Part shown: positions 1 to 64,000 of the stretch, piece by piece | Layout of the letters: each line of letters opens with the position of its first letter | Numbering within the stretch: position 1 is the stretch's first letter | From: Flavobacterium sp. KMS | GTDB taxonomy: Bacteria > Bacteroidota > Bacteroidia > Flavobacteriales > Flavobacteriaceae | Assembly: GCF_000813005.1 (NCBI RefSeq) | Contig: NZ_JSYP01000003.1 | Location: 62,001 to 126,000 of the forward strand | DNA: 64,000 nt | Direction: 5' to 3' | The notes under the pieces: model-generated | Databases searched by the model: none | Told to the model about the DNA's origin: nothing | Seen by the model: only the letters and a program-made list of their open reading frames with translations | Made by a program: the position numbers and the translations under genes

Positions 1-2101
1 AATTTACTGTAGCTTTATTTTTTTCGATAGAGTCAATACTTCCTACAGACCTTCCGTCAATCATGCGTACGCGATCACCAACTTTTAAAGTTACTTTAGG
101 TTTTTCGACAACTGCTTTTAATTTTTTTTCTTTTTTCTCTTTTCGAATTTCTTCAACCTGAACAGTTACTTCGGCAATAACTTCTTTTTTCTTTTCAACT
201 ATTGCTTTTGCTTCTTTCGGAGTTGCTTTTTTGCGTTTGGAATTTTCAATTTCAATAATCTTCAAAAATTCTCCTATCAGTTCTTTTTTATTTTTATTAT
301 TGAAATATTTCTCAGAGATGTCTTCAATTTTTTGCCCAATATAAATCGTCTTCTGGTTACTATCATATAATTCCTGATAGCTTTCTAGTTTTTGTTTTAT
401 CTTGACATTTATATTTTCCATTTTGTTACTTTCGGCACGCGCTCTAGTTTCTTCTTCTTTTAAGTTCAAAGAAGTTTTTTCTAGTTTCGAGCGTTCTTTC
501 TGAAGTGTTGCAATGGTTTTGTCAAAACGAACTTTTCCGATTTCGATTTTCTTTTTCGCACGATTAATCAAACCATACGGAATTCCATTTTTCAATGCAA
601 CTTCAAATGTAAACGAACTTCCGGCTTGACCAAGAACTAATTTGTACATTGGCTCTAAAGATTGTTCATCAAAAAGCATATTGGCATTTGTTGCAAAAGG
701 CAATTCGTTTGCCAAAATCTTAAGATTAGAATAATGTGTCGTTATAATTCCGAAAGCTTCCCGATGGTAAAATTCTTCTAAGAAAATTTCAGCCAAAGCT
801 CCACCTAATTCAGGATCAGAACCAGTTCCAAATTCATCAATCAAAAACATGGTTTTCTTGTTACATTTCTTCAAGAAATAATTCATGTTTTTTAATCTAT
901 AACTATATGTACTTAAATGATTTTCAATAGATTGATTATCACCAATATCAGTTAAGATTCTATCAAACAAGAAAGTTTCACTACGCTCGTGCACAGGAAT
1001 CAACATTCCTGATTGTAGCATTAATTGTAGTAATCCTACGGTTTTCAGCGAGATTGTTTTACCTCCGGCATTTGGTCCAGAGATTACAATAATTCTGTTA
1101 TCTTGTTTTAATTCAATAGTTTGCGGATGCGTAATTTCATTCTTCTGTTTGTTATTCAAATACAAAATAGGATGAAAAGCATCTCTAAAATACAAACGAC
1201 GTTCCTCTGTAATTGTTGGTAAAATACCATTTATCTTATTGGCATATTTTGCTTTGGCAGCAACAACATCTATATCACTTAAAAAAGCTTGATAATCAAC
1301 AAGCAAAGACAAATACGGACGAATAGCATTTGATAATTGTTTTAAAATGCGAGTAATTTCTTCTTTTTCCTCATATTCTAAATTGCTAAGTTCTCTAGAG
1401 TATTTAAGAGTAGTTTCTGGTTCTATATAAGCAATACTTCCGGTTTTAGAACTTCCTAAAATAGAACCTTTTACCTTACGACGATACATTGCCAAAACTG
1501 CAAGAACACGACGGTTTTGCACAAAACTTTCTTTAATATCGTCCAGATAACCTAAACTATTGTATTGTGTTAAAGCTACACCAAAACTTTGGTTTACTTT
1601 ACCACGAACCAAATTCATATCACGTCGAATGTTAGCTAATTCTGGAGAAGCATTATCTTTAATTTCTCCATATTTATCTACAACAACATCTATTTGCGAA
1701 ATAATTTCTTTTGTAAATTCTACTTGCGAAGCTCTCGCATTTAAATTTGGATAATAATCATCAAATTTTTTAAAGTAATTCAATAAGAAATTAACTGTAG
1801 ATGATAAGGTTGCAATTTTTCTAAAACTGCCAACTTCCAGAAAACTATCTTCGATTGCCAGAAATTTAATTTCGTAAGTAATCGCATCAAAACCATGATT
1901 TGGAATTGCATTGTTATTTTGGAAAGACGAAATATACTCCGATGTTTGCATCAATGCCTGCATCAAAGTTTCTTTATCTCTAAAAGGTCTTATTTCTAAA
2001 GCTTTTTGTTTGCCTATATCGGTATTACAAATGTCCGAAATAGTTTCGAGCACTGTAGGGAATTGTAAATCTTGTAATGTTTTATCAGTAATAGATATCA
2101 T
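1..2101 (-). CDS. mutS2: Endonuclease MutS2, partial (C-terminus beyond left edge)
   Basis: MutS-family ATPase, known for suppressing recombination and, in some bacteria, for rescuing collided ribosomes. The reverse-strand frame is open from ATG at 2099-2101 to the window edge, giving 700 codons. It shows the MutS2 core order: helical lever/clamp region, then Walker A GPNAGGKT at residues 342-349, then Walker B with LIDEFGTGSDPE about 75 residues later. A long charged coiled-coil region follows and then the start of a KOW-like stretch (KVGDRVRMIDG). The C-terminal Smr nuclease domain would lie outside the window, so whether it is present cannot be judged. MutS2 is preferred over MutS because the mismatch-binding domain I is absent. 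Confidence 0.93.
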   Translation of the reverse strand, partial: MISITDKTLQDLQFPTVLETISDICNTDIGKQKALEIRPFRDKETLMQALMQTSEYISSFQNNNAIPNHGFDAITYEIKFLAIEDSFLEVGSFRKIATLSSTVNFLLNYFKKFDDYYPNLNARASQVEFTKEIISQIDVVVDKYGEIKDNASPELANIRRDMNLVRGKVNQSFGVALTQYNSLGYLDDIKESFVQNRRVLAVLAMYRRKVKGSILGSSKTGSIAYIEPETTLKYSRELSNLEYEEKEEITRILKQLSNAIRPYLSLLVDYQAFLSDIDVVAAKAKYANKINGILPTITEERRLYFRDAFHPILYLNNKQKNEITHPQTIELKQDNRIIVISGPNAGGKTISLKTVGLLQLMLQSGMLIPVHERSETFLFDRILTDIGDNQSIENHLSTYSYRLKNMNYFLKKCNKKTMFLIDEFGTGSDPELGGALAEIFLEEFYHREAFGIITTHYSNLKILANELPFATNANMLFDEQSLEPMYKLVLGQAGSSFTFEVALKNGIPYGLINRAKKKIEIGKVRFDKTIATLQKERSKLEKTSLNLKEEETRARAESNKMENINVKIKQKLESYQELYDSNQKTIYIGQKIEDISEKYFNNKNKKELIGEFLKIIEIENSKRKKATPKEAKAIVEKKKEVIAEVTVQVEEIRKEKKEKKLKAVVEKPKVTLKVGDRVRMIDGRSVGSIDSIEKNKATVN

Positions 2102-2125
2102 ATTATATCGTAAGTTGTAAAGCTT

Positions 2126-2133
2126 CAAAGTTA
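2126..2133 (-). promoter_or_regulatory. Putative -7 element of mutS2
   Basis: The minus strand reads TAACTTTG, an exact fit to the Bacteroidota -7 consensus TAnnTTTG, 24 bases before the mutS2 ATG. No clear TTTG box lies at the right distance upstream, so the call rests on one element. Confidence 0.4.
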
Positions 2134-2212
2134 CAAAGTTTTGAAACTAAATAGTAGTATTAATTGGTTCTTTGCAAAAAACTTTGCGTAATTTGTAGTA
2201 AAATTTATTGAA

Positions 2213-2884
2213 ATGAAAATTAACCTCAATCCAGATTGGCAAGCAGTATTATCAGATGAAATAGGAAAACCTTATTTTAATGATTTGCTATTATCTCTTG
2301 AAGATGAATATAAAAACCAAGTTTGTTATCCTCCAACTGATTTAATTTTTTCGGCATTCAATCATTGTTCATTTCAAGATGTAAAAGTAGTTATCATTGG
2401 GCAAGATCCTTATCATGGAGTAGGAGAAGCTAATGGTTTAAGTTTTTCGGTAAATGATAATGTAAAAATCCCTCCTTCTCTCCGTAATATTTTCAGAGAA
2501 TTAAATACCGATTTCGATTCGGTTTTTATGCCGACTTCGGGTAATTTAGAATCTTGGGCAAAACAAGGTGTTTTACTTTTAAATGCTTCATTAACTGTTC
2601 GAAAAGATACACCTAATAGCCACAAACATTTAAAATGGAATTTATTTACCGATGCAGTAATCAAGACAATATCTGATCAAAAAGAAGATGTTGTATTTTT
2701 ATTGTGGGGTGCTTTTGCTCAAAAGAAAGGTCTTAAAATAGACCGCACCAAACATTTGATTCTAGAATCTGGTCATCCATCGCCTATGAGTGCCAATCAA
2801 GGAAAATGGTTTGGAAACAAGCATTTTACTAAAACAAATGATTTTTTAAAATCGAAGAAAATCGGAGAAATTAAATGGCTCTAA
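2213..2884 (+). CDS. ung: Uracil-DNA glycosylase, family 1
   Basis: Removes uracil from DNA in base-excision repair. The 223-residue length is normal for the family. The water-activating motif GQDPYHG is at residues 63-69, with catalytic Asp65. A GVLLLNASLTV stretch follows, and the C-terminal minor-groove loop HPSPMSA carries the second catalytic His. The start is the first ATG of the frame. The gene is divergent from mutS2 with a 111-bp gap and convergent with the DUF4258-like gene downstream. Nothing odd was seen. Confidence 0.97.
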   Translation: MKINLNPDWQAVLSDEIGKPYFNDLLLSLEDEYKNQVCYPPTDLIFSAFNHCSFQDVKVVIIGQDPYHGVGEANGLSFSVNDNVKIPPSLRNIFRELNTDFDSVFMPTSGNLESWAKQGVLLLNASLTVRKDTPNSHKHLKWNLFTDAVIKTISDQKEDVVFLLWGAFAQKKGLKIDRTKHLILESGHPSPMSANQGKWFGNKHFTKTNDFLKSKKIGEIKWL

Positions 2885-3046
2885 TTTGATGCCACTTCAA
2901 CATAAAAAAAAAAGTAAACACGAATTTCTCTAATTAATGGCCATTAATTTTAATGATTAACTTAGTTTGTGACTCGAGACTGAAAGTCGAACAGACGAAG
3001 TAAATTCGTGTTCAGTTTTTTTTAAATATCTGTATATACGATAGTT
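2885..3046. repeat. Convergent spacer with nested inverted repeats
   Basis: This spacer separates two convergent genes. A perfect 10-bp inverted repeat, ACACGAATTT (2918-2927) and its complement (3002-3011), encloses a perfect 18-bp palindrome AATTAATGGCCATTAATT (2932-2949). It may serve as a shared transcription stop. It belongs to the broader pattern of inverted-word spacers described in the findings. Confidence 0.6.
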
Positions 3047-3448
3047 CTAATTTGCTGGTTTCTTTTCTATAGATTCTAAAACAGCTTTCCCTGGATAATT
3101 AATTACTTTAAGTATTACTTCTTCATTTTTCAAGGTTTTACCTTCTATAACGTATAATTTACCTTTTTTATATTCTACATTACTTTTATCAAAATCAACA
3201 TCACCAAATTGTAATGTGTTTTTTATATCCAAAGTATCAATCCATTTTTCTGTCAAAATTTTAGAAGCTTCTTCAGAATAATGAAATGGTTTATTTCTTA
3301 AATCATTTAAAACTCTTGCATTCGGAAAATAATTACAACGTGTATCTTTCCCACTAAATACAAGGGCTACAAAGAAACATCCCATAACTAAACCAACTAA
3401 ATAATATGCAAAACGATGTACAAACTTCATGAATTCTATTTTTGGCAA
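3047..3448 (-). CDS. DUF4258-like small membrane-anchored protein
   Basis: A 133-residue protein of unknown function. One hydrophobic segment (about residues 12-31, FAYYLVGLVMGCFFVALVF) suggests an N-terminal membrane anchor or uncleaved signal. The rest is a small soluble alpha/beta domain that I recall being annotated as DUF4258 in flavobacteria. The second Met (residue 7, near 3430) is a plausible alternative start. It sits 18 bases after ald on the same strand and is probably co-transcribed with it. The link to alanine metabolism is only positional. Confidence 0.7.
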   Translation of the reverse strand: MPKIEFMKFVHRFAYYLVGLVMGCFFVALVFSGKDTRCNYFPNARVLNDLRNKPFHYSEEASKILTEKWIDTLDIKNTLQFGDVDFDKSNVEYKKGKLYVIEGKTLKNEEVILKVINYPGKAVLESIEKKPAN

Positions 3449-3466
3449 AGGTACGCTAAAGTTGCC

Positions 3467-4666
3467 TTAAAATACAAGTAAATTAATGTCATTATCAGGT
3501 AAATCAAACCATTCGCCTATAGCTTTATTGGTTAAAATTCCGTGATACATATAAATTCCATTTTTTAATCCTTTATTGCATCTTATAGCGCTTTCAAGTC
3601 CGCCATCTTCAGCAATTTGCAATAAATAAGGAGTAATTATGTTACTGATTGATAGTGAGGCAGTTTTAGAATATCGAGATGGGATATTTGGAACGCAATA
3701 ATGCAAAACATTGCTTTTAATGAAAGTTGGTTTTTCATGTGTTGTCACTTCCGAGGTTTCAAAACAACCTCCTGTATCAATACTTACATCTACAATTACA
3801 GCACCTTTTTTCATGTGCTCTACCATAGTTTCGGTTACTATAATTGGACAACGTTCTTTACCTCGCATAGCACCAATAGCCACATCACAACGTCTTAACG
3901 CTTTTAATAACGCTTTTGGTTGTATTGTCGAAGTAAATACACGCTGATTAAGATTGTTTTGTAAGCGACGTAATTTGGTAATCGAATTATCAAAAACTTT
4001 TACAGTTGCTCCTAGGCCAATTGCTGTTTTAGCAGCAAATTCACCAACAGTTCCTGCGCCTAAAATTACAACATCGGTAGGAGGGACTCCTGTAATATTA
4101 CCAAATAGTAATCCTTTTCCAAACTCATTTGTAATCATTAATTCGGCAGCAATAAGTATTGATGCTGTTCCAGCAATTTCGCTTAATGATTTTACAGCTG
4201 GATAAGTTCCGTCTTCATCTTTTATATACTCAAATGCTAATGCGGTAATTCTTTTTTGAGCCAAAGCTTCAAAATAGGTCTTTTTCCTAGTTTTTAGTTG
4301 AATCGCAGATATTAAAATTGTTTCTGGATTCATTAATTTAATCTCTGCAACTGTTGGGGGTTCAACTTTTAACAACATAGGGCAACCAAAAACTCGTTTG
4401 GTATCCTTTGTAACTTCTGCACCAGCATCACTATATTCTTTGTCGGTATAACTAGAACTTTCTCCTGCGCCAGATTCTATCATAACCCTGTGTCCTTGGT
4501 AGGTGAGAGAGTTTACGGCATCTGGTGTTAAGCAAATACGACGTTCCTGATAACTAGTTTCCTTAGGAATTCCAATGAAAAGTTCTCTTTTGTATCTGCC
4601 TATTTCAAGTTTTTCTTCTTGTGGCAACAAATCTTGTTTCGTAAATGGAGTTATCGTTATTGACAT
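3467..4666 (-). CDS. ald: Alanine dehydrogenase
   Basis: Reversible NAD-dependent deamination of L-alanine to pyruvate and ammonium. At 399 residues it is longer than the classic enzyme of about 370, because of a roughly 25-residue N-terminal extension ahead of the GIPKE substrate-domain motif (residues 32-36). The NAD-binding Rossmann turn GAGTVG is at 203-208, and the family-typical DVSIDTGGCFETS region follows. An alanine dehydrogenase/PNT-type enzyme is certain; specificity for alanine follows from family membership. A -7 element lies just ahead of the ATG. Confidence 0.88.
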   Translation of the reverse strand: MSITITPFTKQDLLPQEEKLEIGRYKRELFIGIPKETSYQERRICLTPDAVNSLTYQGHRVMIESGAGESSSYTDKEYSDAGAEVTKDTKRVFGCPMLLKVEPPTVAEIKLMNPETILISAIQLKTRKKTYFEALAQKRITALAFEYIKDEDGTYPAVKSLSEIAGTASILIAAELMITNEFGKGLLFGNITGVPPTDVVILGAGTVGEFAAKTAIGLGATVKVFDNSITKLRRLQNNLNQRVFTSTIQPKALLKALRRCDVAIGAMRGKERCPIIVTETMVEHMKKGAVIVDVSIDTGGCFETSEVTTHEKPTFIKSNVLHYCVPNIPSRYSKTASLSISNIITPYLLQIAEDGGLESAIRCNKGLKNGIYMYHGILTNKAIGEWFDLPDNDINLLVF

Positions 4667-4674
4667 TGTTTATG

Positions 4675-4682
4675 CAAAATTA
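4675..4682 (-). promoter_or_regulatory. Putative -7 element of ald
   Basis: The minus strand reads TAATTTTG, matching TAnnTTTG, only 8 bases before the ald ATG. If used, the transcript would have an extremely short leader. No clear -33 box was found. Confidence 0.4.
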
Positions 4683-4779
4683 AGAGTACAAATTACGTAA
4701 AATCTTTTTAATAAAACAGTATTCTCTAGGCTAATACACATTCTTCAATGAAGTATAATTTTTGTATTAGCCTAAGGAA

Positions 4780-5187
4780 TTAAACTAGTTTTAATAAACG
4801 TTTTCCGTCTGGTAACAATTCGATTGTAACAACCGAATGTTGTTCTGGGATTAAATTTGGAATTTTTTCTGACCATTCAATAAAACACCAATTTCCAGAA
4901 TATAAATAATCATCAACTCCCATGTCTAGAGCTTCGGTTTCATGATTTAATCTATAAAAATCAAAGTGATATACAGTTTGATTGTCATTAGTTTGATATT
5001 CATTAACCAAAGAAAAAGTTGGGCTACTTGTGGCATCTTCAATTCCTAAACTTTTACACAATTGCTTAATAAGTGTAGTTTTTCCCGCACCCATTTCGCC
5101 ATTAAAAAGGAGAATTTTATTAGGGTTTTGTGCTAAGATTTGCTTTGCAACTTCCTGAATTTGGTCTAACGAAAAAGTAACTTCCAT
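4780..5187 (-). CDS. tsaE: tRNA threonylcarbamoyladenosine biosynthesis ATPase TsaE
   Basis: P-loop ATPase of the TsaB-TsaD-TsaE complex that makes the t6A37 modification of ANN-decoding tRNAs. At 135 residues it is normal in size. Walker A GEMGAGKT is at residues 30-37, followed by TSSPTFSLVNEY and HFDFYRL, both diagnostic of the family. It lies 71 bases downstream of porX on the same strand, an arrangement I recall as common in Bacteroidota, and is probably co-transcribed with it. Confidence 0.96.
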   Translation of the reverse strand: MEVTFSLDQIQEVAKQILAQNPNKILLFNGEMGAGKTTLIKQLCKSLGIEDATSSPTFSLVNEYQTNDNQTVYHFDFYRLNHETEALDMGVDDYLYSGNWCFIEWSEKIPNLIPEQHSVVTIELLPDGKRLLKLV

Positions 5188-5258
5188 TTTTTATTTATAT
5201 TTTTTTTAAGCTAATTTTTTTTACTTCCGATGTAAACTGAAGCTAAATTTTTCTCCTT

Positions 5259-6812
5259 TTACTTTGGATTAAATATCAAGAACGGGATTATCATTTCTTC
5301 TAATGAAATTCCTCCGTGCTGATATGTGTTTTTATAATAACTCACATAATGATTGTAATTATTTACGTAAGCCAAAAACAAATCATTTTTTGCAAAAATA
5401 AACGAACTGCTCATATTTATTGCTGGTAAACCTATTTTTTTAGGTTCTTTTACAACATACACATCTTTATGCTCGTAGGTTAAACTTCGTCCTGTTTTGT
5501 ATCGTAAATTTAAGCTTGTGTTTTTATCACCTACAACTTTCGATGGATTTTTTACATTGATTGTTCCGTGATCTGTAGTTAGAATTAATTTAAATCCTAA
5601 GTTCTGAGCTTGCTGTATAATTTCTAACAAAGGAGAATTTTTGAACCAGCTCAATGTCAGCGATCGGTAAGCTTTATCATCCGAAGCTAATTCTTTTACA
5701 ACATCTAGCTCTGTTTTGGCATGCGATAGCATATCTACAAAGTTGTAAACGACTGTTACAAGATCATTATTTTTAAGTGCTTTAAAATTTTCAGCTAGTT
5801 TTTTTCCGCTTGCAAGGTTGGTGATTTTAAAATAGTCTTCTTTTATATTTAATCCCAATCGTTTTAATTGCGCACTTAAAAACTCGGCTTCGTATAAATT
5901 TTTCCCTCCGTCTTCTACATCATTTTTCCAATATTCAGGAAATTGTTTTTCCATTTCTATTGGTAATAAACCTGAAAATATTGCATTTCGAGCATATTGT
6001 GTTGCCGTAGGAAGTATCGAGAAATAAGGAACTTCTTTTTCTAGTTTATAATAATTTCCTACTACAGTTTCAAATGATTTCCATTGGTCGTAACGTAAAT
6101 TATCAATTACCACAAACAAAATTGGTTTGTCTTTCTTTTTAATTTCCGGAACTACTAATTCTTTAAATAAAGTATGTGACTGAATTGGTTTATCTGCTTT
6201 TGGTGCAAACCAATCTTCGTAATTACGCTCTATGTATTTTCCAAATTGAGAATTTGCTTCAACTTTTTGAGATTCTAAGATTTGAATCATTCCCTGGTCG
6301 TTGATATTCTCCAATTCTAATTCCCAAAAAACTAGTTTTTTGTACAATTCAATCCAATCTTCATAAGAGTTAACCATTGCCATTTCCATCGCAATTTTCC
6401 TGAATTCCTTTTGATAATCTAGTGTTGTTTTTTCAGAAATTAATCTTGAGTGATCCAGATTTTTCTTTAAGCTCAACAAGATTTGATTTGGGTTTACAGG
6501 TTTTATCAAATAGTCGGCTATTTTAGATCCAATAGCTTCTTCCATGATATATTCCTCTTCACTTTTGGTAATCATAATCATCGGAATAGTAGATTTTTTC
6601 TCTTTCATTTCCGAAAGTGTTTCTAATCCGCTCATTCCAGGCATATTTTCGTCAAGAAAAACAATATCAAAATTTTCATCTTCAAAAATTGCAATTGCAT
6701 CAAGTCCATTATTACATGTCGTTACTGCATAGTTTTTTTTCTCTAAAAATAATATGTGTGGCTTTAATAAGTCGATTTCATCATCAACCCAAAGTATTTT
6801 TATCTTATCCAT
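5259..6812 (-). CDS. porX: PorX, response regulator with PglZ domain (type IX secretion)
   Basis: Regulator of the type IX secretion system. The N-terminal receiver domain (about residues 1-120) has the acidic pair in WVDDE, the phospho-acceptor Asp54 in FLDENMPG, and the conserved Lys in LIKPVNP. The C-terminal part (about 200-517) is a PglZ alkaline-phosphatase-like domain with VVIDNLRYDQW, an LPTATQYARNAIFSG nucleophile region and TTDHG. In Porphyromonas, PorX works with the kinase PorY and an ECF sigma factor and its PglZ domain is a metal-dependent phosphodiesterase; the same role here is inference. The length of 517 is typical. Confidence 0.95.
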   Translation of the reverse strand: MDKIKILWVDDEIDLLKPHILFLEKKNYAVTTCNNGLDAIAIFEDENFDIVFLDENMPGMSGLETLSEMKEKKSTIPMIMITKSEEEYIMEEAIGSKIADYLIKPVNPNQILLSLKKNLDHSRLISEKTTLDYQKEFRKIAMEMAMVNSYEDWIELYKKLVFWELELENINDQGMIQILESQKVEANSQFGKYIERNYEDWFAPKADKPIQSHTLFKELVVPEIKKKDKPILFVVIDNLRYDQWKSFETVVGNYYKLEKEVPYFSILPTATQYARNAIFSGLLPIEMEKQFPEYWKNDVEDGGKNLYEAEFLSAQLKRLGLNIKEDYFKITNLASGKKLAENFKALKNNDLVTVVYNFVDMLSHAKTELDVVKELASDDKAYRSLTLSWFKNSPLLEIIQQAQNLGFKLILTTDHGTINVKNPSKVVGDKNTSLNLRYKTGRSLTYEHKDVYVVKEPKKIGLPAINMSSSFIFAKNDLFLAYVNNYNHYVSYYKNTYQHGGISLEEMIIPFLIFNPK

Positions 6813-6904
6813 AATTATATAGCTTGTTCAAAATTGTTAAATCTAAGTGGCAATTTACTTCTTTTTAAAACGGCTATTTATTAATATTATGATAATTTTA
6901 CTAT

Positions 6905-6948
6905 GAAAAAAATAAAAACCACTGAATATAAAAAATATCCAGTGGTTT
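6905..6948 (-). terminator. Intrinsic terminator of the efflux operon
   Basis: An inverted repeat with AAACCACTG and CAGTGGTTT arms spans 6916-6948. In minus-strand orientation it is followed by a U-rich tract, which appears as an A-run near 6905-6918 on the plus strand. It lies 38 bases after the end of the outer-membrane factor gene. Confidence 0.8.
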
Positions 6949-6985
6949 AAATATGAAAATTAATAAGTAACCTAATTATGAAATC

Positions 6986-8389
6986 TTATTGCCATCCCCC
7001 TCCAAGGGCTCTGTATAATTGAATAATGGCATTATATTGTGAAAATTTGTTTTCGATTAAAGTTAATTCTGCATTTAAAGCATCGTCTTTTGCAGTAAGA
7101 ACTTCTAAATAATTCACTAAACCGTATTTTAATAATTCATCTGAATATCCTGTAGCAACTTTTAATGCTTCTACTTGTTTCTCGCGAATTGCAATTTTTT
7201 TGGTTTCATTGTTATATTGCGCTAAGGCATCAGAAACTTCTTTTCCTGCAGTAAGCAATGATTGCTCAAATTGTAGGTATGCTTTTTCCTGATTCGCTTT
7301 AGCTATTTCAAAATTTGTTTTAATCTGGCGTTGATTAAAAATTGGCTGTGTTAATCCTGTTACAACATTTGCGAAAAATGAATTTGCACTAAACCATTCT
7401 TTTAAATCAATACTTTGAAGTCCACCAGTTGCTGTAATTTTAAGTGTTGGATAAAAATTACTTCTTGCAACATTAGTTCTTTCAAAATTCGAAATCAAAT
7501 TATATTCTGCAGCAATTACATCTGGTCTGTTTCTTAATAAAGTTGCAGGTACACCAAGCGTAATTTCTGGTTGCATTTTCTGCACTTCAAAACTACTTCT
7601 CTCTACTTTAGTAGAAGATTCTCCTAAAAGAATGCTCATTTTGTTTTCATAAAGAATCGTGCTTACTTTTAAATCAGCAATGATAATTTCTGTAGCATAT
7701 TTTTGAGCTTCTGTTTGTTTAACTCCAACTTCGGTAACGTTTCCTGCATCTTTTAAAGCAATAATCGTTTCTACACTTTCTGTTCTGTTAATCAAAGTCT
7801 CTTCAGTTAACTTAATTTGCTCATCTATTGCAATCAACTGATAGTATGTAGAAGCAATATCTGCAATTAATTGAGTTTTTACAGCTTGATTTGCAGCAGT
7901 AGTTTGTAAATAAACAGCATTTGTTGCACGTTTATTACTTCTAATTTTTCCCCAAATATCAGCTTCCCAACCTAGAGTTCCAGCAAGCTGGTATTGATCG
8001 GTACTGCGATTTTGAAGTAAAGCTCCAAACTGGCTGTTTTTTGATAACTGTTGGTGTGTCCAATCTGCACCTACAGAAAGAGTAGGGAAGTACCCTGATT
8101 TACCTTGTTTCATTGATGCTTCGGCAGCAGCAATGTTTTGCATTGCAATTCGGATATCCAAGTTGTTTTCTAATCCTTTTTTGATGTAACCTTGCAAAAT
8201 TGGATCTGTGAAAACTTTGTCCCAAGAAAGATTTGCCATCGAAGTACTGTCTTTAGAAACCACTTCGGTTCTATATAAGTTTTCGGTTTTAATATCCTTT
8301 GGTCTTTCGTATTCTTTTGCAACGAAGCAGGATTGCATAACAGTTGCCGTGATGACAACTGTTACTATTTTATTTATATTATTTTTCAT
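6986..8389 (-). CDS. Outer-membrane factor lipoprotein, TolC/NodT family (RND efflux)
   Basis: The outer-membrane channel of a tripartite efflux pump. At 467 residues it is the usual length. The signal peptide ends in a probable lipobox (Cys at about residue 21, in MQSCFVAKEYERP). Two tandem alpha-hairpin repeats contain the family phrases NLDIRIAMQNI, LRNRPDV and NYLEVLTAKDDAL. The gene start overlaps the end of the pump gene by 11 bases, which implies translational coupling. Substrates cannot be told from sequence. Confidence 0.93.
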   Translation of the reverse strand: MKNNINKIVTVVITATVMQSCFVAKEYERPKDIKTENLYRTEVVSKDSTSMANLSWDKVFTDPILQGYIKKGLENNLDIRIAMQNIAAAEASMKQGKSGYFPTLSVGADWTHQQLSKNSQFGALLQNRSTDQYQLAGTLGWEADIWGKIRSNKRATNAVYLQTTAANQAVKTQLIADIASTYYQLIAIDEQIKLTEETLINRTESVETIIALKDAGNVTEVGVKQTEAQKYATEIIIADLKVSTILYENKMSILLGESSTKVERSSFEVQKMQPEITLGVPATLLRNRPDVIAAEYNLISNFERTNVARSNFYPTLKITATGGLQSIDLKEWFSANSFFANVVTGLTQPIFNQRQIKTNFEIAKANQEKAYLQFEQSLLTAGKEVSDALAQYNNETKKIAIREKQVEALKVATGYSDELLKYGLVNYLEVLTAKDDALNAELTLIENKFSQYNAIIQLYRALGGGWQ

Positions 8390-11300
8390 TTTCTTCGTCT
8401 AAAAGTATAACATCTGATTCTTTCTCTGTAAATGGTTTTCCAGAGATTCTTTCTTGTAAGCTTTGGAAAATAATAAACAAGATTGGAATTACAAAAACTC
8501 CAAAAATTGTTCCTATCAACATTCCACCTACAGCTCCCATACCGATTGAACGGTTACCTACAGCACCAACTCCTGAAGCTAAAGCCAATGGCATTAAACC
8601 AAAGATAAAGGCAAGAGAGGTCATTAAAATAGGACGTAAACGTGCTTTTGCACCTTCTATCGCAGCTTGTGTCAAGTCCATTCCGTGTCGTCGCCTTTGT
8701 ATGGCGAACTCGACTATCAGAATGGCATTCTTCGCTAGTAGTCCTATAAGCATTATCAGGGCTACCTGGAAATAAATGTTGTTTTCTAATCCTGCTAGTT
8801 TCACAAATCCAATTGCTCCAGCAATACCTACAGGTAATGAAAGTAATACTGATAATGGAACTAAATAACTTTCGTATTGTGCACTTAATAAGAAATATAC
8901 AAATATTAAACTCAATAAGAATACACCAGCAGCCTGACTTCCGGCAAGGATTTCCTCACGTGTCATACCAGAGAATTCATAGCTATAAGTTTTTGGCAAA
9001 TGCTGAGCTGCTACTTCCTGAATTGCTTTAATAGCATCTCCAGAACTATAACCAGGTTTTGCTTTACCATTAACGTTCACGGCTTTTAGCATGTTGAAAC
9101 GTGCAACAGCTTCTGGTCCGTAAATTCTTTTAAAATCAACAAACTGGCTTATGGCTACTTGCTGACCAGCAGCATTTTTAACATAAATCGTATTGATTGA
9201 TTCAAGAGTTGCTCTGTCTGATGGTTTTGCCTGAATCATTACACGGTATTGTTTACCAAATTTATTAAAATCGGTAGTGTACAATCCTCCGTAGTATCCT
9301 TGCATTGTATTAAAAATATCAGAAACAGAAACACCTGCATTTTTTGCTCTTTCTACGTTAATATCCATTTGATATTGTGGGAAAGTAGGATTGAAGTTGG
9401 TAATTGCGTACTGAATTTCTGGTCTCTTCATTAATTCAGCCAAGAATTCATTACTTACTTTACTTACTGTTGTCCAATCATCATCTCCTTTATCCTGGAT
9501 TTTTAATTCGAAACCATCGGCAGAACCAAAACCTTGTACACTTGGAGGTGTAAAGAATAATGCTTTGGCATCTTTAAAATGTGCTGTTCTACCAAATAAT
9601 TCACCTACAACTGCATCTACAGATTGATTGGCTTCTTTACGGTATTTCCAGTCTTTTAATTTAATTACTGTAAATGCATAAGAACCTCCATTTACACTAT
9701 TTAATAAACTAAAACCAACAACACTCATTCTTGATTCTACAATATCCATTGAGGCCAAAATAGAGTCTAATTCATTAACGGCTAATTGTGTTTTCTCCAA
9801 AGTTGTTCCTGGAGGAAGCGTTAAATCTGCCATGATGATTCCTCTATCCTCATTAGGAATAAATCCTGATGGTGTAGTTTGGAATAAGAATATAGTGATT
9901 GCCGTGAATACTAATAATCCTGAAATTGCAACCCATTTTTTTCTTGCTAAGAATCCAAGAGACTTAACATATTTATTGTTCATTCTATCAAAACTAGTAT
10001 TGAAAGCAATGAAGAATCTATCTTTGAAATTCTTATCGTGATGATCTGAAGCTTCATGAGGTTTTAAGAACAAAGCACATAATGCCGGACTTAAAGTCAA
10101 TGCATTAATTGCCGAAATTAAAATCGCAATTGCCAATGTAATTGCAAACTGTTGGTAGAATACTCCCGATGGTCCACTTAAGAATGACACAGGAATAAAT
10201 ACCGCAGACATTACTAATGTGATAGAAATAATCGCTCCTGTAATCTCGCTCATGGCAGAAATTGTAGCTTCTTTTCCTGATTTTGCTCCTTCATCCAGCT
10301 TGGCGTGGACTGCCTCGACGACGACAATTGCATCATCGACCACAATACCAATAGCCAGAATCATTGCAAACAATGTTAACATATTGATAGAGAATCCAAA
10401 TACTTGTAGGAAGAAAAACGTACCAATAATTGCAACAGGAACTGCTATTGCAGGAATTAACGTAGAACGGAAATCTTGCAAGAACAAGAACACAACAATA
10501 AATACTAATATAAAAGCTTCAATTAACGTTGAAATTACTTTTTCTATCGAAGCATCCAGGAAGGTTTTAGTATTATAAGGAATTACATAATCTACTCCTT
10601 TTGGGAAATCTGGTTTTGCATCGTCTAAAATGTTTACAACTTCAGTAATAATATCTTGTGCATTTGAACCAGAAGTTTGAAATACCCCAACGGCAACACC
10701 TTGTTTACCCATTGCAATATTTTTGGTTCCATAATTAAAACCACCTAATTCTACCGTTGCAACATCTTTTAAGTGAACAAAGTTTCCGTTACCAGTAGCT
10801 TTGATAACAATATCTTCGTAATCTTTAATTTCTGAAAGACGACCTTTATATTTAATTACGTATTCGTAAATACCATCGGCATTTTCTCCAAATTTACCAG
10901 GAGCTGCCTCAACGTTTTGCTCTTGCAAAGCTGCCTGAATATCTTTTGGCGCTACATTATAAGCAGCCATTTTTTCTGGATTAATCCAGATTCTCATCGA
11001 GTAATCCTTAGCTCCAAAAACGTTTACTTGTCCTACACCTTTAACACGTTGCAATTTTGGTACAAGGTTAATTTTGGCATAATTCTGAATATATGTCTCG
11101 TCAAAATCGTCGTTGTTCGAATACAAAGCAAAGAACATCAAAGCACTCGTTTGACTTTTTAGGGTAGTAACCCCTGTTTGCACAACTGCTTGTGGCAATT
11201 TACTTGTTGCACGAGAAACTCTGTTCTGAACGTTTACCGCAGCAATATCTGGATCAACTCCAAGTTCAAAATAAACAGATATTTTTGCAGAACCATCATT

Positions 11301-11549
11301 TGCAGCAGAAGAAGTCATGTATGTCATTCCTTCCACACCATTAATTTCTTCTTCTAGAGGAATAACGACACTATTTAATACTGTTTCAGCATTTGCTCCA
11401 GTATATGTTGCACTTACCTGAACGGTTGGTGGTGCAATTTCGGGGTATTGTTCTACCGGTAATGACATCAATCCTAAAATACCAAGTATGGTAATTAAGA
11501 TGGATATTACCGTCGAGAGAACAGGTCTTTCTATAAACGTTTTTAACAT
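8379..11549 (-). CDS. RND efflux pump, HAE1 family inner-membrane transporter
   Basis: Proton-driven exporter of hydrophobic or amphiphilic compounds. The 1056 residues match AcrB-like pumps. The N-terminus MLKTFIERPVLSTVISILI is the first membrane helix. The proton-relay pair Asp405-Asp406 lies in GIVVDDAIVVVEA of helix 4. Porter-domain phrases such as VNVFGAKDYSMRIW and GFIPNEDRG, and the C-terminal GLLAKNAILIVEFA, are present. It is preceded by the adaptor gene (8-base gap) and followed by the channel gene. Drug specificity is unknown. Confidence 0.96.
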   Translation of the reverse strand: MLKTFIERPVLSTVISILITILGILGLMSLPVEQYPEIAPPTVQVSATYTGANAETVLNSVVIPLEEEINGVEGMTYMTSSAANDGSAKISVYFELGVDPDIAAVNVQNRVSRATSKLPQAVVQTGVTTLKSQTSALMFFALYSNNDDFDETYIQNYAKINLVPKLQRVKGVGQVNVFGAKDYSMRIWINPEKMAAYNVAPKDIQAALQEQNVEAAPGKFGENADGIYEYVIKYKGRLSEIKDYEDIVIKATGNGNFVHLKDVATVELGGFNYGTKNIAMGKQGVAVGVFQTSGSNAQDIITEVVNILDDAKPDFPKGVDYVIPYNTKTFLDASIEKVISTLIEAFILVFIVVFLFLQDFRSTLIPAIAVPVAIIGTFFFLQVFGFSINMLTLFAMILAIGIVVDDAIVVVEAVHAKLDEGAKSGKEATISAMSEITGAIISITLVMSAVFIPVSFLSGPSGVFYQQFAITLAIAILISAINALTLSPALCALFLKPHEASDHHDKNFKDRFFIAFNTSFDRMNNKYVKSLGFLARKKWVAISGLLVFTAITIFLFQTTPSGFIPNEDRGIIMADLTLPPGTTLEKTQLAVNELDSILASMDIVESRMSVVGFSLLNSVNGGSYAFTVIKLKDWKYRKEANQSVDAVVGELFGRTAHFKDAKALFFTPPSVQGFGSADGFELKIQDKGDDDWTTVSKVSNEFLAELMKRPEIQYAITNFNPTFPQYQMDINVERAKNAGVSVSDIFNTMQGYYGGLYTTDFNKFGKQYRVMIQAKPSDRATLESINTIYVKNAAGQQVAISQFVDFKRIYGPEAVARFNMLKAVNVNGKAKPGYSSGDAIKAIQEVAAQHLPKTYSYEFSGMTREEILAGSQAAGVFLLSLIFVYFLLSAQYESYLVPLSVLLSLPVGIAGAIGFVKLAGLENNIYFQVALIMLIGLLAKNAILIVEFAIQRRRHGMDLTQAAIEGAKARLRPILMTSLAFIFGLMPLALASGVGAVGNRSIGMGAVGGMLIGTIFGVFVIPILFIIFQSLQERISGKPFTEKESDVILLDEENEK

Positions 11550-11557
11550 CTTGTATA

Positions 11558-12679
11558 TTATTTTTTAGCTGTAGTATTTGTTGTTTCTGTAGCTTTATTA
11601 GCTGCATCTTTGGCTTGTTGTGGCGTGATTTCCATGTCATCTTTTAATTTTGACGCTCCTTCTACAACAACAACATCGCCTGCTTTAAGACCTTCTGTTA
11701 CAATGAAATCTAAATCTGAAGTACCATTTGTTACTACAATTGTAGATTTTACCTTGTTTCCTTTTTCAACAACATAAATCATTTGTTTCCCTTGCACTTC
11801 AAAAACTGCATTTTGAGGAACTAGGATTACATTTTTTTGCTCAATAGGTAAACGGATAATTCCTGTACTACCACTTCTTAAAATACCTTGTGGGTTATTA
11901 AAATCTGCTCTAAATTGTGTGTTTCCTGTTGCTGCATTAACTAAACCATTCATTGTAGCGATTTTCCCTTTTTGGTCGTACTCTGTATTATCAACCAATA
12001 ATAATGAAACTGGTGGTGCAGATTTTAATTTTTCGGCAGTAGTTGCTCCTTTAAATGTTTTATTAAAGAATAATAACTGTTTTTCATTCATAGAGAAATA
12101 AGCACGAACAATTTTTGTATCAGATACTGTTGTTAAAGGTACTTCGCTAGTTGCACTAACCAAGCTTCCTTCTCTAAAAGGTAAACCACCAATTACTCCA
12201 CTTACCGGAGAAATGATTGTTCCGTATCCAATATTGGCAGCAATACTACCATAAGCACTTTTGGCTTGAGCCAACTTAGCTTTTGCAGTTTCTAATTGAA
12301 CGATACTGATGATTTTTCTATCAACTAGTGGTTTCAATCTGTCAACTTCTACTTGTGCTGCTTGAACAGAAGCTTTTGCTGCAGATGCATCTTGATTTAA
12401 TGTTTGAGTTTCAAGTTTAAAAAGCAATTGTCCTTTTTTTACAACCTGACCTTCATCAACATAAATCTTTTGGATATATCCATTTACTTTCGGACGAATT
12501 TCAACATTTTGCTGACCTTCAAGATTTGCGCTATACTCTTGGTATACTACTGCATCTTGTATTGAAATTGTTTTAACTGGGAACGGAGCTGGGCCTTGCG
12601 GCGGGGCTTGTTCTTCTTTCTTTTTACATGACGCAAAAACCAGCATGATAGCTATTAGTGAGAATGAAATATTCTTCAT
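11558..12679 (-). CDS. RND efflux periplasmic adaptor (membrane fusion protein)
   Basis: Links the inner-membrane pump to the outer-membrane channel. At 373 residues it has a signal peptide with a lipobox (FASC, Cys at about residue 18) followed by charged and Pro-rich linker residues. The biotinyl-lipoyl half-motifs VNGYIQKIYVDEGQVVKKGQ and GTIISPVSGVIGG flank an alpha-hairpin (DASAAKASVQAAQVEVDRLK). A beta-barrel domain follows. First structural gene of the operon, 16 bases after the regulator gene. The tail is Thr/Ala/Lys-rich. Confidence 0.95.
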   Translation of the reverse strand: MKNISFSLIAIMLVFASCKKKEEQAPPQGPAPFPVKTISIQDAVVYQEYSANLEGQQNVEIRPKVNGYIQKIYVDEGQVVKKGQLLFKLETQTLNQDASAAKASVQAAQVEVDRLKPLVDRKIISIVQLETAKAKLAQAKSAYGSIAANIGYGTIISPVSGVIGGLPFREGSLVSATSEVPLTTVSDTKIVRAYFSMNEKQLLFFNKTFKGATTAEKLKSAPPVSLLLVDNTEYDQKGKIATMNGLVNAATGNTQFRADFNNPQGILRSGSTGIIRLPIEQKNVILVPQNAVFEVQGKQMIYVVEKGNKVKSTIVVTNGTSDLDFIVTEGLKAGDVVVVEGASKLKDDMEITPQQAKDAANKATETTNTTAKK

Positions 12680-12695
12680 TTGTATTAAATTTGAT

Positions 12696-13193
12696 TTATG
12701 ATTTATTATTAACTTTTTCGATTTCTATAATTTCAGTAATTGTTTCTATAACTAATTCTTCGACTTTTAGGATGTGGCTTTTATATGCTTTTGCATGTTC
12801 CATATTCATTCTTTCTTCAGGGGTATTCATTGTTTTCTCTCTGTAAAAAATCATTTTGTCAATTATTTTATTCTCAAACTCAAGAATTTTTAAATAATTA
12901 GTAAATCGTTCACTAAACGGTGGCGGTCTGAAATATTTTTTTCGATCACCATGTAAAGTATAATAATCTATCTTTCCTATTTTTAAAAGAAAATTCAAAT
13001 TTGTAGATACAGAACTTTTACTAGCACCCATTTTTTCTACTATTTGCTCAAAAGTCAGCCCATCTTTAAAAGCTTCAACGATTAATAGTCCAAGAATTCT
13101 TGAGCAAAGCGGGGGCAAGTTATATACTGATTCAAAATGAATACCGAATAACTCTATAAGCTCCTCTCTTTCCTTTTGTATGTTAGTATCCAT
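12696..13193 (-). CDS. GbsR/MarR-family transcriptional regulator of the efflux operon
   Basis: A 165-residue winged-helix regulator. The helix-turn-helix is in LTFEQIVEKMGASKSSVSTNLNFL (about residues 49-72), followed by a wing with YYTLHGDRKKYFRP. This layout matches the GbsR branch rather than TetR. It is the first gene of the efflux operon, so local repression of its own promoter is the natural inference. An inverted repeat sits inside that promoter. The C-terminal helix is probably the dimer interface. The ligand is unknown. Confidence 0.85.
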   Translation of the reverse strand: MDTNIQKEREELIELFGIHFESVYNLPPLCSRILGLLIVEAFKDGLTFEQIVEKMGASKSSVSTNLNFLLKIGKIDYYTLHGDRKKYFRPPPFSERFTNYLKILEFENKIIDKMIFYREKTMNTPEERMNMEHAKAYKSHILKVEELVIETITEIIEIEKVNNKS

Positions 13194-13204
13194 GATTTTT
13201 TGGG

Positions 13205-13245
13205 CAAAGATAAAATTGGTTCGTAATTTACCGAACTAAACGAAC
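13205..13245 (-). promoter_or_regulatory. Efflux operon promoter with GTTCG/CGAAC operator
   Basis: The minus-strand -7 element TATCTTTG occupies 13205-13212, 11 bases before the regulator ATG. Just upstream lies the inverted repeat GTTCG (13219-13223) / CGAAC (13232-13236) with an 8-base spacer, and a further direct CGAAC copy at 13241-13245. The repeat fills the interval where RNA polymerase would sit between the -33 and -7 boxes, a usual place for a repressor operator. Confidence 0.5.
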
Positions 13246-13399
13246 TTAAATTTGTGTTAATTGTTTGTTACCAATAAAAAAGCGTAATATTGCCTTTTCG
13301 ATGCACTAATTTAGATAATTATGATAACATTACATCATAAAAACTTAATTTGTTTGCTTTTTTGCCCAAAATGTAAAACAAAATAAGTAGTAATTTAGT

Positions 13400-13407
13400 T
13401 ATATTTG
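13400..13407 (+). promoter_or_regulatory. Putative -7 element of the HD hydrolase gene
   Basis: TATATTTG fits TAnnTTTG exactly and ends 23 bases before the GTG start. A poly-T/TTTG stretch lies farther upstream, but the spacing is not ideal. Confidence 0.45.
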
Positions 13408-13430
13408 TTGACCTAAAAAATAACCAAATA

Positions 13431-14660
13431 GTGAACGTTATAAATAAGCTGAAAATTTTCAATGATCCCATATATGGTTTCATTTCCATTCCAAATGCTT
13501 TTATATATGATTTAATAGAGCATCCTTATTTTCAGCGTTTACGCCGAATCTCTCAAATGGGACTGTCTTATTTGGTTTATCCTGGAGCTAATCATACTCG
13601 GTTTCATCATGCCTTAGGTTGCATGCATTTAATGCAAAAAGCAATCGAAACACTACGCTTTAAAGATGTTACAATTTCCGTCGAAGAAGAAAACGCATTA
13701 TATATAGCGATTATACTACATGATATAGGTCATGGACCTTTTTCGCATGCAATGGAGAGAAGTATTGTTGAAGATGTAAATCATGAAGCAATCTCGTTAT
13801 TGTTTATGAATCAATTAAATATTGAGTTTAACGGAAAGCTAAGTTTAGCAATTCAGATATTTAAAGGAGACTATCACAGAAAGTTTATGTTGCAATTGAT
13901 TTCGAGCCAATTAGATATGGATCGTATGGATTATCTTAAGCGTGATAGTTTTTATACTGGTGTAGCCGAAGGAAATGTCAATTCTGAGCGTTTAATCCAA
14001 ATGATGAATGTTGTAGATGATGTTTTGGTTATTGAAGAAAAAGGAATCTACTCTGTCGAAAAGTTTTTACTCTCTCGCAGATTAATGTATTGGCAAGCTT
14101 ATTTGCATAAAACGAGCTTGGTTGCAGAACTTATTTTGACGAAAGTCTTAAAAAGAGCCAAAGAATTAACTCTAAAAGGAATTCATTTGCCTTGCAGTGA
14201 ACCTTTGATGTTTTTTATGCAAAACAAAATTACCTTGGAAACTTTTACTCCAGAAACATTGGATTTATTCTCTCAACTGGACGATTTTGATATAATAGGC
14301 GCTTTAAAAGCATGGCAAAAACATGATGATTTTATACTTTCTACTTTAAGTAAAATGATAATAAACAGGGATTTATTAAAAATTAAACTAAGTAGCGAAA
14401 AGATTTCATTAGAAGAATTGCAAAGCCTGAAAGAAAAATTTGCATCTCAGAATAATATCTCTGCAATTGATGCAAGTTACTTTATATATAGAGGGAAAAT
14501 AAAAAATCAAGCATACAGTAAAGAAGCCGAACCTATACGAATATTAAAAAAAGATAAGACAATTGAGGATGTTGTAGAAGCCTCAGACCAGCTGAATTTG
14601 AAATCGTTATCTAAATTGGTAACAAAGTATTACCTCTGTTTTCCAAAACAACTGATCTAA
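13431..14660 (+). CDS. HD-domain phosphohydrolase (dNTP triphosphohydrolase-like)
   Basis: A 409-residue HD-superfamily protein of the group beginning with KIFNDPIYGFI. The metal ligands are visible: His55 and His59-60 in NHTRFHHALG, HD at 97-98 in ILHDIGHGPFSH, and DMDRMDYLKRDSFYTG further on. Members of this group are related to SAMHD1/dGTPase, but the substrate is not settled. The start codon is GTG at 13431; no suitable ATG lies nearby and the GTG places the family N-terminus correctly. TATATTTG at 13400-13407 is a likely -7 element. The lpx genes follow 40 bases downstream. Confidence 0.85.
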   Translation: MNVINKLKIFNDPIYGFISIPNAFIYDLIEHPYFQRLRRISQMGLSYLVYPGANHTRFHHALGCMHLMQKAIETLRFKDVTISVEEENALYIAIILHDIGHGPFSHAMERSIVEDVNHEAISLLFMNQLNIEFNGKLSLAIQIFKGDYHRKFMLQLISSQLDMDRMDYLKRDSFYTGVAEGNVNSERLIQMMNVVDDVLVIEEKGIYSVEKFLLSRRLMYWQAYLHKTSLVAELILTKVLKRAKELTLKGIHLPCSEPLMFFMQNKITLETFTPETLDLFSQLDDFDIIGALKAWQKHDDFILSTLSKMIINRDLLKIKLSSEKISLEELQSLKEKFASQNNISAIDASYFIYRGKIKNQAYSKEAEPIRILKKDKTIEDVVEASDQLNLKSLSKLVTKYYLCFPKQLI

Positions 14661-14687
14661 AATTAACATTTAAAACCTATTTTTTTA

Positions 14688-14695
14688 TATTTTTG
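14688..14695 (+). promoter_or_regulatory. Putative -7 element of lpxD, nearly leaderless
   Basis: TATTTTTG matches TAnnTTTG and ends only 5 bases before the lpxD ATG. Transcription starting at the usual distance would begin at or next to the start codon. The -33 element is not obvious. Confidence 0.4.
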
Positions 14696-14700
14696 TCGCA

Positions 14701-15744
14701 ATGAAATTTACAGCAGAACAAATAGCAGAAATTTTAGGAGGAGAGGTAGTTGGGAATCCCAATGCAGAAGTTTCTCGCTTATCTAAAATAGAAGAAGGTA
14801 CAGAAGGATCTCTTACTTTCTTGGCTAACCCTAAATATATCAATCATATATATTCGACAAAAGCATCAGTAACAATTGTTAATGATACTTTTGTACCCGA
14901 AACAGAAATTAGCACAACATTAATTAAAGTTGACGATGCTTATGCGTCATTTTCTAAATTATTAGAGTTTTATAATCAAGTAAAATTGAATAAAAACGGA
15001 ATTGAACCACAATCTTTCTTGTCTGAAAGTGCAAAATATGGCGAAAACCTATACTTAGGTAGCTTTAGTTATGTGGGACAAAACGTAGTTTTAGGAAACG
15101 ATGTCAAAATTTATCCAAATTCTTTTATTGGAGATAATGTTGTTATTGGCAATAATGTACATATTTTTGCAGGCGCTAAAATTTATTCCGAAACAATCAT
15201 AGGAAATAATTGCACAATTCATTCAGGAACAATTATTGGAGCCGACGGTTTTGGTTTTGTACCAAATGAAGAAGGTATATATAGTAAAGTACCACAAATT
15301 GGGAATGTAATTATCGAAGATAATGTTGATATTGGTGCAAATACAACTATAGACAGAGCAACTTTAGGATCTACAATTATCCGAAAAGGAGTGAAGTTAG
15401 ACAATCAGATCCAGATTGCCCATAATGTAGAGATTGGTGAAAACACTGTTATCGCAGCCCAATCTGGCGTTGCTGGCTCTACAAAAATCGGTAAAAATGC
15501 AATGATTGGCGGTCAGGTAGGTATTGCAGGACATTTAACTATTGGAAACAATGTTAGATTGCAAGCACAATCTGGGGTTGCCAGAAATATTAAAGATGAC
15601 GAAATTTTGCAAGGAACACCTTCACTTGGATATACTGATTTTAATAAATCATATGTTCATTTTAAGAATTTGCCTAAAATCGTTGCTGAATTAGAAGAAT
15701 TAAAAAAACAAATATTAAACCAAAAAAATGGAAATAATGGTTAA
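14701..15744 (+). CDS. lpxD: UDP-3-O-acylglucosamine N-acyltransferase LpxD
   Basis: Third step of lipid A synthesis: adds the N-linked hydroxyacyl chain to UDP-3-O-acyl-glucosamine. At 347 residues it is normal. The N-terminal uridine-binding domain (about 1-100) is followed by left-handed beta-helix hexapeptide repeats (about 105-315) such as IGDNVVIG and IGANTTIDRA. The catalytic His is His241 in QIQIAHNVEIG. The C-terminus is a helix. It overlaps lpxC-fabZ by 17 bases. This is the canonical copy; a shorter paralogue lies at 18736. Confidence 0.94.
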   Translation: MKFTAEQIAEILGGEVVGNPNAEVSRLSKIEEGTEGSLTFLANPKYINHIYSTKASVTIVNDTFVPETEISTTLIKVDDAYASFSKLLEFYNQVKLNKNGIEPQSFLSESAKYGENLYLGSFSYVGQNVVLGNDVKIYPNSFIGDNVVIGNNVHIFAGAKIYSETIIGNNCTIHSGTIIGADGFGFVPNEEGIYSKVPQIGNVIIEDNVDIGANTTIDRATLGSTIIRKGVKLDNQIQIAHNVEIGENTVIAAQSGVAGSTKIGKNAMIGGQVGIAGHLTIGNNVRLQAQSGVARNIKDDEILQGTPSLGYTDFNKSYVHFKNLPKIVAELEELKKQILNQKNGNNG

Positions 15745-17125
15745 ACAGAAGACCATCAAGAAGGAAATTTCACTAACAGGAGTTGGACTACACACTGGGA
15801 AAGAAGTAACAATGACTTTTAAACCTGCTCCAATAAATAATGGATTTACTTTTGTGAGAGTTGATTTACAAGGACATCCTATTATTGAGGCAGATGCTAA
15901 TTATGTAGTAAATACACAAAGAGGTACTAACCTTGAGAAATTAGGTGTTAAAATTCAAACACCAGAGCACGTTTTAGCTGCATTGGTTGGATGTGATCTT
16001 GACAATGTTATAATCGAGTTAAATGCATCAGAGCTTCCTATTATGGATGGTTCATCAAAATATTTTGTTGAAGCAATCGAAAATGCAGAAATAGAAGAGC
16101 AAGAAGCACAACGTAATATATATGTTGTAAAAGAAGTTATTTCTTTTACAGACGAAGCTACAGGAAGTGAAATTCTTGTTATGCCAAGTGATGATTACCA
16201 AGTAACTACTATGGTCGATTTTGGTACTAAAGTTTTAGGTACTCAAAATGCTACTATGAAAAGTATTGCCGATTTTAAAGCTGAAATTTCTAATTCAAGA
16301 ACATTTAGTTTTTTACATGAACTAGAATCTCTTTTAGAGCACGGATTAATTAAAGGTGGTGATTTAAACAACGCTATTGTATATGTAGATAAAGAAATAT
16401 CTGACGCTACAATGGAAAATTTAAAGAAAGCTTTTGGTAAAGATAAAATATCTGTTAAACCAAATGGTATTTTAGATAATCTAACTTTGCATTATCCTAA
16501 TGAAGCTGCAAGACACAAATTACTTGATGTTATTGGAGATTTAGCTTTAACAGGAATAAGAATTCAAGGAAAAATTATTGCGAATAAACCAGGGCATTTT
16601 GTAAATACTCAATTTGCTAAAAAATTAGCTAAGATTATAAAAATTGAACAAAGAAATCATGTTCCGGTTTATGATTTAAATCAAGAACCATTGATGGATA
16701 TTAATAAAATTATGGCAGTTTTACCTCATAGACCTCCATTTTTATTAATTGATAGAATTATAGAAATGTCTGATAGCCATGTTGTTGGAATGAAGAATGT
16801 TACTATGAACGAAAATTTCTTCGTAGGGCATTTTCCAGAAGCACCAGTTATGCCAGGTGTTTTAATCGTAGAGGCTATGGCACAAACAGGAGGAATCTTA
16901 GTATTAAGTACCGTTCCTGATCCAGAGAATTACTTGACTTATTTTATGAAAATAGACAATGTTAAGTTCAAACACAAGGTATTACCTGGAGATACGTTAA
17001 TATTTAAATGTGAATTAATTTCTCCTATCAGAAGAGGGATTTGTCACATGCAAGCAAATGCCTACGCAAATGGTAAATTAGTTACCGAAGCAGAATTGAT
17101 GGCGCAAATTGCAAGAAAACAATAA
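15728..17125 (+). CDS. lpxC-fabZ: Fused LpxC deacetylase / FabZ dehydratase
   Basis: A bifunctional protein of 465 residues. The LpxC part (about 1-310) commits UDP-acyl-GlcNAc to lipid A; its zinc ligands are His81 (TPEHVLAAL), His263 and Asp267 (ARHKLLDVIGD), with catalytic His290 in KPGH. The FabZ part (about 320-465) dehydrates 3-hydroxyacyl-ACP, with LPHRPPFLLIDR, His368 in GHFPEAP and Glu382 in VEAMAQ. This fusion is usual in Bacteroidota. Having both ends of the hydroxyacyl-ACP branch point in one chain couples lipid A and fatty-acid flux. Confidence 0.97.
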   Translation: MEIMVKQKTIKKEISLTGVGLHTGKEVTMTFKPAPINNGFTFVRVDLQGHPIIEADANYVVNTQRGTNLEKLGVKIQTPEHVLAALVGCDLDNVIIELNASELPIMDGSSKYFVEAIENAEIEEQEAQRNIYVVKEVISFTDEATGSEILVMPSDDYQVTTMVDFGTKVLGTQNATMKSIADFKAEISNSRTFSFLHELESLLEHGLIKGGDLNNAIVYVDKEISDATMENLKKAFGKDKISVKPNGILDNLTLHYPNEAARHKLLDVIGDLALTGIRIQGKIIANKPGHFVNTQFAKKLAKIIKIEQRNHVPVYDLNQEPLMDINKIMAVLPHRPPFLLIDRIIEMSDSHVVGMKNVTMNENFFVGHFPEAPVMPGVLIVEAMAQTGGILVLSTVPDPENYLTYFMKIDNVKFKHKVLPGDTLIFKCELISPIRRGICHMQANAYANGKLVTEAELMAQIARKQ

Positions 17126-17197
17126 AGAAAATAGTTAATTATTTAGATTTATTGTTTCAAAAAAAGACAATTTTAATTTAAAATATAAAAAATACAG

Positions 17198-17983
17198 ATG
17201 AATCAACCTTTAGCTTATGTTCATCCTGGCGCCAAAATCGCTAAAAATGTTGTAATTGAGCCTTTTACAACAATTCACAATAATGTAGTTATTGGTGATG
17301 GTACTTGGATTGGTTCAAATGTAACCATAATGGAAGGCGCGCGAATAGGGAAAAATTGTAATATTTTTCCAGGAGCGGTAATTTCTGCCGTACCGCAAGA
17401 TTTAAAGTTTGGAGGAGAAGATTCTTTGGCTATAATAGGGGATAATTGTACAATTAGAGAGTGTGTTACGATTAATCGTGGTACAGTTGCATCAGGGCAA
17501 ACAATCCTTGGTAACAATTGCTTAATTATGGCTTATGCACATATTGCTCACGATTGCGAGATTGGGAACAATGCAATTATTGTAAATGGTGTTGCTTTGG
17601 CAGGACACGTAGTTGTAGGAAACCATGCCGTAATTGGTGGTTTAGCTGCAATTCACCAATTTATTCATATTGGGGATCACGCAATGATATCTGGAGGTTC
17701 TTTGGTAAGAAAAGATGTTCCTCCTTATACAAAAGCGGCAAAAGAGCCTTTATCATATGTAGGAATCAATTCTGTAGGTTTAAGAAGAAGAGGATTTAGC
17801 ACAGATAAAATTAGAGAAATTCAAGAAATTTATAGAATTTTATACCAAAAAAATTACAACACAACCCAAGCACTTAGCATAATCGAAGGTGAAATGGAGG
17901 CAACTCCAGAAAGAGATGAAATTTTAGATTTTATCAGAAACTCATCACGTGGTATTATGAAAGGATACTCAGGAAATTATTAA
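17198..17983 (+). CDS. lpxA: UDP-GlcNAc O-acyltransferase LpxA
   Basis: First step of lipid A synthesis. At 261 residues it is typical. It has N-terminal left-handed beta-helix repeats (IGDGTWIG, IGKNCNI), the catalytic His118 in AHIAHDC, the signature AIHQFIHIGDHAMISGGS, and a C-terminal helical domain beginning about residue 195. Gene order lpxD, lpxC-fabZ, lpxA keeps the early pathway together. The 72-base gap upstream and the hairpin-rich gap downstream contain no extra genes. Confidence 0.97.
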   Translation: MNQPLAYVHPGAKIAKNVVIEPFTTIHNNVVIGDGTWIGSNVTIMEGARIGKNCNIFPGAVISAVPQDLKFGGEDSLAIIGDNCTIRECVTINRGTVASGQTILGNNCLIMAYAHIAHDCEIGNNAIIVNGVALAGHVVVGNHAVIGGLAAIHQFIHIGDHAMISGGSLVRKDVPPYTKAAKEPLSYVGINSVGLRRRGFSTDKIREIQEIYRILYQKNYNTTQALSIIEGEMEATPERDEILDFIRNSSRGIMKGYSGNY

Positions 17984-18077
17984 ATAAAAGTTTAATCGTT
18001 TATTTGTTTATTCGTTACATCGAAAACAGATAAACGATTTAACGATTAAACAAAATATTAAATAAAACAAGAACAAA
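17984..18077. repeat. Inverted-word hairpin spacer between lpxA and efp
   Basis: Two 22-base arms (17990-18011 and 18030-18051) are complementary at 19 of 22 positions. They share the perfect 11-base core GTTTAATCGTT / AACGATTAAAC. The arms themselves are built from near-repeats of GTTTAATCG, GTTTATTTG and GTTTATTCG. No T-run follows, so it is not a classical terminator. Confidence 0.75.
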
Positions 18078-18644
18078 ATGGCATCAACATCAGATATTAG
18101 AAACGGATTATGTATCAAATTCAATCACGATATTTATAAAATCGTAGAATTTCTTCACGTAAAACCAGGAAAAGGTCCAGCTTTCGTAAGAACGAAATTA
18201 AGAAGTTTAACTACAGGAAGAGTATTAGATAATACATTTTCTGCAGGACACAAAATTGAAGATGTACGTGTAGAGACACATAATTACCAGTTTTTATATG
18301 CTGAAGGAGATGAATTTCATTTTATGAATACTGAATCTTTTGAGCAAATTTCTTTGAATAAAAACATCCTGGATGCACCTGGATTATTAAAAGAAGGAAC
18401 AAGTGTAATGGTTCAGGTAAATACTGAAACTGATTTACCTTTATCTGTAGATATGCCATCTTCTGTGATTTTAGAAGTTACTTATGCTGAGCCAGGAGTA
18501 AAAGGAAATACAGCAACAAATGCTACTAAATCTGCAACTGTTGAAACTGGGGCTACAGTAAACGTGCCTTTGTTTATTAATGAAGGTGATAAAATTAAAA
18601 TTGATACTGCTTCTGGTTCTTACATGGAGCGTGTAAAAGAGTAG
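18078..18644 (+). CDS. efp: Translation elongation factor P
   Basis: Relieves ribosome stalling at polyproline. At 188 residues it has the three-domain layout of the family: an N-terminal KOW-like domain, then two OB folds. The modification loop is PGKGPA with Lys32 at the tip. The C-terminus contains the family signature region VNVPLFINEGDKIKIDTASGSYMERV. Which enzyme, if any, modifies Lys32 is not evident from the window. It sits between lpxA and a second LpxD-like gene. Confidence 0.97.
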   Translation: MASTSDIRNGLCIKFNHDIYKIVEFLHVKPGKGPAFVRTKLRSLTTGRVLDNTFSAGHKIEDVRVETHNYQFLYAEGDEFHFMNTESFEQISLNKNILDAPGLLKEGTSVMVQVNTETDLPLSVDMPSSVILEVTYAEPGVKGNTATNATKSATVETGATVNVPLFINEGDKIKIDTASGSYMERVKE

Positions 18645-18735
18645 TTTTTATTAGTTTTCAGTTTTTAGTCCCAGTTAACATCAATATCGATTGTGAACTG
18701 GGACTAAAACTGAGACTAAAAACTAATTATAAATT
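18645..18735. repeat. Long inverted-word hairpin between efp and lpxD paralogue
   Basis: The left arm (18651-18676) and right arm (18696-18726) are largely complementary around the block AGTCCCAGTT / AACTGGGACT. Each arm repeats the word ACTAAAA or its complement several times. The predicted stem is long and stable. The right arm ends just before the ATG of the next gene. Confidence 0.75.
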
Positions 18736-19665
18736 ATGAAATTTCAAAAAGTTCACTCTTTACAAGAAATTGCAAATTTGCTTAATTGCGAATTTGTTGG
18801 TGATAAAAACTTCCAAGTCCTAGGTATGAATGAAATTCATGTTGTCGAGCCTGGAGACATTGTTTTTGTTGACCATCCAAAATATTACGACAAAGCCTTA
18901 AATTCGGCAGCAACAATTGTGTTAATCAATAAAGTTGTTGATTGTCCCGAAGGTAAAGCACTACTAATTTCTGATGATCCTTTCAGAGATTTTAATATCC
19001 TAACTAAACATTTTAGACCTTTTCAGGCAACAAATGTATCTATAGCTCTTTCTGCAACTATTGGAGAAGGAACCGTTATTCAGCCTAATTGTTTTATTGG
19101 AAACAATGTTACAATAGGAAAGAACTGTCTGATACATCCTAATGTTACTATTTACGATCATACAGTAATTGGTGACAATGTCATGATTCATGCAGGAACA
19201 ATATTAGGTGCAGATGCTTTTTATTATAAAAAACGCCCAGATGGTTTCGACCAGTTAATTTCTGGTGGAAGAGTAGTAATAAAAGACAATGTTGGCATTG
19301 GTGCATTATGTACTATTGATAAAGGAGTTACTGGTGATACAACTATCGGAGAAGGTACTAAACTAGATAATCAGGTTCATGTTGGGCACGATACCGTTAT
19401 TGGTAAAAAATGCTTAATTGCTTCACAAACGGGTATTGCTGGTTGTGTAATTATCGAAGATGAAGTAACAATTTGGGGACAAGTTGGTACAACAAGTGGT
19501 ATTACGATAGGAGAGAAAGCTGTAATAATGGGACAAACAGGAGTTACTAAATCTGTAGAAGGAGGGAAGTCTTATTTTGGTACACCAATCGAAGAATCTA
19601 GAGAAAAGCTAAAACAATTAGCTAATATCAAGAAAATTCCTGAAATTCTTAATAAATTAAAATAA
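18736..19665 (+). CDS. LpxD-like N-acyltransferase paralogue
   Basis: A 309-residue relative of LpxD. It keeps an N-terminal UDP-binding-like domain (1-98, containing [15 protein letters not shown]), left-handed beta-helix repeats (about 100-280), and a His in the catalytic position (His218 in [12 protein letters not shown]). It is about 40 residues shorter than the copy at 14701, mainly in the C-terminal tail. It may acylate another UDP-amino sugar or be a second LpxD with different chain preference. That is inference. It is followed 2 bases later by an NTF2-like gene. Confidence 0.85.
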
Positions 19666-19667
19666 CT

Positions 19668-20030
19668 ATGACTGCTAAAGAATTTGTTCAGAAATTTTAT
19701 AAATCGGATGCATTGATTGATAGTGAAACTTTCAAATTATATCTGCATCCTGAGGTAATAGTTGATTGGCATAGTACAAAAGGACCTATCCAGTTGAACT
19801 ACAATGGTGTATTAGATTTATCTAACGAATTAGGCAGAGCTTACGTACGTTCTAAAGTAAGAATTAGTCATATTATAGAAGAAGATGATTTAGTTTCTGT
19901 ACGATATTCTCATTATGTAAAAACAATAGAAAATCCTAGAGAAGAAATGCTTTTAGCCCATTTTATGGCTATTTGGCAAATAAAAGACAATAAATTATAC
20001 AGAGGTTATCAAATGAGTCAATTATTATAA
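19668..20030 (+). CDS. NTF2/SnoaL-like fold protein
   Basis: A 120-residue cone-shaped-fold protein with the pattern of the SnoaL/NTF2-like group: an N-terminal helix AKEFVQKFYKSDALID, a WHSTKGP strand region, and a C-terminal FMAIWQIKDNKLYRGYQMSQ strand pair. No catalytic residues can be assigned. It begins 2 bases after the LpxD paralogue and is almost certainly co-translated with it. It may have a supporting role there, but this is only positional. Confidence 0.75.
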   Translation: MTAKEFVQKFYKSDALIDSETFKLYLHPEVIVDWHSTKGPIQLNYNGVLDLSNELGRAYVRSKVRISHIIEEDDLVSVRYSHYVKTIENPREEMLLAHFMAIWQIKDNKLYRGYQMSQLL

Positions 20031-20073
20031 GATATTTTGATAATAAAAAGGTTTAAAATAATTTACAAAACCT

Positions 20074-20081
20074 TACTTTTG
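20074..20081 (+). promoter_or_regulatory. Putative -7 element of sucD
   Basis: TACTTTTG fits TAnnTTTG and ends 35 bases before the sucD ATG, a normal leader length. Confidence 0.5.
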
Positions 20082-20116
20082 CATCACAATTTTAAAAACT
20101 ACATAAAATATATATC

Positions 20117-20989
20117 ATGAGTGTTTTAGTTAATAAAGATTCCAAAATAATTGTTCAAGGATTTACAGGAAGCGAAGGAACTTTCCATGCTTCTCAAATG
20201 ATTGAGTACGGTACTAATGTTGTTGGTGGTGTAACTCCAGGAAAAGGAGGAACTACACATTTAGATCGTCCGGTTTTTAATACAGTACAAGATGCTGTAG
20301 AGCAAGCTGGAGCAGATACAACTATCATTTTTGTACCACCTGCATTTGCTGCTGATGCTATCATGGAAGCAGCTGACGCTGGAATTAAAGTTATCATCGC
20401 TATTACAGAAGGAATTCCTGTAGCAGATATGATTAAAGCTAATAGCTATGTAAAAGAAAGAAACGCTAGATTAATTGGACCTAACTGTCCTGGTATCATT
20501 ACTCCAGGTGAAGCTAAAGTTGGAATTATGCCAGGTTTCGTTTTCAAAAAAGGAACTGTAGGTATCGTTTCTAAATCAGGAACTTTAACTTACGAAGCTG
20601 CTGATCAAGTTGTAAAACAAGGATTAGGAATTACTACAGCAATTGGTATTGGTGGAGATCCAATTATCGGAACTACTACTAAAGAAGCTGTTGAGTTGTT
20701 AATGAACGATCCAGAAACTGAATGTATCGTAATGATTGGTGAAATTGGTGGACAATTAGAAGCTGATGCTGCTAAATGGATTAAAGCTGATGGTAACCGT
20801 AAACCAGTTGTAGGTTTCATCGCAGGAGTTACTGCTCCAGCAGGACGTACAATGGGTCACGCAGGTGCTATCGTTGGTGGTACTGATGATACAGCTGAAG
20901 CTAAAAAACAAATCATGAGAGACAACGGAATTCACGTAGTTGATTCTCCAGCTGAAATTGGTAAAAAAGTAAAAGAAGTATTAGGATAA
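20117..20989 (+). CDS. sucD: Succinyl-CoA ligase, alpha subunit
   Basis: Subunit of the citric-acid-cycle enzyme that makes ATP or GTP from succinyl-CoA. At 290 residues it is normal. The CoA-binding fold starts with [14 protein letters not shown] and [10 protein letters not shown], and the phospho-histidine lies in [15 protein letters not shown] (about residue 246). The beta-subunit gene sucC is not adjacent, so the two subunits are made from separate loci. It has its own promoter and a strong terminator. Confidence 0.97.
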
Positions 20990-21016
20990 TCTCTAATATT
21001 CAAAATAATAAATTCC

Positions 21017-21050
21017 AAAAAAAAGTCTCAATATCTGTTGAGACTTTTTT
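21017..21050 (+). terminator. Intrinsic terminator of sucD
   Basis: Stem AAGTCTCAA (21023-21031) / TTGAGACTT (21038-21046) with a 6-base loop, an A-run on the 5' side and a T-run on the 3' side. Confidence 0.9.
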
Positions 21051-21131
21051 ACATTTTTAAAATGTATGGAGTATAATTTAAAAACGTAGCAACTTAGATA
21101 CTCCCTTTCTTAGAAGCTTAAAAAAAGAAAT

Positions 21132-21560
21132 ATGTATAAAGAATTAGAAAAGTTTACAGTAAAAGGAAATTTTACTTACACACAAGACGATAGCTTAGAA
21201 GAAGTTTGTAATGCTTCTGAATCAGGAAGTGGTGTTTTTGTTGTTTACGCTGTTAATGGTGATGACAAAGAATTAATCATGGTAGCTTCTACAGGAACTG
21301 TACAAAACGACGGAACTTTAAAAAGCAAAAATGGTGGATTACACGATAAAATCGTAAACGGTCATCAATTTGCAAAAACTGGAAGAAAATATTCTTGGCC
21401 AGCTCAAATGAAATTGGAAGGAATCGAAAGATTAGAAGTTTCTTGGTATGAGACTTTTAATGCAGATGTAAAATTAATCCCAACATACATTGAAGGGAAA
21501 ATATTGCAAGATTTCTTAGATGAAAATGGTAGATTACCAAGATGGAATGTAGCTTTCTAG
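21132..21560 (+). CDS. Conserved hypothetical protein, 142 residues
   Basis: I do not recognise a named family. The protein is soluble, without a signal peptide. A segment around residues 34-80 (GVFVVYAV, then IMVASTGTV, then LHDKIVNGHQF) loosely resembles the strand-turn-strand-helix order of GIY-YIG domains, but the key Arg and Tyr residues are not convincingly placed. The C-terminal half has many aromatics (YSWPAQMK, VSWYETF). The gene stands alone between two terminators. Coding status is supported by its length and codon pattern. Confidence 0.7.
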   Translation: MYKELEKFTVKGNFTYTQDDSLEEVCNASESGSGVFVVYAVNGDDKELIMVASTGTVQNDGTLKSKNGGLHDKIVNGHQFAKTGRKYSWPAQMKLEGIERLEVSWYETFNADVKLIPTYIEGKILQDFLDENGRLPRWNVAF

Positions 21561-21581
21561 TCATACTCCAGATAACAATAT

Positions 21582-21612
21582 AAAAAAGCTTCACTTCGGT
21601 GAGGCTTTTTTT
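21582..21612 (+). terminator. UUCG-loop terminator, copy 1
   Basis: Stem AAAAAAGCTTCAC and GTGAGGCTTTTTT around a TTCG tetraloop closed by C-G. It has A- and T-runs on both flanks, so it could work on both strands. The hairpin is repeated exactly at 24093-24122. Confidence 0.9.
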
Positions 21613-21620
21613 AGGAGATA

Positions 21621-21649
21621 TTGTTCCAAAATTTCATTTTATATATTTG
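21621..21649 (+). promoter_or_regulatory. Promoter of the secreted leucine-rich-repeat gene
   Basis: TTG at 21621-21623, an 18-base spacer, and TATATTTG at 21642-21649: a close match to the full Bacteroidota promoter. It places the true start at the ATG at 21669, since the earlier in-frame ATG at 21621 lies inside the -33 box. Confidence 0.7.
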
Positions 21650-21668
21650 CGCCCATAAACTAATCTAC

Positions 21669-24071
21669 ATGATAAAAAATTACTTATTACTATTGGCTTT
21701 AACTTTTTTTTCTTTTGTTAATGCCCAAACTATTACTATTCCAGACACCAATTTTAAAGCCAAATTACTTGAAGCGGATGTAACTAACAAAATAGCTCAA
21801 AATCTTAATGGTGAGTATATAAAAATTGATTTAAATGGTGATGGTGAAATTCAGGAATCTGAAGCTTTACAAATTACAGGTCTTATTATTACAAAATCAA
21901 GTATCTCTACTTTAGAGGGAATTAAAAAATTTAAGAATTTATCTTACTTAGATTGCTCAGAAAACCAGTTAACAGAATTAGATGTTAGCGATATGATTTC
22001 TCTTCAAAACTTATTTTTATCTTATAATCAGGTAGTTAATCTGAATCTAAAAGGATTAGTTTATCTTGAGAGATTATCTTGTGGTAATAATCTATTAGAT
22101 AAATTAAATATAGAAGGACTAAATAATATAACCCATTTAGGTTATAATGATAACAAACTAACAAACGTAGATATCTCTTCATTAACAAAATTATCGGATC
22201 TATCATGCGGTGGTAATCCACTAGTTAAATTAGATTTAAAAGGATTGACAAATCTATATTCATTATTCTGCGGAAACAATGGATTGACTACTTTAGATTT
22301 AAATGGACTTACAAGATTAGCAATGTTAGGATGTGAAAACAATTATTTGACAAATTTAGATTTAAAAGGATCTGTAAATTTGACATGGTTAGAATGCACA
22401 AATAACAAATTAAAGACATTAGATTTATCAGGTCTAAACAAAATTGAGATGTTAGCTTGCGGTAGCAATGAGTTTACTACATTAAATATTGAGAATTTAG
22501 GTAAAATAGGGTATTTTACAATCAACAATAGTCCTTTTCTAGAGACTATTTTTATGAAAAATGGCACTCCTAGATATACAAGTTTTTCATATCATCCTTC
22601 ACCAAATTTAAAATATATTTGCACTGATGATTATAAAGTATCTTCTCTAAATCAATCATTAATAAAAAACGGGAATGTTAATTGTGTTGTGAGTTCTTAT
22701 TGTTCTTTTATTCCTGGAGGACCTCTTTATTCAATTCAGGGTAAAATTGCACTGGATAAAAACAACAATGGTTGCGATGCATCAGATATCAATGTTTCTA
22801 ATATGAAATTTTCCATTACCGATGGGGTAACAAAAGGGAATTTTATAACCAATGAATCTGGGAATTATTCCATCTCAGTTCCTCAAGGGAGTCATACGAT
22901 TACGCCTTTATTAGAAAATCCAAGCTATTTTAACGTTTATCCAGCATCTATACAAACCAACCCTACTTTTACAGGTCAAGTTTTACAAAACTTCTGTCTA
23001 TCTCCTAATAAAGTTCGCAAAGATTTAGAAATAGTTTTATTAGCAATAGAAGCAGCAAGACCAGGATTTGATGCGAGTTACAAAATCATTTATAAAAACA
23101 AAGGAAATGCAACCCAATCAGGAAGTGTGAGTCTTACTTATAATGATGCTGTCTTAGATATGGTAAGTTCAAGTTCAGCACTTTCAAGCCAATCTGTAAA
23201 TAATGTTTCTTGGAGTTTTATTGATTTAAAGCCTTTTGAAACTAGAGAAATTAAAATTGTATTTAATGTAAATTCTCCTATGGAAACTCCTGCAGTAAAC
23301 AATGATGATATCCTTAGTTATACTGCAACAATCAGTTCAACAGATACTGACGAAACACCAAGTGATAATATATTTACTTTGAATCAAAAAGTTGTGGGTT
23401 CTTACGATCCAAATGACAAAACGTGTCTAGAAGGTGATGTAATTACATCTTCTTTAATAGGTGAGTATGTGCATTACATGATTCGTTTTGAAAATACAGG
23501 TACATATCCTGCTCAAAATGTGGTGGTAACAGATATTATCGATTTAACAAAATTTGATATTTCGACTTTAATACCTACAAATGCAAGTCATTCCTATATT
23601 ACCAAAATTTCAGATAAAAATAAAGTCGAATTCATTTTTGAGAATATTCAATTACCGTTTGATAATGCTAACAATGATGGTTATATTGCTTTTAAAATAA
23701 AAACGTTACCAACACTTTCTGTTGGAGATAGTTTTCAGAATGAAGCCAACATCTTTTTTGATTATAATTTTCCTATACTTACCAATAAAGCTATATCAAC
23801 TTTTAAAACTTTAGGTATTCAGGATTTTGAATTTTCAAATTATTTAAGCGTATATCCAGTACCTGCAAAAGAGATTTTGAATGTTTCTGCAAAAGGTAAT
23901 ATAGAAATTAAATCAATGGCAGTTTATAATCTTTTAGGACAATTGGTTATTGCTGTTCCAAATGCGAAAAACACTAAAACGATAGACGTTTCTCCACTAA
24001 AAACGGGAACTTATTTCCTTAGCATTAAATCAGATAAAGGAACATCTAATACAAAATTTATTAAGGAATAA
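21669..24071 (+). CDS. Secreted leucine-rich-repeat protein with type IX sorting domain
   Basis: An 800-residue secreted or cell-surface protein. The signal peptide is MIKNYLLLLALTFFSFVNAQ. It is followed by an EF-hand-like loop (DLNGDGEIQESE), then about nine leucine-rich repeats of about 21 residues built on LxxLxCxxNxLTxLDLxGL. The middle part has a carboxypeptidase-regulatory-like beta-sandwich (IQGKIALDKNNNGCD) and a DUF11-like repeat region (SYDPNDKTCLEGD, YMIRFENTGTYPAQNVVVTD). The C-terminus is a type IX sorting domain (VYPVPAKEILNV to FIKE). Start chosen at the signal peptide. Ligand unknown; adhesion or binding is plausible. Confidence 0.88.
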   Translation: MIKNYLLLLALTFFSFVNAQTITIPDTNFKAKLLEADVTNKIAQNLNGEYIKIDLNGDGEIQESEALQITGLIITKSSISTLEGIKKFKNLSYLDCSENQLTELDVSDMISLQNLFLSYNQVVNLNLKGLVYLERLSCGNNLLDKLNIEGLNNITHLGYNDNKLTNVDISSLTKLSDLSCGGNPLVKLDLKGLTNLYSLFCGNNGLTTLDLNGLTRLAMLGCENNYLTNLDLKGSVNLTWLECTNNKLKTLDLSGLNKIEMLACGSNEFTTLNIENLGKIGYFTINNSPFLETIFMKNGTPRYTSFSYHPSPNLKYICTDDYKVSSLNQSLIKNGNVNCVVSSYCSFIPGGPLYSIQGKIALDKNNNGCDASDINVSNMKFSITDGVTKGNFITNESGNYSISVPQGSHTITPLLENPSYFNVYPASIQTNPTFTGQVLQNFCLSPNKVRKDLEIVLLAIEAARPGFDASYKIIYKNKGNATQSGSVSLTYNDAVLDMVSSSSALSSQSVNNVSWSFIDLKPFETREIKIVFNVNSPMETPAVNNDDILSYTATISSTDTDETPSDNIFTLNQKVVGSYDPNDKTCLEGDVITSSLIGEYVHYMIRFENTGTYPAQNVVVTDIIDLTKFDISTLIPTNASHSYITKISDKNKVEFIFENIQLPFDNANNDGYIAFKIKTLPTLSVGDSFQNEANIFFDYNFPILTNKAISTFKTLGIQDFEFSNYLSVYPVPAKEILNVSAKGNIEIKSMAVYNLLGQLVIAVPNAKNTKTIDVSPLKTGTYFLSIKSDKGTSNTKFIKE

Positions 24072-24092
24072 TCTATATAATAGCTAACTTAT

Positions 24093-24122
24093 AAAAAAGC
24101 TTCACTTCGGTGAGGCTTTTTT
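24093..24122 (+). terminator. UUCG-loop terminator, copy 2
   Basis: Identical in its hairpin core and T-run to the terminator at 21582-21612. The two copies bracket the leucine-rich-repeat gene. Confidence 0.9.
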
Positions 24123-24155
24123 GTATTACAAATTTTATAAAACGCCTAAATAATC

Positions 24156-24163
24156 TATATTTG
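24156..24163 (+). promoter_or_regulatory. Putative -7 element of fabG
   Basis: TATATTTG matches TAnnTTTG, 31 bases before the fabG ATG. The -33 region lacks a clear TTG. Confidence 0.5.
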
Positions 24164-24194
24164 TATTTCAAAAATAAAAAACGAATACCTTAAT

Positions 24195-24941
24195 ATGAAA
24201 TTACTAGAAGGAAAAGTAGCCATCATTACTGGCGCAAGCCGCGGAATAGGAAAAGGAATTGCTGAAGTTTTTGCTAAACACGGTGCAAATGTAGCTTTTA
24301 CATACAGTTCATCTGTAGAATCGGCTTTGGCTTTAGAAAAAGAATTAAACGCTCTAGGGATTAAAGCAAAAGGATATCAATCAAATGCAGCAGATTTTAC
24401 TGAAGCTCAAACTTTTGTAGATGCAGTTTTGGCTGATTTTGGAACTGTAGATATCTTGATAAATAATGCAGGAATTACTAAAGACAACCTTTTAATGCGT
24501 ATGTCTGAGGCTGATTTTGACCAAGTTATTGATGTTAACTTGAAATCAGTTTTTAATATGACAAAAGCTATTCAAAAAACATTTTTGAAACAACGTTCTG
24601 GATCAATCATCAACATGAGTAGTGTTGTTGGAGTAAAAGGAAATGCTGGACAAACAAACTATGCCGCTTCTAAAGCTGGTGTTAACGGATTTACAAAATC
24701 AGTAGCGTTAGAGTTAGGTTCTCGTAATATTCGTTGTAATGCAATTGCACCAGGATTTATCGAAACAGAAATGACTGCAAAATTAAGCGAAGATGTAGTA
24801 AAAGGTTGGAGAGAAGGAATTCCGTTGAAACGTGGAGGAACTACTGAAGATGTTGCAAACGCTTGTCTTTTCTTAGCTTCAGATATGAGTGCTTACGTTA
24901 CAGGACAAGTTCTTAATGTTTGTGGAGGAATGCTTACTTAG
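24195..24941 (+). CDS. fabG: 3-oxoacyl-ACP reductase
   Basis: Short-chain dehydrogenase that reduces 3-oxoacyl-ACP with NADPH in fatty-acid elongation. At 248 residues it has the cofactor turn TGASRGIGKG (about 13-22), the NNAGIT motif, the catalytic Ser in NMSSVVG, and YAASKAG with catalytic Tyr and Lys. The C-terminus ends with VTGQVLNVCGGM. The close match to FabG throughout favours this over other short-chain dehydrogenases. It has no fab neighbours and its own promoter. Confidence 0.93.
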   Translation: MKLLEGKVAIITGASRGIGKGIAEVFAKHGANVAFTYSSSVESALALEKELNALGIKAKGYQSNAADFTEAQTFVDAVLADFGTVDILINNAGITKDNLLMRMSEADFDQVIDVNLKSVFNMTKAIQKTFLKQRSGSIINMSSVVGVKGNAGQTNYAASKAGVNGFTKSVALELGSRNIRCNAIAPGFIETEMTAKLSEDVVKGWREGIPLKRGGTTEDVANACLFLASDMSAYVTGQVLNVCGGMLT

Positions 24942-25110
24942 AAAGGTACTGATCCCGAAGTTTCGGGACTGAGTAACAAAGGTTCAAAGGTTTTTGTTGT
25001 AAAGATTTAGGTTACTATTGCTCAATAATTTAAAGATTTGAGTAATAACGACTGATTTTGTTTTTTCAATCATTAAATCTTTCAATCATTAAATCTTTTA
25101 ATAAAAAATT
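24942..25110. repeat. Word-repeat spacer between fabG and VWA gene
   Basis: Contains a CCCGAA-GT-TTCGGG hairpin near 24954-24969, GGTTCAAAGG-type words, and two copies of CAATCATTAAATCTTT just before the next gene. The last block, ATCTTTTAATAAAAAA (25093-25108), is identical to 43411-43426 upstream of hisA. Confidence 0.65.
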
Positions 25111-27138
25111 ATGACTACAAACACGATTCTATTATTAGTACTTTCATTAGTAATCGCAGGAGGTTTGTCGTTTTTTCAATATTATTATAAAGCCAAAAGC
25201 AAATCAAAACTGAATTTGTTTTTGGCTTTTTTACGTTTTCTATCCATTTTTGGAATATTGGTTTTATTGATAAATCCAATAATTACAAAGAACTCGTTAG
25301 AAATCATTAAAACTCCATTGCCAATTGTAGTGGATAATTCAAGTTCGATAACAGCTTTAAACTCTAAAGAAAAAGTTCTTGAATTATATAAAAAATTAGC
25401 GTCGAATAAAGATTTACAAGATAAGTACGAAATTCAATCGTATCAATTTGATGCTGACTTTAAACAATCAGAAGAATTTGATTTTAAAGGAACTCAGACT
25501 AATCTAGACGAAATTGCTAAGAATTTAAAAAGCATCAATAAGAATGTGGTTTTTCCAACTGTAGTTATTACCGACGGAAACCAGACTACAGGAAATGATT
25601 ATGTGTATCGCTTTGATCCAAACAATAAAGTATATCCTGTAATTGTAGGAGACACAACAACTTTTTTGGATTTAAAGATTAATCAGCTCAACGTAAACAA
25701 ATACGCTTTTTATAAAAATAAATTCCCAGTTGAAGTATTCTTGCAATATTCGGGAACAAAAAATATAAATTCTGATTTATCGATTTCTCAGGGAAGTACA
25801 GTTTTAGCCAAAGAGAGGATTTCTTTTTCGCCATCTAAAAAAACTGCTACTTTAAATGTATTATTACCTGCAGATAAAGTAGGCGTACAAATTTTTAAAG
25901 CAACCATTTCGTCAAGCGAAAAAGAAAAAAACACCTATAACAATACTAAGAATTTTGCTGTAGAAATTATAGATCAAAAAACAACTGTAGCTATTGTTTC
26001 AGCAATAAATCATCCAGATATTGCGGCTTTAAAACGTTCGATAGAATCTAATGCACAACGTAAAGTGGTTTTGGTTAAGCCAAATGAAATCAAATCTTTA
26101 CAAGATTATAATATTTTAATTTTGTATCAACCAACAGCTTCATTCAAATCTGTTTTTGACACCAATAAAGCGGCAGGAATTAATACCTTTATTATAACAG
26201 GAAACAATACCGATTTTAATTTTCTGAATCAGCAACAAACTGCTTTCTCATTTAGAATGAGCAGTCAGAAAGAAGATTATTTGGCCGAATTTAATTCGCA
26301 GTTTAATTTATTTGCTGCTGAAGAAATTGGATTTGAAAATTTTCCGCCTTTGCAAAATTTATTCGGAACAATTACTACCAATGGAAATGTTTCGACTTTA
26401 CTTTCGTCAAAAATCAGAAATGTAGCAACGAATGCTCCATTATTGGCATTTACCGAAAATCAAGGAAAAAGAAATGCCTATCTATTAGGAGAAAATACCT
26501 GGAAATGGCGCATGCAAAGTCATATCGATAATCAGTCATTTGCCAAATATGATATTTTTATTGATAAAATCATACAATATTTAGCATCAAATAATACTAA
26601 AAAATCATTAGTTGTAAATCACGAAAGCTTTTATAACTCGGGTGATGCACTAGAAATCAACGCTCAGTATTTTAATAAAAACTATGAGTTTGATGAAAAA
26701 GCCAATCTTACCATTTCTGTAACGAACACTGAAACTAAGCAAACTAAAAATTACGATTTATTAAAAGGGAATAATTCTTACTCAGTAAACTTAGATGGAC
26801 TCTCTGCCAGGAAATATTCTTTTTCTGTTAAAGAATTAAATTCAAAGACCACGTATTCAAGTCGTTTTGAGATATTAGATTTTGATATCGAAAAGCAATT
26901 TGTAAACCCAGATGTTCTGAAATTGCAGCAATTGGCATTGCAAACCAATGGGAAAGCTTTTTTTCAAGATCAATCGGATGCATTAATAAAAACTCTTTTA
27001 GAAAATCCTGAATACAAAGCAATCCAAAAAAATGTGAGTGCCAAAACTCCTTTAATTGATTGGGTTTGGCTTCTTGTTTTAATTTCTATTGCATTAGCAA
27101 CCGAATGGTTTGTTAGAAAATACAATGGAATGTTGTGA
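25111..27138 (+). CDS. VWA-like membrane protein
   Basis: A 675-residue protein with two N-terminal membrane segments (about 4-24 and 34-58), a large periplasmic region, and one C-terminal membrane segment (about 648-668, VWLLVLISIALATEWFV). After the second segment comes PIVVDNSSSI, a candidate metal-ion-dependent adhesion site of the von Willebrand A fold (D-x-S-x-S). A later part (about 290-370) resembles the glutamine-amidotransferase-like domain seen in related Bacteroidota proteins. Function unknown; possibly a cell-envelope assembly factor. It stands alone. Confidence 0.75.
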   Translation: MTTNTILLLVLSLVIAGGLSFFQYYYKAKSKSKLNLFLAFLRFLSIFGILVLLINPIITKNSLEIIKTPLPIVVDNSSSITALNSKEKVLELYKKLASNKDLQDKYEIQSYQFDADFKQSEEFDFKGTQTNLDEIAKNLKSINKNVVFPTVVITDGNQTTGNDYVYRFDPNNKVYPVIVGDTTTFLDLKINQLNVNKYAFYKNKFPVEVFLQYSGTKNINSDLSISQGSTVLAKERISFSPSKKTATLNVLLPADKVGVQIFKATISSSEKEKNTYNNTKNFAVEIIDQKTTVAIVSAINHPDIAALKRSIESNAQRKVVLVKPNEIKSLQDYNILILYQPTASFKSVFDTNKAAGINTFIITGNNTDFNFLNQQQTAFSFRMSSQKEDYLAEFNSQFNLFAAEEIGFENFPPLQNLFGTITTNGNVSTLLSSKIRNVATNAPLLAFTENQGKRNAYLLGENTWKWRMQSHIDNQSFAKYDIFIDKIIQYLASNNTKKSLVVNHESFYNSGDALEINAQYFNKNYEFDEKANLTISVTNTETKQTKNYDLLKGNNSYSVNLDGLSARKYSFSVKELNSKTTYSSRFEILDFDIEKQFVNPDVLKLQQLALQTNGKAFFQDQSDALIKTLLENPEYKAIQKNVSAKTPLIDWVWLLVLISIALATEWFVRKYNGML

Positions 27139-27203
27139 TGAAATATAATCGAATTCCTTCTAGCTTTTTGTAATCTTGTGGTTATGAATTAAAAGTCTAA
27201 ATT

Positions 27204-28037
27204 ATGAAAGTTAAATTCTTGTTTATTGTAGCAATTTTGATGGTAATTTTTTGTTTTTTTTCATTTTCAAAGACAAATAATACTGTTAAAAGCAATCTTT
27301 TGGGAAACACAATTCAGCAGCGTTTTCAACTACCTCAGGGATTTGTGCGAGAAGAGGAATCTAAAACTTCGTTTGGATCTTTTTTGCGAAATCTTCCATT
27401 AAAACCTACAGGTTCAAACGTTTTGTATTTTGATGGAACTGTAAAATCAAATCGAAATGTTTATGAAGCGGTTGTGGATTTGCCCATTGGAAAACAGGAT
27501 TTACATCAATGTGCTGATGCCGTGATGCGTTTGCGAGCGGATTATTTTTATAGCCAAAAACAGTACGATAAAATACATTTTAATTTCACAAATGGTTTTC
27601 GAGTTGATTTTAGTAAATGGGCCGCAGGTTACAGAATTGCAGTTAAAGGAAACAAAACCAGTTGGGTTAAAACTGCAAAACCATCTGACAGTTATCAAAC
27701 CTATTGGAAATACTTAGAGACGGTTTTTATGTATGCAGGAACTGCTTCGTTAGAAAAAGAACTGAAATCAATTAATGCTTCAGACATAAAAATTGGAGAT
27801 GTTTTTATAAAAGGTGGCTTTCCAGGTCACGCTGTTATTGTAGTTGATGTGGCTGTGAATCCTAAAAACAATCAAAAAATTATGCTTTTAGCACAAAGCT
27901 ATATGCCAGCACAGGAAATTCAAATATTGAAAAATCCAAATAATAGTTCATTGAGTCCTTGGTATACTGTCGATTTTGGAACCTCTCTGAAAACACCTGA
28001 ATGGACTTTTAGTTCCTCACAATTAAAACGTTTTTAA
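27204..28037 (+). CDS. DUF4846-like secreted or anchored protein
   Basis: A 277-residue protein with an N-terminal hydrophobic segment (residues 4-22), then a domain I recall as DUF4846. Typical phrases are LPQGFVREE, FLRNLPLKP, LPIGKQDLHQCADAVMRLRADYFY and KGGFPGHAVIVVDVA. The GHA and VVDV pair suggests a papain-like hydrolase fold but the catalytic set is not proved. The stop codon is directly followed by the ATG of the M15 peptidase gene, so the pair is likely an envelope operon. Confidence 0.75.
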   Translation: MKVKFLFIVAILMVIFCFFSFSKTNNTVKSNLLGNTIQQRFQLPQGFVREEESKTSFGSFLRNLPLKPTGSNVLYFDGTVKSNRNVYEAVVDLPIGKQDLHQCADAVMRLRADYFYSQKQYDKIHFNFTNGFRVDFSKWAAGYRIAVKGNKTSWVKTAKPSDSYQTYWKYLETVFMYAGTASLEKELKSINASDIKIGDVFIKGGFPGHAVIVVDVAVNPKNNQKIMLLAQSYMPAQEIQILKNPNNSSLSPWYTVDFGTSLKTPEWTFSSSQLKRF

Positions 28038-28784
28038 ATGAAACGATTCCTTTTTTTGGTCCTTATATTTCAAAATGTTTTTTCTCAGGAAATCCCATTG
28101 AATGTTCAAAAATTAATTAAAGCATACCCAAATCAAGTTGTTGGTTATAAAGATAATAAAGTTATTTTTAATGATAAATCATATTTGATTTATGATGATT
28201 TTAAAAATAAAACGAATCAAGAATTGTTGGAAAATCCAGATATTGAGGATCAATTTAAGTTTGTTTATAATAAAGCAAATAAGAATTTAATTCCAAAGGA
28301 AGATGCAGGAAGAATTCGAAATGAAGCATTTTTTAAGAAAATTTATGGAAATTCAAAATCAGAAGTTGAATCAAAAATGACTGAAATTATTTGGTGTCCA
28401 AAATTAGTCAATCAAAAAATAAAAGTAACAACTGTAAATGGAATTGATAAAATAGTAAAAAAACTCTCGGCAGAATTAGATAATAATCCAGAATTTAAAA
28501 AATATATTAATGTTATTGGTGGTACATTTAATTGGAGAAAAATTTCAGGAACAAACCGATTGAGTATGCATAGTTATGGAATGACTATAGATATTAATGT
28601 CAAAAATTCCAATTACTGGCAATGGGATTGTAAATGTAAAAACGAAGAAGCTACTCTTTCGTATAGAAATCAAATTCCTCTGAAACTAGTTTCGATTTTT
28701 GAAAAATACGGCTTTATTTGGGGAGGCAATTGGAAACATTATGACACAATGCATTTTGAGTATCGACCTGAACTTTTTTTATAA
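28038..28784 (+). CDS. M15-family metallopeptidase (D-Ala-D-Ala carboxypeptidase-like)
   Basis: Zinc peptidase acting on peptidoglycan peptides. At 248 residues, with signal peptide MKRFLFLVLIFQNVFSQ. The zinc motif is SMHSYGMTIDIN (His, then Asp seven residues later), and the third ligand and catalytic Glu region is WKHYDTMHFEYRPE near the C-terminus. This is the M15C layout shared with phage endolysins, but the signal peptide and the lack of phage genes argue for an envelope housekeeping enzyme. It starts immediately after the DUF4846 stop. Confidence 0.88.
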   Translation: MKRFLFLVLIFQNVFSQEIPLNVQKLIKAYPNQVVGYKDNKVIFNDKSYLIYDDFKNKTNQELLENPDIEDQFKFVYNKANKNLIPKEDAGRIRNEAFFKKIYGNSKSEVESKMTEIIWCPKLVNQKIKVTTVNGIDKIVKKLSAELDNNPEFKKYINVIGGTFNWRKISGTNRLSMHSYGMTIDINVKNSNYWQWDCKCKNEEATLSYRNQIPLKLVSIFEKYGFIWGGNWKHYDTMHFEYRPELFL

Positions 28785-28855
28785 TTTTTTAAATTATTTT
28801 ATTATAAAAAAATATAGTCAAATAAATTCAAAAAAGAAGATTTAGCAGACATAAT

Positions 28856-29596
28856 ATGAAAATTATAAAATTACTATTAATTTTAAACCTCTTTTTTATA
28901 AGTTCAATTACAAAAGCACAACTTGCAATTGTATATGATAAAGATGGTTATGTAAATGTTAGAGAAAAACCTGATCTTAAATCAAAAATAACAGGAAAAA
29001 TTATTGAAGGACAAGTTTTTTGTATTAACACATTTGATGATGAAAGGAATAATCCCGAATGGTTAAAAATTTGGTATCCGATAAATCCTGATTCAAAGAT
29101 TAAAGATTTTACCAAATTCAGAGACATAAAAGAGGATGGATACATTCATAAAAGTAGAGTTTTTTATCTAGAAAATTTAAAAGAGATATCTTTTAAAAAT
29201 GAGAGCTCTAAAAAAATTAGTGTAAAGAATGATACTTTACAAATTTACATTGAGTCAAAACCATTTGAAAAAGAAAAACATCAGATTATTAAAGATAATG
29301 GTGGAGGACTTATTATCGATAAAGATGCATTTTATTGGGGGTTTCTAGGTCAAATTCCAAGAAACGAATTAAAAGCAATAAAAGTTGTAACAAATAATAG
29401 TAGTTATAGTTTTCCTAAAGAGGCAATTTCTGGCTTGTATGAACTAAATTTAGAATTTACAAAATTATATATCGGAAATAAAAACGAAATCTATATTAAT
29501 CTTTCAGGAGCAGACGGTTCAGATTCTTATGAAGTTGTTTGGTGTTTAAAGAATAATAAAATTTATTCGATGACTATAATGCAAATAATACCTTAA
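28856..29596 (+). CDS. Secreted SH3-domain protein
   Basis: A 246-residue protein with signal peptide MKIIKLLLILNLFFISSITKAQ and a bacterial SH3 domain directly after it (about 27-65: DGYVNVREKPDLKSKITGKI, then WLKIWYP). The C-terminal half (about 90-246) is not recognised; it ends in a beta-rich segment with LSGADGSDSYEVVWCLKNNKIYS. SH3b domains often bind cell-wall peptides. The region around this gene is especially AT-rich. Possibly an accessory envelope protein next to the M15 peptidase. Confidence 0.75.
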   Translation: MKIIKLLLILNLFFISSITKAQLAIVYDKDGYVNVREKPDLKSKITGKIIEGQVFCINTFDDERNNPEWLKIWYPINPDSKIKDFTKFRDIKEDGYIHKSRVFYLENLKEISFKNESSKKISVKNDTLQIYIESKPFEKEKHQIIKDNGGGLIIDKDAFYWGFLGQIPRNELKAIKVVTNNSSYSFPKEAISGLYELNLEFTKLYIGNKNEIYINLSGADGSDSYEVVWCLKNNKIYSMTIMQIIP

Positions 29597-29604
29597 ATAT
29601 AAAT

Positions 29605-30501
29605 ATGGATTTTAGGCTAAAAGTATTTTCTGCTGTTGCAAATAGGTTGAGTTTTACCAAAGCTGCAGCCGAATTATATATTACGCAACCCGCTGTTTCT
29701 AAACATATTCAGGAATTAGAGGAAACTTACAAAACCAAGCTTTTTGAGCGAAATGGTTCCAAGATAACTTTGACTAAAGCTGGAGAAATTCTTTTAAAAC
29801 ATACCAAAGACATCTTCGAAATTTATCGGGAAATCGATTTTGATATGAGTACGTTTATCAACGAACGTCAAGGATTATTGCGATTGGGAGCAAGTACAAC
29901 CATTTCTCAATACATTATTCCGCCTTTATTAGCACGCTTTCATCAGAAATTGCAAGACATAAAAGTCAATTTATTAAACGGAAATACAGAGCAAATTGAG
30001 AGTGCTTTAATTAATAAAGAGATAGAAATAGGAATTGTTGAAGGACAATCCAGAAATCAATCTATTAAATATACTGAGTTTTTAAAAGATGAATTGGTTT
30101 TGGTTTGTAGCAGTAAAAATCCTTTAGTTAACAAAAAAGAGATTCTATTAGCTGATTTGCAAAATTTACGTTTTATAACTCGCGAGAGAGGTTCTGGAAC
30201 ACTTGAAGTTATTGAATACGCATTAAAACAATTCAATATCAAGTTATTAGAATTACAAATTGAAATGCAATTAGGAAGTACTGAAAGTATTAAATCCTAT
30301 CTTTTAAATTCTGAATGTGTTGCTTTTATGTCAATACATGCTGTAGATAAAGAATTAAAAAACAATGAATTAGTGGTTTTGGATATAGAAAAACTAACCA
30401 TCGAAAGATTCTTTTACATTATAACGCTTCACGGAAAATCAGATGCTCTTACAGAGTTATTTATAAAAAACATGTCTAGTTACTATAACTTAAAGTTATA
30501 G
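29605..30501 (+). CDS. LysR-family transcriptional regulator
   Basis: A 298-residue LysR protein. The N-terminal winged helix contains FTKAAAELYITQPAVSKHIQELE (about 17-39). The C-terminal part is a periplasmic-binding-like effector domain (about 90-295) with LRLGASTTISQYIIPPLL. It lies 9 bases after the SH3 gene and 75 bases before a YeiH-family exporter gene. In enterobacteria YeiE-YeiH is the same LysR-transporter pairing, so control of the downstream gene is the likely role. Confidence 0.9.
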   Translation: MDFRLKVFSAVANRLSFTKAAAELYITQPAVSKHIQELEETYKTKLFERNGSKITLTKAGEILLKHTKDIFEIYREIDFDMSTFINERQGLLRLGASTTISQYIIPPLLARFHQKLQDIKVNLLNGNTEQIESALINKEIEIGIVEGQSRNQSIKYTEFLKDELVLVCSSKNPLVNKKEILLADLQNLRFITRERGSGTLEVIEYALKQFNIKLLELQIEMQLGSTESIKSYLLNSECVAFMSIHAVDKELKNNELVVLDIEKLTIERFFYIITLHGKSDALTELFIKNMSSYYNLKL

Positions 30502-30576
30502 ACGATTGCATTTTACGATTGGCAAATGTTGTAATAAGTGCAGACCTTTGTACTGTAATTATTAAATACATTTACC

Positions 30577-31542
30577 TTGAAAACAAAACAACAAACAGCG
30601 AGTCATTTATTTGAAATTAGTGCAATTTCAAAACAAATCATTTTTGTTTTTCTAATTTTACTTTGTCTAACTTCAATTATATCTCCACCAATTGCTTTAC
30701 TATTAGGTTTATTGGTGGCAAATTTATCAGGGAATCCGTTTTTAGATTACAGTCATAAAGCAATTACTATTTTACTACAATTCTCTGTTGTGGGATTAGG
30801 ATTCGGGATGAATGCAACTAGTGCATTATCAGCTGGAAAAGAAGGATTGGTTCTTACTATTGCATCAATTTTTAGTACAATTATTCTAGGGACTTTTTTA
30901 GGAAAATGGTTTGGAATCGATAAGAAAACATCTCACTTAATCTCTTGTGGAACTGCTATTTGTGGCGGGAGCGCTATTGCAGCAATTGCTCCAGTAATAA
31001 AATCTGATGAGAAACAAACATCGGTAGCCTTAGGTGTAATTTTTATACTAAACTCTATTGCTTTGTTCTTATTTCCATATATAGGACATGAATTAAACCT
31101 ATCACAGAGAGAATTTGGTTTATGGTGTGCCATTGCAATTCACGATACAAGCTCGGTAGTAGGAGCCTCCAATAGATTTGGTGCAGAAGCTTTACAAATT
31201 GCAACAACAGTGAAACTAGCACGCGCTTTATGGATTATTCCGATTGCGCTTATTACAACGGTGCTTTTTAAAAATAAACAAACAAGAATTAAAATCCCAT
31301 ACTTTATCGGGTTGTTTATCCTGGCGATGTTACTAAATACTTATGTACCACAAACGGCTATTATAGCCCCTTCAATGGTAGTTCTTGCTAAAATAGGACT
31401 AACGGTTACTTTATTCTTAATTGGGGCAGGATTGAACCTAAGCGTACTAAAAACAGTAGGAGTAAAGCCTTTGTTGCAAGGAGTTTTACTTTGGGTATTT
31501 ATTGCTTCAGTTGCACTAATAGCAATTATACATTTTTCTTAA
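30577..31542 (+). CDS. YeiH-family putative sulfate exporter
   Basis: A 321-residue integral membrane protein with about ten predicted helices and the family phrases FSVVGLGFGMNA, CGTAICGGSAIAAIAPVI and IHDTSSVVGA. The family name (sulfate exporter) is an annotation convention; the true substrate is uncertain. The start codon appears to be TTG at 30577: the first internal Met is some 80 residues in and would delete the first helices. A strong hairpin terminator follows the gene. Probably regulated by the LysR gene upstream. Confidence 0.85.
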   Translation: MKTKQQTASHLFEISAISKQIIFVFLILLCLTSIISPPIALLLGLLVANLSGNPFLDYSHKAITILLQFSVVGLGFGMNATSALSAGKEGLVLTIASIFSTIILGTFLGKWFGIDKKTSHLISCGTAICGGSAIAAIAPVIKSDEKQTSVALGVIFILNSIALFLFPYIGHELNLSQREFGLWCAIAIHDTSSVVGASNRFGAEALQIATTVKLARALWIIPIALITTVLFKNKQTRIKIPYFIGLFILAMLLNTYVPQTAIIAPSMVVLAKIGLTVTLFLIGAGLNLSVLKTVGVKPLLQGVLLWVFIASVALIAIIHFS

Positions 31543-31668
31543 TAATGGCAATCAAGTGTTTTGATTCACAATACTAACCTAGTAGTTTTAAAAATCTGTT
31601 AGGTTAAATTATTAAACTTCAACATCATTTTGACCTTTTTGATACTATCAAAGAGGTTATTTTTTTTA
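31543..31668 (+). terminator. Terminator region after the YeiH-family gene
   Basis: Two hairpins. The first has TAACCT / AGGTTA arms near 31576-31606. The second (31633-31657) has ACCTTTTTGAT / ATCAAAGAGGT arms and is followed by eight T residues (31661-31668), making it the likely terminator. Confidence 0.75.
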
Positions 31669-31694
31669 ATTAACATAATCTTTAGCAATATCCT

Positions 31695-31724
31695 TTTGAA
31701 TTCTGCTTAAATAAAATACTTTTG
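31695..31724 (+). promoter_or_regulatory. Promoter of the S1/P1-PLC-like gene
   Basis: TTTG at 31695-31698, an 18-base spacer, and TACTTTTG at 31717-31724. This is the best full match to the Bacteroidota promoter in the window. The ATG follows 20 bases later. Confidence 0.75.
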
Positions 31725-31744
31725 CACCCCTAATAAATATAAAA

Positions 31745-32743
31745 ATGAAAAACTTTAAAATGAAACCAAGACTAATTGCATTATTTGCATTAGCAATTGG
31801 TTTTTTGACATTATCCTGGGGTATTGTTGGTCACGAGCGTATTAATAAAGCCGCAGTTATGGCTTTGCCAAATCAACTTCAGGTTTTCTTTTACAATCAC
31901 ATCGATTTTATTACACAAGAAGCTTCTGTACCAGATATTCGTAAATATGCCTTGAATTATAAAGATGAAAATCCAAGACATTATTTTGATATGGAAAATT
32001 TTGGTTCTGCAGATAGCTTACCAAAAACTTTAGAAGAAGCAAAGAAAAAATATGATGATAAATTCCTGAACGTAAACGGGATTTTACCTTGGTATATCGA
32101 AGAAATGATGGTTAAATTAACCAAAGCTTTTAAAGATAAAAATCGTGCTGAAATCTTATTTCTTGCTGCCGATTTAGGTCATTATATTGGTGATGCGCAC
32201 ATGCCATTACACACTTCTGCAAATCATGACGGACAATTAACTGACCAAAAAGGAATTCACTCACTTTGGGAAAGCAGATTACCTGAATTATTTGCTAAAA
32301 ATTACAAGTTAAATGTTCCACAGGCAGTGTATTATGAAGATGTTCATAAAGCGACTTGGGATATGATTAATGATACACATAGTTTAGTTCAGCCGTTATT
32401 AGACGTTGATAAAAGACTAAGAACTGCAACTCCGGAAAATCAGGTTTTTAAAATTGATGCTGATGGAAAAGTAGTGAAAAGCAAATACAATTCGGCTGTT
32501 TTCTCTGATGATTATGCTAAGAAATTACATAAAGAGTTAAACGGAATGGTTGAAAGTCAGATGAGAAAAGCTATTACTGCAACTGCAAGTTTTTGGTACA
32601 CTGCGTGGGTAAATGCAGGAAAACCTGATTTAAGTGGTTTAGATGCACCAGCAGTTACTCAAAGAAATTATCAAGCTTTAAGAGATGATTTAAAATTGTT
32701 TCAACAAGGAGATTTATTCGGAATGAAAAATCAAAATGATTAA
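31745..32743 (+). CDS. Zinc-dependent phospholipase C / S1-P1 nuclease superfamily protein
   Basis: A 332-residue exported protein. After a hydrophobic signal (about residues 8-24) the mature N-terminus would be WGIVGHERIN; in this superfamily the terminal Trp amino group and a following His bind the zinc cluster. The central motif is DLGHYIGDAHMPLHT followed by HSLWE, giving the His/Asp/His/His/Glu ligand set. The S1/P1 motif GGN after PLH is missing (SANHDG instead), so phospholipase and nuclease remain equally possible. Ala/Lys-rich helices follow. It stands alone with a clear promoter and terminator. Confidence 0.85.
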   Translation: MKNFKMKPRLIALFALAIGFLTLSWGIVGHERINKAAVMALPNQLQVFFYNHIDFITQEASVPDIRKYALNYKDENPRHYFDMENFGSADSLPKTLEEAKKKYDDKFLNVNGILPWYIEEMMVKLTKAFKDKNRAEILFLAADLGHYIGDAHMPLHTSANHDGQLTDQKGIHSLWESRLPELFAKNYKLNVPQAVYYEDVHKATWDMINDTHSLVQPLLDVDKRLRTATPENQVFKIDADGKVVKSKYNSAVFSDDYAKKLHKELNGMVESQMRKAITATASFWYTAWVNAGKPDLSGLDAPAVTQRNYQALRDDLKLFQQGDLFGMKNQND

Positions 32744-32960
32744 AGGAAGGTTCAAAGGAACAAAGGTTTAATAAAGGTACTAAGGTCCTGAGTTGCTAAG
32801 GTTCTAAGAAAGACAAAGGCTCAAATTCTATTGAATTTGAGCCTTTTTTAGTGCTTTTTACTTTGCGAACTTAGCGTAAAACTTTGCAATCTTTGCGGTT
32901 AAATTTTCAAAACCTTAGTACCTTAGTACCTCAGAACCTTTGAACCTTTGAACCTTTTTT
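32744..32960. repeat. Word-repeat inverted spacer with central terminator
   Basis: Left arm words such as AAGGTTCAAAGG, AAGGTACTAAGG and AAGGTTCTAAG (32744-32812) are mirrored by CCTTAGTACCTTAG, CTCAGAACC and TTTGAACCTTTGAACC (32911-32957). The block CTTAGTACCTCAGAACCTTT (32922-32941) is exactly repeated at 49455-49474. A perfect 14-bp terminator stem lies between the arms. The spacer separates two convergent genes. Confidence 0.8.
32815..32849 (+). terminator. Terminator of the S1/P1-PLC-like gene
   Basis: Stem AAAGGCTCAAATTC (32815-32828) / GAATTTGAGCCTTT (32833-32846), loop TATT, followed by a T-run. The A-rich 5' side may allow use on the other strand too. Confidence 0.9.
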
Positions 32961-35054
32961 TTAAAACTCATATTTCTTATGCTTCAACATATCCGAAGCA
33001 GTTTGATAATACGAAATCGTTTCGTTAACCAAATCGGTTCTTTCTTTTGCTAAAGGAATTTCATCGTAGAATATCTGATATTCTGGTGCAACACCTTTCT
33101 TCGGAATTAAGTTTAGCTGAAATTGTTTTACTTTTTGCTTTGGCGAAAGTATCGTTAATACATTATCCTTTATCAATCCCATATCCTGATATGTAGCGAT
33201 AAAGGCTCTAGGTTTATAATCTGATTTTAAAACATCTTCGCCATAAAACTTACTTTCGTAGCTAAAATTTAGTAAACCAAATAAGGTTGGCATAATATCT
33301 ATTTGCGACATTAACGCATTATACTTTTGAGCAGGAACAAAACCAGGACTATAAATAAAAGCCGGAATTCTATATTTATCTAGTGGAAGTTCTGTTTTTC
33401 CAGCGCTAGACGCACAATGATCGGCTACAATTACAAAAACAGTATTCTTAAACCAAGGCTGTTTACTAGCCATCTCAAAGAATTTTTTTAGGGCATAATC
33501 AGTATATTTTACGCCTCCATCACGGGATTTAATATCCCCAGGAATATCAATTTTTCCATTAGGATATGTAAACGGACGGTGATTACTTACTGTCATGATA
33601 TGATTAAAGAAAGGCTTATTTGTTTTTGCTTCAGCATTCATAACCTTTATCGCTTTATTGGACATATCTTCATCACAAACACCCCAAACATTTGAGAATG
33701 TAATTTCTTCGGGTGTAAAACTAGATTTATCTACAATATCATATCCATTTCCTGAATAAAAATCCTGCATATTATCAAAATAAGCATCTCCACCATAAAG
33801 ATATTTAGTAGTATATCCTTTCTCTCTAAAAACAAATCCTGTCGAGAACTTATTCTTATTGTCTTCTCTTTTTACAACGCTTTCTCCGGCAGTAGGAGGA
33901 ATACATAATGTAACTGCTTCCAGACCGCGAACGGTTCTATTACCAACTGCATATAAATTAGTAAACTCTAAGCTTTTATTAGCCAGACTATCTAAGAATG
34001 GAGTCATATTCTCTTCGTTACCATAACGTTTCATAAACTCGGCACTATAACTTTCGATAGTTATCAAGACTACATTTTTACGATTTTCTGCAGAATCACT
34101 TTGTATCTTTCGTAAAGTACTTTCGCCAGATATAGTAGGTAACTGTTGTTTCAGAATTTTATAAGCTTCGGCATTAGGAATGGTTTTATAAAATTTAAAA
34201 TAATCTAAACTACTGTTTTTGTAGGCTAAATAGAATTTGTACAATCCGTTTGATTGAAGTTCATTGGAAAATACATTTTCAGAATTTTCACTAAGCGCTA
34301 GACGTGGAATTGCAAATAATGAAAAAACAAAAAGCGTAACGTATAAAGCTGATATTTTTATCTTTTCAAGAAATGAAGGTATAGCATCAATATAAATTCT
34401 TGTTTTCTTTACAATAAAATAAGTAACTGTTCCTGCAATTAAAAAAAGAGCAGAAAACAAAGGAATTACAGGATAGGATTGCATTATGTTACCAATAACC
34501 TCATTAGTGTAAACCAAATAATTTACTGCAATAAAGTTATACTTTACACCAAATTCATTCCAGAAAAAATATTCACTTATTCCGTTTTGCAAGATTAAAA
34601 GCACGTACAAAAAGATGACAAAGGCAAATAACCAAAATCTAATTTTATCACGATAGTTAGGAAGAAAAAGTAATAATCCAAATAAAAATGTTTTTATACC
34701 AACAAAAATAAGTACTATTTGTGGTAAGGCTCCACCATACTCGTTAAGGATACTTTTTCCGCTTGCTATATAAAGAAAAAGAGCTATAAGTATTCCAAAA
34801 ATAATGTAACCTGATGGTTTTAAATACTTAGAGTTGGAGATAAAAATAAGATACAACCATAAAAAAACACTTGCTACAACAAACACAAAAACATCAGACA
34901 GTAATCCCAATCCAAATATTTTGATGGTATCAATAAAACTAAATGAAGTTTCGGTTATTGGATGAAAAAACAAAACTAATCTCAATACAAAACTTATCAA
35001 TAAGTAAAAGAAAGACAGATAATAAAATGGGGCTAATTTCTTGTATAATGTCAT
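32961..35054 (-). CDS. LTA-synthase-type sulfatase-fold membrane enzyme
   Basis: A 697-residue protein with about five N-terminal membrane helices (to about residue 215), the family segment FGVKYNFIAVNYLVYTNEVIG, and a periplasmic alkaline-phosphatase-fold domain (about 300-640). That domain shows NVVLITIESYSAEF (metal Glu), the nucleophile Thr in GNRTVRGLEA, TVSNHRPF and VADHCA (metal Asp-His). Gram-negative relatives transfer phosphoglycerol or phosphoethanolamine to glycans or lipid A; which one is not readable here. Transcribed away from a two-component system, with 11-bp repeats upstream. Confidence 0.88.
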   Translation of the reverse strand: MTLYKKLAPFYYLSFFYLLISFVLRLVLFFHPITETSFSFIDTIKIFGLGLLSDVFVFVVASVFLWLYLIFISNSKYLKPSGYIIFGILIALFLYIASGKSILNEYGGALPQIVLIFVGIKTFLFGLLLFLPNYRDKIRFWLFAFVIFLYVLLILQNGISEYFFWNEFGVKYNFIAVNYLVYTNEVIGNIMQSYPVIPLFSALFLIAGTVTYFIVKKTRIYIDAIPSFLEKIKISALYVTLFVFSLFAIPRLALSENSENVFSNELQSNGLYKFYLAYKNSSLDYFKFYKTIPNAEAYKILKQQLPTISGESTLRKIQSDSAENRKNVVLITIESYSAEFMKRYGNEENMTPFLDSLANKSLEFTNLYAVGNRTVRGLEAVTLCIPPTAGESVVKREDNKNKFSTGFVFREKGYTTKYLYGGDAYFDNMQDFYSGNGYDIVDKSSFTPEEITFSNVWGVCDEDMSNKAIKVMNAEAKTNKPFFNHIMTVSNHRPFTYPNGKIDIPGDIKSRDGGVKYTDYALKKFFEMASKQPWFKNTVFVIVADHCASSAGKTELPLDKYRIPAFIYSPGFVPAQKYNALMSQIDIMPTLFGLLNFSYESKFYGEDVLKSDYKPRAFIATYQDMGLIKDNVLTILSPKQKVKQFQLNLIPKKGVAPEYQIFYDEIPLAKERTDLVNETISYYQTASDMLKHKKYEF

Positions 35055-35120
35055 CTAAAAAATTTTATTGCAAATTTAATTCTTTCTATTAGTCGGCTAT
35101 TAGCCAAACCTTTTGTATAA

Positions 35121-35153
35121 CTTAGCATTACCTTAAGATTGCCTTAAGACAAG
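35121..35153. promoter_or_regulatory. Three tandem 11-bp repeats, candidate OmpR-type site
   Basis: CTTAGCATTAC, CTTAAGATTGC and CTTAAGACAAG start at 35121, 35132 and 35143. The 11-base period is that of OmpR/PhoB-family response-regulator sites. The block lies about 45-75 bases upstream of the sulfatase gene -7 element, a normal activator position, and about 200 bases upstream of the response-regulator gene. Confidence 0.55.
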
Positions 35154-35271
35154 TCTTTTTATCATTAATTTAAGGAAATATACAGCTTTTTATTTAGAAT
35201 CTAATTCTTACAAAGAGATATGAAAATAATTAGGTAGTAATAACGCTTAGTTTTTTAAGTTCAAAAACATT

Positions 35272-35279
35272 TATCTTTG
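35272..35279 (+). promoter_or_regulatory. Putative -7 element of the two-component operon
   Basis: TATCTTTG matches TAnnTTTG and lies 78 bases before the response-regulator ATG. Confidence 0.45.
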
Positions 35280-35357
35280 AAACTAGTAAATAGAATTATT
35301 TAGATAAATATTATTTAGAGAATCGTATCAATTTTAGAATATATAACAAATTAAAAA

Positions 35358-36020
35358 ATGCATATTTTAATAGTCGAAGATGAAGCTGGTATTGTACAAT
35401 TTCTTCAGCAAGGTTTAGAAGAAGAAGGATACCAAATTACTACAGCATCAGATGGATTGGCTGGTTTTGAATTAATTCAGAAACAAAAATTTGATTTAAT
35501 TTTACTCGATTGGATGCTTCCTAAAATCACTGGAATAGATTTATGTAAAGCCATTAGAATAAAAGATACTACAACACCAATCATTTTTTTAACAGCAAAA
35601 GATACTATTCTTGAAACCGTTGAAGGATTAAAAGCTGGGGCAAATGATTATATAAAAAAGCCATTTAGTTTTGAAGAGTTGGTCGAACGAATTAAAATTC
35701 ATTTCAGAAACCAGAAAACCCCCGAAATACTCACACTTGGAGCAATCCAAATTAATTTGGCGCAACACACCGTTATGACAAATAACACAGCAGTTTCGCT
35801 TACTCAACGTGAGTTTGAATTGCTAACGTATTTGGTTAAGAATAAAGGTAAAGTGTGTACACGAAATCAGATTTTGCAAGATGTATGGCAAATAAATTTT
35901 GAATACGACACTAGCGTTATTGATGTTTTTATGAATGCTATTAGAAAAAAGCTGAATTTAAAAATCGAGGAAGATTACATAAAAACAATTCGAGGTATTG
36001 GTTACATCGCAAACGACTAA
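35358..36020 (+). CDS. OmpR-family response regulator
   Basis: A 220-residue two-domain regulator. The receiver domain has the acidic pocket VEDE (residues 6-9), the phospho-acceptor Asp51 in LLDWMLP, and the Lys in IKKPFSFEEL. The C-terminal winged-helix DNA-binding domain (about 125-220) shows LTQREFELLTYLVKNKG and VIDVFMNAIRKKL. It lies 3 bases ahead of the partner kinase. Tandem 11-bp repeats in the upstream gap are good candidates for its target. Confidence 0.94.
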   Translation: MHILIVEDEAGIVQFLQQGLEEEGYQITTASDGLAGFELIQKQKFDLILLDWMLPKITGIDLCKAIRIKDTTTPIIFLTAKDTILETVEGLKAGANDYIKKPFSFEELVERIKIHFRNQKTPEILTLGAIQINLAQHTVMTNNTAVSLTQREFELLTYLVKNKGKVCTRNQILQDVWQINFEYDTSVIDVFMNAIRKKLNLKIEEDYIKTIRGIGYIAND

Positions 36021-36023
36021 AAA

Positions 36024-37418
36024 ATGCTACAATTTTCGTTTAAAAACAGAATCGCTTTTAATTATATAATTATTACCGCATTATTAATTTTTGTGGTCTT
36101 TTTTACTATTTATTCTATTGTAAAACAAAGTGTTTACAGCCATATAGATAATGATATCATCGTTGAAATTAAAAATCATTTAGATGAAATTAAAGTCAAA
36201 AATGGGATATTGACTTTAATAGATGTAGAAGAATGGAATGAACGCGAACATAATACTGTCGATGTAAATCCGGTTTTTGTTCAGTTCTTAGATGTAAATG
36301 GAAAAATTATAGAGAAATCTCCCAATTTAAAACTTGAAACACTAACGTTTCATAGCCAAAAAGAAAATTTTGAATTGTTTAATACCAAGTTACTTGATAA
36401 TATTATCAGACAAATTCAGGTTCCTATTTATGTAAATCAAAAGAAAATAGGATATTTAATGATCGCCATGTCATTAACAGATTCTACGTTGGTACTCGAC
36501 AACTTATTTTATATACTGGTTGTAGCGTTTCCTCTTATTTTGATATTATTGTTTTTTATAGCAAGATTCTTTGCAGGAAGAAGTATAAAACCAATTAATA
36601 CTATTATTGAAACCTCGAATATTATTACCAAAGACAATTTAAAAACCAGGATTCCGCTACCAGTAAATCGAGATGAATTACATGTATTATCAAAAACAAT
36701 AAATAGCTTATTAGACAGACTAGAAAATGCTGTAGAGAGAGAAAAACAGTTTACATCTTATGCGTCTCATGAATTAAGAACACCATTAACTATTATTAAA
36801 GGAACACTTGAAGTTTTAATACGTAAACCTCGTAATAATAATGAATATCAGGAGAAAATAAATTTTTGTATTACTGAAGTCGATCGATTAAATACCCTGG
36901 TAGATCAATTGTTATTATTGGCACGATTCGAAAATCAAAAGCAAAGTTTGCATATCGAAAAAGTATATTTAAATGCTTTAATTTTAGATACAATTTCGCA
37001 GTATTCAAGTAATATACAATCTAAAAATATTCATATTGTTACAGAATTTAAAAAAGATTATTGTCTGGATACTGATCGCTATTTGCTTTCGATAATTATG
37101 AATAATTTAATTTCAAATGCTATCAAATATTCTCATGAAAATGGTAAAGTCAGTATTATAGTTGCTGAAACTCCTGATGGTGTTGAATGCCAAATAATCG
37201 ATTCCGGAATAGGAATTACATCGGATGATTTACAAAAAGTATTTGACCAATTTTTCCGTTCACATTCAGAGCTACATCCCGATATTAACGGAATGGGACT
37301 AGGTTTGTCTATTGTAAAAAAATTAAGTTTATTATTAGATATTACAATTTCTGTGTCCAGTAAATTAAACGAAGGAACGACATTAAAACTTGGTTTTTAC
37401 AAAAACAAAACGGACTAA
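36024..37418 (+). CDS. Sensor histidine kinase
   Basis: A 464-residue membrane kinase. Two membrane helices (about 12-32 and 161-181) enclose a periplasmic sensor of about 130 residues. A HAMP domain (about 182-235) follows, then the H-box with phospho-acceptor His249 in ASHELRTPLT. The N-box (NNLISNAIKYS), G1 (DSGIGI) and G2 (GMGLGLSIVKKL) form the ATPase domain. Stimulus unknown; the neighbouring LtaS-type enzyme hints at an envelope signal. Confidence 0.94.
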   Translation: MLQFSFKNRIAFNYIIITALLIFVVFFTIYSIVKQSVYSHIDNDIIVEIKNHLDEIKVKNGILTLIDVEEWNEREHNTVDVNPVFVQFLDVNGKIIEKSPNLKLETLTFHSQKENFELFNTKLLDNIIRQIQVPIYVNQKKIGYLMIAMSLTDSTLVLDNLFYILVVAFPLILILLFFIARFFAGRSIKPINTIIETSNIITKDNLKTRIPLPVNRDELHVLSKTINSLLDRLENAVEREKQFTSYASHELRTPLTIIKGTLEVLIRKPRNNNEYQEKINFCITEVDRLNTLVDQLLLLARFENQKQSLHIEKVYLNALILDTISQYSSNIQSKNIHIVTEFKKDYCLDTDRYLLSIIMNNLISNAIKYSHENGKVSIIVAETPDGVECQIIDSGIGITSDDLQKVFDQFFRSHSELHPDINGMGLGLSIVKKLSLLLDITISVSSKLNEGTTLKLGFYKNKTD

Positions 37419-37519
37419 ACAAAACACAAATTTCATTAAATAAATAGCAATATTTCCCTATATAAACGGGATAGAATTAGGTAATTTAACAATAAAGTCA
37501 TTTTAAGTTAAATTAAAAA

Positions 37520-37551
37520 TTGCTTTTTAATTAATTAATCTAGTATATTTG
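37520..37551 (+). promoter_or_regulatory. Promoter of the histidine operon
   Basis: TTG at 37520-37522, a 21-base spacer and TATATTTG at 37544-37551. It would give a transcript that starts about 25-30 bases before the leader peptide ATG. Confidence 0.65.
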
Positions 37552-37584
37552 CAAACGAAACAAAGAAAAAAAACAATTCTAGTT

Positions 37585-37644
37585 ATGTTATTAATTCAAT
37601 TACATCATCATCATTTTCATTATTGCCCTCAAGCGATGTGTTAA
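37585..37644 (+). CDS. His operon leader peptide (attenuator)
   Basis: A 19-codon ORF encoding MLLIQLHHHHFHYCPQAMC, with five His codons, four of them consecutive (codons 7-10) and a fifth at codon 12. It lies between the operon promoter and a terminator 111 bases before hisG. Such a run is what ribosome-mediated attenuation needs: slow His-tRNA supply stalls the ribosome on the His codons. The segment CTCAAGCG at 37628-37635, beyond the His codons and before the stop codon, can pair with the terminator 5' arm. Confidence 0.9.
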   Translation: MLLIQLHHHHFHYCPQAMC

Positions 37645-37674
37645 TGGTATGCGTGTAAATCATCATATTTTAAA

Positions 37675-37707
37675 AACCCGTTTGAGTACATCAAACGGGT
37701 TTTTTTA
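37675..37707 (+). terminator. His operon attenuator terminator
   Basis: Stem AACCCGTTTGA (37675-37685) / TCAAACGGGTT (37691-37701), loop GTACA, then a T-run. The competing antiterminator pairs 37628-37635 (CTCAAGCG) with 37679-37686 (CGTTTGAG), eight pairs including one G-U. A ribosome that reaches the leader stop codon would cover 37628-37635 and let the terminator form. Confidence 0.88.
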
Positions 37708-37755
37708 TACCCAATTCTTTGTACTCAGACTATTAATTTAAACCAAAAAACTAAA

Positions 37756-38613
37756 ATGAGTACTTTAAAAATTGCAATTCAAAAGTCAGGTCGTTTAAAC
37801 GAAGAAAGCATTCAAATCTTAAAAGATTGCGGAATTTCGATAGATAATGGAAACGATCAATTAAAAGCCGAAGCGACTAATTTCCCGTTAGAAGTTTTAT
37901 TCCTAAGAAATTCAGATATTCCACAATACTTAATCGATGGTGTTGTAGACGCAGCCATTGTTGGAGATAATTTATTGGTTGAGAAAGGAAAAGGCATTCA
38001 GATTGCACAAAAATTAGGATTCTCAAAATGCAAAGTTTCTGTTGCAGTTCCTAAAGCCTTCGAATACAATTCTATAAAAGACCTTGACGGTTTGCGTATT
38101 GCAACTTCATATCCTAACACTGTTAACGAATATTTTAATTCTTTTGGATTATCGGTAGACATTCACCAAATATCAGGATCAGTAGAGATTGCTCCAAACA
38201 TAGGTCTTGCAGATGCAATTGTTGATATTGTTTCAAGCGGAAGCACCTTGTTTAAAAATAACCTGAAAGAGGTAGAAATAATCTTAAAAAGCGAGGCCGT
38301 TCTAGCCGTTTCTCCTAAGATAAATCCTGAAAATCAGAAACTAATCGACACTTTAAAATTCAGGATAGAATCGGTTCTTAGAGCTAGAAAATCAAGATAT
38401 ATATTGATGAATATTCCGAATGATAAAATCGAAGAAGTGGGTAAAATACTTCCTGTTTTACGAAGCCTTACCGTATTGCCATTAGCGCAGGAAGGGTGGA
38501 GTAGTGTACACTCCGTAATCGATAAAGACACTTTTTGGGATGTAATAGATAAACTAAAAGATGTTGGTGCCGAAGGAATTTTGGTTTGTCCAATCGAAAA
38601 AATGGTTCTTTAG
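37756..38613 (+). CDS. hisG: ATP phosphoribosyltransferase, long form
   Basis: First committed step of histidine synthesis. At 285 residues it is the long homo-hexameric form with a C-terminal ACT-like regulatory domain (about 210-285), so no HisZ partner is needed. The catalytic part begins LKIAIQKSGRLNEES and contains the PRPP-binding region ADAIVDIVSSGSTL. Feedback inhibition by histidine is usual for this form. First gene of the operon, 48 bases after the attenuator terminator. Confidence 0.97.
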   Translation: MSTLKIAIQKSGRLNEESIQILKDCGISIDNGNDQLKAEATNFPLEVLFLRNSDIPQYLIDGVVDAAIVGDNLLVEKGKGIQIAQKLGFSKCKVSVAVPKAFEYNSIKDLDGLRIATSYPNTVNEYFNSFGLSVDIHQISGSVEIAPNIGLADAIVDIVSSGSTLFKNNLKEVEIILKSEAVLAVSPKINPENQKLIDTLKFRIESVLRARKSRYILMNIPNDKIEEVGKILPVLRSLTVLPLAQEGWSSVHSVIDKDTFWDVIDKLKDVGAEGILVCPIEKMVL

Positions 38614-38723
38614 AGCTTCGCTCGCATTAGGCTTTAGGCAATATGCTTTTAGCCCAAAAAAATACAACACAAACTTAATAAAGCTTATGGCTTAGAGCCT
38701 AAAGCTTAAAGCATAAAAAAAAA
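38614..38723. repeat. Word-repeat spacer hisG-hisD
   Basis: Words of the type GGCTTTAGGC and GCTTTTAGCC near 38630-38655 are mirrored by GCTTATGGC, GAGCCTAAAGC and TTAAAGC near 38684-38712. The block TAAAGCTTAAAGCATAAA (38700-38717) recurs exactly at 42736-42753 before hisH. Confidence 0.75.
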
Positions 38724-40016
38724 ATGAACAAGATATATAACCCAACACCCGAGACTTGGTCGGAAATATTAAAAAGACCAACCAAAACCATCGATGATAT
38801 CGAAACTACGGTTAAAGAAATTTTTAAAGAAGTACAAAAAAAAGGAGACGAAGCAGTTTCTAAATACACTTCGATATTTGATGGAATTGTCTTAGATACC
38901 AATGAAGTTTCGCAAGAAGAAATAAACGAAGCAATTGCTTTGATATCTGATGAACTTAAAGAAGCCATTCAGTTAGCAAAAAGCAATATTTACAAGTTTC
39001 ACTCGGCACAAAAAACCGAAAGAATCACAATCGAAACTACTGAAGGTGTAAATTGCTGGCAAGAAAAAAGACCAATTCAAAAAATTGGTTTGTACATTCC
39101 GGGAGGAACAGCGCCTTTGTTCTCAACTGTTTTAATGCTTGCAGTTCCAGCTGCAATTGCTGGTTGTAATGAAATAGTTTTGTGTTCTCCACCAGATAAA
39201 AACGGAAAAATAAATCCAGCTATTTTGTATGCTGCAAATTTATGCGGAGTAACTAAAATTATAAAAGTAGGAGGAATCCAAGCTATTGCCGGAATGACAT
39301 TTGGTACAGAAACAATTCCTAAAGTGTATAAAATATTTGGTCCAGGAAATCAGTTTGTAACCGTAGCTAAACAACTGGCAACACAGTTTGGAGTTGCGAT
39401 AGATATGCCAGCAGGTCCATCAGAATTATTGGTAGTTGCCGATGATAGCGCCGTTCCAGCCTTTGTAGCTTCTGATTTGTTATCGCAAGCAGAACACGGA
39501 ACGGATAGTCAGGTAATATTAGTTTCGACTTCAAAAATTCTGATTGATGCTGTAGAAAGAGAAATTCAATCGCAAATTGCTGTTTTACCAAGAAAAGCAA
39601 TAGCCGAAAAAGCAATTGCAAATTCAAAATTAATATTTGTTGAAAATAGTACTATTGCGCTTCAGTTAATTAATGAATATGGTCCAGAACACTTTATTAT
39701 TTGTACTAATGATGAGGATTTTTATGTAGATGGAATATATAATGCTGGATCAGTTTTTATAGGTAATTATACGCCTGAAAGTGCTGGAGATTATGCATCT
39801 GGAACCAATCATACTTTACCAACAAATGGATATGCCAAGAATTATAGCGGAGTGAATCTGGATAGTTTTATGAAATCGATGACTTTTCAGAAAATAACCG
39901 AAAAAGGAATCCAGAATATCGGAAAAGCGATCGAAGTTATGGCTGAAGCCGAAGGGTTACAAGCGCATAAAAATGCAGTGACTTTGCGATTGGCGAAAAT
40001 AGAGGCAAGAGAATAG
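38724..40016 (+). CDS. hisD: Histidinol dehydrogenase
   Basis: Last two oxidations of histidine synthesis (histidinol to histidine) with NAD and zinc. At 430 residues it is normal. Seen: PIQKIGLYIPGGTAPLFSTVLMLAVPA, KIFGPGNQFV, DMPAGPSELLVVAD, the zinc-site region DLLSQAEHG and GPEHF. It follows hisG after a 110-base hairpin-rich spacer and precedes hisC. Confidence 0.97.
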   Translation: MNKIYNPTPETWSEILKRPTKTIDDIETTVKEIFKEVQKKGDEAVSKYTSIFDGIVLDTNEVSQEEINEAIALISDELKEAIQLAKSNIYKFHSAQKTERITIETTEGVNCWQEKRPIQKIGLYIPGGTAPLFSTVLMLAVPAAIAGCNEIVLCSPPDKNGKINPAILYAANLCGVTKIIKVGGIQAIAGMTFGTETIPKVYKIFGPGNQFVTVAKQLATQFGVAIDMPAGPSELLVVADDSAVPAFVASDLLSQAEHGTDSQVILVSTSKILIDAVEREIQSQIAVLPRKAIAEKAIANSKLIFVENSTIALQLINEYGPEHFIICTNDEDFYVDGIYNAGSVFIGNYTPESAGDYASGTNHTLPTNGYAKNYSGVNLDSFMKSMTFQKITEKGIQNIGKAIEVMAEAEGLQAHKNAVTLRLAKIEARE

Positions 40017-40221
40017 AGAATAGAAGCAAGATAATAGAGTAAAGAGTAAAGAGTAAAGAGACAAGATAATAGAGTAAAGACTATATAATGAGTAAAAATA
40101 GAGTAAAAGCTATATAATAGAATAAAGAAAATCAATACTATGTTTTTAAAGCCAATGGCTATTATTTATTCTCTTGCTTCTATAAATCTTGTCTCTTGTC
40201 TCTATAAATTAAAAAAATGAC
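40017..40221. repeat. Word-repeat spacer hisD-hisC
   Basis: Left half: tandem near-copies of AGAGTAA/AGAGTAAAG (three back to back around 40034-40060) plus TATATAAT words and AGAGAATAGAAGCAAGA. Right half (40166-40212): the inverse, with TATTCTCTTGCTTCTATAA and CTTGTCTCTTGTCTCTATAA. No ORF, promoter or terminator is apparent. Confidence 0.75.
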
Positions 40222-41271
40222 ATGGAAAATTTTGATATAAATAACTTAGTACGTGATAACGTAAAAAAATTAAAACCTTATTCGTCTGCACGTGATGAAT
40301 TTGAGGATTTTGATACTGCCGATATGGTTTTTTTGGATGCTAACGAAAATCCTTTTGAAAATGGTGTAAATCGTTATCCAGATCCACAGCAAAATAACGT
40401 TAAACAAGTTTTAGCAAAGCAAAAGGGAATTAATCTAAACCAGATTTTATTAGGAAACGGAAGTGATGAAGTATTGGATTTATTATTTCGTGCATTTTGT
40501 GAACCAAAAAAAGATAATATAATTTCGTTACCACCAACATACGGAATGTATAGTGTTCTGGCTAATATAAACGATGTAGAAAATAAAGAGGTTTTACTAT
40601 CGGAAGATTTCCAACCAAAAGTTGACCAAATATTAGAAGCAGTTAACTCCAATACCAAAATACTCTTTTTATGTTCGCCAAATAATCCAACAGGAAATTC
40701 ATTTTCTGATGAAAGCGTAGTAGCTTTATTGCAGAATTTTAAAGGTTTAGTAGTAATTGACGAAGCATATATAGACTTCTCTAAAAAGGAAAGCTGGATT
40801 AACGAATTAGATGAATATCCTAATTTAGTAATCACTCAAACACTCTCTAAAGCTTATGGTTTAGCAGGAATACGTTTAGGAATTTGTTATGCATCGGCAG
40901 CAGTAATTTCGGTTTTAAACAAAATAAAACCACCTTATAATGTAAACGAACTAACACAACAAAGAGCTGGTTTACGATTAAAAGAAACCGCTAAAATAAA
41001 TACCGAAATAGCTGCTATTATAGCACAAAGAGAGCAATTACTTAAAGTATTACTTAATGTGAAATTTGTAGAGAAAATATATCCAACCGAAGCTAATTTT
41101 ATATTGGTAAAAGTAGATGACGCCAACAAAAGATATGATGAACTTATTGCAAAAGGAATCGTTATAAGAAACAGAACGACTCAGCCATTATGCGAAAATT
41201 GTTTGCGATTAACTATTGGAACTGAAGCTGAAAATAAAAAATTAATTGAAGCATTGAAGCTATTAAACTAA
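40222..41271 (+). CDS. hisC: Histidinol-phosphate aminotransferase
   Basis: PLP enzyme converting imidazole-acetol phosphate to histidinol phosphate. At 349 residues. Seen: LDANENPFENG near the N-terminus, SPNNPTGN (152-159), VIDEAYIDF and the PLP Lys210 in TLSKAYGLAGIRLG. The gene follows hisD after 205 bases of repeat spacer. The assignment is strengthened by its place in the complete his operon. Confidence 0.96.
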   Translation: MENFDINNLVRDNVKKLKPYSSARDEFEDFDTADMVFLDANENPFENGVNRYPDPQQNNVKQVLAKQKGINLNQILLGNGSDEVLDLLFRAFCEPKKDNIISLPPTYGMYSVLANINDVENKEVLLSEDFQPKVDQILEAVNSNTKILFLCSPNNPTGNSFSDESVVALLQNFKGLVVIDEAYIDFSKKESWINELDEYPNLVITQTLSKAYGLAGIRLGICYASAAVISVLNKIKPPYNVNELTQQRAGLRLKETAKINTEIAAIIAQREQLLKVLLNVKFVEKIYPTEANFILVKVDDANKRYDELIAKGIVIRNRTTQPLCENCLRLTIGTEAENKKLIEALKLLN

Positions 41272-41570
41272 AAAACAGGCCACAGATTTTTTAGGACTTT
41301 GAGAAAGAGTTGCTAACTTAGATTGTCTATAAAGGGATGCGGATGATACGGATTTACAAAAGTAAAGCCGCGGATTAAAACTGATTTAAAAACAATCAAA
41401 AATAAAATACGTTTTAATCCGTGTTTTCGCGATAGCGAATCCGCATAATCCGCGTTCCTTTCGCAAAGAGTTAGATTGAATTTCACAGATTAAACGGATT
41501 ATTAAAATTTTTCCTCACTAAAAGAAATCTTCTTAATCCTTGAAATCAGTGTCAAAAAAAAATATAAACC
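41272..41570. repeat. Word-repeat spacer hisC-hisB
   Basis: A 299-bp gap without a gene. The arm GGGATGCGGATGATACGGATTT (41334-41355, positions given for the long arm) is mirrored by GCGAATCCGCATAATCCGCG (41435-41454). The word CGGATTAAAAC (41371-41381) is mirrored by GTTTTAATCCG (41411-41421). Further AGAGTT/GATTG words repeat on both sides. No coding potential was seen. Confidence 0.75.
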
Positions 41571-42707
41571 ATGAAAAAAGTACTTTTTATAGACCGTGAC
41601 GGAACGATGGTTCTGGAACCAACAGATTACCAATTGGATAGTTTTGATAAACTAGAGTTTTATCCAAAAGCGTTTCAATATCTGGCTAAAATTGCTAATG
41701 AATTAGATTATGAGTTAGTAATGGTAACTAATCAAGACGGATTAGGAACTGATTCTCATCCTGAAGATTCATTTTGGCCGATACATAATTTTATTATGAA
41801 GGCGTTTGAGAACGAAGGAGTTACTTTTGAAGCCGTTTTTATAGATAAAACTTTCCCACATGAGAACGCAATAACTCGTAAACCAAGAACGGGAATGCTT
41901 ACTCAATATCTTGATAATCCAGAATATGATCTGGAAAATTCATTTGTGTTAGGAGATCGCTTAACAGATGTAGAATTGGCTAAAAACCTAGGTTCTAAAG
42001 CTATTTTTATCAATACCGATGAAGGTTTGGGGAGCACAGAAGTAGCTTCAAAAAGAGAAGAATTAGATCCTGTAATTGCGTTACAAACTACTGATTGGAA
42101 GACGATTTACGAATTTTTGAAGCTAGAAGCACGCTCGGCTTCGATAACTCGTAAAACCAACGAAACTGATATTTATATCAACCTGAATCTTGACGGAACA
42201 GGAAAAAGCAAAATCGAAACTGGAATTGCATTTTTTGACCATATGCTGGATCAAATTGCACGTCACGGACAAATGGATCTTGAAATTCTCGTAAAAGGAG
42301 ATCTTGAAGTCGATGAGCACCACACAATCGAAGATACTGCAATTGCTCTGGGTGAAGTTTTTGCGAAAGCATTAGGGAACAAACTAGGAATCGAACGTTA
42401 TGGATTTTGCTTACCAATGGATGACTGCTTATCGCAAGTTGCAATAGATTTTGGAGGAAGAAACTGGCTAGTTTGGGAAACCGAATTTAAACGTGAAATG
42501 GTAGGAAAAATGCCGACTGAAATGTTTTTTCATTTCTTTAAATCATTCTCGGATGGTGCCAAAGCGAATATTAATATTAAAGCTGAAGGAACAAACGAGC
42601 ATCACAAAATTGAAGCGATTTTTAAAGCTTTCGCGAAAGCAATAAAAGTGGCCGTAAAAAGAGATACCGAGAAAATGATTTTACCATCGACAAAAGGAAT
42701 GTTGTAA
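41571..42707 (+). CDS. hisB: Bifunctional histidinol-phosphatase / imidazoleglycerol-phosphate dehydratase
   Basis: A 378-residue fusion of two histidine-pathway enzymes. The N-terminal HAD phosphatase (about 1-165) has nucleophile DRDGTMV at residues 7-13, [10 protein letters not shown], and [11 protein letters not shown]. The C-terminal IGP dehydratase (about 185-378) has the two metal-binding His clusters [14 protein letters not shown] and [12 protein letters not shown]. The same fusion occurs in gamma-proteobacteria and Bacteroidota. The IGPD half catalyses step 6, the phosphatase half step 8. Confidence 0.97.
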
Positions 42708-42762
42708 AAACGCTATAGGCTGTAAGCATAAGGCTTAAAGCTTAAAGCATAAAGCTTTTTTA
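42708..42762. repeat. Word-repeat spacer hisB-hisH
   Basis: GGCTTAAAGCTTAAAGCATAAAGC-type words fill this 55-bp gap. The block TAAAGCTTAAAGCATAAA at 42736-42753 is identical to that before hisD and again lies within ten bases of the downstream start codon. Confidence 0.75.
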
Positions 42763-43359
42763 ATGAAAATAGTAATTATAAATTACGGTGCAGGAAACAT
42801 ACAAAGTATCATGTTCGCAATCGAAAGATTAGGATTTAAAGCTACTTTGAGTAATAATCCTGACGAAATACAAGCGGCAGATAAAGTTATTTTCCCCGGA
42901 GTTGGCGAAGCAAGTTCGGCAATGGAAAAGCTGATTGAAAGCGGTTTAGATACACTAATTCCGAATTTAAAACAGCCCGTTTTAGGTATTTGTTTGGGAA
43001 TGCAGTTAATGTGCAAATCATCTGAAGAAGGAAATACCAAAGGTTTGGGAATATTTGATGTCGATGTAATAAAATTCACCCCTTCGGTAAAAGTGCCACA
43101 AATGGGCTGGAATAATATTTATAATTTGCAATCGCCTTTGTTTACAGGGGTTAATGAAAACGAGTATATGTATTTAGTGCATAGTTTTTACGCGCCACTT
43201 TGCAAAGAAGCAATCGCTACAACAAATTATGAAGTAGAATACGCATCGGCTTTACAGAAAAATAATTTTTACGGAACCCAATTTCACCCTGAAAAAAGCG
43301 GTGATATTGGAGAACAGATTTTGTCGAATTTCTTAAAATTGAATGATTTAATAATTTAA
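42763..43359 (+). CDS. hisH: Imidazole glycerol phosphate synthase, glutaminase subunit
   Basis: Class I glutamine amidotransferase that supplies ammonia to HisF. At 198 residues. Nucleophile Cys77 lies in GICLGMQLM; the His-Glu pair lies in GTQFHPEKSG; the oxyanion region PGVGEASSAM is present. It precedes hisA and hisF in the usual order. Confidence 0.97.
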   Translation: MKIVIINYGAGNIQSIMFAIERLGFKATLSNNPDEIQAADKVIFPGVGEASSAMEKLIESGLDTLIPNLKQPVLGICLGMQLMCKSSEEGNTKGLGIFDVDVIKFTPSVKVPQMGWNNIYNLQSPLFTGVNENEYMYLVHSFYAPLCKEAIATTNYEVEYASALQKNNFYGTQFHPEKSGDIGEQILSNFLKLNDLII

Positions 43360-43428
43360 ATATTGAAAAAATCCAACAATCTTTAAATTATTAAATTTTT
43401 AAATCTTTTAATCTTTTAATAAAAAACA
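43360..43428. repeat. Word-repeat spacer hisH-hisA
   Basis: Tandem AATCTTT, AAATTATT, TTTAAATC and TTTTAATC words. The end block ATCTTTTAATAAAAAA (43411-43426) recurs before the VWA gene (25093-25108). Confidence 0.65.
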
Positions 43429-44172
43429 ATGAGAATAATACCAGCCATAGATATCATCGAGGGAAAATGTGTTCGCTTATCCAAGGGCGATTACAATACT
43501 AAGATTATTTACAACGAAAATCCGCTAGAAGTAGCCAAATCATTTGAAGCACACGGAATAGAATACCTGCATTTAGTAGATTTAGACGGTGCAAAATCGA
43601 GCCGAATCGTGAATTATAAGATTCTGGAAGAGATTGCTACAAAAACAAGTTTAAAAATTGATTTTGGAGGAGGATTAAAATCTGATGCGGATTTAAAAAT
43701 TGCTTTCGAAAGTGGTGCAAACCAAATAACAGGCGGAAGTATCGCAGTAAAAAACAGAGAAATATTCGAAAAATGGATTGCCGAATACGGTTCCGATAAA
43801 ATAATCCTTGGTGCTGATGCTAATAATGAAAAGGTAGCAGTTTCGGGCTGGCTAGAAGATTCTAATGAAGATTTGATTCCGTTTATTAAAGAGTATCAAA
43901 GTAAAGGAATCCAGTACATAATATGCACTGATATAGCCAAAGACGGAATGCTCGAAGGTCCAAGTTTTGATTTGTATGCTAAGATTTTAGAGAATTGCAA
44001 CGCTATATCAAGTGGAGTTGGAATAAAACTAATCGCATCTGGTGGAATTTCAACTTTTGACGAATTACCTAAACTAGCCGAATTAGGTTGCGAAGGAACT
44101 ATTATAGGTAAAGCAATTTACGAAGGTAGGATTTCATTGAAGCAACTAGAGAACTACATAATTAGCAAATAA
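43429..44172 (+). CDS. hisA: ProFAR isomerase HisA
   Basis: TIM-barrel isomerase of the ProFAR to PRFAR step. At 247 residues. The two catalytic Asp lie in [13 protein letters not shown] (Asp8) and [13 protein letters not shown]; phosphate-binding loops GGGLKS and ASGGIS are in the two half-barrels. Immediately upstream of its HisF paralogue, separated by a hairpin spacer. Confidence 0.97.
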
Positions 44173-44270
44173 TTGAGGATAATGAGTCAATTAGAAAATT
44201 AGATAATAATTTTTTCACATTGCTTTTAAATTATCTAATTGACTAATTATCTAATTAACAAATTGAAAAA
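44173..44270. repeat. Word-repeat spacer hisA-hisF
   Basis: GTCAATTAG (44186-44194) pairs with CTAATTGAC (44235-44243), and AATTAGATAAT (44197-44207) with ATTATCTAATT (44230-44240 and 44246-44256). The words AATTAG and ATTATCTAATT are repeated in tandem. No ORF. Confidence 0.7.
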
Positions 44271-45026
44271 ATGTTAACAAAAAGAATAATCCCTTGCCTG
44301 GATATAAAAAACGGAAGAACTGTAAAAGGGGTAAATTTCGTAGATTTACGTGACGCGGGAGATCCAGTGGAATTAGCCAAAATATATTCAGACGAAGGTG
44401 CTGATGAATTGGTTTTTTTAGATATTTCGGCAACCGAAGAAAGACGCAAAACCTTGATCGATTTAGTTCGAAAAGTAGCTTCGACAATAAATATTCCGTT
44501 TACCGTAGGTGGCGGAATCTCATCTGTCGAAGATGTTGAAATTTTGCTGAATAATGGCGCTGATAAAGTTTCTATTAATTCTTCTGCAGTCAAAAATCCG
44601 CAGTTAATTAATGACTTAGCACAAAAATTCGGAAGCCAATGCGTGGTTGTCGCCATAGACGCTAAACAAATTAACAATCAATGGATTGTGCATTTAGTAG
44701 GCGGAAAAGTTCCTACTGAATTAAATCTCTTCGACTGGGCTGTAGAAGTTGCCCAACGTGGTGCAGGTGAAATTTTGTTTACCTCGATGGATAATGACGG
44801 AACTAAAAACGGATTTGCAAACGAAGCTTTGGCTAAACTTTCAGAATTGGTAAATATCCCGATAATAGCATCAGGCGGAGCAGGAAATATTCAGCATTTT
44901 GTTGATACTTTTAAAAACGGTAAAGCTGATGCAGCATTGGCGGCAAGCGTTTTCCACTTTAAAGAAATCGAAATAAAAGCCTTAAAACAAGAGCTTAAAA
45001 ATAATAATATTGAAGTAAGGCTTTAA
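44271..45026 (+). CDS. hisF: Imidazole glycerol phosphate synthase, cyclase subunit
   Basis: Cyclase that combines PRFAR with ammonia from HisH. At 251 residues. Catalytic Asp in [14 protein letters not shown] and [11 protein letters not shown]; phosphate loops GGGISS and ASGGAG. The gene is followed 28 bases later by a membrane protein gene rather than directly by hisIE. Confidence 0.97.
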
Positions 45027-45054
45027 GTGAAATATTTATAATACAAACCAATAT

Positions 45055-45621
45055 ATGCAGAACAAAGACAAAATAGAAATCCCAATGAGTAAAGGTAAAT
45101 TGATAAAATTATTATTTTTTTCAATCCTATTTTTAGTTGCAAGCCTTTGGATACTATTGGATCAACCCGAAGTAAGAAATCCGATTTTTAATAATCTAAT
45201 TATAAAAAACACAGCCTCTATTTTGGGGACTTTAATGGGATTGTTTGGTATATATTTCTGTACAAAAAAATTATTAGACAAAAAACCGGGAGTTATTATT
45301 GATAATATGGGAATAGTCGATAACTCATCGGGAGTTTCAATAGGAAGAATACCATGGTCAGATGTTATGGCTGTTGCCGAACGAGCAGTTATAACTCAAA
45401 AATTTGTTACCATTTATCTTAAAAATCCAGAAGATTATATTAACAAAGAAACTAATTCGATTAAAAGAAAAATGCTTAAAATGAACTTTAAAGAATCCGG
45501 TTCGCCAGTAAGTATTTCTGCGAATGGACTTAAAATTCCTTTTATCGAACTGAAATATAATATAACACAGAAATTTGAAGAATTTCAAGCTAATGAAATT
45601 AAATCATCTTTAAATTCTTAA
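45055..45621 (+). CDS. STM3941-like two-helix membrane protein
   Basis: A 188-residue protein with two hydrophobic segments (about 17-36 and 55-70), then a cytosolic PH-like beta domain (about 78-185: GVIIDNMGIVDNS, GRIPWSDVMAV, VTIYLKNPEDY, GLKIPFIELKYNI). The order start IEIPMSKGKLIKLL, two helices, beta-domain matches the STM3941 family, whose function is unknown. It lies inside the his operon between hisF and hisIE, with close spacing on both sides. I know of no histidine-pathway role. Confidence 0.75.
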   Translation: MQNKDKIEIPMSKGKLIKLLFFSILFLVASLWILLDQPEVRNPIFNNLIIKNTASILGTLMGLFGIYFCTKKLLDKKPGVIIDNMGIVDNSSGVSIGRIPWSDVMAVAERAVITQKFVTIYLKNPEDYINKETNSIKRKMLKMNFKESGSPVSISANGLKIPFIELKYNITQKFEEFQANEIKSSLNS

Positions 45622-45645
45622 TTTTTTTAATCTTTAAATAAAAAA

Positions 45646-46245
45646 ATGAAAATAGATTTCTTAAAAAATAGCGACGGATTAATTCCGGCAATAATACAGG
45701 ATAGCGAAACCAAAAACGTATTGATGCTTGGTTACATGAACGAAGAAGCATATCAAAAAACAATCGAAACTCAAAAAGTTACATTCTACAGCCGTACCAA
45801 AAAACGATTGTGGACAAAAGGCGAGGAGAGCGGTAACTTTTTGCACTTAAAAAGTATCAAAAACGACTGCGATAACGACACACTTTTAATACAAGTACAA
45901 CCCGAAGGACCAACCTGTCATACAGGTGCAGACACTTGCTGGCAAGAAGAAAATAAAACTAATTACGGATTTATTACCAATCTTGAAAACACTATTAAAT
46001 CAAGAAGAGAAAACGCCGACTCAGAGAAAAGTTATGTTGCTTCGCTATTCAAGTTAGGAATCAATAAAATAGCTCAAAAAGTAGGCGAAGAAGCCATAGA
46101 AGTGGTTATCGAAGCCAAAGACGATAACGATGATTTATTCTTGAGCGAAAGCGCCGATTTACTTTTTCACTACCTCATCTTATTACAAGCCAAAGGTTTC
46201 CAGATAGAAGATGTTGTAGAAGTACTAAAAAAACGTCAGAAGTAG
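45646..46245 (+). CDS. hisIE: Bifunctional phosphoribosyl-AMP cyclohydrolase / phosphoribosyl-ATP pyrophosphatase
   Basis: Carries out steps 2 and 3 of histidine synthesis. At 199 residues. The HisI half (about 1-108) shows TFYSRTKKRLWTKGEESGNFL and the zinc-site CHTGADTCW. The HisE half (about 115-199) shows SYVASLFKLG, KVGEEAIEVVIEA and SADLLFHYLILL. Last gene of the operon. With it, all enzyme activities of histidine synthesis are present in the window. Confidence 0.97.
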   Translation: MKIDFLKNSDGLIPAIIQDSETKNVLMLGYMNEEAYQKTIETQKVTFYSRTKKRLWTKGEESGNFLHLKSIKNDCDNDTLLIQVQPEGPTCHTGADTCWQEENKTNYGFITNLENTIKSRRENADSEKSYVASLFKLGINKIAQKVGEEAIEVVIEAKDDNDDLFLSESADLLFHYLILLQAKGFQIEDVVEVLKKRQK

Positions 46246-46427
46246 TTTAATAGGGAACAGCAACCTTTGTCAAAGTTCAAAATTTTGACAAAGGTCTCTA
46301 AGACGCACTGCGGTGCGCCTCTACGAGAAACCTTTGCCTCTCTGAACCTCTAAATAAGAAGTGCTGCGGTGCGCCTCTACGGAAAACCTTTGTCCCTTTG
46401 CGCCTCAGAACCTTAGTGCCTTTACCC
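46246..46427. repeat. His operon 3' spacer with hairpin and direct repeats
   Basis: A perfect 12-bp hairpin ACCTTTGTCAAA (46263-46274) / TTTGACAAAGGT (46284-46295). Then an exact 18-base direct repeat CTGCGGTGCGCCTCTACG at 46308-46325 and 46364-46381, each followed by a GAAAACCTTTG-like word. Last, GCCTCAGAACCTTAGTGCC words near 46401-46420. It separates two convergent genes; no T-run terminator was found. Confidence 0.75.
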
Positions 46428-47126
46428 TTACTCCACAAACTCAAAAACCTTAAACTGATCAGGCTGATGAAATCCAAATTGTGAGCCGTCATAAGGGGAA
46501 ATTGCCTGATATTCGGTTTCATTACCATAATCGATTCTAAAAAGATTTCCTTTCCATTTTGTACCAATTATAGGAACAGTAAAACCTGCATCTTTAACTG
46601 CGGTTAAGCTAGAAAACGGAATCATGATTTCGGTATCATAACCGTCTTTGTTAATTTTACTGGCGGTTTTTAGCCCAGTAATATCTAATGAAATATCGGT
46701 ATCCCAGCCACCGCAAGAAGGTGAAATACAATGAATAATCATATCATAATTGCTTGAAAAAGCATTAACACCAATCTCGATATAGTTTTCAGAATCTCCA
46801 TCGAGATCCAGAAATAACTCAACCAAATCATCGGTGTTAAATATTTGAGTATCATGATTTATAGCCGAGCCAATAATTTTAGAATCTTTACTCTTATACC
46901 CCAAATATAAGTTTTCATTATCCCAAGAAAGAGAAACATACGTTTCCTGAGTCGCTTTTACTCCAGAATCATGTATAACAAATGGGCCAATAAAAGGAGT
47001 GTTCCAATCGGATAAATCACCATCGATAGTAATAGCATTCGTTATTCGATGAATAGGAATATTTTGAGAATAAGATAAAAATGAAAAATGAAATACTACA
47101 AAATAAAATAAATGGGAGAGCTTCAT
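46428..47126 (-). CDS. Secreted CBM9-like carbohydrate-binding protein
   Basis: A 232-residue exported protein. The start at 47126 gives signal peptide MKLSHLFYFVVFHFSFLSYSQ; an earlier in-frame ATG at 47165 only adds a non-signal extension. The mature protein is one family-9 carbohydrate-binding-like sandwich: ITIDGDLSDWNTP, LSWDNENLYLGYK, DDLVELFLDLDGDSENYIEI, and GTKWKGNLFRIDYG near the end. No catalytic domain is attached. Convergent with the his operon. Binding of sugars is inferred from the fold only. Confidence 0.8.
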   Translation of the reverse strand: MKLSHLFYFVVFHFSFLSYSQNIPIHRITNAITIDGDLSDWNTPFIGPFVIHDSGVKATQETYVSLSWDNENLYLGYKSKDSKIIGSAINHDTQIFNTDDLVELFLDLDGDSENYIEIGVNAFSSNYDMIIHCISPSCGGWDTDISLDITGLKTASKINKDGYDTEIMIPFSSLTAVKDAGFTVPIIGTKWKGNLFRIDYGNETEYQAISPYDGSQFGFHQPDQFKVFEFVE

Positions 47127-47302
47127 AACTAGGATTATAGCTTTATATCTTGCTAAAATAAGCAAGAAAATTTAGATAACAATAGTTAAATATTTCAATA
47201 ATTTTAAAAATGAAAACTATCACGAATTTAATTCGATTAGTTACATTTGTTGAAATAAAAATTAATACCAGAAAATTATCTATTATCCAAAAACTGAAAT
47301 TC

Positions 47303-48958
47303 ATGAAAAAATGTTTTAGCGTTATCTTTTTCGCAGCATTTGTTTTTAATTACGCAAGTGCACAAGGGCTTCTCAATAAGTCCGAAACTGCCTTTACAAG
47401 ACAAGATACCTTACGCGGTAGTATTACCAAAGAGAGAGCTTGGTGGGATTTAAAATACTACCATTTAGATGTAAAAGTAAATCCAAAAGATAGTACGATT
47501 ACGGGATCAAACACTATACGATATACCGTTTTGCAGGATTACAACAAAATGCAAATCGATTTGCAAAAACCAATGAATATCTACAAAGTTATCCAGGATG
47601 GTAAAGAATTAAAATTTGAAAGAGAAGGAAATGCTTTTTTTGTTCAATTAACGGCAAGCCAAAAAGTTGGCGAAGTAAAAGAAATAAAAGTATTTTTTGG
47701 AGGTAAACCAAAAGTTGCGGTAAGACCACCATGGGATGGAGGAATTACTTGGAAAAAAGATAGCAAAGGCAATGATTTTATCGCCTCATCATGCCAAGGA
47801 TTAGGCGCTAGCGTTTGGTGGCCTTGCAAGGATCATATGTATGATGAAGTCGAAAATATGCTTATTAGTGTAAACGTTCCGGGACATTTAATGGATGTTT
47901 CTAATGGTCGTTTGCAAAGCGTAAAAAAATTAAAAGACGGTACAAAAACGTATAACTGGTACGTTGCAAACCCAATTAATAATTACGGAGTAAACATAAA
48001 TGTTGGAGATTACGTTAATTTCTCAGAAAAATATAAAGGAGAAAAAGGCGATCTGGATTGTAACTATTATGTTTTAAGAGAAAACTTAGAAAAAGCCAAA
48101 ATACAATTTAAAGACGCACCAAGAATGCTTAAAGCCTTTGAGCACTGGTTTGGCCCTTATCCTTTTTACGAAGACAGTTATAAACTGGTAGAAGCTCCTT
48201 ATTTAGGAATGGAACACCAAAGTAGTGTAACTTATGGTAATGAATATAAAAATGGTTATCTGGGACGTGATTTAAGCGGAACAGGTTGGGGATTAAAATT
48301 TGACTTTATCATTATTCATGAATCAGGACATGAATGGTTTGCTAATAATATTACCTATAAAGACATTGCTGATATGTGGGTTCACGAAAGTTTTACCAAC
48401 TATTCCGAAAGCCTGTTTGTAGAATATTATTATGGTAAAGACGCTGGTGCAGAATATGTAAGAGGTTGCCGAAAAGTTATTCGTAATGACAAACCAATCA
48501 TTGGTAATTATGAGGTAAACAATGAAGGTTCTGGCGATATGTACCAAAAAGGAGCCAATATGTTGCATACAATACGTCAGTTAGTAAATAATGATGAAAA
48601 ATGGAGAGCTATTTTAAGAGGATTAAATGCTACATTTTATCACCAAACAGTTACGACACAACAAATAGAAGATTATATGAGTAAAGAAGCAGGAATAAAC
48701 TTAACTCCAGTATTTAATCAATATTTAAGAACAACGATGATCCCAACATTAGAGTATTACTTTAAAGGAGAGCATTTAACATATCGTTGGTCAAATGCAG
48801 TGGCAGGATTTAATATGCCAATAAAAGTTACTCTAAACGGTGTTGAAACTTGGTTAAAACCAGTTGCCGAATGGAGTAATCTAAAAGTAGAATCTGGAAA
48901 AACAGATTTAAAATTAGATATCAATTTTTATGTTTCTGAATTCAATATTACAAAATAA
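47303..48958 (+). CDS. M1-family zinc metallopeptidase, exported
   Basis: A gluzincin aminopeptidase-like enzyme, 551 residues from the ATG at 47303. That start gives the signal peptide MKKCFSVIFFAAFVFNYASAQ; the open frame begins at 47210, but the extra 31 residues would bury the signal. The N-terminal saddle domain is followed by the catalytic core with MEHQSSVTYGN (in place of GAMEN), HEXXH as HESGH (48317-48331), and the third ligand Glu in WVHESFTNYSE. The short C-terminal part lacks the long ERAP-type helical domain. A perfect terminator follows. Confidence 0.92.
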   Translation: MKKCFSVIFFAAFVFNYASAQGLLNKSETAFTRQDTLRGSITKERAWWDLKYYHLDVKVNPKDSTITGSNTIRYTVLQDYNKMQIDLQKPMNIYKVIQDGKELKFEREGNAFFVQLTASQKVGEVKEIKVFFGGKPKVAVRPPWDGGITWKKDSKGNDFIASSCQGLGASVWWPCKDHMYDEVENMLISVNVPGHLMDVSNGRLQSVKKLKDGTKTYNWYVANPINNYGVNINVGDYVNFSEKYKGEKGDLDCNYYVLRENLEKAKIQFKDAPRMLKAFEHWFGPYPFYEDSYKLVEAPYLGMEHQSSVTYGNEYKNGYLGRDLSGTGWGLKFDFIIIHESGHEWFANNITYKDIADMWVHESFTNYSESLFVEYYYGKDAGAEYVRGCRKVIRNDKPIIGNYEVNNEGSGDMYQKGANMLHTIRQLVNNDEKWRAILRGLNATFYHQTVTTQQIEDYMSKEAGINLTPVFNQYLRTTMIPTLEYYFKGEHLTYRWSNAVAGFNMPIKVTLNGVETWLKPVAEWSNLKVESGKTDLKLDINFYVSEFNITK

Positions 48959-48980
48959 GAATTTACATAAAACCTATACA

Positions 48981-49008
48981 AAGGCTTCCAAATTGGAAGC
49001 CTTTTTTT
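48981..49008 (+). terminator. Terminator of the M1 peptidase gene
   Basis: AAGGCTTCCAATTTGGAAGCC-type hairpin: arms AAGGCTTCC (48981-48989) and GGAAGCCTT (48995-49003), then a T-run to 49008. Confidence 0.92.
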
Positions 49009-49186
49009 ATTGAGAATAATTTAAGATTTTTTACTATAAAACTATTATTTGTTATAAAACTTACAAATTAATTATGTTATGTTAATTATTTTTATAATTT
49101 AGATTAGCTAAACATTTATCTATTAGCAAATTAAAAAGCGTAATCCGAAAAGCTAAAGAGTAGGAAAAAATCAAATTATTACAATT

Positions 49187-49396
49187 ATGAAAAATTTAAA
49201 AAACCTAAAAAATGTTGAAATTATTAGTAATAACGCTCAAAAATTAATATTTGGAGGTGTTAAACTTCCATACGTAAATCCTACAATTGGTTTATGCGAT
49301 AGATTATGTGGAGAAGCTGGAGGAGTACTATCTAATACACCAGGAAAAGGAGATGTTTGTTTGCAAGGAACATCAACATGCTGTTATTGCAGATAA
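49187..49396 (+). CDS. Small Cys-rich peptide with Bacteroidota GG-type leader
   Basis: A 69-residue peptide. The N-terminal 24 residues (MKNLKNLKNVEIISNNAQKL, then IFGG) look like the double-glycine leaders of Bacteroidota bacteriocin-like or ribosomal natural-product precursors. Cleavage after GG would leave a 45-residue core VKLPYVNPTIGLCDRLCG and onward with six Cys, Gly-rich, ending CCYCR. Six Cys fit three disulfides or thioether bridges. No PCAT-type ABC transporter, radical-SAM or lanthipeptide synthetase gene lies in the window. Product and role are unknown. The upstream 228 bases show only AT-rich DNA and a terminator. Confidence 0.75.
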   Translation: MKNLKNLKNVEIISNNAQKLIFGGVKLPYVNPTIGLCDRLCGEAGGVLSNTPGKGDVCLQGTSTCCYCR

Positions 49397-49405
49397 AATA
49401 GACTC

Positions 49406-49474
49406 AAAGGTTCTGAGGTTCTAAGTTACAAAGGTTTAAAATCTTTTAAATTTTCTTAGTACCTCAGAACCTTT
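49406..49474. terminator. Shared convergent hairpin from word repeats
   Basis: A 20-base arm (49406-49425) pairs with 49455-49474 at 19 of 20 positions around an inner AT-rich TTAAAATCTTTTAA palindrome. It likely stops transcription from both the peptide gene and the opposing 514-residue gene. The right arm is exactly shared with 32922-32941. Confidence 0.7.
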
Positions 49475-49479
49475 TCTCT

Positions 49480-51024
49480 TTATCTATTAATAAGCTTCGC
49501 TTTTTCTCTCATGATATCGGCTATTTTTCGATTCTCGATTTTGCTTTCAAGCCACGAAATAATATCCAAGTATAAAAATGCTCTTTTTTCGTAAGTGTTT
49601 TTTTCCAACTCGATAAAACGCTCACGCATCTTTATAAATTCCTTTTTAATATCGTTAGGGTAGAAGTTATTTAGGTTCTTTAAAAACTTAATTATCTCTT
49701 TTTGTACTTCGTGTAAGTCATTCATTTTTAATAAAAACTTATACGTGTTCTTCAATTGATTTTCTAAGTAATAATCTTTCCCTAATTCATAATGAACAAT
49801 AAGGCATAATATTCGGGAGAAACACATTAAATCTTCACGCATTGTAAGATTCTTATTGTTTATGATTTTCTCTAAATAAAATATAGATTCATTATACTTT
49901 TCGTTACCAAAATAAATACAAGCAATTTTATAGTAAAACAACATCTCGTGATGTTCATCAAGATGCTCACTATGAAGTTTTATTTTATCTAATATTTCTG
50001 GAATTAAATATTCGCTTTCAGCAAAAGACGCATCAAGAATATGATAGTTCAGTTTATTGTTATACAAATATAAGAACGATAACGAAGCCACATTATCATT
50101 TACAGGAAAACGCGGATCATTAATGGTTTCTTCTAATAAAGATAGGTATTTCTTAAAATTAGATTTGTATTTCAACATATACAGCGACTCCAGGAAATAA
50201 TGGTTTCCTTTTAAAAAGAATACAGGATTTAAGAAAATCATATTTGGATTATCGTAAAACAACGTAACCCATTTATAGGCATATTTATAACTTGCCAAGA
50301 AATCCTGAACCAAGAAACTACGCCATAAATTGGCATTATAAAACCAATATTTTTCGCGGAAACCAAACTTACTTTCGTCTAATTTGGCAATATGTTTATT
50401 AAAATAATCATCGATGTATTTATATTCCTCATCACTCTTTACATAACCCGTTTTTAGCATTATACCATATAGCTGTAGCGAAAGATTAGAAAGTTTACTA
50501 GAAATAGTATTACGGTAATTTAATTCTTTGGCCTGAATAACCAATTCGTCGGCACGACCTTGAATACTTCGTGTAATATATTGAGACTCGATTAATTTCT
50601 CGAACTCAACAATTTCATACGCCATATACTTTTCGTCATTCTCTAAAGCTTGCTGTTTGGTTTTATCCAAAATTTTCAAACTCTGTTTATACAACCCTTT
50701 ATTATAAAGAATAGCAGCAAAATCAATTTGTTCACGTAACTGATAACGAATGTTCTGGCTAGGAATATTCAACCGAATACTAACCAGAATTTGCTTGTAT
50801 AAATACGATTTAAGGTTTGATAATTGTACTTTTTTAATAATTCCGCTTTTCAAAATAAGCTTCTCATCATAGCTTTCAGACTTATCTAAAATATTGAAGA
50901 GCTCGATAAATTTTGTATTTGAGCTAGTTTCTAATCGACTAGCAAAAATCTTGAATTGTCTTTTTTCGGATTTGGAAAGGGACTTTATTAATACAAATAA
51001 AAAATCTTTTTGATGGTTAGCCAT
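49480..51024 (-). CDS. Conserved helical-repeat protein of unknown function, 514 residues
   Basis: I do not recognise a named family. The protein is soluble, without a signal peptide, and almost wholly alpha-helical. The pattern of amphipathic helices (for example AILYNKGLYKQSLKILDKTKQQA and KIACIYFGNEKYNESIFYLEKII) is that of TPR-like repeats. The N-terminus FLFVLIKSLSKSEKRQFKIFASR is a distinctive basic helix. It converges on the small Cys-rich peptide gene and shares its terminator, but nothing links the two functionally. Probably a scaffold or regulator. Confidence 0.7.
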   Translation of the reverse strand: MANHQKDFLFVLIKSLSKSEKRQFKIFASRLETSSNTKFIELFNILDKSESYDEKLILKSGIIKKVQLSNLKSYLYKQILVSIRLNIPSQNIRYQLREQIDFAAILYNKGLYKQSLKILDKTKQQALENDEKYMAYEIVEFEKLIESQYITRSIQGRADELVIQAKELNYRNTISSKLSNLSLQLYGIMLKTGYVKSDEEYKYIDDYFNKHIAKLDESKFGFREKYWFYNANLWRSFLVQDFLASYKYAYKWVTLFYDNPNMIFLNPVFFLKGNHYFLESLYMLKYKSNFKKYLSLLEETINDPRFPVNDNVASLSFLYLYNNKLNYHILDASFAESEYLIPEILDKIKLHSEHLDEHHEMLFYYKIACIYFGNEKYNESIFYLEKIINNKNLTMREDLMCFSRILCLIVHYELGKDYYLENQLKNTYKFLLKMNDLHEVQKEIIKFLKNLNNFYPNDIKKEFIKMRERFIELEKNTYEKRAFLYLDIISWLESKIENRKIADIMREKAKLINR

Positions 51025-51136
51025 TGTAAAATATAATAATGTAATTTATTGATATTTAGATAGTTGATAGGTTTTAATTTGTGTTATGAACAGTATATTT
51101 TCACTAAAATGAATTTCATACTAAAGTAATACAATA

Positions 51137-51144
51137 TAAGTTTG
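51137..51144 (+). promoter_or_regulatory. Putative -7 element of leuA
   Basis: TAAGTTTG matches TAnnTTTG, 35 bases before the leuA ATG. Only tiny ORFs with a single Leu codon lie upstream, so no leucine leader peptide is apparent. Confidence 0.45.
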
Positions 51145-51158
51145 TTATCAGGATGTGA

Positions 51159-52355
<1,197 letters not shown>

Positions 52356-52401
52356 TTTAAAAAAATAAAATAAGATTTAAATACATAAAGAACGAGGCAT
52401 T

Positions 52402-53520
52402 ATGAATTTGAAAATAGCAGTTTTATCGGGGGACGGAATCGGACCAGAGGTAATTTTACAAGCCAAGAAAGCATTACATGCTATAGGCGAGGTGTATAAT
52501 CATGAATTTGTTTTTGAAGATGCACTTATGGGAGCAATTGCGATCGATAAAACAGGGAATCCACTTCCTGAACAAACACTGAATCTTTGCTTAAATACCG
52601 ATGCTGTTTTATTTGGCGCAATCGGAGATCCTAAATATGATAATAATCCAAGTGCAAAAGTTCGTCCGGAGCAAGGATTATTAAAACTGCGTAAAGAACT
52701 TGGTTTATTTGCAAACATACGTCCGATAAAGCCATACAAAGCATTATTAGATGCATCACCTTTAAAAAGACAAATTATTGAAGGTGCTGATTTTACAATT
52801 TTCAGAGAACTTACCGGAGGAGCATATTTTGGTGAGAAAACATTAAATGAAGCAGGAACACATGCTTCTGATTTATGTGAATATTCAGAAGAAGAAATCA
52901 CAAGAATTGCACATTTAGCTTTTAAAGCAGCACAAAATCGTCGCAAAAAAGTAACAATGGTCGATAAGGCTAATGTACTTGAAACGTCTAGATTGTGGAG
53001 AAAAGTTGTAAAAACGGTAAGTGAGAATTACCCAGATGTTGCCTTAGATTTTCTATTTGTAGATAATGCAGCAATGCAAATTATCCTTAACCCAAGACAG
53101 TTTGATGTTATCCTAACAGAAAACTTATTTGGAGATATCCTATCAGATGAAGCTAGTGTAATTACAGGTTCTATCGGATTATTAGCTTCGGCTTCATTAG
53201 GAGAAAAAAATGCGCTTTTTGAACCAATACACGGTTCTTATCCGCAAGCAAAAGGAAAAAACATTGCAAATCCTATTGCATCAATATTATCGGCCGCCAT
53301 GTTATTAGAGCATTTTGGTCTTTTTACCGAAGCAAATAAAGTATATGAAGCTGTAGAAAAAGCAATAGAATATCAAGTAGTGACAACAGATTTAAAATCT
53401 GATTCAAAATTTGGAACTAACGAAGTAGGAGAGTTCGTTTCTAATTTTATTTTAAGCAAAGATGACTTGCTTTATTTCAATAATGATAACGTATATATCG
53501 GACAGTCTACGATTGTTTAA
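52402..53520 (+). CDS. leuB: 3-isopropylmalate dehydrogenase
   Basis: NAD-dependent oxidative decarboxylation of 3-isopropylmalate. At 372 residues. Seen: the N-terminal LSGDGIGPEVILQA, GAIGDPKYD, LRKELGLFANIRP, the metal-binding DAIL-type loop (VILTENLFGDILSDEASVI), and EPIHGSYPQAKGKNIANP. It is 46 bases after leuA. The isomerase genes leuC and leuD are not between or beside them. Confidence 0.96.
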   Translation: MNLKIAVLSGDGIGPEVILQAKKALHAIGEVYNHEFVFEDALMGAIAIDKTGNPLPEQTLNLCLNTDAVLFGAIGDPKYDNNPSAKVRPEQGLLKLRKELGLFANIRPIKPYKALLDASPLKRQIIEGADFTIFRELTGGAYFGEKTLNEAGTHASDLCEYSEEEITRIAHLAFKAAQNRRKKVTMVDKANVLETSRLWRKVVKTVSENYPDVALDFLFVDNAAMQIILNPRQFDVILTENLFGDILSDEASVITGSIGLLASASLGEKNALFEPIHGSYPQAKGKNIANPIASILSAAMLLEHFGLFTEANKVYEAVEKAIEYQVVTTDLKSDSKFGTNEVGEFVSNFILSKDDLLYFNNDNVYIGQSTIV

Positions 53521-53603
53521 GGTAAAATGTTAAAATCGTGAAATTAATCACAAGAAGAAGTTGAAATGTTGAGATTTTATTTTTTTAGTAGTATTAGTTT
53601 TTA

Positions 53604-53611
53604 TACTTTTG
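53604..53611 (+). promoter_or_regulatory. Putative -7 element of the ilv operon
   Basis: TACTTTTG matches TAnnTTTG and lies 19 bases before the leader peptide ATG. The -33 region is only TTTAG-like. Confidence 0.5.
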
Positions 53612-53630
53612 ACACATCTAAAAAGAAAAC

Positions 53631-53693
53631 ATGAGAATTTCAATTATTATATCTTCTGTCATTATTGTCAATGTGGTAATCACATATACATAG
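53631..53693 (+). CDS. Ile/Val leader peptide of the ilv operon (attenuator)
   Basis: A 20-codon ORF, MRISIIISSVIIVNVVITYT, with seven Ile and four Val codons. It lies between the promoter and a strong terminator 70 bases further. Stalling on Ile or Val codons would couple ilvDBNC transcription to charged Ile- and Val-tRNA. GGAATGGT at 53695-53702, touching the stop codon, can pair (one bulged T) with ACCTTCC at 53732-53738, the terminator 5' arm, giving a candidate antiterminator. Confidence 0.85.
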   Translation: MRISIIISSVIIVNVVITYT

Positions 53694-53730
53694 GGGAATG
53701 GTATAAATATAATTGAAAAATAATATTATA

Positions 53731-53760
53731 AACCTTCCAAATACTGGAAGGTTTTTTTTT
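53731..53760 (+). terminator. ilv operon attenuator terminator
   Basis: Stem AACCTTCCA (53731-53739) / TGGAAGGTT (53745-53753), 5-base loop, then nine T residues. Located 30 bases before ilvD. Confidence 0.88.
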
Positions 53761-53790
53761 GAATAAAAATTAAAATACAAATAACACATA

Positions 53791-55464
53791 ATGGAATTAA
53801 ATAAGTACAGCAAAGTCATTACTCAAGACCAAACACAACCAGCAGCACAAGCAATGTTGTACGGAATTGGTCTAACTGAAGAAGATTTGAAAAAAGCACA
53901 AGTTGGAATTGTAAGCATGGGATATGAAGGTAACACTTGTAATATGCACCTGAACGATTTAGCAAAAGATGTAAAAAAAGGAGTTTCAAATGCAGATTTA
54001 GTTGGATTAATTTTCAACACAGTTGGTGTAAGTGATGGAATCTCAAACGGTACTGACGGAATGCGTTTTTCATTAGTTTCTCGTGATGTTATTGCTGACT
54101 CTATCGAGACAGTTATGGGAGCACAATGGTACGATAGTTTAATTGCTATTCCAGGTTGTGATAAAAATATGCCAGGAGCTCTAATTGCAATGGGAAGAGT
54201 AAATCGTCCTGCACTTATGGTTTATGGAGGATCAATTCATTCAGGAAAATGGAAAGGAGAATCTTTAAATATTGTTTCTGCTTTTGAAGCTTTAGGAAAA
54301 AAATTCCAAAATACTATTTCTGATGAAGATTTTAAAGGAGTAATTCAAAATGCATGCCCAGGAGCAGGTGCTTGTGGCGGAATGTACACTGCAAACACTA
54401 TGTCATCGGCAATCGAAGCATTAGGTATGAGTTTGCCATTTAGCTCATCATATCCAGCTTTGAGCCCAGAAAAAAGACAAGAATGCATTGAAGCAGGAAA
54501 AGCAATCAGAGTATTATTAGAAAAAGATATTAAGCCAAGAGATATTATGACTCGTAAGGCTTTTGAAAATGCAATTACACTAGTAGCAGTTTTAGGAGGT
54601 TCTACAAATGCAGTTATGCACTTAATTGCAATGGCACATTCTGTAGATGTAGAAATTACATTAGCAGATTTCCAAAGAATCAGTGATAAAACACCAGTAC
54701 TTGCTGATTTAAAACCAAGTGGTAAATACATGATGGAAGATTTACATGATGTAGGAGGAGTTCCAGCAGTAATGAAATATCTATTAAAAGAAGGATTTAT
54801 TCACGGAGATTGTTTAACAGTAACAGGAAAAACAGTAGCCGAAAATTTAGCTTCAGTTTCAGATTTAAATGATGGACAAGAAGTGATTTTTGAAATCCAA
54901 AAAGCATTAAAACCAACTGGAAATATCCAGATATTATACGGAAACCTGGCTACAGAAGGAGCGGTTGCCAAAATAAGCGGAAAAGAAGGAGAATATTTTG
55001 AAGGAACAGCAGTCGTTTTTGAAAGCGAATTTGATGTAATTCCAGGTATTCAGGCCGGAAAAGTAAAACCAGGAGATGTAGTCGTCATCAGGTATTGTGG
55101 GCCAAAAGGTGGTCCGGGGATGCCCGAAATGCTAAAACCAACATCGGCTATTATAGGAGCTGGTTTAGGAAGCAGCGTTGCTCTTATTACAGACGGTAGA
55201 TTCTCTGGAGGTTCACATGGATTTGTGGTAGGACACATAACACCAGAAGCTTATGATGGTGGTGGTATAGCCTTAGTACAAGATGGTGATTTAATAACTA
55301 TCGATGCGATTAAAAATACCATTAACCTGAAAATATCTGACGCAGAATTTGATGAAAGAAAAGCTAATTGGATTCAACCAGCTTTAAAAGCCTCAAAGGG
55401 AGTTTTGCTTAAATACGCAAGATCAGTTTCCAGCGCCTCTACAGGTTGCGTTACTGATAAATAG
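53791..55464 (+). CDS. ilvD: Dihydroxy-acid dehydratase
   Basis: Iron-sulfur dehydratase giving the 2-keto acids of Val and Ile. At 557 residues. Cluster Cys are in [16 protein letters not shown] (Cys about 126) and [17 protein letters not shown] (about 190-206). Further family motifs: [14 protein letters not shown] and [22 protein letters not shown]. First structural gene after the attenuator. Confidence 0.97.
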
Positions 55465-55508
55465 TATTCAATTACAATTTCAAAAGTTTAATTTCAAAAT
55501 TCAAAAAA

Positions 55509-57287
55509 ATGAAGGAATTATTGAAAGAAGAAAATATAGATCTAATCTCTACTTTATTTGAAGGTAGGAGTGAAGAAAAAGATACCGATATGGAAAAGAT
55601 AAAAATATCAGGCGCTGAAGCCGTGATAAGATGTTTGTTAGAAGAAGGAGTAGACTTGGTTTATGGATATCCGGGTGGAGCTATAATGCCTGTTTACGAC
55701 GAGTTATACAAATTTAAAGATCAATTACACCACGTTCTTGTACGCCACGAGCAAGGTGCAACGCATGCAGCTCAGGGATATGCAAGAGCAACGGGAAAAG
55801 TAGGTGTTGCAATTGCTACATCTGGTCCCGGAGCAACAAACTTGGTTACAGGAATTGCCGATGCACAAATCGATTCGACTCCAATGGTTTGTATTACAGG
55901 ACAAGTTGGGAAACATTTACTTGGTTCTGATGCTTTTCAGGAAACTGATATCATCGGAATTTCGACTCCAGTAACAAAATGGAATTACCAAGTTACCGAA
56001 GCTTCAGAAATTCCTGAGATTATCGCAAGAGCATTTTATATCGCAAGATCAGGTCGTCCAGGCCCAGTTTTAATCGATATAACTAAAAATGCACAATTTG
56101 ATGAATTTGAATTTAGCTATAAAAAATGTACAGGAATAAGAAGTTATACTCCAGTTCCTAAATTAAAATTGGATAAAGTTGCAGAAGCAGCCGAATTAAT
56201 CAATAAAGCTAAAAAACCATTTATCGTTTTCGGACAAGGAATTATTCTCGGTCAAGCCGAAGAGCAATTAAAAGCTTTGATTGAGAAATCTGGAATTCCA
56301 GCTGGTTGGACAATATTAGGACTTTCGGCTTTACCAACAGACCATCCGTTAAACGTAGGAATGTTAGGGATGCACGGAAATTACGGACCAAACTTACTTA
56401 CTAACGAATGTGATGTTCTAATTGCGTTAGGAATGCGTTTTGATGATCGTGTTACAGGAAATTTAGCAACTTATGCTAAACAAGCCAAAGTGATTCATTT
56501 TGATATCGATCCAGCTGAAATTGATAAAAACGTTAAGACAGAAGTTGCTGTTTTAGGAGATGTAAGAGAAGCATTAGATGCATTACTTCCGTTAATTGAA
56601 AATAACAAACACGAAGCTTGGCATAATATATTTAAAGAAAAGTATCAAATAGAGTTTGATTCGGTTATAAAAGAAGAATTAAACCCTACAAATAATAAAG
56701 GTATTTCAATGGGTGAAGCCATGGAAATGATTAACAAGCACTCCAAAGGTGATGCGATAATTGTTTCAGATGTTGGTCAGCACCAAATGTTTGCTTGTCG
56801 CTATGCTAAATTTAATACAACCAAAAGTAATGTTACTTCTGGAGGTTTAGGTACAATGGGATTTGCTTTACCAGCTGCAATTGGAGCTAAAATGGGAAGA
56901 CCAGATCGCGAAGTTGTAGCAATTATTGGAGATGGAGGATTCCAGATGACCATTCAGGAATTAGGAACTATTTTCCAAACAAGAGTACCAGTAAAAATCG
57001 TAGTACTTAACAATGAATTCTTAGGAATGGTACGTCAATGGCAAGAATTATTTTTTGACAACAGATACGCTTCTACAGAAATGATTAATCCAAATTTTGT
57101 TGCTATTGCTGAAGGGTATTATATCAAAGCAAAAAAAGTAACAAAACGAGAAGATTTAGATGCAGCTGTTGCCGAAATGATGGCTTCAGAAGATGCTTAT
57201 TTCTTAGAAGTTATGGTTGAAAAAGAAAATAATGTATTCCCAATGATTCCAACAGGAGCATGTGTTTCTGATATCAGATTAAGCTAA
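55509..57287 (+). CDS. ilvB: Acetolactate synthase, large (catalytic) subunit
   Basis: Thiamine-diphosphate enzyme making acetolactate or acetohydroxybutyrate. At 592 residues. Seen: EEGVDLVYGYPGGAIMPVYD with the catalytic Glu region RHEQGATHAAQGYARATG, the FAD-binding middle, and the ThDP motif GDGGFQMTIQELGT to NNEFLGMVRQWQ. The first 27 residues are a polar extension; an alternative start is Met28 at 55590, which matches the usual family N-terminus. I keep the upstream ATG because the spacer words stop directly before it. Confidence 0.95.
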   Translation: MKELLKEENIDLISTLFEGRSEEKDTDMEKIKISGAEAVIRCLLEEGVDLVYGYPGGAIMPVYDELYKFKDQLHHVLVRHEQGATHAAQGYARATGKVGVAIATSGPGATNLVTGIADAQIDSTPMVCITGQVGKHLLGSDAFQETDIIGISTPVTKWNYQVTEASEIPEIIARAFYIARSGRPGPVLIDITKNAQFDEFEFSYKKCTGIRSYTPVPKLKLDKVAEAAELINKAKKPFIVFGQGIILGQAEEQLKALIEKSGIPAGWTILGLSALPTDHPLNVGMLGMHGNYGPNLLTNECDVLIALGMRFDDRVTGNLATYAKQAKVIHFDIDPAEIDKNVKTEVAVLGDVREALDALLPLIENNKHEAWHNIFKEKYQIEFDSVIKEELNPTNNKGISMGEAMEMINKHSKGDAIIVSDVGQHQMFACRYAKFNTTKSNVTSGGLGTMGFALPAAIGAKMGRPDREVVAIIGDGGFQMTIQELGTIFQTRVPVKIVVLNNEFLGMVRQWQELFFDNRYASTEMINPNFVAIAEGYYIKAKKVTKREDLDAAVAEMMASEDAYFLEVMVEKENNVFPMIPTGACVSDIRLS

Positions 57288-57363
57288 ATAAAAAAGTTTA
57301 AGGTTTAAGGTTTAAAGTTGAGCAACTTGGAACTTTAAACAAGAAAACTTTAAACAAATAACT
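57288..57363. repeat. Word-repeat spacer ilvB-ilvN
   Basis: GTTTAAGG repeated in tandem (57296-57310), then GTTTAAAGTT (57310-57319), which is perfectly complementary to AACTTTAAAC at 57331-57340 and again at 57346-57355. The result is a hairpin with a second optional partner arm. No gene. Confidence 0.7.
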
Positions 57364-57888
57364 ATGGAAAATAGAACATTTACCATTTCGGTATACTCAG
57401 AAAACAATGTGGGTTTATTAAATAGAATATCAGGAATATTCTTAAAGCGACACATTAATATATTAAGTCTAAACGTTTCAGAATCAGAAATAGACAATGT
57501 TTCAAGATTTATTATCGTTGTAGAAACAACAGAAAAATGGGTTAAGAATATTGTTGGACAAATCGAAAAACAAATCGAGGTAATAAAAGCTTTTTATCAC
57601 ACAGACGAAGAGACTATTTATTTAGAAAATGCATTATTTAAGATACATTCAAGTTTGTTATTTGATGAAAAACAAATTCAGAACATTATCAAAGAAAGTC
57701 AATCTACCATCGTAACTGTTTCTCGTGACTTTTTTGTGATTTCAAAATCAGGAAGACGTTCAGAGATTGAAGAAGTACATGCGAAACTGAAACCATACGG
57801 AATCATGCAGTTTGTACGTTCAGGAAGAATTTCGGTTTCTAAAGAAAAAATGGAAGTATCAACATTACTAGAAGAACTAAAACTGTAG
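57364..57888 (+). CDS. ilvN: Acetolactate synthase, regulatory subunit
   Basis: ACT-domain subunit conferring activation and valine feedback on IlvB. At 174 residues: the N-terminal ACT domain (about 4-75: FTISVYSENNVGLLNRISGIFLKR, HINILSLNVSESEI) and the C-terminal ALS-associated domain (about 80-170, ending FVRSGRISVSKE). Co-transcribed between ilvB and ilvC. Confidence 0.95.
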   Translation: MENRTFTISVYSENNVGLLNRISGIFLKRHINILSLNVSESEIDNVSRFIIVVETTEKWVKNIVGQIEKQIEVIKAFYHTDEETIYLENALFKIHSSLLFDEKQIQNIIKESQSTIVTVSRDFFVISKSGRRSEIEEVHAKLKPYGIMQFVRSGRISVSKEKMEVSTLLEELKL

Positions 57889-57963
57889 TCAGTTTTAGTC
57901 TGTAATACCAACTAACTTATACAATTATTAAATTACACATTCATTAAATATTTTTTAAAAAAA

Positions 57964-59433
57964 ATGGCAAATTATTTCAACACATTACCACTAAGATTAC
58001 AATTAGAACAATTAGGCGTTTGCGAATTTATGGAACAATCAGAATTCGCTGATGGGATTGCTGCTTTAAAAGGAAAAAAAGTAGTTATCGTAGGTTGTGG
58101 AGCTCAAGGATTAAACCAAGGTTTAAACATGAGAGATTCAGGACTTGATATTTCTTACGCTTTACGTCCAGATGCAATTGCAGAAAAAAGAGCTTCTTAT
58201 AAAAATGCTGCCGAAAATGGTTTTAAAGTAGGTACTTATGAAGAATTAATCCCAACAGCAGATTTAGTATGTAATCTTACTCCAGACAAACAACATACAG
58301 CTGTAGTTACAGCGATTATGCCATTAATGAAAAATGGCTCTACACTAGCATATTCTCACGGTTTTAATATTGTTGAAGAAGGAATGCAAATTCGTAAAGA
58401 CATTACTGTAATTATGTGTGCTCCTAAATGTCCAGGTTCTGAGGTTCGTGAAGAATACAAAAGAGGATTTGGTGTACCAACATTAATTGCTGTTCACCCA
58501 GAAAACGACCCAAATAATTTAGGTTTAGATCAAGCTAAAGCTTATGCTGTAGCAACTGGTGGACACAAAGCAGGAGTTTTAAAATCTTCATTTGTTGCCG
58601 AAGTAAAATCGGATTTAATGGGAGAGCAAACTATCCTTTGCGGAATGTTGCAAACTGGATCTATCTTATGTTTTGACAAAATGGTCGAAAAAGGAATCGA
58701 GCCAGGTTATGCTTCAAAATTAATCCAATACGGATGGGAAACTATTACAGAAGCCTTGAAACATGGTGGAATCACTAATATGATGGATCGTCTTTCTAAT
58801 CCTGCAAAAATTGAAGCTTACGAAATTGCAGATGAATTAAAAGATATTATGCGTCCGTTATTCCAAAAACACCAAGACGATATCATGTCTGGAGAATTCT
58901 CTAGAAATATGATGATTGACTGGGCTAATGACGATGTTAATTTATTGACTTGGAGAGCTGCAACAGGAGAAACTAACTTTGAAAAAACGGCTCCAACTGA
59001 AGCTGCAATTTCTGAGCAAGAATACTTTGATAATGGAGTATTAATGATTGCAATGGTAAAAGCTGGTGTAGAATTAGCTTTTGAAACTATGACAGAAGCG
59101 GGTATTATCGAAGAATCTGCTTATTACGAATCATTACACGAATTACCTCTAATTGCAAATACTGTTGCAAGAAAGAAATTATACGAAATGAATAGAATTA
59201 TATCGGATACTGCCGAGTATGGTTGTTATTTATTTGATCACGCTTGCAAACCGTTATTAACTGATTTCATGAAAACAGTTGATACAAATGTAATCGGAAA
59301 ACCATTCTCATCTTCAAATGGAGTTGACAATGCAGTACTTATCGCAGTTAATAAAACTATTCGTCTACACCCTATCGAAGAAGTAGGAGCGTGGTTGAGA
59401 GAATCGATGACTGCAATGAAAAAAATTGGATAA
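57964..59433 (+). CDS. ilvC: Ketol-acid reductoisomerase, class II
   Basis: NADPH- and Mg-dependent isomeroreductase. At 489 residues it is the long, class II form (class I is about 330) with a duplicated C-terminal knotted domain. Seen: NADPH turn [13 protein letters not shown] (about 39-51), [18 protein letters not shown], and acidic metal ligands in [14 protein letters not shown] (Asp and Glu). Last gene of the ilv operon. A weak hairpin follows at about 59445-59466. Confidence 0.97.
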
Positions 59434-59991
59434 TTAAATTAGGACTTCAACAAGTGTTGGAGTTTGCGCTGTATCTCTGTTTTTATATAATATTTTGAAT
59501 TAGTAAGCACTTATTAAGATAATATGGATATAGATGCATATTACTTTCACTTAACTACAAACGAGGCGATAGTTAAGTGGAGTAATACCTAATAAAAGAC
59601 ATTTTAACCCCTGTCTTTTAGTATTCTATTAATTAATAATGTTGCTGCTATTTTCAAAATCGAGAAGATATTGTAAGATGCAGAAAAATGAAATTAATGC
59701 CTTATTTACACATTAATAAATTAGTGAAAACAATTGATTCGAATTTATCTAAATCGCAATTTTCTGGCATTAAAATTAATTGTTGTTGATCTTGTTAAGA
59801 CTAAAGGCATGATATTGTTTATCATGCCTTTTTTCATGCAAAGTAAATTTACCTATAATCGCAAATTTTTAAATGAATGCAAATAAATTGCTAAATTTTA
59901 AATACATAATGCAATTTTTTGTCATAATTAATAAATTAAATAGTTTTAAGAATAGAAAGAGATTTAATACTTTTATAAAAAAATTGGAAAC
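59434..59991. other. Structured 558-bp gap upstream of acs
   Basis: No gene of normal size. Stem 1 is TTTCACTTAACTA (59545-59557) / TAGTTAAGTGGAG (59570-59582). Stem 2 is TAAAAGACA (59593-59601) / TGTCTTTTA (59612-59620) with outer AATAC / GTATT pairs. A 22-codon ORF (59524-59592, MDIDAYYFHLTTNEAIVKWS and two more) runs through stem 1. A strong terminator lies at 59803-59834. A noncoding RNA from about 59500 to 59834, or the remnant of a mobile element, would both fit. The final 150 bases are AT-rich and probably hold the acs promoter (TACTTTTA near 59969). Confidence 0.5.
59803..59834 (+). terminator. Strong terminator in the ilvC-acs gap
   Basis: Stem AAAGGCATGATA (59803-59814) / TATCATGCCTTT (59820-59831) with a 5-base loop and a T-run. 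It is 370 bases after ilvC, too far to be its immediate terminator unless a transcribed element lies between. Confidence 0.9.
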
Positions 59992-61899
59992 ATGAGTTAT
60001 TACAAAATTGAAAATTTAGAACAATATTTTAAACACTACAATAAATCTGTTCGTGAACCAAGAAAATTTTGGGGAAAAATAGCAGAGGAAAATTTCACAT
60101 GGTATCAACAATGGGAAAAAGTTGTTGATTTTAATATGGCAGATGCAGAAGTAAAATGGTTTTCTGAAGCAAAAGTAAATATTACTAAAAACTGTATTGA
60201 CAGACATTTAAGTAAAAGAGGAGAAAAAACAGCAATAATATTCGAACCAAACGATCCATCAGAAAGTTCATTACATATTACTTATAATGAGTTGTACGAG
60301 AGAGTTTCGAAAATGGCAAATGTTCTTCGTGAACAAGGAATAAAAAAAGGAGACAGAGTTTGTATTTATTTACCAATGATTCCAGAATTGGCAGTTTCAG
60401 TTTTGGCATGTGCCAGAATTGGAGCAATACATTCAGTTGTATTTGCAGGATTTTCGGCATCGGCAGTAACTGCTAGGATAAATGATAGCGAATGTAAAAT
60501 GGTTATCACTTCTGATGGAGGTTATAGAGGTAACAAAACGATTGATTTAAAAGCAATTGTTGATGAAGCGTTAGAAACTTGTCCATGCGTAACCAAAGTA
60601 TTGGTTGCAAAAAGAACAAAAACTGAAGTAAAAATGAAAGAAGGGCGTGACCAATGGTTGCAACCGCTTCTAGATGCTGCATTAGACTATAATGTTGCGG
60701 AAATTATGGATGCAGAAGATCCGTTATTTATCTTATATACATCTGGTTCTACAGGAAAACCAAAAGGAATGGTTCATACCACAGCCGGATATATGGTTTA
60801 CACAGCTTATACATTCAAAAATGTTTTTGCTCACGAAGAAAATGATATTTTCTGGTGTACAGCCGATATTGGTTGGATCACAGGTCACTCATACATATTA
60901 TACGGTCCATTATTAAATGGAGGAACAACTGTAATCTTTGAAGGAGTTCCATCATACCCAGATTTCAGCCGTTTTTGGGAAATTATAGAGAAACATAAAG
61001 TAACTCAGTTTTACACTGCGCCAACAGCAATTCGTTCATTGGCAAAAGAAAGCTTAGATTATGTTCAAAAATACCCTTTAAAATCACTTAAAGTAATTGG
61101 ATCGGTAGGAGAGCCTATCAACGAAGAAGCTTGGCACTGGTACAATGACCACGTAGGAGATAAAAGATGTCCAGTTGTAGATACTTGGTGGCAAACAGAA
61201 ACTGGAGGAATCATGATTTCACCAATTGCTTTTGTAACGCCTACAAAACCTACATATGCAACATTACCACTTCCTGGAATTCAACCCGTTTTAATGGATG
61301 AAAAACGCAATGAAATAGAAGGAAACCAAGTAGTAGGAAGTTTGTGTATTAAATTTCCATGGCCAGGAATCGCCAGAACTATCTGGGGAGATCACCAACG
61401 TTATAAAGACACTTATTTCTCAGCATTCCCGGGTAAATACTTTACAGGAGATGGTGCATTAAGAGACGAAGTAGGATATTACAGAATCACAGGTAGAGTA
61501 GATGATGTTGTAATTGTTTCAGGACACAACCTAGGAACGGCTCCAATAGAAGATGCTATTAATGAGCATCCTGCAGTAGCTGAATCTGCAATTGTTGGAT
61601 TCCCACATGATATAAAAGGAAATGCTTTATACGGTTTCGTAATCCTAAAAGAAACAGGAGAATACAGAGACAGAGCCAATTTAAGTAAAGAAATCAACCA
61701 ATACATTTCAGATCACATTGGGCCAATTGCTAAGTTAGATAAAATTCAGTTTGTATCTGGTTTACCAAAAACACGTTCAGGAAAAATCATGCGTAGAATT
61801 TTACGTAAGATTGCCGAAGGAGATTACTCAAACTTTGGAGATATCTCGACTTTATTGAATCCAGAAATTGTAGAAGAGATTATGAAAGAAAAAATCTAA
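59992..61899 (+). CDS. acs: Acetyl-CoA synthetase
   Basis: AMP-forming ligase activating acetate. At 635 residues. Seen: ATP loop YTSGSTGKPKGMVHT (about 251-265), adenine/acetate pocket DTWWQTETGG, hinge region TGDGALRDEVGYYRITGRVDD, and the acetylation-prone Lys in KTRSGKIMRRILR near the C-terminus. It stands alone with its own terminator. Acs rather than propionyl-CoA synthetase is supported by the length and the WWQTETGG pocket. Confidence 0.96.
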   Translation: MSYYKIENLEQYFKHYNKSVREPRKFWGKIAEENFTWYQQWEKVVDFNMADAEVKWFSEAKVNITKNCIDRHLSKRGEKTAIIFEPNDPSESSLHITYNELYERVSKMANVLREQGIKKGDRVCIYLPMIPELAVSVLACARIGAIHSVVFAGFSASAVTARINDSECKMVITSDGGYRGNKTIDLKAIVDEALETCPCVTKVLVAKRTKTEVKMKEGRDQWLQPLLDAALDYNVAEIMDAEDPLFILYTSGSTGKPKGMVHTTAGYMVYTAYTFKNVFAHEENDIFWCTADIGWITGHSYILYGPLLNGGTTVIFEGVPSYPDFSRFWEIIEKHKVTQFYTAPTAIRSLAKESLDYVQKYPLKSLKVIGSVGEPINEEAWHWYNDHVGDKRCPVVDTWWQTETGGIMISPIAFVTPTKPTYATLPLPGIQPVLMDEKRNEIEGNQVVGSLCIKFPWPGIARTIWGDHQRYKDTYFSAFPGKYFTGDGALRDEVGYYRITGRVDDVVIVSGHNLGTAPIEDAINEHPAVAESAIVGFPHDIKGNALYGFVILKETGEYRDRANLSKEINQYISDHIGPIAKLDKIQFVSGLPKTRSGKIMRRILRKIAEGDYSNFGDISTLLNPEIVEEIMKEKI

Positions 61900-61924
61900 T
61901 ATCTTTTTCAAAAAATAAATTTCT

Positions 61925-61954
61925 AAGCTGTCTTAAATCGAGGCAGCTTTTTTT
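61925..61954 (+). terminator. Terminator of acs
   Basis: Stem AAGCTGTCT (61925-61933) / AGGCAGCTT (61941-61949) with one G-U pair, 7-base loop, then a T-run. Confidence 0.9.
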
Positions 61955-62082
61955 GTTTTAAAATGGGTTATTATCAATAAATTAGTTAAATTAGCAATAG
62001 CATTAATTCGTTAAAATCTAAAACACCTTATAAAAAATAGATTAACGAACTCATAACTGTTAAAAACGAATAGTATCTACAT

Positions 62083-63216
62083 ATGAAAAAAAATGCTGAT
62101 GTAGTGATTATTGGTGGCGGACTAGCAGGACTTACTTGCGGGATTCATTTATCTAAAATGAAACTACAAGTGATTTTAATTGAAAAAAACGAATTCCCAA
62201 AACATAAAGTTTGTGGCGAATACGTTTCTAATGAAATCAAGCCCTATTTGGATTGGCTTGATTTGAAAATTCAAGATTTAAACCCTACAACAATTACAGA
62301 GCTAGAATTCTCTGCACCCAACGGCAAATTAATTCATTGTACTTTACCATTAGGAGGATTCGGGATTAGTCGGTATACATTAGATTATCATTTATACCAA
62401 AAAGCAATCGAAAATGGATGCGAAATAATTCATGATACTGTCGAAGATATTGATTTTAAAAATGATGTATTCACAGTTTTAACTTCAGATGCTAAAATGT
62501 TTATTGCTAAAATTGCAATAGGCGCTTTTGGCAAACGTTCTAATTTTGATCAAAAACTACAACGCAATTTTATTCTGAAAAAAGCACCTTGGCTCGCTGT
62601 AAAAGGGCATTATAAAGGAGATTTTCCTAGTGATCTTGTAGGTTTGTACAATTTTGAAGGAGGTTATTGTGGTGTTTCAAAAGTTGAAAATGACATCATA
62701 AACATGTGTTATTTAGTGAATTTTGAAACTTTTAAAAAATTCAAAAATATCGATGACTTCCAAACTAATATTATCTATAAAAACGCACATTTAAAGCAGA
62801 TTTTTACAAATAGCACCCCATTGTTTGAAAAACCATTAACGATAAGTCAGATTTCATTTGAAGAGAAAACGGCAATAGAAAATCACATATTAATGGTTGG
62901 TGATAGCGCAGGACTGATTCAGCCATTATGCGGAAACGGGATGGCAATGGCAATTCATAGCGGCAAAATAGCATCTGAATTAATTACAGATTTTTTTACT
63001 AATACAATTAAATCAAGAAAAGAACTTGAAGAAAAATATACCAAATCATGGAATTACAATTTTAAGAAGAGATTGAAAACTGGACGCTTTCTAGCTTCTC
63101 TTTTGCAAAATAAAACCAAATCTACATTTGTTATGTGGTTATTAATTCAATTTCCTTTTTTGTTACCTCAAATCATAAAAAGAACACATGGCAAACCTAT
63201 AACTCTAAATTATTAA
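62083..63216 (+). CDS. FAD-dependent oxidoreductase, geranylgeranyl-reductase-like
   Basis: A 377-residue flavoprotein. The FAD/NAD turn GGGLAGLTCG (about 11-20) is followed by VCGEYVSNE, and the second FAD motif is MVGDSAGLIQPLCGNGMAMAIHSG (about 272-295). This is the layout of geranylgeranyl-reductase and aromatic-hydroxylase relatives. The stop and the next ATG overlap as TAATG. With the methyltransferase and the polyketide synthase downstream it likely tailors a polyketide. The exact reaction is unknown. Confidence 0.85.
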   Translation: MKKNADVVIIGGGLAGLTCGIHLSKMKLQVILIEKNEFPKHKVCGEYVSNEIKPYLDWLDLKIQDLNPTTITELEFSAPNGKLIHCTLPLGGFGISRYTLDYHLYQKAIENGCEIIHDTVEDIDFKNDVFTVLTSDAKMFIAKIAIGAFGKRSNFDQKLQRNFILKKAPWLAVKGHYKGDFPSDLVGLYNFEGGYCGVSKVENDIINMCYLVNFETFKKFKNIDDFQTNIIYKNAHLKQIFTNSTPLFEKPLTISQISFEEKTAIENHILMVGDSAGLIQPLCGNGMAMAIHSGKIASELITDFFTNTIKSRKELEEKYTKSWNYNFKKRLKTGRFLASLLQNKTKSTFVMWLLIQFPFLLPQIIKRTHGKPITLNY

Positions 63217-63929
63217 TGGCAATAAAAACCAAATACAGAACCGATGATCCTGAAATTATGGATGATTTCAATTTAGAAGGTGAAATTTTGCAAAATGCTT
63301 TGGATAAAATCGCCAGAATAAACCAACTGCTAGGAGGGAACCAATTAACTTTACAAGGAGTCGAAAAATTATTAAAAGGCATTGATAAAAATCAAACTAT
63401 AACTATTATAGATATAGGATGCGGAAATGGTGATATGTTAAGAAAATTAGCCGATTATGCATTAAAACACGATTGGGATTTTCAGTTAAGAGGTATTGAT
63501 GCTAATGCATTTACAATAAGCTATGCTCGAAAATTATCCAAACATTACCCCAATATCAGCTACCGCTGTGAAGATGTATTTAGTGAAGCTTTTAATCAAT
63601 TAAAATATGATATTGCCTTATGTACATTAACCTTACATCATTTTAAAACGGATGAAATTATTAATCTGGCAGCTATTTTTAATGTTAATGCAAAGTATGG
63701 CGTTGTTATTAATGATTTGCAAAGAAGTATAATTTCATATCGTTTATTTCAAGCATTATGCTTTATTACCCGATTAAACGGAATGCCTAAGAAAGATGGT
63801 TTAATATCTATTTTAAGAGGATTTAAAAAAAGTGAATTGGTTGATTTTTCAAAACAATTAAACTTAAAAAAATATACCATTCAGTGGAAATGGGCTTTCC
63901 GATACCAATGGATAATTTCAAAAATATGA
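63216..63929 (+). CDS. Class I SAM-dependent methyltransferase
   Basis: A 237-residue enzyme. The start at 63216 (MAIKTKYRTDDPEIMDDF) overlaps the upstream stop by one base (TAATG); the frame is open further upstream but that would lie inside the oxidoreductase gene. SAM motif I is IIDIGCGNGDML (about 64-75); motif post-I has GIDANAFTISYA; LCTLTLHHFKTDEI is the motif II/III region. It ends as ATGA with the following polyketide synthase start. Probable O- or C-methylation of the polyketide product. Confidence 0.88.
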   Translation: MAIKTKYRTDDPEIMDDFNLEGEILQNALDKIARINQLLGGNQLTLQGVEKLLKGIDKNQTITIIDIGCGNGDMLRKLADYALKHDWDFQLRGIDANAFTISYARKLSKHYPNISYRCEDVFSEAFNQLKYDIALCTLTLHHFKTDEIINLAAIFNVNAKYGVVINDLQRSIISYRLFQALCFITRLNGMPKKDGLISILRGFKKSELVDFSKQLNLKKYTIQWKWAFRYQWIISKI

Positions 63930-64000
63930 GTGTAAAAATAACCACAGTTGTTAAGCAATTACCAAAATATTCCAGGACAACAGAAGAAATTATTCCTTTT
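63926..64000 (+). CDS. Type III polyketide synthase, N-terminal fragment
   Basis: Only 25 codons are visible (MSVKITTVVKQLPKYSRTTE, then EIIPF); the gene leaves the window. The opening strand and KQLPKYSRTTEEIIPF match the N-terminus of bacterial type III (chalcone-synthase-like) polyketide synthases as I remember them from flavobacteria, and the oxidoreductase/methyltransferase neighbours support it. It overlaps the methyltransferase stop by four bases (ATGA). The catalytic Cys-His-Asn triad is not in the window. Confidence 0.7.
   Translation, partial: MSVKITTVVKQLPKYSRTTEEIIPF

What the first reader, a model, noticed from the sequence alone, without database searches (positions are those of the whole stretch)
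49187..49396. Orphan six-cysteine peptide with GG leader
Seen: N-terminal NLKNVEIISNNAQKLIFGG, then a Gly- and Cys-rich core ending CCYCR. Bacteroidota bacteriocin-like and RiPP precursors have leaders of this kind, usually near a C39-peptidase ABC transporter or a modifying enzyme. None is in the 64 kb. Either export is provided in trans or the peptide has another role. The Cys spacing (C-x3-C, then C, then C-C-x-C) is not one I recognise.
Basis: partly seen in the sequence, partly recalled or inferred. Interest (0 to 1): 0.68.

Follow-up and report, generated by a model that had tools for sequence, protein, structure and literature searches.

The report
Orphan secreted peptide under pseudoknot RNA
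A small cysteine-rich peptide gene in Flavobacterium is real and conserved, probably exported by a transporter encoded elsewhere in the genome, and is preceded by a folded RNA element of unknown trigger that also stands before other secreted-peptide genes.

Summary
The ORF is real. Homologues with the GG-type leader and all six cysteines occur in 11 of 199 genus genomes, own genome included, and at 20 named Flavobacterium loci. The core is under strong purifying selection (pN/pS 0.071, leader 0.228). The gene stands alone at one fixed site (both neighbours kept in 18 of 20 named loci); no exporter or maturation protein was found beside it.

(1) The genome has four full C39 exporters. One exporter group is in all 11 peptide genomes; GG peptides of the same leader type precede it in three genomes, and VKOR disulfide-forming proteins are encoded at exporter loci. 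Export in trans with disulfides is the best reading; lanthipeptide modification is not supported. (2) The 5' region is a DUF805b RNA (Rfam, 44.5 bits against 35.6), above cut-off at 19 of 20 named loci. Over 84 copies it covaries as an H-type pseudoknot. It precedes GG-leader genes in 12 of 92 cases and lies upstream of C39 exporters 6 times, 0.15 expected.

Activity and RNA trigger are unknown.

The parts
48975..49009 (+). Terminator-like repeat behind the upstream M1-peptidase gene, which separates the peptide gene from it
   Evidence: Stem 48980-49004 plus T run, 1 found against a mean of 0.2 in shuffles; inverted repeat
49135..49166 (+). DUF805b RNA element (Rfam RF02914) in the presumed 5' UTR; stem 49137-49139 with 49152-49154, pseudoknot 49144-49146 (TCC) with 49163-49165 (GGA)
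   Evidence: 44.5 bits, gathering score 35.6; pairs covary over 84 elements; above cut-off at 19 of 20 named loci
49187..49258 (+). Double-glycine leader, 24 residues
   Evidence: leader profile; G23 invariant and G24 kept in 22 of 23 aligned sequences
49259..49393 (+). Six-cysteine core, 45 residues (stop codon 49394-49396)
   Evidence: pN/pS 0.071
49406..49474 (.). 20-nt inverted repeat with a 29-nt spacer behind the peptide gene, possibly a two-way terminator shared with the converging gene
   Evidence: 95% complementary; not listed by the terminator scan, which allows loops of 3-8 only
47210..48958 (+). M1-family metallopeptidase, left neighbour (not part of the system)
   Evidence: Pfam PF01433; present in 19 of 20 named loci
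49480..51024 (-). 514-aa protein of unknown function, right neighbour (not part of the system)
   Evidence: no Pfam family at E 0.001; present in 19 of 20 named loci

Best explanation
The gene is a stand-alone unit for a secreted, disulfide-bonded, bacteriocin-like double-glycine peptide. Transcription starts in the A+T-rich stretch before 49135 (inferred); the mRNA leader folds into the DUF805b pseudoknot, whose last base lies 20 nt before the start codon, and this probably gates translation in answer to an unknown cue (inferred; the fold itself is supported by covariation). The 69-aa precursor is cut after Gly24 and exported by a C39-peptidase ABC transporter encoded elsewhere, most likely the C11 exporter or its 96%-identical twin at C19 (inferred). 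The six cysteines are oxidised to three disulfides, probably by the VKOR-type protein of the exporter loci (inferred). The mature peptide of about 45 residues acts outside the cell. I put antimicrobial action against neighbours at about 0.4, signalling or self-directed action at 0.35, and another envelope role at 0.25.
For: Conserved family; core more constrained than leader. Leader of the exporter-linked class: first of 117 window ORFs, 0 of 20,000 shuffles. Four full C39 exporters in the genome; C39 in 11 of 11 peptide genomes against 86 of 199 in the genus sample, those 11 included; one exporter group in all 11 (30 of the 34 C39 matches clustered). GG peptides of the same MKNLKNLKG.. / MKKLKNLAG.. 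type lie directly before an exporter of that group in three genomes, G449, G448 and G580; G580 also has the orphan. VKOR proteins at the C11, C19, G449 and G425 exporter loci. DUF805b match, above cut-off upstream of the peptide at 19 of 20 named loci (the twentieth, L071, has the element by eye), covarying pseudoknot. DUF805b matches also precede the precursors of five C39 operons in five genomes (the G453 match, 34.8 bits, is below cut-off). Published bacteroidetocin loci pair a C39 exporter with a thiol oxidoreductase and a GG peptide with four cysteines (passages of PMC6671954).
Against: No transcription, export or activity data. No immunity gene beside the peptide was recognised. The C11 exporter's contig has no DUF805b match at E 0.1, so the likeliest exporter and the peptide are not under the same RNA. 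The core shows no relation to exporter-linked cores (hhalign probability 1.2; Cys-fixed shuffles, lowest 86 of 2000 in 24 comparisons). Folding models are weak (pLDDT 62.5 and 69.1) with no PDB match. The single RNA is not unusually stable (z 1.13; pseudoknots are not modelled there). Two of the five pair measures exceed the shuffles only modestly (23 and 13 of 500 shuffles reach them).
Confidence: 0.6

Rival explanations
1. A secreted signal (pheromone-like) or self-acting peptide, exported by the same C39 route, kept constant because its receptor is the producer's own.
For: Core nearly invariant, no second copy of the core in the own genome, fixed chromosomal site, no recognised immunity gene, RNA element upstream.
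Against: No receptor was recognised beside it; an exporter-linked peptide core (IPECW type) is about as constant (87% mean column identity over 8 sequences, against 89% over 23), so constancy does not separate the two roles; absent with the flanks adjacent in 12 of 20 relatives examined, so it is dispensable.
Confidence: 0.3
2. A lanthipeptide or other RiPP precursor modified in trans by the LanB/LanC set at C19, whose precursor also has a DUF805b element.
For: Same RNA element; Ser/Thr and Cys in the core; LanB N and C parts and LanC present.
Against: No lanthipeptide leader match while the C19 precursor has one; the variants L074 and L075 keep six Cys but have only four Ser/Thr in the core; no linked maturation protein in the window or 20 named loci.
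Confidence: 0.1
3. A bacterial defensin-like (CS-alpha-beta) fold: C37-x3-C41 in a helix bound to C66-x-C68 in the last strand, with C58-C65 as third bond.
For: Both models give a helix and then three strands, with C-x3-C in the helix and C-x-C in the last strand. The C-x3-C / C-x-C signature of that fold is recalled, not from a call.
Against: pLDDT 69 only; no Foldseek or VIA match; two such spacings among six Cys are not rare by chance.
Confidence: 0.15
4. Not an expressed peptide: a conserved stretch that matters only as RNA.
For: The element before the ORF is more conserved than the DNA further upstream.
Against: Codon-level selection on the ORF (pN/pS 0.071 and 0.228); gaps between homologues keep the frame.
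Confidence: 0.03

Closest known systems
Bacteroidetocins (PMC6671954; passages read)
   Same: Bacteroidota GG-leader peptide of similar core length (42-48 aa for those described in the passages, 45 here), cysteine-containing; exporters are C39-type ABC proteins with an oxidoreductase partner
   Different: Bacteroidetocins A and B have four Cys, a 15-aa leader and their exporter, membrane protein and oxidoreductase beside them; here six Cys in another pattern, a 24-aa leader and no such neighbours. No sequence comparison with them was run.
Orphan GG peptides of pneumococcus and their PCAT exporters (PMC7018657; passages read)
   Same: GG peptides without an associated transporter are described; recognition by leader positions -15, -12, -7, -4 for ComAB/BlpAB
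   Different: Other phylum; here six Cys and an RNA element upstream
NCBIfam NF047798 'leader_Chryseo', bacteriocin-like protein
   Same: GG-leader type; 12 of 23 family members hit it, best E 0.015
   Different: The window peptide itself has no hit; no member was shown above the curated cut-off
DUF805b RNA (Rfam RF02914)
   Same: Full-length match above the gathering score
   Different: The structure line that cmscan prints shows only the nested stem; the pseudoknot and the association with GG peptides were worked out here. Whether the original description has either could not be checked.

Membership tests
DUF805b RNA (RF02914) | Covariance-model score above gathering cut-off | tested here: met
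   44.5 against 35.6 bits, positions 1-35 of 35
DUF805b RNA (RF02914) | Cis position: shortly upstream of a gene on the same strand | tested here: met
   20 nt between the element's last base (49166) and the ATG at 49187; 18-32 nt from GAGTA to ATG in 90 of 91 loci, 71 in one. Transcription of the element not tested
Double-glycine peptides exported by C39-peptidase ABC transporters | GG-type leader with the class motif | tested here: met
   family leader
Double-glycine peptides exported by C39-peptidase ABC transporters | A C39 exporter in the same genome | tested here: met
Double-glycine peptides exported by C39-peptidase ABC transporters | Exporter in the same gene cluster | tested here: not met
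   orphan GG peptides without a linked exporter are described (PMC7018657)
Double-glycine peptides exported by C39-peptidase ABC transporters | Cleavage after GG and export | not testable with these tools
   needs mass spectrometry
Class I lanthipeptide | Lanthipeptide leader (NF038153 or NF038158) | tested here: not met
   no match for the window peptide or the 23 members
Class I lanthipeptide | LanB/LanC linked to the precursor | tested here: not met
   no match in the window or 20 named loci; a LanBC set was seen at C19
TIGR04149-type rSAM RiPP | Leader above curated cut-off | tested here: not met
   not among the matches
Bacteroidetocin | Linked exporter, membrane protein and oxidoreductase | tested here: not met
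   no exporter or VKOR in the window or 20 named loci
Bacteroidetocin | Sequence relation to bacteroidetocins | not tested
   no direct comparison was run
Lactococcin G-beta (PF11632) | Score above gathering cut-off | tested here: not met
   17.3 against 29.4 bits, residues 1-34, that is the leader plus 10 core residues
CS-alpha-beta (defensin-like) fold | Fold match to a solved member | tested here: inconclusive
   no match, model confidence low

The most novel reading that the evidence does not exclude
DUF805b is a small pseudoknot riboswitch or RNA sensor that controls a secreted-peptide regulon across Flavobacteriaceae: stand-alone GG peptides such as this one and the precursors of lanthipeptide, radical-SAM and other C39 operons. 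The family found here would be its most compact reporter, and its mature product a three-disulfide peptide with a cysteine pattern not found in the libraries searched.
Probability: 0.4. Interest if true: 0.78.

Novelty: new variant of a known kind. Interest (0 to 1): 0.55.

Why it matters
DUF805b is, as far as I recall, an RNA motif without an assigned ligand or role. Tying it to GG-leader peptide genes and C39 operons gives it a testable physiology, and gives orphan secreted peptides of Flavobacterium a handle on when they are made. The peptide is a six-cysteine family with no above-cut-off match in the Pfam and NCBIfam copies searched, whose export can be tested against one shared exporter.

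Tried and rejected
Lanthipeptide in trans: rejected as main reading because of leader and Ser/Thr counts.

Core homology with exporter-linked peptides (suggested by EAG-x-VL and C-x-C resemblances): profile probability 1.2, Cys-fixed shuffles not significant in 24 comparisons, lowest 86 of 2000. Rejected.

Relatives outside the genus: single-sequence search of 397 family genomes gave matches at E 1 in 57, own genome included; apart from the self match the best was E 0.0045. The core profile gave 6 of 397 at E 0.1, own genome included, best other E 0.004 in a 39-aa frame. Treated as chance or leader resemblance. Phage records: no match at E 1.

Solved structures: one PDB sequence match at E 1.6, taken as chance; fold searches without a match.

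Sigma-70 scan: 6 promoter-like sites against 4.0 in shuffles, uninformative; a Bacteroidota-type promoter was looked for by eye only.

Literature: 'DUF805b' 0 papers; 'DUF805' 8 papers, none on the RNA by its title; the 2017 RNA-motif paper that I recalled is not held; the listings showed nothing on this peptide by title. Only passages of PMC6671954 and PMC7018657 were read.

Full report
Observation. Window 49187-49396 encodes 69 residues, MKNLKNLKNVEIISNNAQKLIFGG followed by a 45-residue core with six Cys. It stands alone: the upstream M1-peptidase gene (Pfam PF01433) is followed by a terminator-like stem at 48980-49004, and a 20-nt inverted repeat lies behind the ORF at 49406-49474.

Family. 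Eleven of 199 genus genomes, the own genome included, have a homologue at E 2.6e-18 or better; the 7 others of the 18 listed at E 0.1 have only weak matches (best E 0.00225), some of them to GG-leader peptides by their leader. A second collection gave 20 named loci, nearly all titled Flavobacterium, from F. hydatis (99%) to F. pectinovorum (68%); several are the same genomes under another name. In 23 distinct aligned sequences C37, C41, C58, C65, C66, C68 and G23 are invariant; G24 is G in all but L061. Over 18 sequences (window, L056-L072) mean pS/pN is 0.577/0.041 for the last 43 codons of the core (ratio 0.071) and 0.510/0.116 for the leader (0.228); L073-L075 and the unnamed loci were not in this count.

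Site and history. The M1 gene is upstream in 19 of 20 named loci (not L061), the 514-aa gene downstream in 19 of 20 (not L056), both in 18; behind the 514-aa gene follow HMGL-like, isopropylmalate-dehydrogenase-like and dihydroxy-acid-dehydratase-like genes (Pfam on the window's copies). Eight exporter and maturation proteins (C39 exporter, VKOR and HlyD of C11; LanB N and C parts and LanC of C19; the G453 radical-SAM protein; the G425 DUF6734 protein) have no tblastn match at E 1e-3 in the window or the 20 named loci, while the exporter and VKOR queries found their own loci. These loci are 9-12 kb, so a gene further away would be missed. Among 20 genomes without a peptide match, 12 have the M1 and 514-aa genes adjacent, 84-326 nt apart, with no element and no ORF of 35 aa or more on that strand between them (pattern hits in three lie inside the M1 gene); of the other 8, six show no M1 gene within 1.5 kb and two only a distant M1 match. 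On a tree of the 514-aa gene (40 rows; L056 had none) presence needs 7 changes, 3 of them forced by well-supported branches, against 13.7 in shuffles. This fits an old gene at one site, lost repeatedly; repeated gain at the same site is not excluded.

Export. The own genome has four full C39 ABC exporters and one partial C39 match in a VKOR-type protein. The C11 exporter lies behind ten GG-type peptide ORFs. All 11 peptide genomes have C39 exporters, 1 to 7 each; 86 of 199 genus genomes do, but kinship and genome size confound this. Thirty of the 34 exporter matches in the 11 genomes were clustered (the other four had no locus): one group, joined at 75% identity or more, is present in all 11 and includes C11 and C19 of the own genome. 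Peptides with the orphan's leader type sit immediately before an exporter of this group in G449, G448 and G580; group membership of the G449 and G448 exporters rests on 250-283 residues, 78-95% identical. G580 also carries the orphan. A 14-position profile from 19 exporter-linked leaders ranks the orphan first of 117 window ORFs, 17.5 bits against 7.9 for the next; 0 of 20,000 shuffles reach it, the best shuffle being 16.1. C11 and C19 exporters are 96% identical (28 differences); 26 of the 28, counted by eye on the printed alignment, lie in the first 120 residues, which hold most of the C39 domain: the leader-reading part has diverged while the transporter body is nearly unchanged.

Disulfides. 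VKOR proteins, some with a thioredoxin domain, are encoded at C11 (533 aa), C19 (535 aa), and the G449 and G425 exporter loci. Bacteroidetocin loci likewise have a thiol oxidoreductase, said there to be likely to make the disulfides (PMC6671954, passages). Six invariant Cys fit three disulfides; this is inference.

The RNA. The DNA alignment of 11 homologous loci shows a conserved block before the ORF. It is Rfam RF02914, DUF805b, 44.5 bits against a gathering score of 35.6, the only gathering-level match in the 64 kb. It is above the gathering score just upstream of the peptide at 19 of 20 named loci; L071 has none above it but shows the element by eye. The own genome has 5 matches above cut-off and 14 at E 0.1. 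In 61 genus genomes 42 have a match at E 1e-6, 36 above cut-off; in 249 family genomes, 123 at E 1e-7 and 117 above cut-off. The 14 control genomes had none above cut-off in these three searches; at E 0.1, 7 of 14 had weak matches.

Structure. Of the 115 rows (28 of them below the gathering score by my count) I examined 96, plus one weaker own-genome match, 97 loci in all; the 19 left out are among the weakest. A pattern for the core of the element found it in 94 (not in L126, L223, L225); 84 distinct elements remained. Besides the Rfam stem, the NCC before GAAAA pairs with GGN' after GAGTA (for example GCC-GGC 31, TCC-GGA 9, GCC-GGT 9, TCT-AGA 3, CCC-GGG 2, GCT-AGC 2, CTC-GAG 1, ATC-GAT 1, CCT-AGG 1; 11 elements are unpaired at the outer position and 2 at the inner one). 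On the MAFFT alignment 90.6% of cells pair (65.3% in shuffles, 0 of 500 as high) and the covariation score is 0.618 against 0.182 (0 of 500); all 7 pairs change on both sides, but shuffles reach that in 23 of 500 and the number of pair types in 13 of 500; sliding the partners drops pairing to 49% or less. Selection of elements by pattern fixes part of the 5' pseudoknot letters (C or T) but not the 3' partner, and related elements are not independent. This makes it an H-type pseudoknot of about 35 nt, whose GAGTA ends 18-32 nt before the start codon in 90 of 91 loci and 71 nt in one. cmscan prints only the stem; whether the original description has the pseudoknot could not be checked.

What it precedes. 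Of 92 downstream ORFs in 46 clusters, 13 score 7.8 or more with the leader profile; one, L188, is a TM2 protein (PF05154) and is dropped, leaving 12 GG-leader precursors in 7 clusters, 3 of the 12 being the orphan family itself and two (L090, L225) behind matches below the gathering score. The next score is 1.6. Of 254 background ORFs (window plus seven own-genome loci) only the orphan scores 8 or more; own-genome loci L098, L102, L103 and the exporter loci L108-L110 were left out of that background, L098 and L103 holding DUF805b-led GG precursors. In 30 loci from other genera of the family, the best match of each of 30 genomes, the count is 3 of 30 against 0 of 197 other ORFs there. Six of 115 matches lie within 8 kb upstream of a C39 exporter on the same strand, in 5 operons of 5 genomes; 0.15 expected, Poisson P 1.4e-8 (five of the six are above cut-off; related genomes are not independent, and the C39 list was cut at its weak end). 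These operons are lanthipeptide-type (own C19: LanB in two parts, LanC, VKOR, C39, HlyD; G437: LanC; G469: LanB and LanC; C19 and G469 precursors match NF038153), radical-SAM/SPASM (G453) and DUF6734-containing (G425). Other targets include DUF805 and DUF1843 proteins and many that look like membrane or signal-peptide proteins by eye, so the element is not specific to peptides.

Interpretation. Shown: a conserved, selected GG-leader peptide family at one site, a C39 exporter group in every one of the 11 genomes that has it, and a structured RNA element in front that also stands before other GG-peptide genes. Inferred: cleavage after GG, export in trans by C11 or C19, disulfide formation, translational gating by the pseudoknot. 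Unknown: activity and cue. The C11 contig has no DUF805b match, so exporter and peptide need not be co-regulated; C19 has one. Constancy of the core does not prove a signal, since an exporter-linked core is about as constant.

Structure of the peptide. AlphaFold gives a helix and three strands with low confidence (pLDDT 62.5 whole, 69.1 core) and no PDB match. C-x3-C in the helix and C-x-C in the last strand recall the CS-alpha-beta arrangement; this is a lead from memory only.

Verdict. The peptide is a new, orphan member of the exported GG peptides that may work like, but is not shown to be, a bacteroidetocin. The less expected result is the pseudoknot RNA that links it to other secreted-peptide genes.

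Noticed in passing
G000:C11 (L110:10255-12447) and G000:C19 (L098:2397-4589): Two C39 exporters of the same genome are 96% identical; 26 of 28 differences (counted by eye) lie in the first 120 residues, mostly the C39 peptidase domain, as if substrate reading had been exchanged or had diverged while the transporter body was kept or converted.
   Followed up: partly
L195 (G468:C16:195866) and L196 (G403:C7:187164): A second stand-alone GG-leader peptide family (MKNFQNLSALQKLSKEELKSINGG..) with a DUF805b element and no exporter-like gene recognised in 7 kb.
   Followed up: partly
L102 = G000:C2:209000-219000, elements at 214299 and 214543: Two DUF805b-like elements (both below the gathering score) 244 nt apart, each before a 57-58-aa peptide without GG leader (the 57-aa one is DUF1843), followed by a protein that looks like a radical-SAM enzyme by its start sequence.
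   Followed up: partly
G179 and G195: Two Flavobacteriaceae genomes with 18 and 21 DUF805b matches; the others listed with matches have 1 to 8.
   Followed up: no
L260-L289: Many DUF805b targets outside Flavobacterium look like signal-peptide, lipoprotein or GG-leader proteins by eye; the element may mark exported proteins in general.
   Followed up: no
L149, L147, L153, L155, L159, L152, L255, L256: A constant exporter-linked six-Cys GG peptide (core IPECW..RLCC), 87% mean column identity over 8 sequences.
   Followed up: partly
L064:1823-1900 (-): A Flavo-1 RNA (RF01705, 80.3 bits) about 4 kb upstream of the peptide gene in F. shii.
   Followed up: no
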